A DNA stretch of 33,982 nucleotides from Dehalococcoidia bacterium. Lineage in GTDB: Bacteria; Chloroflexota; Dehalococcoidia; SHXV01. The translations under genes and the position numbers were made by a program. The stretch is from assembly GCA_009693105.1 (NCBI GenBank), contig SHXV01000012.1, positions 1 to 33,982 of the forward strand, in the 5' to 3' direction. Each line of letters starts with the position of its first letter. Positions within the stretch are counted from its first letter, which is position 1. This document shows, one piece after another, positions 1-33,982 of this stretch. The notes below the pieces were generated by a model, which was given only the letters and a program-made list of their open reading frames with translations, did not search any database and was not told the DNA's origin.

Positions 1-1302
1 GCTCCAAAGCGGGGCGGTCTCTTTTACGGCTGGTACATCGCCCTTTCTGGGGCGGCCTCCAACTTCCTCATCATCGGCATCACGTTGTTCGGGTTTGGCG
101 TCTTCATCGGCGAATTCCGCCAGGAGTTCGGCTGGAGCGTGAAGGCGATCGCGCTCGGCATATCGATCCGAAGTCTGGAGCAGGGTGTCCTCTCCCCGTT
201 CACAGGGTACCTGATCGATCGCTTCGGCCCCCGCAAGATGTCGGTCGCTAGCATGATCATCATCGCCCTGTCGCTGTTCATGTTCAGCCAGGTCCGCCAC
301 CTCCCCGTCTACTACGCCGCCTCCGCCATCATGGCGTTCGGGCAAAGCCTGGGCGGATTCAGCACGTTCTCCACCGCCCTCGTGGCGTGGTTCCAGCGCA
401 AGCGCGGCCGAGCGATGGGGATGATCTACGCCGGTAACGGGCTGGGCTACATGGGAGCGCTCATCGTCGCCGCGATGGTCGGCGGAATGGGCTGGCGGGG
501 CGCGCTCCTTGGGCTGGGGCTCGTCATGCTAGTGGTGGGCATTCCCCTTTCGCTGGTGATCCGGGACCGGCCGGAGCCCTATGGCTACTCGCCGGACGGA
601 GAGCCGCTGCAGCCGGCGACCTCAGCGGCGTCGCCCGGCGGGGGCAGGCCGGCGGCCACCGGGATGGAGGTACGGGAGACGCTGCATACGCCGGCGTTCT
701 ACCTGCTGGTCCTGGCAACTGCGTTTGGCGGGGCGATCCACGGTCCGTGGGCGGTGTTCTCCATCCCCCACTACCAGGCGGTGGGCTTTTCCACGGCGAC
801 AGCGGGCGCGCTGGTGGCCGCCTACGGGCTGCTCCAGGTTCCGCTTCGGCTGGTGCTGGGGCCGCTGGGAGACCGTTACGGCCGAAGGTACATCTACATT
901 CTCGGTTTCCTGCTGGCGCCCATCGGCATGGCCTGCGTCAGCTACGTCTCTCCGGATCGGCTCTGGCTTCTCCTGCCGTTCTTTCTCTTCTTCGGCGCAG
1001 GACATGCGTTGTGGGGTATTGGCAACCACACGATCATCGCCGACTACTTCGGCACGAAACGATTCGCCACCATCCGCGGGCTATCGCAGAGCCTCCAGCT
1101 CCCGATAGCGATCGTCACCCCGCTGTTCGTCGGCACCATTTTCGACCAGGGCGGCAGCTACCGCCCGGCGTTCCTCATCCTGGCGGCGATCCAGGCGGTG
1201 GGCGCGATCTGGGTGCTGCTGATCCGGAGACCGATGTGGAGGGATGTGGAGGCGAGCCGGCGCACCCCGCTTGTGCCCCCGGACCCATCGGCGGTACGGT
1301 AA
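1..1302 (+). CDS. MFS transporter, 5' end truncated by window edge
   Basis: Frame 1 is open from base 1 (APKRGGLFYGWYIALSGAASNFLIIGITLFGFG...), so the track start at 85 (TTG) is internal. Multiple TM segments and MFS loop motif DRFGPRK / GDRYGRR. Confidence 0.9.
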   Translation, partial: APKRGGLFYGWYIALSGAASNFLIIGITLFGFGVFIGEFRQEFGWSVKAIALGISIRSLEQGVLSPFTGYLIDRFGPRKMSVASMIIIALSLFMFSQVRHLPVYYAASAIMAFGQSLGGFSTFSTALVAWFQRKRGRAMGMIYAGNGLGYMGALIVAAMVGGMGWRGALLGLGLVMLVVGIPLSLVIRDRPEPYGYSPDGEPLQPATSAASPGGGRPAATGMEVRETLHTPAFYLLVLATAFGGAIHGPWAVFSIPHYQAVGFSTATAGALVAAYGLLQVPLRLVLGPLGDRYGRRYIYILGFLLAPIGMACVSYVSPDRLWLLLPFFLFFGAGHALWGIGNHTIIADYFGTKRFATIRGLSQSLQLPIAIVTPLFVGTIFDQGGSYRPAFLILAAIQAVGAIWVLLIRRPMWRDVEASRRTPLVPPDPSAVR

Positions 1303-1325
1303 GCGGCAGTTCACCCGGAGGCGCG

Positions 1326-1865
1326 ATGATGACCACCCAGCCGCTCACCCTTGACCCCGCCCGCACGGCCGTCCTGATCATGGACTTCACCCAGAACATC
1401 GTGGACAACTACGCCAGCGATCCGCCCGGCACCGTACAACACGCGGCGGAGGTGCTGGCCGCCGCCCGTAAAGCGGGCGTGCCGGTGATTCATGTTGTGC
1501 CGGGCGGCCCCGGACGCCCGCCGGCCGTGATCCACCCCGGCGTGGCTCCGGCGGCGGACGAGGTGACGATCCAGAAAGAGAAGATGGGATCGTTCTCCAC
1601 CACCGGGCTGGACGCCCGGCTGCGCCAGATGGGGCGGGACACGCTGGTGCTCATGGGCGTGGCCACCAGCGGCTGCGTCCTGTCCACCGCGCGCTGGGGC
1701 TTTGACCTCAACTACAAGCAGGTCGTCGTCACCGACGGCTGCTCCGATCCCAACCCGGACGTCCACAAGCTGCTGACGGAGCAGGTGCACCCCAACAGCT
1801 TCGTCGGCCTCTGGCGGCTGGCCCAGATGGCGACGGCGCGCGAGGTGAGCGCGGCGCTGACCTGA
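1326..1865 (+). CDS. Isochorismatase-family cysteine hydrolase
   Basis: MMTTQPLTLDPARTAVLIMDFTQNIV...; catalytic-triad-like D (LIMDF), K (QKEKMG) and C (GVATSGCVLST). The track ORF 747..1865 carries a spurious N-terminal extension. Confidence 0.88.
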   Translation: MMTTQPLTLDPARTAVLIMDFTQNIVDNYASDPPGTVQHAAEVLAAARKAGVPVIHVVPGGPGRPPAVIHPGVAPAADEVTIQKEKMGSFSTTGLDARLRQMGRDTLVLMGVATSGCVLSTARWGFDLNYKQVVVTDGCSDPNPDVHKLLTEQVHPNSFVGLWRLAQMATAREVSAALT

Positions 1866-1900
1866 CCGCGTCTGTTTGCCGGGGGACCACCCCACCCTGT

Positions 1901-1906
1901 TACAAT
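1901..1906 (+). promoter_or_regulatory. Possible -10 element (TACAAT) just upstream of the MFS gene
   Basis: TACAAT 8 nt before ATG 1914; no convincing -35 box, so a short or absent leader is possible. Confidence 0.25.
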
Positions 1907-1913
1907 CGGGGCC

Positions 1914-3233
1914 ATGGCCCGCACGCGCCACCCAGCTCCACCCGCTCTCCCTCCCCTCGATGCGACGGAGCGAACCGCGCGCCACGATGGAGGGGCGTTC
2001 CATTCCTTTCGCTACCGCGACTTCCGCATCCTCTGGTACAGCAACGGACTCTCCACCATCGCCAACTGGATCCAGCAGACGACGATCGGCTGGCTGGTTT
2101 TCGACCTCACCGGGTCCGGGAGCATCTTAGGGCTGATGAACGGGCTGCGTTCCGTCCCCATGTTCTTCCTCACCCCCGTAGCGGGCGTGGCCGCCGATCG
2201 CATGGATCGAAAGCGGCTGATGTTCAGCACCCAGCTGGTGCTCCTGCTCAGCACCCTTGCCGTGGCGACCATCCTGCTCCTGGGGCAGCTTGCCATCTGG
2301 CACCTCTTCGTCTTCTCAGTGGTGGTGGCCATCGCCATGGCGTTCAACCAGCCCGTACGGCAGACCGCGATCTTCGACGTGGTCCCACGCGCGGCCGTGC
2401 CCAACGCGCTGGCGCTGAGCAACATGGGCATGAGCGTAACGCGGGTGCTGGGCCCCGGCGCCGGGGGACTGCTCCTGGCGACGATGGGCGCTTCCGGCAA
2501 CTTCTTCATCCAGGCGGTGGCGTTGCTGGCCGCAACCCTGACCGTCCTGATGCTGCGCCTTCCCGCGCGGTCGGCGCTATCGCTCCACCGCCAGTCCCCC
2601 TTCCGCGATATGCGGGACGGCTTCGCCTACGTCGGGCAGGATCGGCGGGTGCGCGGGCTTCTCCTGATGGGACTGATGCCGCCCATCTTCCTCTGGCCCT
2701 ACTGGAACGCGCTGATGCCCATCTTCGCAAAGGAGGCGTTGCACACGGGCCCCACCGGGCTCGGCCTCCTGCTCGCCGCCATCGGCGGGGGAGGCATCCT
2801 TGGCGCCGCGGTTGTGGCATCGATGACCGGATTCGAACGGCGGGGCCTGCTTCAGCTCGTGGCCATGCTCGGCATGTCCGGCGCGATGGTGGGGTTCGCC
2901 CTGAGCCCTACCGTCCTCATCGCCGTGGCGTTCCTCTTCCTGGGCGGATTCATCGAGCAGTTCTACATGGTGACCAATCAAACGATCACCCAGCTCATCA
3001 CCCCCGACCACATGCGGGGACGGGTCGTGAGCCTGATGCAGATACCCATGTTCGTCTTCCCGCTAGGGTCGCTGCTGGGGGGCGTCCTGGCCGATATCTT
3101 CGGCATCCGGGGCACCGTTATCACGATGACCTGCATTGGCGCCGCCATCGCCGCGCTGTTCCTCATCGGCACCCCGGAGGTACGCAAGCTCCGCCTCTCA
3201 GAGATGACCGCGGAGGCCAGCAGCGCCCCCTAA
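1914..3233 (+). CDS. MFS transporter (EntS/MFS_3-like)
   Basis: FRYRDFRILWYSNGLSTIANWIQQTTIGWLVFDLTGSGSILGL..., ADRMDRKRL loop motif, about 12 TM segments. Confidence 0.9.
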   Translation: MARTRHPAPPALPPLDATERTARHDGGAFHSFRYRDFRILWYSNGLSTIANWIQQTTIGWLVFDLTGSGSILGLMNGLRSVPMFFLTPVAGVAADRMDRKRLMFSTQLVLLLSTLAVATILLLGQLAIWHLFVFSVVVAIAMAFNQPVRQTAIFDVVPRAAVPNALALSNMGMSVTRVLGPGAGGLLLATMGASGNFFIQAVALLAATLTVLMLRLPARSALSLHRQSPFRDMRDGFAYVGQDRRVRGLLLMGLMPPIFLWPYWNALMPIFAKEALHTGPTGLGLLLAAIGGGGILGAAVVASMTGFERRGLLQLVAMLGMSGAMVGFALSPTVLIAVAFLFLGGFIEQFYMVTNQTITQLITPDHMRGRVVSLMQIPMFVFPLGSLLGGVLADIFGIRGTVITMTCIGAAIAALFLIGTPEVRKLRLSEMTAEASSAP

Positions 3234-3305
3234 CCGGTCCACCCTCTTACCAGAGGAAGCCGGCCCCACCCTGCCGGCCCTTTAGGCCCTTTCAGGAAGC
3301 CCAAC

Positions 3306-3341
3306 GCAAGAGCGGGGCCCCTGCAGGGGCCCCGCTCTTGC
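3306..3341. terminator. Bidirectional hairpin terminator candidate between convergent genes
   Basis: Perfect 36-bp palindrome GCAAGAGCGGGGCCCCTG|CAGGGGCCCCGCTCTTGC located between the stops of 1914..3233(+) and 3365..4396(-); no U-tract. Confidence 0.75.
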
Positions 3342-3364
3342 CAGTTCTGTCGGTGGCGATCCCG

Positions 3365-4396
3365 TCAATGCAGCTGCTGACCTGCGAAAAACGCCCAGAT
3401 GATCCCCGCAGCATCGATCTCTCCCGAGGACGCCTCGGGCCAGGCATGCGCGCCACCCCGAGTGATATAGAGAACGACGGGGGCGACACACCCGCCGTAC
3501 GCCTCTTTCGTGGTGCGGTCGTTCATCTTCTCCGGCGCGGGTGGCGCCGTGCAGCCGTTGCGCGCTGCCCAGTTCCGCGCGGAATCGCGTGCGCCGGGAT
3601 AGGCATAGGTCCCGCGCACCATGCCGCGCTCAAAAGGAACGGAGCTGTCACTCATCGCGTGAAACCCCAGGACCGGGATCCGGCGAGTACACGACTCACC
3701 GGGGAAGGATAACCCAGCCACGGCGGCGAAGGCGACGATACGTCCATCCGCCTCGCAGGCCAGCCGCGAAGCCATAAAGGCACCGTTGGAGAAGCCCACG
3801 GCGTACACCCGTGCCGTATCGAGGCAGATTTCCGCCGCCAACTGATCGATGAGGGCACCGATGAACTGCACATCGTCCACGGTCCCCGGGGCGGTAGCGC
3901 CGGCGGCCCAGGCATGGGTCTGGCCGCTGCCTTCAGGCGTGAGCAGCAAGAACCCGGCGCGGTCGGAATGCGGCACCAGCGCGGAATACTTCTCCTGGAT
4001 CGCGGCATTGCTGCCCCGCCCGTGGAAGTTCAGCACCAGCGGCAGGGCGCGCCCATTGGTTGCGCCTGCGGGGACGTGGAGTAGGTACTCGCGGTCGCCC
4101 AGCGCTGTGGGAAGGCGCCGCCGGGTGGAGGCGCCCGCCTTCAGGTCCGCCGGCCAGGGGGCATTACAGCCATCGACCACAAACAGGGCCGTGGTAGGGC
4201 CACGGGTATTCACATTCCTCCGCTCATCCGCGGGAGCGATAGCGCCAGCCTCTGCTGAGGGCCGCTCTACCCCGGCAGACACGTTGGTTGCGCTCGCATC
4301 GCGCTGGGCGGACGCCCCGCACCCCGCCAGCACAAGGCAGGTGAAGACCAGCGGGAGGAGTAAACGGAATCTGGTAAGAGAGGGGATCTGTCGCAT
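3365..4396 (-). CDS. PHB depolymerase / LpqC-like esterase lipoprotein
   Basis: Lipoprotein signal ...LLPLVFTCLVLAGCGAS (lipobox LAGC), LNFHGRGSNA, nucleophile elbow GFSNGAF, late His in GGAHAWPEA. Confidence 0.85.
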   Translation of the reverse strand: MRQIPSLTRFRLLLPLVFTCLVLAGCGASAQRDASATNVSAGVERPSAEAGAIAPADERRNVNTRGPTTALFVVDGCNAPWPADLKAGASTRRRLPTALGDREYLLHVPAGATNGRALPLVLNFHGRGSNAAIQEKYSALVPHSDRAGFLLLTPEGSGQTHAWAAGATAPGTVDDVQFIGALIDQLAAEICLDTARVYAVGFSNGAFMASRLACEADGRIVAFAAVAGLSFPGESCTRRIPVLGFHAMSDSSVPFERGMVRGTYAYPGARDSARNWAARNGCTAPPAPEKMNDRTTKEAYGGCVAPVVLYITRGGAHAWPEASSGEIDAAGIIWAFFAGQQLH

Positions 4397-4474
4397 CGCG
4401 GCAGAGTCTATCCTGTATTGCCAGCCAATGCTAGCATCGTTTACATATTGATAATCGGACGGGTCAGAGCGACG

Positions 4475-6823
4475 GTGCAGGCAACGAGGAACGAAGGGCA
4501 GAGAAACGCGTTCCTAGACGTTGTCCGGACCGTGGCGATTCTGCGCGTCGTGGCCTGGCACACCTACGGCTACGCCGTCCTTTCCTACCTCATCGCCTCT
4601 ATGCCAGCCATGTTCTTCGTCGCCGGGGCGCTCATGGCGCACTCGCTCCGCCGCGGGGGCGCGCTCACGGTGCTGTACCGCCGGTTCTACCGGCTCCTGA
4701 TCCCCCTCTGGCTGATCGGCGCCTTCGCCATCGCCGTCATGATCGGCTACAACCACCAGAACCCCTCCCCTGCCACGCAGTTCGATCGGACAAACGTGCT
4801 CTGGTGGATCCTGCCGATATGGGACCCCCAGGGGTCAGACTGGGGACTGACCTGGTGGACCACCCTCTGGTATTTGCGCGCGACGGCGTGGCTGCTGCTG
4901 GCCAGCCCTCCGCTGCTCTGGCTCTGGCGCAGGATCGGCCCGGCGCTGCTCATCCTGCCGCTCCTAGGGATCATCCTCACGGAGGAACGGCTGCGCGCAG
5001 ACCACACGCTTGCCTGGCAGGTGCAGGACTTCGCCCTCTACAGCTTCTTCTGGATGCTGGGATTCGCTTATACCGATGGTCTGTTCGCGCGCTTTTCCAC
5101 GCCGGTACGGGCCCTCCTAGCCCTGGCCTTCGCGGTCGAGGCCGCTGTCTGGGCGCTGACCCAGGACGTGCCGGGGGGCATCGTCAACGCATCCTATCCC
5201 CTCCACCTGTTGGTGGGGCTGGCGTGGCTGTTCGGAGCGCTGGCGATCGAAGCCCCGCTGGGGCGGCTGGCGCAGAGGCCGCGCATCAGCAGCGCCATCT
5301 ACTGGGTGAACGAGCGCGCGCTGACGATCTACCTGTGGCAGTCCGCCGGCCTGTTCTGCATGTACCAAATCCTGTGGGCGGAGCCCCATTCCCGCCTGAC
5401 GCGCGATCTCCTGGCGTTGCCTATCGTCGCCTCCGTCACGCTGCTGGCCACACTGCTCTTCGGCTGGGCGGAGGACGTCGCCGCCGGACGAGCGCCACGG
5501 CTCTGGCCGCGAAGGCCGGGGTCGCCCCAGCGGAGACGGGGCGCTCTCTCCACCGCTGCGCTCGGCCTCGCCGCCACGGCGATGGCCGCGAGCGGGCTGT
5601 GGGCCGTGCTGGTCACGGGGGGCGATGTGGTGGCCGAAAGCGCCACCACGCTGGGAACGTCCCGCGCCCGCACGGTGCCGCCATCCGGCGTCGGGCTGCG
5701 CCTGCGAACGGAGCGCGCCCGGATATTCGCCAGCGCGCCGACCCCCGCCGCTCCGAGCCGGACGAGGCCGGTCACAACAGTGGAACTCCAGACCGATTTG
5801 GAATCGTGGCTCAACGAGAAGGGGTTCTCCGGCGCGACCGTCACCATCATGCGGGGATCCGGCGAAACATGGACCGGCGCCGCCGGACTTCATGCATGGG
5901 GAACGCCCTTTGAGGCGAACGAGTTATATGGCATCGCCAGCATCACCAAGACGTTCACCGTGGCGCTCATCATGCGGCTCGTTGAACACGGGCTCGTCGA
6001 TCTGGACGCCCCCATGAGCCACTACGTGCGGGAATACCCACTGGCCAGCCAGTTCACCGTGCGGCAGCTCATCCAGCATCGCAGCGGTCTCATCCCAACC
6101 GACCAGCTCCCCCCGGATGAGGCCCTGGCGGAGGCTGAACTGGCCGGGCTGCAATTCGAGCCGGGGAGCGACTTTCTCTACTCGACTCCCGGCTACATGC
6201 TGCTGGGTCTCGTCATTGAAAACGTGATGAACCGCTCCTACACGGAGGTCCTGCACCGGGATCTCCTCGACCCGCTCGGACTCACCTTCACCTACATGGA
6301 TGAAGACCTCCTGCCCCTTGATTACTCGACCCATCCCTATTGGGTCCACCCTGAGCTCGGTTACTACGGCATCCTCTGGTCGGCGGGAGGGATCTGGTCG
6401 ACAACGGAGGACCTTGCCCGTTGGGCGAACGCCCTCTGGGGCGGGGACACCGTCGTCTCGCCCGCATCGCTAGATGCGATGACCACATTCCTCGGGCGCG
6501 AGTTCGCTTTCACCGGGCTGGGCACCTACCCCTTCTGCCCCTGCTGGACGGAAGACAGGCGGCTGCGGGCCGACACGTGGGGTCACCTGGGCGTCAGCGG
6601 AATGATCGAGTACGACCCCGAGGACCGGATCGCGGTCTCCATGTCCATCAGCGGCACCCTCGTGGACGAGAACGTCGAGATGGCGCTCGAGGATCTCAGC
6701 ATCCGACTGCGCGATCTCATTCGCGGGCGGCCGTTCGCCGCTGCGGAGCCCGACGCGGGGCCCGCCGCCGAGCCGGCTGTAGCGCCGGCGGACGAATCCG
6801 AGGGAGAGTCCGCGACCGACTAG
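4475..6823 (+). CDS. Acyltransferase_3 membrane domain fused to class C beta-lactamase-like serine hydrolase
   Basis: N-term RNAFLDVVRTVAILRVVAWHTYGYA... multi-TM acyltransferase-3. C-term GIASITKTFTVAL (SxxK), FLYSTPGYMLLG (Y motif), WGHLGVSG (third motif). The track start 4418 is TTG; GTG 4475 is a more likely start. Confidence 0.85.
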   Translation: MQATRNEGQRNAFLDVVRTVAILRVVAWHTYGYAVLSYLIASMPAMFFVAGALMAHSLRRGGALTVLYRRFYRLLIPLWLIGAFAIAVMIGYNHQNPSPATQFDRTNVLWWILPIWDPQGSDWGLTWWTTLWYLRATAWLLLASPPLLWLWRRIGPALLILPLLGIILTEERLRADHTLAWQVQDFALYSFFWMLGFAYTDGLFARFSTPVRALLALAFAVEAAVWALTQDVPGGIVNASYPLHLLVGLAWLFGALAIEAPLGRLAQRPRISSAIYWVNERALTIYLWQSAGLFCMYQILWAEPHSRLTRDLLALPIVASVTLLATLLFGWAEDVAAGRAPRLWPRRPGSPQRRRGALSTAALGLAATAMAASGLWAVLVTGGDVVAESATTLGTSRARTVPPSGVGLRLRTERARIFASAPTPAAPSRTRPVTTVELQTDLESWLNEKGFSGATVTIMRGSGETWTGAAGLHAWGTPFEANELYGIASITKTFTVALIMRLVEHGLVDLDAPMSHYVREYPLASQFTVRQLIQHRSGLIPTDQLPPDEALAEAELAGLQFEPGSDFLYSTPGYMLLGLVIENVMNRSYTEVLHRDLLDPLGLTFTYMDEDLLPLDYSTHPYWVHPELGYYGILWSAGGIWSTTEDLARWANALWGGDTVVSPASLDAMTTFLGREFAFTGLGTYPFCPCWTEDRRLRADTWGHLGVSGMIEYDPEDRIAVSMSISGTLVDENVEMALEDLSIRLRDLIRGRPFAAAEPDAGPAAEPAVAPADESEGESATD

Positions 6824-6907
6824 GGCGCGGCCCTCCCACCGGAGCCGTGCGCGATTTCACACCCGCGCGCTATACTGCAGCGCACAATCCAAATGGAGGG
6901 TATTCCA

Positions 6908-9301
6908 ATGGCCGGGCCACTTGCCGGTATCCGCATCATCGATATCTCGGAGCGGTCGCCCTCGGCGGCCATCGCGGGCATGCTGCTGTCCGACCTGGGC
7001 GCCGAGGTCATCCGCGTCGAGCCCGCGGGCGGCGACCCGATCCGGCAGCTCGACGGCTCCCGGGTCTGGCTGCGGGGGCAGAAGAGCGTCACCGTAGACG
7101 ATGAACGGGTGAAGGACGGCTCATGGCTCACCCTCCGCGCCTCCGCCGACGCGATCATCAACACAGTGCAGCCGTGGACGGACAAGCCCTCCGGCCTGCT
7201 CGGTGGGTGGACCGAGGATTCCGGGCAGGTCCTCGCCATCCTCACCGCCCGCCCGCAGTCGGTGGAAGCGGCGCAGCAGAGCGCCCAGAACGCTCACAGC
7301 GGTGCCGGTCCCGCCGTGTACGGGGAGATCGCGGAAGCGGAGTACGGGTTCGATTACATCCAGGACGGAGTACGGGAGGCGCCGCTGTTCCTCGGCTTCC
7401 CTCACGCCACCTACGGCGCGGCCTGGACGCTCACCAACGCCACCCTCTCCGCGCTGTACGAACGGGAGCGCGGCGGCCGGGGCCAGGTGCTGACGACGTC
7501 ACTCCTGGATGGGATGGCCATCCTGGCCACCCACCGCTGGAACGGCGGCCCCGGCCTCTCCGGCCCCGCCGGCAGCGGCCAGACCCGCACCCGCATCGGC
7601 CGGATGGGCGTCAACCGCTCGATCGTGTCGCTGTTTGAGTGCAGCGATGGCCTGTGGGTGCAGGCCCACACGGGCGCCCGCGGGTCATTCGACCGGCTGG
7701 CCATCGCCATGGGGCGCCCGGACCTGCTCATGGAAGAGAGCGCAGCCCAGCAGATGACGCCGGAGATGGCCGAGGATCTGTGGACGCACTACATCGCCAC
7801 CTTCAAGACACAGCCGGCCCAGCACTGGTTCGATGTGCTGGCGGAGGCGGATGTGCCCTGCATGCCGGCGTTCCCCCCGGGAGACGCGCTCTGGTTGGAG
7901 CAGACCGTGGCGAACCAACAGGTGGACATCGCCCCGGACAGCACGCGCCAGCTCGGTAAGCTCGTGAAGTACGCCCGCACCCCGCTGGAGATCGATCGCA
8001 CCGTGGCCTCGGTGGGCCAGCACAACGGTGCGCTGTTCGCGGGGCCGCTTCCGGCACACACGCCCGTTGCCCCCACCCAAAGAGCGCCGAACGGCGCGGG
8101 CCGTGTCGGTCCGCTGGACGGTCTCCTGGTGCTGGACTTCGGGTTCTACATGGCGGGGCCCTTCTCTCCCCGCAACCTGGCGGACCTGGGCGCGCGGGTA
8201 ATCAAGTTCGAAGAGATGATCGGCGACCCCATGCGGCGCTCCACGGTCAACGGGGGCTTCCTCGGCGTGCAGCGCGGCAAGGAAGGGCTAGCGATCAATC
8301 TCAAATCGGACGGAGGACGGACAATCGCCTACGAGCTGGTGAAGAAGGCGGACGTTGTCCACCACAACCAGCGCTCCGCGGCGGCAAAGCGGCTGGGAAT
8401 CGACTACGACACGCTGCGTGAGCTCAACCCGCGCATCATCTACTGCCACTCCTCCGGCTACGGCAACGACGGCCCCTGGGCCCAGCTGCCCACGTTCGAG
8501 CCGCTGCACTCCGCCGCCACGGGAATGCTGCACCGCACGGGCGGGCGCGGCAACCCCCCGAACCACTACGTCACGCACATGGACTACGGCTGCGGCCTCA
8601 CCTCCACCGCGGCAGTGCTGGCCGCGCTCGTCGAGCGAGAGCGCACCGGCCAGGGGCAGTACCTTGAGGTGCCTCAGATCGGCGCCGGACTGCTAGCCAT
8701 GTCCGATGTCCACGGCAAAGAGCGGGGCAAGGTGGTGGAGACGTTCGGGCTGGACCACGACCTTACCGGCCACGCCCCCACGAACGCCATATACCGCACC
8801 AGCGACGATCACGTGGTGATCGCCTGCCTGGGCGATCGGGAATGGCGGGGCGTGGAGCGGTCGCTCGGTCTCGCTGCCGGCTCCCTGCCCGATTTCGCAT
8901 CGGCGCGGCGAGAACAGATGGAGACGAGCGCGACGGCGAAGGCGCTGGCCTCCGCCCTGGCAAAGCTGACGACGGCGGACGCCCTCCGCCGGCTGGCGGC
9001 GGAGGGCGTCCCCTGCGCCCAACCGCGCCAGTTCCCCGGCTCGGCTGCCGTCGCCGATCCGCTCCTGCTGGACAACGGTATCATCGTGCGGGAGGATCAC
9101 CCAGCGGTGGGAGAGATTCTGGAAGTGGGCCACAGCGCCCGCTTCGGCCACGCCACCACGTTCCACCAGCGGCCGGCGCCGGAGCTGGGCCAGCACACGG
9201 CGCAGATACTGCGGGAGCTGGGGCGGACGCCGGAGCAGATCGAAGCGCTGATCGCGGAAGGAGCGGTGCTGGCGCACCCTCGACTCTCAAAAGTGCGCTG
9301 A
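6908..9301 (+). CDS. Tandem two-domain CaiB/BaiF family (class III) CoA-transferase, copy A
   Basis: MAGPLAGIRIIDISERSPSAAIAGMLLSDLGAEVIRVEP... and a second start-like domain GPLDGLLVLDFGFYMAGPFSPRNLADLGARVIKFEE; GGAGG SD before ATG 6908. Confidence 0.92.
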   Translation: MAGPLAGIRIIDISERSPSAAIAGMLLSDLGAEVIRVEPAGGDPIRQLDGSRVWLRGQKSVTVDDERVKDGSWLTLRASADAIINTVQPWTDKPSGLLGGWTEDSGQVLAILTARPQSVEAAQQSAQNAHSGAGPAVYGEIAEAEYGFDYIQDGVREAPLFLGFPHATYGAAWTLTNATLSALYERERGGRGQVLTTSLLDGMAILATHRWNGGPGLSGPAGSGQTRTRIGRMGVNRSIVSLFECSDGLWVQAHTGARGSFDRLAIAMGRPDLLMEESAAQQMTPEMAEDLWTHYIATFKTQPAQHWFDVLAEADVPCMPAFPPGDALWLEQTVANQQVDIAPDSTRQLGKLVKYARTPLEIDRTVASVGQHNGALFAGPLPAHTPVAPTQRAPNGAGRVGPLDGLLVLDFGFYMAGPFSPRNLADLGARVIKFEEMIGDPMRRSTVNGGFLGVQRGKEGLAINLKSDGGRTIAYELVKKADVVHHNQRSAAAKRLGIDYDTLRELNPRIIYCHSSGYGNDGPWAQLPTFEPLHSAATGMLHRTGGRGNPPNHYVTHMDYGCGLTSTAAVLAALVERERTGQGQYLEVPQIGAGLLAMSDVHGKERGKVVETFGLDHDLTGHAPTNAIYRTSDDHVVIACLGDREWRGVERSLGLAAGSLPDFASARREQMETSATAKALASALAKLTTADALRRLAAEGVPCAQPRQFPGSAAVADPLLLDNGIIVREDHPAVGEILEVGHSARFGHATTFHQRPAPELGQHTAQILRELGRTPEQIEALIAEGAVLAHPRLSKVR

Positions 9302-10234
9302 GATAAACGCATCCAGCTCCGCGGCGAACACCCTGGGGTTGTTCGTCTGCACGTTGTGACCGGCGTTGGGCACCACGACGAGCCGGGCGTTGGTCATGGC
9401 GGCAACCATGCTCTCCGCCCCCTCCGGGCTGACCACCTGGCTGGACTCCCCGCGCATGAGCAGCGTGGGCACGTGGATGGCGCGCACCGCCTCCCAGAGC
9501 TGGTCACGCCGGCGTGCCCAGGCGTCCGGGTCCTGCCGTGCGCGCGCCCCAAACCGATGGTCGCCCTTCCACTCCCACTTGCCGTCCAGCCGCTGCCGCA
9601 GGCTGTGCCATAGGCTGTAGCGCAGGTGATCGGGATGGCTGCGCGGGCTGTCCTGGATCTCCCGCTCCAGCTGATCCTCGAACCGCTCCACCAGCTGCGA
9701 CCGTGCCTGCAACCGGCGCATAATGCTGTTCCCCTCCGGACCGGGGGGGCGGCCCGCGGAATCCGGAGCGTAATCCACGACGACGAGCGCGCCGACGCGC
9801 CGCGGGTCCCGCGCCGTGGCGAACAGCGCGTTCATGCCGCCCATCGACATGCCGCAGAGCACCACCCGGTCGTAGCCCAGGTGGTCCAGAAGGGCGTGGA
9901 CGTCGTCGACCATCGCGTCCCAGCCGTTCTCCATGCCCTTCGGCGTCGGCTCCGTATCGCCGGACCCGCGCTGGTCCAGCGCAATGAGGTGATAGCGATC
10001 GCGCAGGAGGAGCGCGCCCATGTCCCACGTATGAGCGTTGAGTCCGCCGCCGTGCAGCAGGATCACCGGCGGCAGATCGTCGTTGCCCCAGTCCAGATAG
10101 TGAAACGTCACACCGTTGAGCTGGACATAGCGGTCCGCCGGCTGAACGAGGGCTAACGGCTCCAGCCCGTGGGCGCGGGCCGCCGCCGCCATCAGGCCAA
10201 GGTAATCCCCCGGCGTGGCGCTCTCCTCCGTCAT
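9287..10234 (-). CDS. Alpha/beta hydrolase
   Basis: MTEESATPGDYLGLM..., HYLDWG, LLHGGGLNAHTWD, nucleophile GMSMGG, NAGHNVQTNNP. Start 10234 overlaps the upstream gene's stop (ATGA). Confidence 0.9.
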   Translation of the reverse strand: MTEESATPGDYLGLMAAAARAHGLEPLALVQPADRYVQLNGVTFHYLDWGNDDLPPVILLHGGGLNAHTWDMGALLLRDRYHLIALDQRGSGDTEPTPKGMENGWDAMVDDVHALLDHLGYDRVVLCGMSMGGMNALFATARDPRRVGALVVVDYAPDSAGRPPGPEGNSIMRRLQARSQLVERFEDQLEREIQDSPRSHPDHLRYSLWHSLRQRLDGKWEWKGDHRFGARARQDPDAWARRRDQLWEAVRAIHVPTLLMRGESSQVVSPEGAESMVAAMTNARLVVVPNAGHNVQTNNPRVFAAELDAFISAHF

Positions 10235-10506
10235 CGGCCGGCCTCCACTGGGTGAGCCGCGTCGCCCTGCTCCAGTGCGGCGAGGATCGCCTTCACCAGC
10301 GCCCGCGCGGACTCCGCGCTCATCTCCACGGCCACCCGCGTCTGCTCCTCGCCCTGGCCGCCGAGGAAATCGATGTTGAGGCTGTGGTCCAGCGGGGCAT
10401 GGTAGGGATGATCGTAGTACACGTTCGCCTGGTCGATGCGCGCCCAACCCCGCGGCCCCTTGGCGCTGCCCGACATTCCGGCACGTTCAGTGATGTAGCT
10501 GCACAT
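10231..10506 (-). CDS. Small conserved protein, possibly DUF6295-like
   Basis: MCSYITERAGMSGSAKGPRGWARIDQANVYYDHPYHAPLDHSLNIDFLG...; coupled by ATGA overlap to the hydrolase. Family name is from memory only. Confidence 0.7.
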   Translation of the reverse strand: MCSYITERAGMSGSAKGPRGWARIDQANVYYDHPYHAPLDHSLNIDFLGGQGEEQTRVAVEMSAESARALVKAILAALEQGDAAHPVEAGR

Positions 10507-10516
10507 GCTCCCCTCC

Positions 10517-11275
10517 TCAGCCCGCCGACCCCGTGAGGTGCTTTCCGTAGAAAGCAAAAACCTTGCTCCAGCCATCCACCGCCTGATCCGGCCGGTAGCC
10601 GGCCCGGTCCACGGCGAAGAAGCCGTGGCCGGCCCCGTCGTAGCGGTGAAACTCGTACCCCTTGCCGTGCCGCTTCAGCGCTTCCTCCGTACGATTGACC
10701 TGATCGACGTTCGGGTTGGTGTCGTCGTTACCGAAGAGGCCCATCAGGGGACAACCCAGGCTCGGCGTCAAGTCGATCACCGGCACCGGCCGCTTGTCGT
10801 TGAGCTGGGCCGGATCGTCGACGATGACGCCACCACCCCAGCAATCGACCGCTGCGTTCAGCTCGGGCAACCGGCAGGCCACCATGTAGGTCTGGCGGCC
10901 GCCAGAACAGAAGCCGATGACGCCGACCTTGCCGTTGGCGTAGGGCTGGGCGCGCAGGAAGCGGGCACAGCCCCCCACATCGCCCACGACCTGGTCATCG
11001 GCCACACCGCCCTCGGCGCGGGCGCGGGCGGCGACATCGTCCGGGCTGCCCGGACCGGAGCGTGAATACAGGTGCGGGGCGATGGCGGCGTAGCCGTGCT
11101 GCGCGAATTTCCGCGCCACTTCGCGCGTCCACTCGTCCCAGCCCGGCATGTGGTGGATCACCACCACGCCGGGGTACGGCCCGGCGCCCAGCGGCCGCGC
11201 ATAGTAGGCCTCGATCTCGTCACCGCCGTGGCCGCGGACAACGAGTGTTTCGGCAAGCATCCCTTCATACGTCAT
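10517..11275 (-). CDS. Dienelactone hydrolase family protein
   Basis: MTYEGMLAETLVVRGHGGDEIEAYYARPLGAGPYPGVVVIHHMPGWDEW..., GVIGFCSGGR (Cys nucleophile elbow), GAGHGFF; AGGAGA SD upstream. Confidence 0.92.
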   Translation of the reverse strand: MTYEGMLAETLVVRGHGGDEIEAYYARPLGAGPYPGVVVIHHMPGWDEWTREVARKFAQHGYAAIAPHLYSRSGPGSPDDVAARARAEGGVADDQVVGDVGGCARFLRAQPYANGKVGVIGFCSGGRQTYMVACRLPELNAAVDCWGGGVIVDDPAQLNDKRPVPVIDLTPSLGCPLMGLFGNDDTNPNVDQVNRTEEALKRHGKGYEFHRYDGAGHGFFAVDRAGYRPDQAVDGWSKVFAFYGKHLTGSAG

Positions 11276-11339
11276 GGTTTCGTCTCCTGAATCAGTATGG
11301 GCGAAGGGACTATAGCACAGCGCGGGACGGGAGAACCTC

Positions 11340-11368
11340 TTTACGCGTCCCTCCCGTAGTTGTATGGT
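11340..11368 (+). promoter_or_regulatory. Candidate promoter of the fur-NiCoT operon
   Basis: TTTACG (11340-11345), 17-nt spacer, TATGGT (11363-11368). Confidence 0.4.
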
Positions 11369-11376
11369 ATGGGCTA

Positions 11377-11392
11377 TTGCAATGAGTTGCAG
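11377..11392. promoter_or_regulatory. Candidate Fur-family (Nur-like) operator
   Basis: TTGCAATGAGTTGCAG: inverted repeat TGCAA-N4-TTGCA placed at the expected transcription start and 13 nt before ATG 11406. Confidence 0.5.
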
Positions 11393-11405
11393 AAAGGACC
11401 GGTCG

Positions 11406-11855
11406 ATGAGCTGCGAAGCGGAGACCACTACGGTGCTGCGTGACCACGGCCACCGCATCACGCCGCAGCGCATGCTCATCCTCTCCTCCCTCCGCCACGC
11501 CGCGGGCCACATCTCCGCCTCCGACATTCTTGAAAGGGTGCAGCGGTCCTATCCCTACGTCGATATCTCCACGGTGTACCGGACCCTGAGCGTGCTGAAG
11601 GATCTGCACCTGGTGACGGAGACGCAGATGGGCGGGGAAAACGCCACGTTCGAGTGGCTGGGGCCGGAGCCGCACCATCACCTGATCTGCCGCAAGTGCG
11701 ACCAGGTAACCCTGCTGGACCACGACCACTTCACCGAGCTTGCTTCCGGGATCCTGCGGGAGACCGGGTTCCACCCGGACATCGATCACTTCGCCATCTT
11801 TGGCCTGTGCGCGGAATGCCGAGAGGCAAACCAGAATGAGAGCGGCCCGGCATGA
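11406..11855 (+). CDS. Fur-family metalloregulator (Fur/Zur/Nur type)
   Basis: MSCEAETTTVLRDHGHRITPQRMLILSSLRHAAGHISASDILERVQRSYPYVDISTVYRTLSVL...; metal site EPHHHLICRKC and C-terminal CAEC. Track start 11364 probably too early. Confidence 0.92.
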   Translation: MSCEAETTTVLRDHGHRITPQRMLILSSLRHAAGHISASDILERVQRSYPYVDISTVYRTLSVLKDLHLVTETQMGGENATFEWLGPEPHHHLICRKCDQVTLLDHDHFTELASGILRETGFHPDIDHFAIFGLCAECREANQNESGPA

Positions 11856-12949
11856 CGGAGCGATCGGGCGATGGCTCCGGCGGGCGCTGGCCATTCTCCC
11901 GGGCGGAGAACGGCCAGCTCTTCGTTATGTACGGGTTCATCGCCCTCCTCCACCTGGCGGGCTGGGGGCTGTTCTTCGCCTACGCCGGCAGCTTTGGCCC
12001 GGTGTACGCCGGCGCCGGGGCGCTGGCCTACGGGTTCGGGCTGCGCCACGCCTTCGATGCCGACCACATATCGGCGGTGGACGACACGACACGACTCATG
12101 CTTCAGCGCGGTGGGCGCCCCCTGAGCGTGGGTCTATTCTTCTCCCTGGGGCATTCCACCATCGTCTTCCTCCTCTGCCTCGGCCTGGCGCTATCGACCC
12201 GGGCGATCGAGGGGCGGATGGATGTGCTGGGCGAGGTGGGCGGCGATATCGGCGGAACGGTCTCCGGCACGTTCCTGTGGGCGGTCGGGATACTGAACCT
12301 CATCGTCTTCTGGGGGATCTACCGCGTCTACCAGGAGATGCGAAAGGGGCGGTACAACCGGGAGCGCCTGGAAGACCTACTGGTTCAGCGCGGGTTCATG
12401 AATCGCCTCCTGGGCAGCCGCCTCCGCAATGCCATCACCAAGAGCTGGCACATGTACCCGCTGGGGGTACTCTTCGGGCTCGGGTTCGACACGGCGACAG
12501 AGGTGGGGCTCCTGGCCGTAACGGCGGGCGCGGCCTCCACCACCACCAGCTCTGTGGAAGGTCACCTGCCCGTGCTCGGCATCCTGGCGCTGCCCCTCTT
12601 GTTCACGGCGGGCATGACCTTAATGGATACGACGGACGGGGTATTCATGTCCAAGGCGTACCGCTGGGCGTTCACCAACCCGCTGCGTAAGGTCTACTAC
12701 AACCTGACGACCACGGCGCTCTCCATCTTCGTCGCTTTGACGGTGGGGACCGTGCAGTACCTTCAGGTGATCCGGTCGCAGCTGAATATCGAGAATCGGT
12801 TCTTCAGCTGGCTGGACAGGCTGGACTTTGAGACGCTTGGCTACGGCATCGTCCTCGTCTTCCTCTTGACCTGGGTGGGCGCGGTCATCCTGTTCAAGGT
12901 ACGGCGCGTCGAGGAGCGCTGGGGCGACCTCATTCCTGACGACAGCTAA
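11852..12949 (+). CDS. NiCoT family nickel/cobalt permease (HoxN/NixA-like)
   Basis: RHAFDADHISAVDDTTR signature, second signature LGFDTATE, SLGHSTIVF; ATGA overlap with the fur stop. Confidence 0.92.
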   Translation: MTERSGDGSGGRWPFSRAENGQLFVMYGFIALLHLAGWGLFFAYAGSFGPVYAGAGALAYGFGLRHAFDADHISAVDDTTRLMLQRGGRPLSVGLFFSLGHSTIVFLLCLGLALSTRAIEGRMDVLGEVGGDIGGTVSGTFLWAVGILNLIVFWGIYRVYQEMRKGRYNRERLEDLLVQRGFMNRLLGSRLRNAITKSWHMYPLGVLFGLGFDTATEVGLLAVTAGAASTTTSSVEGHLPVLGILALPLLFTAGMTLMDTTDGVFMSKAYRWAFTNPLRKVYYNLTTTALSIFVALTVGTVQYLQVIRSQLNIENRFFSWLDRLDFETLGYGIVLVFLLTWVGAVILFKVRRVEERWGDLIPDDS

Positions 12950-12970
12950 CGGCGCCGGTTCAGCTCCCTG

Positions 12971-14086
12971 TTACTGAAGATCGCCCGGCGTCTTGGGGTG
13001 GGCGTAAGGGTGGCGGAAGGCGGAACGCTCGCCGACGGACCGGGGCGCCACTTCCTGCACACCCTTCCACCAGGCGATGAGCCGGTCCTCCTCCTCGTAA
13101 TCGAAACGGTTGCCGGGATCCCAACCGGGCTGCCCATCGGGCCGGTTCTGGAGCACCCACCGCACGGAGTGCTTCAGCCAGTCCTCCGCGCTGACGACGT
13201 CCCGGTAGCCGAGCTGATGGCGAATCTTGAAGGTGTCCATGAGCCGGTGATAGCGCCCGCCCGCTCCGCTCCCGGTAATGAGGGTGTTTCCAGGAGGAAT
13301 GATGCTGTAGGGGATGTCCACGAACTCGAATTCGTGGTTCATCGCCTTCGCCACCATCTCCACCCACTGCCTGCGGGTGTACTGGGCGTCGTCCCCGATG
13401 TGGTAGATCTGCCCGCCCGCGATCGTGGGCTGATCGATGGCGATGGCGATAGAGTGGGCGGCGTTGGGCGCGGCGCAACGGGTGAACAGCACCTGCCCGC
13501 TATCCTGAATGATGAACTGCTTCCGGCCATCCAGGACACGCTTGATCACCGGCCACTCGAACCCATCGCCGATGCCGTACGGCCCGTAGACGCCGGGGTA
13601 GCGGAAGTGCGTCGCGATGTAGTCACCGGCGTTGTGGTGACCGATGATCGTCTTCTCCGTCTCGATCATGCGGTCCACGAAGTGATCGACGCCGGGGTCC
13701 TCGTACGGGGTGTCCTCCGGTCCCGGGTTCACCACCTCACCGGCGTGTTCGGCCCAGTGCTCATCGCGGATGTGCATCCAGCCCTTCATCACAGGAAAGC
13801 CACCCACGGTCACCAGGTGGGGGGTCTTGCCCACCAGGGCATCGGCGAGGTAGCGCAGGCGGCCGTAGGTGGCGACGACGAGGTCCCACTTCCGATCGCC
13901 GAGGTCTTTATCGATCGTCTCGACGAAGTGCGGCTCCCCGTGGATGTGCTCGATCTTCTCGAGCTCCGGCTCGGGAACTTCGTGCACGCCACGGTGGTAC
14001 ATGGTCACGTCGTAGTCGCGCTTTTGCAGCTCCCGAACGATGTGCGGGCCGCTCGCCGCCGTACCACCGATAAGTAACGCTTTCAT
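12971..14086 (-). CDS. NAD-dependent epimerase/dehydratase family protein
   Basis: MKALLIGGTAASGPHIVRELQKRDYDVTMYHRG..., Rossmann GGTxxSGxxI. Two adjacent ATGs (14089/14086); AGGGGG SD spacing favours 14086. Confidence 0.88.
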   Translation of the reverse strand: MKALLIGGTAASGPHIVRELQKRDYDVTMYHRGVHEVPEPELEKIEHIHGEPHFVETIDKDLGDRKWDLVVATYGRLRYLADALVGKTPHLVTVGGFPVMKGWMHIRDEHWAEHAGEVVNPGPEDTPYEDPGVDHFVDRMIETEKTIIGHHNAGDYIATHFRYPGVYGPYGIGDGFEWPVIKRVLDGRKQFIIQDSGQVLFTRCAAPNAAHSIAIAIDQPTIAGGQIYHIGDDAQYTRRQWVEMVAKAMNHEFEFVDIPYSIIPPGNTLITGSGAGGRYHRLMDTFKIRHQLGYRDVVSAEDWLKHSVRWVLQNRPDGQPGWDPGNRFDYEEEDRLIAWWKGVQEVAPRSVGERSAFRHPYAHPKTPGDLQ

Positions 14087-14247
14087 CATCTCCCCCTGTT
14101 CGCTCGCCAGCACCGGACTGGACACGGAAAGCCTGTAGGTTATACCACCGCGGCGGCTCCCCTGCCACTGGCGAAGTGCGGTCACGCGGTATACGCTATC
14201 TACCTTTCCCGCCCACGAGCGTTCGTGCCAGCGAAGGGAGCAGCGCG

Positions 14248-16800
14248 ATGCCAGAAGTGGAGATGCGACCGGACACCCCCTTGTCCGATATCCGTGTTAT
14301 TGAGCTGGCCGATGAGCAGGCGGAGTACTGCGGCCGGGTGCTTTCCGGGCTGGGCGCCGATGTGATCAAGGTCGAACCGCCGCAGGGCAGCCCTACCCGT
14401 CGCATCGGGCCGTTCTATCAGGACCGGGAAGACCCTGAGGGCTCCCTCTACTTCTGGCACTACAACCTGGGAAAGAAATCGGCCGTCATCGATATCGAGA
14501 CGGGGCCGGGCAACCAGCAATTCCTGGACCTGCTGGCCACCGCTGACGTTTTCCTGGAATCGACGCAGCGGGGCTATCTGGAAGGGCTTGGTCTGGGCAG
14601 GGAGGCGCTGCAACAACGCTACCCCAACCTGATCATCGCCCGCGTATCTCCCTTCGGCGACGAAGGGCCGTGGGCTGACTACAAGGGGAGCGACCTGGTT
14701 CACCTGGCGATGGGCGGCCCCATGATGTTCACGGGCTACGCCCCCCGGCCGGACGGCACGTATGAGCTGCCGCCCATCGCCCCGCAGGCGTGGCACGCCT
14801 ACCACATCGCGGGGGAGCTGCTGCTCATCGGCGTGCTGGGGGCGCTGCTCCACCGCCGGGAGACGGGTGAGGGCCAGTACGTGACCTGCCCCGTGCACCA
14901 GGCGGTGGCCTGCAATACCTCGCCCGATCTACTGCGCTGGGTGTTCAACCGCTCCAAGCTCTCCCGCGCCCCCTTCGCCCAGCTCGCCCCCTCCAAGGAC
15001 GGCAGGCTGTTCTTGGCCTCTCCCCCGACCGTGGGAGTGAAGACGAACTGGGACAAGTTCGTAGACTTCATGGACGGCCACAAGAGCGCCGCCGACCTGC
15101 GTGATGAGCGCTACCAGGTGATGGGCGACCGTTCCCTGCAGGCGGACCCGGAGATGAGCGCCCACGTGCGGGAAGCGATCGCCCGGCTCGTCGGCAAGTA
15201 CACGGCGGCGGACGTGCCCTGGCAGGAAGCACAGGAGAACGGCTTCCTCTGGGGGCCGGTACGGCACGCCCACGAGAACGCGCTCGATGAACACTGGCGG
15301 AAGCGGGGAACGATTGCGGATGTGGAGCACGAGGACCTGGGCCGGACGTTCCCCTACCCCGTGGCCAAGTGGGCCTCCGACACCACCACATGGCGCATAG
15401 GGCCGCGCGCGCCCCACATCGGCGAGCACACGGCGGAGGTGATGGCGGGCCTGCCACGCCGGGCCGTGCGCATCGAGGTGCGCCCGACGGCGGACCAGCG
15501 CCGCTCCCGGCTGGGCAAGCCCTTCGCCCTGCACGGCGTGCGTATCCTCGATTTCACCTGGTGGCTGGCATCGGGCGGGGCGCCGCGTTATCTCTCCGCG
15601 CTGGGGGCGGAGAACATCAAGGTGGAGTGGAAGGGCGCGCCCGATCTTCGTACCGGCGCATTCTGGGGGCACTTGCCCGTCGGCGGGCGGGAAGCGCGCA
15701 GGAACGCGACGGGGCCGGTGCCGCCGGACCTGAGCACCAATAACCACAACGGCGAGTTCAACGACTGGCACGCCGGCCAGCGCGGCATCTCCCTCAACGT
15801 GCGCAACCCGAAGGGGTTGGAGATCGCGAAGCGGCTCATCGCCACGTCAGACATCGTCGTCGAAGGCTTCTCCCCCGGCGTCATGGCAAGCTGGGGTCTG
15901 GGCTACGGCGTGATGAAGGAGCTGAAGCCGGACATCATCTACGCGCAACAGTCCGGATTCGGGCAGAGCGGCATCTACGGCAAGTACCGCTCGTTCGATA
16001 TGCTTTCCGCCGCGATGGCCGGGGTGCTGGAGATGGCCGGGCTGCCGGAGCCCGCCCCGCCGGTGGGCTGGGGCTACGTGTTCATGGACTGGTTCGGCGC
16101 CTTCAACCTTGCCGCCGCCATGCTGACGGCGCTGAACTACAAGGCGCGCACCGGCAAGGGCCAGTGGATCGATTCCGCCCACGCGGAGGGCGGCATTTTC
16201 CTGAACGGCGTGACCATGCTGGACTGGGCGGCGAACGGAAGGGAGTGGCATCGCACCGGCAACCGCTCCCCGCACAAGGCGGCGGCGCCGCACGGGGCGT
16301 ACCGCTGCGAGGGCGCCGATCGCTGGGTCACGATCGCCTGCTTCACGGAGAGCGAGTGGGAGGCGCTCTGCGCGGTGGCGGCTCACCCGGAATGGCGCTC
16401 CGATCCGCGCTTCCGCACGTTGAAGGACCGCGTCGCCAACCAGGACGCGCTGGATGCCGCCCTGGAGGGTTGGACGTCCACGCAGGAACGCTACGCCGTC
16501 ATGCACCGGCTACAGGGGGCCGGCATCGCCGCAGGGGTGTGCCAGGACGCGGAGGACCGCTGCGAGAGCGATCCGCAACTGGCGGCGCTCAACTGGCTCA
16601 CCGAGCTGGACCAGACCGAGATGGGCCGGTGGCCGGTGAGGGAGGTGCCCGTGAAGATGAGCGGGACGCCCCCCTTCATGGGCGGCGACATCGACCGGGG
16701 AGCGCCCTGCTACGGCGAGGACAACGAGTACGTGTTCGGGGAGCTGCTGGGCATGTCATCGCAGCAGGTCCGCGATCTGGCCGAAGAGGGCATCATCTAG
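14248..16800 (+). CDS. Tandem two-domain CaiB/BaiF family CoA-transferase, copy B (divergent from A and C)
   Basis: IRVIELADEQAEYCGRVLSGLGADVIKVEPPQG... and second domain LHGVRILDFTWWLASGGAPRYLSALGAENIKVEWKG; GGGAG SD before ATG 14248. Confidence 0.92.
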   Translation: MPEVEMRPDTPLSDIRVIELADEQAEYCGRVLSGLGADVIKVEPPQGSPTRRIGPFYQDREDPEGSLYFWHYNLGKKSAVIDIETGPGNQQFLDLLATADVFLESTQRGYLEGLGLGREALQQRYPNLIIARVSPFGDEGPWADYKGSDLVHLAMGGPMMFTGYAPRPDGTYELPPIAPQAWHAYHIAGELLLIGVLGALLHRRETGEGQYVTCPVHQAVACNTSPDLLRWVFNRSKLSRAPFAQLAPSKDGRLFLASPPTVGVKTNWDKFVDFMDGHKSAADLRDERYQVMGDRSLQADPEMSAHVREAIARLVGKYTAADVPWQEAQENGFLWGPVRHAHENALDEHWRKRGTIADVEHEDLGRTFPYPVAKWASDTTTWRIGPRAPHIGEHTAEVMAGLPRRAVRIEVRPTADQRRSRLGKPFALHGVRILDFTWWLASGGAPRYLSALGAENIKVEWKGAPDLRTGAFWGHLPVGGREARRNATGPVPPDLSTNNHNGEFNDWHAGQRGISLNVRNPKGLEIAKRLIATSDIVVEGFSPGVMASWGLGYGVMKELKPDIIYAQQSGFGQSGIYGKYRSFDMLSAAMAGVLEMAGLPEPAPPVGWGYVFMDWFGAFNLAAAMLTALNYKARTGKGQWIDSAHAEGGIFLNGVTMLDWAANGREWHRTGNRSPHKAAAPHGAYRCEGADRWVTIACFTESEWEALCAVAAHPEWRSDPRFRTLKDRVANQDALDAALEGWTSTQERYAVMHRLQGAGIAAGVCQDAEDRCESDPQLAALNWLTELDQTEMGRWPVREVPVKMSGTPPFMGGDIDRGAPCYGEDNEYVFGELLGMSSQQVRDLAEEGII

Positions 16801-16814
16801 CCCGGCCGCGCGAC

Positions 16815-17045
16815 TTAGTCAGCCCGCCCAGCGATAGCGCGCAACATCCACCAGAGTGCGGCGAGGATGATGAGGACGGTCTGCAGAATCGCCCAGAGTA
16901 AGTAAAACGTCGCGTAGAGACCGAAAATCAAAGCCGGGATCAGAACCGGAAGCGAAACAATCCAGTGAATGCGTCCGAGTTGGTCAGCAACCCACCATAA
17001 GACGGCTGACGCGAGCCCCATTGCCAATACGCCTAGCCATGTCAT
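16815..17045 (-). CDS. Small hypothetical membrane protein (76 aa)
   Basis: MTWLGVLAMGLASAVLWWVADQLGRIHWIVSLPVLIPALIFGLYATFYLLWAILQTVLIILAALWWML...; about two hydrophobic helices, no competing ORF. Confidence 0.5.
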   Translation of the reverse strand: MTWLGVLAMGLASAVLWWVADQLGRIHWIVSLPVLIPALIFGLYATFYLLWAILQTVLIILAALWWMLRAIAGRAD

Positions 17046-17209
17046 GAGTATCTGGACAAAAGCTACCGTCGTGACCGTACCGGCCGCGAGCGTGCGGTCG
17101 CGCGCCTGGCGAAACGGGTTCAGCGGTATGCTGAACGTGACCTCTCCCTCGCCCCGTCGTCCATTTGCCCTCCCATTACATGGTTAAGAGATCTCGCATC
17201 CCTCCCCAG

Positions 17210-17617
17210 CTACGCCCGCTCGAAGACGGGGAGCTTGAAGGGGCCGGCCGCGTCCTCGCAATCGATAAAGGTCAGCTTCACCGGCAGCTCGAAGGAGATG
17301 TCCTTCCAGGTGAAGCCCTGCGGGTTGCTCAGGAACTGGGGGCCTTCCTCCAGCTTCACCACGATGCAATCCACGGGGGGCGGCAGTTCATCGTAGTACT
17401 GCCGCTCAAACGTGCAGAAACTGACCACCTTGCCCCGTCCGGACAGCGGCTTCCACTCAAGGTCAAACGTGCCGCAGGTGTCGCACACGGGCATCGGTGG
17501 CCAGAAGGTGCGGTTGCAGCGAGAGCAGCTCTGGAGTCGAAGCTCCCCCTGATTGCAGTACTGCCAGAAGGTGTCGTGGACGCCCCCCAGCGTTCGATCC
17601 GGTCGCTTCTGTGCCAT
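17210..17617 (-). CDS. DUF35 / Zn-ribbon OB-fold protein (ChsH2-like acyl-CoA-associated)
   Basis: Zn ribbon CSRCNRTFWPPMPVCDTCG (CxxC-x10-CxxC), then OB-fold GRGKVVSFCTFERQYY...; 2 nt after the thiolase-like gene. Confidence 0.88.
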   Translation of the reverse strand: MAQKRPDRTLGGVHDTFWQYCNQGELRLQSCSRCNRTFWPPMPVCDTCGTFDLEWKPLSGRGKVVSFCTFERQYYDELPPPVDCIVVKLEEGPQFLSNPQGFTWKDISFELPVKLTFIDCEDAAGPFKLPVFERA

Positions 17618-17619
17618 CG

Positions 17620-18810
17620 CTACGCTCCCCGCCGGAAGATAAAGGGGTACGCCCCAATCATGCTGCAGTGGCAGAACATCGATGTCTCAACGTCCTTCAC
17701 CTGGCGCGCTCCCGCCTCATGGCGAAGCTGGCGCACCGCCTCCACCACGTGGTTCCAGCCCATCATGTAAGACTCCGACATCATGCCGCCGCTCGTGTTC
17801 ACCGGCAGCTCCCCGCCCAGGCCGATCCGTCCATCCTGGCAAAACTCCAGGCCCTCGCCCTGCTTGGTGAAGCCGAACCCCTCCAGGTAGATCGGGACGT
17901 GCACGGTGGCCGCGTCATACGGCTGCAGGTGGTCGATGTCCTTCGGGCTCATGCCCGCCATATCGAACGCCTGCTTCCCGGAGGTGCTGAGGTAGGTGTA
18001 AAACATGTCCTCCACCAGCCACTGCATCTGGGTGTTGTCCTTGCCCCCGGTGGTGACGCCGTAGCCATCGACGAGGACGGGTGCGTGGGGAAGGTCCTTC
18101 GCCTTGTCGGCGCGACGCAGGATGATGCAGACGCCGCCATCGTTCACCAGGCAGTAGTCGAACAGGTGGAGGGGACGGCAGACGTAGCGGGACTGCATAT
18201 AGTCGTCCAGCGTCATCGGCCGGTCATGCATGACGGCGTTGGGGTTGAGCGTGGCGTGGTTGCGGATGGTCACCGCGACCGCGCCCAGCTGCTCCTCCGT
18301 GCTGCCGTACTTCAGCTGGTGGTGCTTGAACATGAGGGCCCAGTGCGCGCCCTGCGAGCTCCAGCCCCAGGGGTGGTAGTAGTAGTAAGACATCGGGCCG
18401 CCGCGAATCTGGGCCCCGCCATAGCGGACGCCCATCGAGCGCTGGGCCAGCCCGTAGACCAGCGCAACGGTCTCGCACTGGCCGCTGTAGATCGCGTTGA
18501 CCGCGGCGGACATCGTGTCCCAGATGGAGCCGCTGGTGTTCAGCTTGGGCTGGATTCCCAGCAGCTCCGCCATCCGCTCGTGGATAACGGGGCCGCTCAC
18601 GCCCAGCCCATCGATGTCCTCTTTCTTGAGGCCGCTGTCCTCAAGGGCGCGATAAAAGGCCTTCATCGCCAGCCCTTCCGAATCGAGGAAGTGGTAGTTG
18701 GGGTCCTTCACGCGGGCCGCGGCGTAATCGGCGTGGTAATCCGTGTCCCCCACACCGACGATCGCGACCTTGCCGCTCATGTCACGCATGCGAGCGAGAT
18801 CGTATCCCAT
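17620..18810 (-). CDS. Thiolase-fold protein (lipid-transfer/Ltp2-like)
   Basis: MSGKVAIVGVGDTDYHADY..., HLQPYDAATVHVPIYLEGFGF, NTSGGMMSESYMMGWNHVVEAVRQLR. AAGGAG SD 6 nt before ATG 18810. Confidence 0.85.
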   Translation of the reverse strand: MGYDLARMRDMSGKVAIVGVGDTDYHADYAAARVKDPNYHFLDSEGLAMKAFYRALEDSGLKKEDIDGLGVSGPVIHERMAELLGIQPKLNTSGSIWDTMSAAVNAIYSGQCETVALVYGLAQRSMGVRYGGAQIRGGPMSYYYYHPWGWSSQGAHWALMFKHHQLKYGSTEEQLGAVAVTIRNHATLNPNAVMHDRPMTLDDYMQSRYVCRPLHLFDYCLVNDGGVCIILRRADKAKDLPHAPVLVDGYGVTTGGKDNTQMQWLVEDMFYTYLSTSGKQAFDMAGMSPKDIDHLQPYDAATVHVPIYLEGFGFTKQGEGLEFCQDGRIGLGGELPVNTSGGMMSESYMMGWNHVVEAVRQLRHEAGARQVKDVETSMFCHCSMIGAYPFIFRRGA

Positions 18811-18885
18811 GCGCATCTCCTTTCCCTCTGTTTGTTGAGTGGGTGACTGTACACCCCCGGCCGCCGGATTACCAACGCCTCACAC

Positions 18886-18918
18886 GCTGAACCCGGAAAG
18901 GGGCTCGCCGGGTTCAGC
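18886..18918 (-). terminator. Hairpin downstream of the Prx6 gene
   Basis: GCTGAACCCGG-AAAGGGGCTCG-CCGGGTTCAGC, 11-bp perfect stem, just 3' of the minus-strand stop at 18950. Confidence 0.5.
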
Positions 18919-18949
18919 CACCCTTGCCGGGACGTGCCGTGGTTGGCGG

Positions 18950-19585
<636 letters not shown>

Positions 19586-19622
19586 GTCAGTCCTCCTTGC
19601 TTTGCTGGCGTTCGGGGGTCAC

Positions 19623-19650
19623 ATTGTTGCACATTGCGGCAGGGAGTCAA
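19623..19650 (-). promoter_or_regulatory. Candidate promoter for the Prx6 gene
   Basis: Minus strand TTGACT, 16-nt spacer, AACAAT; AAGGAGG SD follows before ATG 19585. Confidence 0.4.
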
Positions 19651-19751
19651 GGGAGCGCCGTGCGGAGCATTGCCCCGGTGGCGTATCATCGGTGGCGCAT
19701 AGCCGCGTACGGCGTCTACCCATGTTTCTTCGAGATGGAGGGAGTTCTCTT

Positions 19752-22115
19752 ATGGCTGGTCCACTCACAGGCATCCGCGTCATCGATTGTTCCGAGCGGT
19801 CGCCCGCGACCGCCGTGGCGGGGATGATCTTCGCCGACCTTGGCGCGGAGGTGATCCGCGTGGAGCCGCAGGGCGGCGATCCGCTGCGGACGCTGGCCGC
19901 ATCGCGCGTCTGGCTGCGGGGGCAGAAGAGCGTCATCGTGGGCCCGGAGCAGGTACGGGACGGCTCCTGGGCCCGGCTCCGCGACTCCGCCGATATTGTC
20001 CTGGACACGGCGCACCCCTGGACCGCGAAGCCTGCTGGGCTGCTGGACGGCTGGGAAGCGAACGAGCGTCAGATCCTGTGCGTGCTCACGGCGAACCCGG
20101 AAGCCGTGGCCGACGCGACCAACGGGCCGCGCCTGGGACAGCCCGTGTACGGCGAGCTGATCGAGAGCAAGTTCGGTTTTCAGGATGTCCAGGCGGGCCA
20201 CCGGGACGGGCCGATCTTCCTCGGCTGGCCACACGCGGCCTACGGGGCGGCCTGGCTGATCCAGATCGGCGTACTGGGCGCGCTGTACGAGCGGGAGCAC
20301 ACGGGGAAGGGGCAGGCGATCACCACGTCCCTCCTCGATGGCATGGCCATCCTGTCCGCCGGCCGCTGGGGCGGCGGCGACAAGGTGGTGGCCATGCCAT
20401 CGCCGCGCATGCGGGGGAACGTGCTGGGCACCACCCGCGCCGTCGTATCGCTGTTCGAGTGTGGCGATGGGAAGTGGGTGCAGACGCACACGTATTCGCG
20501 GGGCGCCTTCGACCGGATGATGGAGATCGTGGAGCGTCCCGACCTGGTGGATCCCACTATCACTTCCCCGGTGGCTCAGCTGGAGCCGGCGGTGGCGGAG
20601 GAGATGTGGGACTACCTGAGGAAGAAGTACAAAACGCGTCCGGCGCAGGAATGGTTCGACGCGCTGTGCGCGGCGGACGTCCCCTGCCAGATCGCCAACC
20701 CGCCAGGAGACTCACTCTGGCTGGAGCAGCTCCGCGTCAATGAGCAGATCGACATCTCCCCGGAAGGCATCCGCCAGCTGGGCAAGGTGGCGCGCTTCAG
20801 CCGCACCCAGATCGAGATCGACCGGCGAACGCCGAAGCCCGGCGAGCACACGGCCGCGCTTCTCGGCGCGCCGGCGCCGGGCAGCAACGGACGGCACCCG
20901 AACGCGGCCGCCTCCACGAAGAAGGTGGGGCCGCTGGATGGCGTGCTGGTGTTGGACTTCGGGTTCTTCATCGCCGGGCCGTTCTCGCTCCGGATGCTGG
21001 CCGATCTGGGCGCACGCGTGATCAAGATCGAGGAGCTGAGCGGCGACCCGATGCGCGGGCCCAACAGCAGCTTCCTCTCCGCTCACCGGGGCAAGGAAAG
21101 CCTCTCCGTCAACCTGAAGACGGAGGAGGGGCGAGAGGCCGTGTATGAGCTGGTCCGCCGCGCCGACATTGTCCACCACAACATGCGCGCCGGGGCGACG
21201 ACTCGCCTCGCCATCGATTACGAGACGCTGAGCACAATCAACCCGCGCATCATCTACTGCCACTCCTCCGGCTACGGCAACGCCGGCCCATGGTCCCACC
21301 TCCCCGCCTTCGAGCCGCTCCATTCTGCCGCCACGGGCCTGCTCAACCGCACGGCCGGGGAAGGCAACCCGCCAATGATGTACCTCTCCCACATGGACAT
21401 CGGCTGCGGCCTCACCTCTGCGGTCATGGTGCTGGCGGCGCTGGCGGAGCGGGAACGCAGCGGCAAGGGGCAGTACTTTGAAGTGCCCCAGATCGGGGCG
21501 GGGCTGCTGGCGTGCTCGGACATCTTCATCGAGGGTGACAAGGTCTCGGAGACCTTCCCCCTCGACTCCAAACAACGCGGCCACGCCCCCACGAACGCGC
21601 TGTACCAGACGAGCACCGGCTGGATCACGCTGGCCTGCTACTGCGAGCAGGAGTGGCAGGGCGTGCGCCGGGCCCTGGCCGACGCCGCTCTGCCCTGGAA
21701 AAGCTACGCGGAGGCTCGCGGGGAGCGCATGGGCGCAAGCGCGATCAGCGCGGCGCTGGATGCGGCCTTCGCCGGCATGACGACGCTGGAGGCGCAGCGC
21801 CGGCTGGATGCGGAGGGCGTGCCCTGCACGGTGCCGACGCCGCTGGATCAGCAGCGCTTGCTCGTTGAGCCCCAACTGCACGATCTGGGCGTGGTCGTGC
21901 TGGAGAACCACCCGGAGCTGGGGACGATCTGGGAGACTGGCCACACCATCCGGTTCGGGCGATCCACGGAGCGGCACGCCCGTCCGGCGCCGGTCATCGG
22001 CCAGAACACGGCCGCCATCCTGCGGGAGATCGGCAGGACCGATGCCCAGATCGCGACGCTGCTGGAGCAGCAGGTGGTTCGTGCCGCCGATTGGCGGGAG
22101 CCGGTAGAGACATAA
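19752..22115 (+). CDS. Tandem two-domain CaiB/BaiF family CoA-transferase, copy C (paralog of A)
   Basis: MAGPLTGIRVIDCSERSPATAVAGMIFADLGAEVIRVEP..., second domain GPLDGVLVLDFGFFIAGPFSLRMLADLGARVIKIEE. The track ORF 19194 start is an antisense-region extension; the GGAGG-type SD precedes ATG 19752. Confidence 0.92.
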   Translation: MAGPLTGIRVIDCSERSPATAVAGMIFADLGAEVIRVEPQGGDPLRTLAASRVWLRGQKSVIVGPEQVRDGSWARLRDSADIVLDTAHPWTAKPAGLLDGWEANERQILCVLTANPEAVADATNGPRLGQPVYGELIESKFGFQDVQAGHRDGPIFLGWPHAAYGAAWLIQIGVLGALYEREHTGKGQAITTSLLDGMAILSAGRWGGGDKVVAMPSPRMRGNVLGTTRAVVSLFECGDGKWVQTHTYSRGAFDRMMEIVERPDLVDPTITSPVAQLEPAVAEEMWDYLRKKYKTRPAQEWFDALCAADVPCQIANPPGDSLWLEQLRVNEQIDISPEGIRQLGKVARFSRTQIEIDRRTPKPGEHTAALLGAPAPGSNGRHPNAAASTKKVGPLDGVLVLDFGFFIAGPFSLRMLADLGARVIKIEELSGDPMRGPNSSFLSAHRGKESLSVNLKTEEGREAVYELVRRADIVHHNMRAGATTRLAIDYETLSTINPRIIYCHSSGYGNAGPWSHLPAFEPLHSAATGLLNRTAGEGNPPMMYLSHMDIGCGLTSAVMVLAALAERERSGKGQYFEVPQIGAGLLACSDIFIEGDKVSETFPLDSKQRGHAPTNALYQTSTGWITLACYCEQEWQGVRRALADAALPWKSYAEARGERMGASAISAALDAAFAGMTTLEAQRRLDAEGVPCTVPTPLDQQRLLVEPQLHDLGVVVLENHPELGTIWETGHTIRFGRSTERHARPAPVIGQNTAAILREIGRTDAQIATLLEQQVVRAADWREPVET

Positions 22116-22118
22116 CCA

Positions 22119-22184
22119 CCAGGACACAGCCATGACGAAGAGAGGGGACCCCGTTTGGGTCCCCTCTCTTCGTCATGGTCCTGG
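22119..22184. terminator. Long hairpin terminator candidate between convergent genes
   Basis: CCATGACGAAGAGAGGGGACCC-CGTTT-GGGTCCCCTCTCTTCGTCATGG (22130-22178), perfect 22-bp stem; outer CCAGGA/TCCTGG adds 6 bp across a 5-nt bulge. Confidence 0.75.
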
Positions 22185-22190
22185 GAACCG

Positions 22191-22397
22191 TCAGGACCAG
22201 CTCGCCAGGATCCCTCCTTGCACGGCCAAGCTGATCAGCGAGTAGCCAGTGTTGATGAAATAGAGTTCGAGCGACCGGCGCTCGAACAGCACCATGTTCA
22301 CCGCGGTGGTGGCGAGAAAGCCTACGGCCACGATGACGCCGATGAACGCCCCTTCGCCAACGCTTGTCGCCCCGGACCAGGAGACGAACGCCGCCAC
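22191..22397 (-). pseudogene. Short DUF1761-like membrane protein, probably truncated
   Basis: AFVSWSGATSVGEGAFIGVIVAVGFLATTAVNMVLFERRSLELYFINTGYSLISLAVQGGILASW resembles the C-terminal part of DUF1761; in-frame stop at 22455-22457, GTG start, no clear SD, N-terminal portion absent. Confidence 0.45.
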
Positions 22398-22465
22398 GAT
22401 GGCGAGGACGTTGAAATCCGGCGTTCTATGCCGACTCCTCCTCCACTGCGCGGACTATCCCGTTC

Positions 22466-22924
22466 CTACAGGGTCTTGATCGAAAGTTCGATGCTGTCCG
22501 CGGGCTTGACGTCGTATTGGACGTCGATCACCTTCCCGTCCTCACCGATGACGAAGTGGCTGCGGTGCACGCCCATGAAGGTGCGGTCGTTATACGTCCG
22601 TTCGCCCCACACGCCGTACGTATCACAGATGCCATGCTCCACATCCACCAGCAGGGGGAAGGGTAGCTCGAACTTCTGCTTGAACTGCTGATGCGACTCG
22701 ACATCGTCCGGGCTAACACCCAGCACGATGGCGTTCTTATCAGCGATGAGCGTGTAGTTGTCCCGGAAGCCGCAGGCCTGAATGGTGCAGCCTGGGGTGT
22801 CATCCTTGGGGTAGAAGTAGAGCACCACCCGCTTGCCGCGGTAATCGCTCAGCTTTACCTTTTTGCCGGTGTCGTCCACCGTCTCGAAGTCAGGAGCGGT
22901 GTCTCCAATCTTGATTTCGCTCAT
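22466..22924 (-). CDS. bcp: Peroxiredoxin, Bcp/PrxQ-type (thioredoxin-dependent thiol peroxidase)
   Basis: MSEIKIGDTAPDFETVDDTGKKVKLSDYRGKRVVLYFYPKDDTPGCTIQACGFRDNY..., PrxQ motif TPGCTxxAC. Confidence 0.93.
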   Translation of the reverse strand: MSEIKIGDTAPDFETVDDTGKKVKLSDYRGKRVVLYFYPKDDTPGCTIQACGFRDNYTLIADKNAIVLGVSPDDVESHQQFKQKFELPFPLLVDVEHGICDTYGVWGERTYNDRTFMGVHRSHFVIGEDGKVIDVQYDVKPADSIELSIKTL

Positions 22925-22974
22925 TGCCGCACTCCTTCCCGGATACCCTAACCCCTCGGTTCGGGGCGTTCCCA

Positions 22975-23003
22975 AGTATGCGTCAAGCCCTCCCGCTTGT
23001 GAA
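22975..23003 (-). promoter_or_regulatory. Candidate promoter for the Bcp-type peroxiredoxin
   Basis: Minus strand TTCACA, 17-nt spacer, CATACT. Confidence 0.4.
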
Positions 23004-23104
23004 GCGGCGTCCCACTAACGCATTCCGCGGCCGCGTGGGAGCGACTATAGTGGGGCCAGATTTCGTCCGGCGCGGCCCGGTTGGGAAACGGCGGAGGCAG
23101 GCTG

Positions 23105-24373
23105 ATGTTCTCGCGTGAGTTCGTGGTCCTCTGGATCGCGATGCTGATCACGATGTCCGGTATCGGCATGGTCTCCCCCCTGCTCCCGATCTATGTGCGC
23201 GATGAGCTGGGTGGACCTGCGGTCGCGGTCGCGCTCTCCTTCTCCGGCGTCGCCGTGGCCCAGATGCTCACCTCACCGTTCATCGGCAGGATGGGCGACC
23301 GCTTCGGGCTAAAGTGGTTCATCGTCGCCGGGTTCGCCGTCTATTCCATCTCCGGCTTTGGCTACCTGCTGGCGGACCGCTGGGAGCTGGTAATCGGGTT
23401 CCGGCTGCTGGCCGGATGCGGCATCGCCTTCATCTTCCCGATGACGATGGCCTACGTGGGGCTGCTGGCCCCCAGGGCGCAGGAAGGTTCATTCATGGGG
23501 GCGTTCTCTGTCGCCCAGATAGCGGGGTTCGGCATCGGACCGCTCCTTGGCGGCGGCGTCAAGGATGCGCTGGGATTCGATGCTGCCTTCGCGATCATGG
23601 CGACGCTGCTGGCCAGCGCCGGGCTGGTGGTCCTCCTGTTCCTCCCCGGAAAGGCGCCGGTGGCGCGTGGGGGAAGCGATGTGGCCAGTCTCCCCCTGGG
23701 CCGGCTGATCCGGCTGGCGGCCGTGCAGGCGACAGCGGCCCTGGCGCTAGTTCAGTCGCTCTCCATGTCGGTGTCCGGGGCGTTCCTCGCCGTCTACATC
23801 GTGGGAAGCGATGGCCTGAACTTTAACAGCACAACCTTCGTCGGCATCCTGCTGGCAGCGCGTTCGCTCGTCGGTGCGCTGTTCCAGCCGCTGTTTGGGC
23901 AGCTGGCCGACCGCACGGACCGCGTCCGGCTCGTGCTCATCGGGCTTATCGTGGCAGCCATCGGGCAGTTCTTCATCCCGGACATCTCCCACGCCGTGGC
24001 GGAGCTGCCGCTGCCGGGAGGGTCCGTGCGCCTCCTGCCCTGGCTGCTGGCACTGTACGTGCTCATCGGCACGGCGGAGGCGATGCTGCTCCCGGCGCAG
24101 AACGCCATTTTCGTGACGATAGGCCGGCGTGTGGGCATGGGATCGATCATGGGGATGAGCCAGATGGTGTCATCGATCGGGTTCCTCGGCGGTTCCTTGC
24201 TGGGTGCGGCCATCGTCTCCGTCTTCGGCCTCACCACCGTGTTCCGCTTTGCGGCCCTGATCTCCCTGGCGGGAGCGGTCCTGTTCTTTCTGCTCATACG
24301 GCGGGTGCAGCCGGAGGCCCAGGCGGAGGGCATGGACGTCACCGCCACTCCCCTGCCGGGCGCATCCGGCTAG
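23105..24373 (+). CDS. MFS transporter
   Basis: MFSREFVVLWIAMLITMSGIGMVSPLLPIYVRDELGGPAVAVALSFSG..., GRMGDRFGLK loop motif; GGAGG SD 7 nt before ATG 23105. Confidence 0.9.
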   Translation: MFSREFVVLWIAMLITMSGIGMVSPLLPIYVRDELGGPAVAVALSFSGVAVAQMLTSPFIGRMGDRFGLKWFIVAGFAVYSISGFGYLLADRWELVIGFRLLAGCGIAFIFPMTMAYVGLLAPRAQEGSFMGAFSVAQIAGFGIGPLLGGGVKDALGFDAAFAIMATLLASAGLVVLLFLPGKAPVARGGSDVASLPLGRLIRLAAVQATAALALVQSLSMSVSGAFLAVYIVGSDGLNFNSTTFVGILLAARSLVGALFQPLFGQLADRTDRVRLVLIGLIVAAIGQFFIPDISHAVAELPLPGGSVRLLPWLLALYVLIGTAEAMLLPAQNAIFVTIGRRVGMGSIMGMSQMVSSIGFLGGSLLGAAIVSVFGLTTVFRFAALISLAGAVLFFLLIRRVQPEAQAEGMDVTATPLPGASG

Positions 24374-24374
24374 G

Positions 24375-26873
24375 TCATGTCCGGATGGGCGGGCCGGGCG
24401 GGGGCTCCGGCGGCACGCCGGGCGGCGTCGCCGGGCGCGGCTCCGGCGAAACGATGTGCACCGCTTCCGCGGCGGCGCCATCGGCACGGGAGAGCGCCGC
24501 AGCATAGGTGGCGAGCTGCGCCTCCACGCGGGCGAACACCGTTCCCTCCGCGAACCGGCCGTCCCCATCGCGTTCACCGGCGGCGACGCCGGTCAGCACT
24601 TCGATGCCCTCCTCGATCGTCCCGACGGCCCAGACGTGGAAGCGGCCCTCCGCCACGGCCTGCGACACCTCCGGCCGAAGCACCACGTTTTTCACGTTTG
24701 TCTTCGGGATCATGACGCCCTGCGTTCCGTCCAGCCCGCGGGCACGGCAGACCTCGTAGAAGCCCTCGATCTTGTGGGTGGCGCCGCCGATGGGCTGCAC
24801 CTCTCCCAGCTGATTCACCGACCCCGTAACGGCGATGCCCTGGGCCAGCGGTACACCGCTGAGGGCGGAGAGGATGGCATAGAGCTCCGTCGACGAGGCG
24901 GAATCGCCGTCGATCTCCCCATAGAGTTGCTCAAAGGTGAGGCTGGCGCTGATAGCCATCGCCTGCTCCTGTCCGAAGCGGTGCGCCAGGTAGCCGCGGA
25001 GGATAAGAAAGCCCTTGTTGTGGATCTGGCCAGCCATGCCGGTCTCTCGTTCCACGTTGACGATGGTGCCGCGGCCGGCGGAGGCGGTGCAGGTGATGCG
25101 CGATGGCCGGCCGAACACCGTATCGCCCAGGTCATAGATGGAAAGGGCGTTCACCTGCCCCACCCGCGCTCCCGTCGTGTCGATGAAGATCGATCCTTCG
25201 TCGATGAGCTGTTCGATCCGGTCGCGCAGCAGGGAGGAGCGGTACACCCCCTCCTCGATCGCGCGCTCCACGTGCTCCGGCCCGACGATCGTCTCGCCCG
25301 CCACGCCGGCCCAGTAGTCCGCCTGGATCAGGACATCGAGCAGATCGGAGAGGTTGGCGGAGAGCCTCGACTGGTCCTCCACCAGGCGGGCGGAGTGCTC
25401 CACCAACAGCGCCACGGCAGCCACGCTGAAGGCGCGCAGCCCCCGGCGGTCCGACTGGCGGCGGATAAATGCGACCAGCCCGCCGATGCGATCGGCCGAC
25501 CGGGGAAAGTCCGGCTCGAATTCCGCCTTCACACGGAACAACTCGCGAAAATCCGGGTCCTGGCGATACAGGAGGGAATACATCTGTGGGTCGCCGATGA
25601 TGACGACCTTCGTATCGAGCGGAATCGGCTCAGGGCGGAGGCCGGTTGTGGGAACCATGCCCAGCGATTCCTGAATGTTCTCGATCGCGATCTCCCGGCA
25701 CATCAGCGCCCGCTTGAGCGCGTCGTAGCTGAGGGCTCCGGAGAAGAGGTCGCGCAGGCGAAGGACCAAGAAGCCGCCGTTTGCCCGCGCCAGCGCGCCC
25801 GGCTTCACCTGCATGTGGTCCGTCACCATTGTGCCGAACATGCCGGTGTACTCGATCCGGCCCACTAGGTTGTAATAGGTGGGGTGCGTCTCGTTGATAA
25901 CGGGCGCTCCCCCCGCGGGATCATTGGTGACAACCACGTTCACCTCATAGCGGCGCAGGGGGGACGATTGCGCCTGCTGAATGGCGGCTGGGGCGCCGGG
26001 GGGCGCTTCAGGCGCGCGGAGGAACGTATCGCGCTGGGCGATGATATCGTTGCGGGCGGACTTGAGGAACTCTGCGATCTCCGCATGTCTGCCGTAGCCC
26101 TCCCACAGCGGATCGAGCAGGTGGTCAATCGCGAACGCCGCCACCTGGGTGTCCAACTGATCGACTTTCTCCCGCGCCGCCCGCTCCAGCCTGCGCACGG
26201 TCAGCATTGTTTCCTGGATCAGCCCGCCCGCGCGTTGCATCGCTTCCCTTAGCCGCTCCTGGGACTGGGGTGGGAGCACCTGATACTGGTCCGGGGTGAT
26301 CGCCTTGCCGTTGATGGCGGGGACCGGCACGATCCCCGCCGGCGTGAACTGAAGCACCACGCTCGTCGCTTCCGCCGCTTTTCCCAGCGCCTCCAGCACT
26401 TCCGCGCGCTGACGATCCAGATCCTGATCCAGCTCCTGCCGCTGGTGAACGTAGGACTCCGATTCAAACGTCTGGCGCAGGACGCGAATAGCGGACTCGA
26501 CGGCGCGTTTCACCTCAATCGCGAACTCGCGGCCTCTCCCCGCCTCCAGCGCGATGCCCACCGGATGATCGGGATCGGTGAAGTTATGCACGTACACCCA
26601 GTCCGGGGGGGCGGGCATGCTCATCGCCTTCTGGCGAAGGAACGCCTCCACCAGCGACGACTTGCCGATGCCGTCCGGCCCGGAGACGTAGAGGTTGTAC
26701 CCCTGCCCCTCTACCCCAAGCCCGAACTCGATGGCGCGAACGGCCCGCTCCTGGCCCAGCACCCCCTCCAGCGGTTCGACATCCGCGGTGGTCTGGAACG
26801 GGAGGGAGGCCGGGTCACAGCGAGCGACAAGCTTTTCCGCCGGGATACGGAATGTGGTACGAGCATCGGTCAT
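24375..26873 (-). CDS. Lon-like AAA+ ATP-dependent protease (LonB/YcbZ type)
   Basis: Walker A GPDGIGKSS, Lon catalytic Ser region IDGDSASSTE and Lys region GGATHKIEGF; N-terminal VEPLEGVLGQERAVRAIEFGLG. Confidence 0.92.
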   Translation of the reverse strand: MTDARTTFRIPAEKLVARCDPASLPFQTTADVEPLEGVLGQERAVRAIEFGLGVEGQGYNLYVSGPDGIGKSSLVEAFLRQKAMSMPAPPDWVYVHNFTDPDHPVGIALEAGRGREFAIEVKRAVESAIRVLRQTFESESYVHQRQELDQDLDRQRAEVLEALGKAAEATSVVLQFTPAGIVPVPAINGKAITPDQYQVLPPQSQERLREAMQRAGGLIQETMLTVRRLERAAREKVDQLDTQVAAFAIDHLLDPLWEGYGRHAEIAEFLKSARNDIIAQRDTFLRAPEAPPGAPAAIQQAQSSPLRRYEVNVVVTNDPAGGAPVINETHPTYYNLVGRIEYTGMFGTMVTDHMQVKPGALARANGGFLVLRLRDLFSGALSYDALKRALMCREIAIENIQESLGMVPTTGLRPEPIPLDTKVVIIGDPQMYSLLYRQDPDFRELFRVKAEFEPDFPRSADRIGGLVAFIRRQSDRRGLRAFSVAAVALLVEHSARLVEDQSRLSANLSDLLDVLIQADYWAGVAGETIVGPEHVERAIEEGVYRSSLLRDRIEQLIDEGSIFIDTTGARVGQVNALSIYDLGDTVFGRPSRITCTASAGRGTIVNVERETGMAGQIHNKGFLILRGYLAHRFGQEQAMAISASLTFEQLYGEIDGDSASSTELYAILSALSGVPLAQGIAVTGSVNQLGEVQPIGGATHKIEGFYEVCRARGLDGTQGVMIPKTNVKNVVLRPEVSQAVAEGRFHVWAVGTIEEGIEVLTGVAAGERDGDGRFAEGTVFARVEAQLATYAAALSRADGAAAEAVHIVSPEPRPATPPGVPPEPPPGPPIRT

Positions 26874-27061
26874 TGGTTGCTCCTTCAGGGCGCTTCCGGA
26901 GGCGTGAGCACATCGGAACGAGGATCGATCCCGCGCGCGCCCGCTGTCAACTGCGACATTAAGCGATCCCTGCCGGGCTAGCTGATCCGCCGCCACATTT
27001 ACTACAATGCCGCTGGGACCGCGACTCACCAGCGCGGAACCCGGACGGGAGCGGAGAGCAG

Positions 27062-27985
27062 ATGAGTGATGAACCGGCTATCGCCGTCGCAGCCCGGTAC
27101 TTCGGTGTGCCGGTCACGGAGTTCGTCGAACCGCTGGATCGGTTCGAGCAGGGGGATGAGCTCCGGCTGCACTACCTTGATTGGGGAACGGAGGGACTGC
27201 CCCCGCTGGTCTTCCTGCACGGCGGCGGACAGAACGCCCACAGCTGGGACCTGGTAGCACTGGCGCTTCGTCTGGACTATCACGTCCTGTCCGTGGACCT
27301 GCCGGGTCACGGCGATAGCGCCTGGTCTGAGGATGGGATGTACACGCCCCAGAACACGGCGCGGGAGGTGGCGGGGTTGTTTCAGCGCGTCGGCCTGGGG
27401 CGATTCGTCCTTGCCGGCATGTCGATGGGGGGGAGCACTAGCATCGCCTACGCGGGGGACCATCACTATACGACCCTGGCAGGGCTGATCATCGTCGATG
27501 TCGGCCCGGAGATCCGGCCGGAGGGGGTGAACCAGATCCGAACCATCATACAATCGCAAATGGACGTGGAATACGACTCCATCGATCAGGCCATCGATGT
27601 CACCCGCGCCCACAACCCCCAGCGCCCGCGAGAGGTCTCCGCCTCCCGGATGCCCCACAACCTGCGCCAGCTTCCCAGCGGCAAGTGGGTCTGGAAGTAC
27701 GACAACCGCTTTCGCCGCCGCGACGCGCAGCCGTCGCCGGAGCGCAATCGCGTCCCCAATCGGTTGGAGCTCTGGGATGACGTCCGCAAGATCAGCTGTC
27801 CCGCGCTGGTGCTCCGCGGCGAACGCAGCAAGGTGCTCCTCGCCGAGGACGCCCAAAAGCTGGCGGGGTCGCTGCCGCGGGGCGAATGGGTGGAGGTGCC
27901 GGGCGCCGGGCACTCCGTCCAGACCGACAACCCTGCAGCGCTGGCGGCGGAGATACGCCGCTTTCTGCGCAAGATCGGATACTAA
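27062..27985 (+). CDS. Alpha/beta hydrolase (paralog of 9287..10234)
   Basis: LHYLDWGTEGLPPLVFLHGGGQNAHSWD, GMSMGGST, GAGHSVQTDNP. Confidence 0.9.
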   Translation: MSDEPAIAVAARYFGVPVTEFVEPLDRFEQGDELRLHYLDWGTEGLPPLVFLHGGGQNAHSWDLVALALRLDYHVLSVDLPGHGDSAWSEDGMYTPQNTAREVAGLFQRVGLGRFVLAGMSMGGSTSIAYAGDHHYTTLAGLIIVDVGPEIRPEGVNQIRTIIQSQMDVEYDSIDQAIDVTRAHNPQRPREVSASRMPHNLRQLPSGKWVWKYDNRFRRRDAQPSPERNRVPNRLELWDDVRKISCPALVLRGERSKVLLAEDAQKLAGSLPRGEWVEVPGAGHSVQTDNPAALAAEIRRFLRKIGY

Positions 27986-27992
27986 GGGAACG

Positions 27993-28586
27993 ATGATGGA
28001 CGCACCCTGGCGGATCGATCGGGAGCGGGCAGCGCTGCTGATCATGGACTACCAGAACGAGATCGCCGCCCCGCAGGAGGAGCGGGACCCGGCCCTGTTT
28101 GAGCGCGCCGCCCGCGTCGTGGATGCATGGCGAACCGCCGGCCTGCCGGTGTACCACGTCGTTATCCACTTCCGGGAGGGGTACCCGGAGGTGGGACCGC
28201 GCAGCCGCATGTTCAGCGGGCTGAAGGCGGCGGGACGCCTGCGCGAAGGAACGGAGGGCGCGGCTATCCACCGCGCGGTCGCGCCCCTGCCGGGTGAAGT
28301 CATCGTGACGAAGAAGCGGGTGGGCGCGTTTAGCGGTTCGGACCTCGATCTCATCCTGAGCGGTAACGACCGCACATCGCTCGTCCTGATGGGCATCGCC
28401 ACCAGCGGTGTCGTGCTGTCCACCGTTCGGGCGGCGGCGGACGCCGATTACGAGCTCACGATCATCGCCGATTGCTGCGCCGATGGCGATGCGGAGGTGC
28501 ACCGCGTCCTCACAGAGAAGATCTTCCCTCGCCAGGCAGAGGTCATCACCGCGGACGACCTGCTACGCACGCTCGCCGGCGCCTGA
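27993..28586 (+). CDS. Isochorismatase-family protein lacking the usual catalytic Cys
   Basis: ALLIMDYQNEI, TKKRVGAFSGSDL, MGIATSGVVLSTVRAAADADYELTIIADCCAD; starts 7 nt after the hydrolase stop. Confidence 0.88.
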   Translation: MMDAPWRIDRERAALLIMDYQNEIAAPQEERDPALFERAARVVDAWRTAGLPVYHVVIHFREGYPEVGPRSRMFSGLKAAGRLREGTEGAAIHRAVAPLPGEVIVTKKRVGAFSGSDLDLILSGNDRTSLVLMGIATSGVVLSTVRAAADADYELTIIADCCADGDAEVHRVLTEKIFPRQAEVITADDLLRTLAGA

Positions 28587-28686
28587 TCCGCCCGTGGCCG
28601 TGCACCTACGCCCGCGATCGGGTACGCTGGTAATAGATTATGTCGCCGGCGCCTGACCGGCTGCCAGAATACGACCTGAGGAACTG

Positions 28687-30540
<1,854 letters not shown>

Positions 30541-30600
30541 GCCCCCTCCCGGCGGAACGGATTCCCTGGGCCGGTCTCTGGCGGTACACTCAGCCGGGAG

Positions 30601-31437
30601 TTGACGTTGTCATCGCTTGAGTTGCTGCTCATCCCGCTGGGGTTCCTTGTGGGAACATACGGCACGCTGGTCGGCGCGGGCGGAGGCTCCATCCTCGTGC
30701 CGGTGCTCCTCCTCTCCTATCCCCGCCTGTCCCCCACGCACCTCACGTCTTTATCGCTCCTGGTCGTGTTTTTCAACGCGGCGTCCGGGTCCGTGGCTTA
30801 CGCACGCCTGCGGCGCATCGACTATCTCAGCGGGCTCATCTTTGCCGCGGCAGCGCTGCCGTGGTCGATAGCGGGGGCATTCGCCGTCGCCGTCATTCCC
30901 CAGCGGACGTTCGACATCCTGCTTGCCCTGCTGCTGCTTGCGCTCGCTGGCTACACCTGGTGGGCGGCGGAACGGGCGATGGCCATTCGACCGGCGATCC
31001 GGGGACATGCCGTGATCACGCGAACCGTGGCAGGGGAGGAAAGGGGCAGCGCCTATCGCTACTCCTACAACCTCCGGCATGGCATCGCCTTTAGCGTGTT
31101 GATTGGATTCATCTCCAGCCTGCTTGGCATTGGCGGCGGTGTTGTGCACGTGCCGATCATGATCAGGCTGCTGCACTTCCCGGTACACGTCGCGATAGCG
31201 ACGTCGCAGTTTGTGCTGGCGATCACCTCCGCATCGGGAAGCGCGGTCCATCTCGGCAGGGGCGATCTGGATAGCACGGACCTAGTGCACGCCCTTCTCC
31301 TGGCCATCGGCGTCATTCCCGGCGCTCAAGTGGGCGCGCGGCTGGCGCAGCAATTCAGGGGCACGGGCATCGTGCGGTTGCTGACCGTGGCCCTCGCCGT
31401 ACTGGGGTTACGTCTGCTCTACGCGGGCATACGGTAG
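30601..31437 (+). CDS. TSUP family (TauE/SafE) permease
   Basis: IPLGFLVGTYGTLVGAGGGSILVPVLLL and internal repeat GFISSLLGIGGGVVHVPIMI. TTG start at 30601; the GGGAG SD fits TTG 30607 as alternative. Confidence 0.88.
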   Translation: MTLSSLELLLIPLGFLVGTYGTLVGAGGGSILVPVLLLSYPRLSPTHLTSLSLLVVFFNAASGSVAYARLRRIDYLSGLIFAAAALPWSIAGAFAVAVIPQRTFDILLALLLLALAGYTWWAAERAMAIRPAIRGHAVITRTVAGEERGSAYRYSYNLRHGIAFSVLIGFISSLLGIGGGVVHVPIMIRLLHFPVHVAIATSQFVLAITSASGSAVHLGRGDLDSTDLVHALLLAIGVIPGAQVGARLAQQFRGTGIVRLLTVALAVLGLRLLYAGIR

Positions 31438-31438
31438 G

Positions 31439-32860
31439 TCACCGCTTCCCAACCGATGACGCAGCGGCACGCTCCTCCGCCGCCCGGCACGCCCGCAGAG
31501 CGGAGGGGTCAGCTATCCCCAGCACAAGGACGACGGTGGCGACGCTGACGATCCCCAGCCCCAGGAACGCCATCTCCAGCCCCTGTTCCATGCTCGCCGC
31601 CCGCGTCGTCACCAGTACGATGACGGCCGTTCCCACGGCCCCGCCCAGGGAACGAAACGTGCCGCGCAGCCCGCTGATCGAGGCGATGCGGTCGGGCGCC
31701 AGCTCGATCGCCGCGTTGTTGAGCGCGGGCCCCACCATGCCGTAAGACAGCCCGATCAGGGTCATTACGGAAGCCGTGTAGAAGAAGTCGGAGAACTGTA
31801 GCCCCAGCAGAACGGGCTCGTGCAGGCTGCGGGAGAGGATGATGGCGCCGATCCCCATGACCGTCAGCCCCATGGCGATCGGGGCGCGGTAGCCAGTGCG
31901 GGGGAGCATCATGGCGGCGAGAACGGAGGTGGCGCTCATCGCCAGCGCGCGCGGCGTCAGGAGAAAGCCGCTCTGGCTGGGCGACATGCCGTACGCGGTC
32001 TGGAGATAGAGCGGGATGAAGGCGAACAGGCCCAGGAGCGTGACGCCGTAGAGGAAGTTGAGGGCGTTGGTGGCGATGAATTCCCGGCGCAGCAGCAATT
32101 CCATGTCGATGATCGGGTTCGTTATGCGCCGTTCCCGGCGAAAGAACGCCGCACCCGCCAGCGCCGCGAGCACAAGGCAGGCGACGAGAACGGCGGGGCT
32201 TGGGCTGGCGTTCTGCTTGGAAAGCTCCGTAAAGGCGTAGATGAAGCTGGAGATCGCGGCGGCCAGCAGCCCGGCGCCCAGGAAATCGATGTTTCCGGCC
32301 GGGCGGGTCGCCGCTCGCGGCAAGAACACGACCCCCAGCAGGGCGATGATCAGGCCCGCGGGGAAGTTCAGCCCGAACGTCCAGCGCCAGCCCAGATGCT
32401 CCACGATCACCCCCCCGATGTTGGGCCCCAGGAGCGTGCCGATGGGCAGCACCGAGGAGATCATCCCGATGGCGCGGGCCCGGTTGTGCGGAAACGCTTC
32501 GCCGATGAGCCCGAAGGCCGTGGCGTTGAGCGTACCGCCGACGAGCCCCTGCACCAGCCGCGCCAAGATGAGGAGGTACACGTTGGGGGCGAGGGCGCTG
32601 GCCAAGGAGGACAGGGCGAACAGCACGAGCGCGATCGAGAACACCCGCCGGCCGCCCCATTCATCGGCCAGCTTGCCCGCCACCGGCATGGACACCGCGG
32701 AGGACAGCGTATAGATGGTCACCACCCACCCGATCCAGCGGAGGGGGGCGTCCAGCTCCACAATGATTTGGGGAATGGCGACCGTGACCATGTGGAACTG
32801 CATGGCGGTGAAGAACAAGGGCACGGAGACAAGGGCAAACGTCAGGTAGGGGGACCGCAT
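31439..32860 (-). CDS. MFS transporter, DHA2/EmrB-like
   Basis: MRSPYLTFALVSVPLFFTAMQFHMVTVAIPQIIVELDAPLRWIGWVVTIYTLSSAVSMPVAGKLADEWGGRRV, about 14 TM. Start uncertain (32860, 32887 or further upstream). Confidence 0.9.
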   Translation of the reverse strand: MRSPYLTFALVSVPLFFTAMQFHMVTVAIPQIIVELDAPLRWIGWVVTIYTLSSAVSMPVAGKLADEWGGRRVFSIALVLFALSSLASALAPNVYLLILARLVQGLVGGTLNATAFGLIGEAFPHNRARAIGMISSVLPIGTLLGPNIGGVIVEHLGWRWTFGLNFPAGLIIALLGVVFLPRAATRPAGNIDFLGAGLLAAAISSFIYAFTELSKQNASPSPAVLVACLVLAALAGAAFFRRERRITNPIIDMELLLRREFIATNALNFLYGVTLLGLFAFIPLYLQTAYGMSPSQSGFLLTPRALAMSATSVLAAMMLPRTGYRAPIAMGLTVMGIGAIILSRSLHEPVLLGLQFSDFFYTASVMTLIGLSYGMVGPALNNAAIELAPDRIASISGLRGTFRSLGGAVGTAVIVLVTTRAASMEQGLEMAFLGLGIVSVATVVLVLGIADPSALRACRAAEERAAASSVGKR

Positions 32861-32929
32861 CCTCACCTTCTTCCGCGGGGGTGGCATGGGACGGCTCAGT
32901 CTAGCATCGGTTTTTCTGAGGCGCCGCCC

Positions 32930-32959
32930 TTGACAAGCTGTCGGTACGGGAGGTATATC
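32930..32959 (+). promoter_or_regulatory. Candidate sigma-70-like promoter for the amidohydrolase
   Basis: TTGACA (32930-32935), 18-nt spacer, TATATC (32954-32959); SD AGGAGGA before ATG 33016. Confidence 0.5.
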
Positions 32960-33015
32960 GGAGTCGCGAACATGCGATGCTGGCACATATGTCCGGCGCG
33001 AAGAGGAGGAAAGCT

Positions 33016-33982
33016 ATGCCCCGTTACTACCAGGTCATCTCTGCGGATGGGCACGTCGAAACCCCACCAGAAGCGTGGGTAAAGTACGTTCCCGACAAGT
33101 ACCGCGACCGCGCTCCCCGGCTAATCAAGCTGCAGGAAGGCGGCGAAGGCTGGATCGTTGAAGGGCAGCCGTTCCTTCACAACGGCCAGAACATCACCGG
33201 CGCCAAGACGCTCGCCCCCGGAGCTTCGGAGTCGGACGTGATGTTCCGCAACGATTCTTACTTCAACAAGGACGGCAGCGCCGCCCCCGGCGCCGGTGAC
33301 GCCGCCCAGCGCCTGCGTGAGCAGGACCAGGATGGCATCGACGCCGAGATCCTGTTCCCGCCCGTGTTCGCCAACCGCTTCATCGAAGGCATCGCCGATA
33401 AGGCGGCCTACCTTTCGATGGTGCAGGCGTACAACAGCTTCCTCGCCCAGGATTACTGCTCGGTCGCCCCGGACCGGCTCATCGGCAGCGGCATTATGCC
33501 GATCACCGGCGTCGACGACGCCCTGGCCGAGCTGAAGCGCGTGAAGGACATGGGGCTTCGCTCCATCTACATGCGCCAGTTCCCCAACGGCGGCGGCAGC
33601 CCCCAGAAGGAAGACGACCGGTTCTGGGAAAAGATCGTCGAGTACAAGATGGCGGTCTCCCCCCACAGCATGATCGGCGACATGGCACCCCCGCCACCGG
33701 CCAGCGGCGTCGCAGCGGGCACGGGCAGCCAGCCCTTCGCCGCGTCCCTCATGCAGCGCGTCCAGGGCCCCCTCTACAGCCCCGCCCAGTTCATCGCCGC
33801 CGGCGTCTTCGACCGCTTCCCCACGCTGCGTATCTACGCAGCGGAGGCGAACGCGGGCTGGCTGCCCCAGGCGCTCTACATGATCGACGACAGCTACAAG
33901 CTGTTCCACAAGTGGTTCGATGTGACGCTCAAGATGCTGCCGAGTGAGTACATCAAGAAGCACTACCTGTTCAGCTTTATCC
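33016..33982 (+). CDS. Amidohydrolase family protein (Amidohydro_2-like), 3' end truncated by window edge
   Basis: Manual translation: MPRYYQVISADGHVETPPEAWVKYVPDKYRDRAPRLIKL...QDGIDAEILFPPVFANRF...AAEANAGWLPQALYMIDDSYK..., open to the last base; strong SD AGAGGAGGAAAGCT-ATG. Confidence 0.9.
   Translation, partial: MPRYYQVISADGHVETPPEAWVKYVPDKYRDRAPRLIKLQEGGEGWIVEGQPFLHNGQNITGAKTLAPGASESDVMFRNDSYFNKDGSAAPGAGDAAQRLREQDQDGIDAEILFPPVFANRFIEGIADKAAYLSMVQAYNSFLAQDYCSVAPDRLIGSGIMPITGVDDALAELKRVKDMGLRSIYMRQFPNGGGSPQKEDDRFWEKIVEYKMAVSPHSMIGDMAPPPPASGVAAGTGSQPFAASLMQRVQGPLYSPAQFIAAGVFDRFPTLRIYAAEANAGWLPQALYMIDDSYKLFHKWFDVTLKMLPSEYIKKHYLFSFI

Follow-up and report, generated by a model that had tools for sequence, protein, structure and literature searches.

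The closest described counterpart of the system presented here is Nur of Streptomyces, whose operator reads tTGCaa-N5-ttGCAA (PMC3919588). NikR, a nickel-dependent repressor of nickel importers, is a further point of comparison, as are RcnR, NmtR, HypA and HypB, a set of nickel proteins in which the N-terminal amine is a metal ligand (PMC7055735). The window analysed here, a stretch of 33,982 nucleotides of DNA from an uncultured Dehalococcoidia bacterium (Chloroflexota), carries on its forward strand a gene for a 149-residue Fur-family regulator (11406..11855; start codon ATG at 11406, stop codon TGA at 11853-11855) and one for a 365-residue NiCoT nickel/cobalt permease (11852..12949), the stop of the first overlapping the start of the second in ATGA (11852-11855). 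The regulator scored 91.5 bits against Pfam FUR (cut-off 23.1), and the permease 348.5 bits against TIGR00802 (HoxN/HupN/NixA; cut-off 333.05) and 292.8 bits against Pfam NicO. The permease translation contains RHAFDADHI, in which HAFDADH fits the HX4DH-type motif of NiCoT (TC 2.A.52); motif and TIGR00802 match place the protein in that family, with Ni2+/Co2+ transport as its predicted function. The Fur-family/NiCoT operon of the preliminary description was thus borne out, all of its named elements being found in place and both families scoring above their cut-offs. The regulator start at ATG 11406 is preferred over an in-frame ATG at 11364 because 80 of 89 relatives start exactly 18 codons before TPQR. 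An RBS-like AAAGGAC, as read from the sequence, lies on the forward strand between the operator and the start codon (11393..11399).

The operator, TTGCAATGAGTTGCAG (11377..11392), consists of the half-sites TTGCAA (11377-11382) and TTGCAG (11387-11392) separated by TGAG (11383-11386), with the ATG at 11406 13 nt further on; its palindromic core, TGCAAT-GA-GTTGCA (11378-11391), is even-centred. It was the only exact match to TGCAAY-NN-RTTGCA in the 1.23-Mb assembly (84% complete), where a 14-mer of this kind is expected by chance 0.085 times, or about 1.4e-5 times in 200 bp, given the window's composition. There were also two one-mismatch boxes in the same genome, one (C34:7373) without a metal-related neighbour and one (C12:82) at a contig start, so placed that its gene is possibly off the contig. 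Orthologues were sampled from 148 genomes of the same class and from 80 named loci in public records, almost all of them from Chloroflexota. Of the regions upstream of related regulators, 88 were distinct, and TGCA-N6-TGCA occurred in 37 of these, against a mean of 0.42 and a maximum of 2 in dinucleotide shuffles, and half-site gaps of 5 or 7 bp, the latter being the published Nur spacing, in none of the 88. The earlier concern over the N4 spacer, as a possible sign of altered specificity, was well founded, the N4 spacing being a family-wide trait. Gaps of 2 and 12 bp were found at 16 loci each, which shows that there are sites with an additional, third half-site at an offset of 6 bp; overlapping dimer sites of Fur-family proteins resemble this arrangement. 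Because related species are not independent, the box counts overstate the number of independent events; the sharp half-site spacing is independent of species relatedness. That an operator sits at the start site accordingly held up, since the position, sequence and spacing of the palindrome are kept upstream of orthologous regulators. The regulator of Dehalococcoides-like genomes is itself preceded, at a distance of about 30 nt from its start, by a box with one mismatch.

A promoter-like TTTACG-N17-TATGGT (11340..11368, forward strand; TTTACG at 11340-11345, TATGGT at 11363-11368) was read from the sequence and matches the consensus at 8 of 12 positions, which falls below the threshold of a stricter promoter scanner. 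Relatives have better promoters at the equivalent position with respect to the box. A box with at most 2 mismatches was present at 48 loci; 37 of them have a recognisable sigma-70 promoter, and at 28 of the 37 the box follows the -10 element at a distance of 5-7 bp and covers the transcription start. In the window, where the promoter is weak, this gap is 9 bp. A box 5-7 bp after the -10 element is placed where a repressor would block polymerase, as expected of an autorepressor, and the autoregulation proposed in the preliminary description is on these grounds probable. The proposal that the divergent dienelactone hydrolase gene, which starts at 11275, about 100 bp from the operator, shares the control region was not supported, as none of 29 further regulator loci examined for comparison had the hydrolase. 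A riboswitch was dropped as a reading of the locus because the window has no match to an Rfam family.

A subgroup of 20 regulator loci has a GTAGACT promoter element, typically a glcD-like gene downstream, and no box. The element lies just a few bases upstream of the start codon (L059, L063, L065, L067, L071, L084, L087, L092 and others), and the transcripts of these regulators are possibly leaderless. The glcD-like FAD oxidase gene overlaps or trails the regulator, and the subgroup includes a named species, Tepidiforma flava.

The gene that follows the regulator varies by lineage: NiCoT in the window, and elsewhere NicO/UreH-like permeases, CbiM/NikMNQO or ZnuA-type ABC systems. Anaerolineales have a CooC-like ATPase in this place (nearest PDB entry CooC, E 4e-19), followed, by our reading, by an FmdE-like protein. 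A close relative of the NiCoT permease (62% identity) was found in only one other of the 148 class genomes (G022), with an exact box upstream and the regulator on another contig, that is, with the box in trans. The outcome that the earlier proposal had named as refuting it, a palindrome not conserved upstream of orthologous operons, was thus not observed: the palindrome recurs before orthologous regulators and before the sole other close NiCoT relative. The other 21 matches of the NiCoT search were distant, about 13 of them, by our count, adjoining a regulator match.

Exact boxes also precede genes elsewhere, such as cbiM in one genome (G113), FmdE-family genes, an operon that combines a lipoprotein with a NikL-like subunit and CbiM-Q-O, and a methyltransferase with a NikABCDE-type ABC operon in single-contig genomes labelled Dehalococcoides-like from their reductive dehalogenase. 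By reading, about 41 of the 69 exact sites in the 148 genomes lie in metal-uptake or FmdE-type contexts and about 26 look like chance; a reversed control pattern gave 24 matches in all. Among the targets envisaged beforehand, nickel-type transporters were recovered (NiCoT, cbiM and the NikABCDE-type operon), whereas no SOD gene, the Nur targets being sodF and sodN, was recognised behind exact boxes, to which the scan was confined.

Several of these neighbourhoods have features of their own. The box of the Dehalococcoides-like loci (L138, L139, L157, L180) lies between a MarR-type regulator gene and the methyltransferase gene heading the peptide/nickel-type ABC operon. FmdE-family genes recur beside the regulator or behind a box (L137, L140, L181, L105). 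Lipoproteins of the ANGEDFVRQGFVSKDGWS type (L171, L174, L175, L200) have no Pfam or NCBIfam match; their gene adjoins the NikL-like and CbiM-Q-O genes, with one or two boxes before it, and the protein is a candidate new component of nickel uptake.

The regulator can be placed in the Fur superfamily by its FUR domain and predicted Fur fold; its AlphaFold model (pLDDT 85.5) matches Fur-family structures at E about 1e-11. Nur, Fur and PerR were not told apart by this structure search. The nearest solved structure, and best PDB match, is S. coelicolor Nur (3eyy), and Nur came first in a profile search with 126 bits, the runner-up scoring 106. The Chloroflexota regulators and Nur form one clade in two trees (support 100/100 and 98/99), in which Nur is represented by a single sequence with a long branch. 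The choice of Nur as the nearest known relative is upheld by all three lines, PDB match, profile score and clade. The phylogenetic comparison with other Fur-type regulators was clear in one respect, as an AU test rejected a clade with gamma-proteobacterial Fur (p = 0.0002), and left another undecided, placements with Zur (p = 0.10) and PerR (p = 0.09) not being formally rejected.

His35, His90, His92 and His128 of the regulator align with Nur His33, His88, His90 and His126; almost every member has His128, and none of the Fur, Zur and PerR references does. In place of the Nur nickel ligands His70, His72 and His86 stand Glu72, a Gln or Asp at position 74 and a residue that varies, none of them His in the window. 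At the N-terminus, which in the window reads M-S-C-E, Cys3 and Glu/Asp4 are found in 77 of the 80 loci that start exactly 18 codons before TPQR, and position 2 is limited to S, G, T, A or P, giving the consensus M-[SGATP]-C-E; Cys3 is patchy outside the regulator clade. The 18-codon rule fixes the start without a Cys criterion, although an earlier locus table preferred starts followed by Cys. A small residue at position 2 normally allows Met removal, so that the mature protein is predicted to begin (Ser/Gly)-Cys-Glu. Tentatively, and with the odds against it, the regulator may have a nickel-sensing site of a kind new among Fur-family proteins, made up of the N-terminal amine, the Cys thiolate and conserved histidines, in a lineage of nickel repressors distinct from Nur that spans Dehalococcoidia.

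Operon layout, the box and its conservation, its position after the -10 element and its recurrence before unlinked metal-uptake genes were established by computation; from these we infer binding, repression and nickel as effector, and we consider the resulting explanation likely. The regulator and NiCoT genes would form one operon, and a dimeric Fur-family repressor loaded with metal, most likely Ni2+, would bind TGCAAY-NN-RTTGCA over the transcription start and block RNA polymerase, turning off its own gene and that of the permease; when nickel is scarce, the repressor would release and the importer would be made. Among related Chloroflexota, this pair of regulator and box would govern different, non-homologous importers. 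The whole is a conserved, probably autoregulated metal-uptake module, best read as extending across the class.

Nickel is the metal to which this circuit most plausibly responds, and we give it good credence, with cobalt and zinc considered alongside. It is favoured because unrelated Ni/Co importers are mixed behind the regulator and box, because CooC-like and NikL-like genes are among them, because NikR is nearly absent (one of 148 class genomes), and because NiSOD co-occurs with the regulator, being found in 26 of the 30 genomes that have a close orthologue and in 33 of the other 118 (Fisher p 5e-9, relatedness ignored). The NiSOD association holds also for the glcD-type members without a box. 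Of the 148 genomes, 59 encode NiSOD and about 50 encode hydrogenase-type proteins. The case for nickel is not exclusive, because there are ZnuA-type proteins with zinc-like ligands and because the window's own assembly (84% complete) has a B12-binding protein and no recognised nickel enzyme: NiSOD, urease, LarA and a convincing NiFe hydrogenase were all sought there and none was found. LarA was thereby discarded as the genome's missing nickel enzyme, and a PF00374 match (E 6.5e-4) was too weak to count as a hydrogenase.

The B12-binding protein and the lack of a recognised nickel enzyme would suit a sensor of cobalt, or of cobalt and nickel jointly, working through the same circuit with a response to Co2+ and with NiCoT supplying cobalt for cobalamin. 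The NiCoT and CbiM families do include cobalt importers, and one box (L182:320) lies between the regulator and a magnesium/cobalt-chelatase-like ORF. That is the single case to suit cobalt, however, no B12-synthesis operon being otherwise among the box-preceded genes, and the CooC-like and NikL-like genes, relatedness to Nur and NiSOD co-occurrence favour nickel; we judge a cobalt sensor unlikely. A zinc or manganese uptake regulator of the Zur or Mur type, with the NicO-type and ABC transporters importing zinc or manganese, seems distinctly improbable. ZnuA-type binding proteins, one with a zinc-like His3-Asp ligand set, follow the regulator or box in many loci, and the AU test does not reject a clade with Zur, yet zinc does not account for the NiCoT, CbiM/NikL and CooC-like genes, and the position of His35 is Phe in actinobacterial Zur references. 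The usual targets of Zur are zinc-independent ribosomal protein paralogues and COG0523 GTPases, along with znuABC; neither of the first two was seen among the genes listed behind exact boxes, where ZnuA-type ABC genes were present. Finally, although it is the single such site in the genome and the window promoter is weak, it is very improbable that the box is a chance match or the site of another factor through which the operon is not controlled, as its sequence, spacing and position are kept in relatives and it recurs before unlinked transporters.

Other parts of the window and its genome also drew attention. In one ORF (4418-6823) Pfam matches place an acyltransferase-3 domain together with a beta-lactamase-type domain, possibly an unusual fusion, and three long ORFs (6893-9301, 14176-16800, 19194-22115) resemble, by eye, double-length CaiB/BaiF CoA-transferases. 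A second Fur-family gene of the genome (G000:C17:3-131; L002, L194; E 2.9e-7) is incomplete at a contig start.

Most Dehalococcoidia and SAR202 have yet to be cultured; many of them encode nickel enzymes, yet almost none has NikR. A nickel-responsive repressor of the kind proposed would offer a specific regulator, operator and target-gene set, testable in Dehalococcoides cultures, and would flag the lipoprotein, the FmdE-like proteins and the methyltransferase as likely parts of nickel uptake. No earlier description of this regulator and box was found in the literature searched, RegPrecise and most subscription papers lying outside its scope.

Among known systems, Nur of S. coelicolor shares with that of the window its TTGCAA-type half-sites and its nickel-uptake targets. 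The two differ in spacing (N5 in Nur, N4 in the window and its regulator family), in Nur's full histidine ligand sets for two nickel sites, of which the window regulator keeps four positions and has three replaced, in the M-[SGATP]-C-E start, which is absent from the aligned part of Nur, and in that the window regulator, unlike Nur, adjoins its transporter gene. Because Nur's box spacing and full ligand set are not found, the regulator is best read as working like Nur without being a strict Nur, and is filed as a variant within the Fur family. Zur, Fur, Mur and PerR have the CxxC pairs and fold in common with it, but scored lower than Nur against it, gamma-Fur is rejected as a clade partner, and their boxes differ from that of the window. 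The N-terminal amine that serves RcnR and HypA as a nickel ligand is analogous to the site proposed here, although RcnR, NmtR, HypA and HypB belong to other protein families. NikR, too, is of an unrelated family, yet it is the functional slot of NikR that the window regulator seems to fill.
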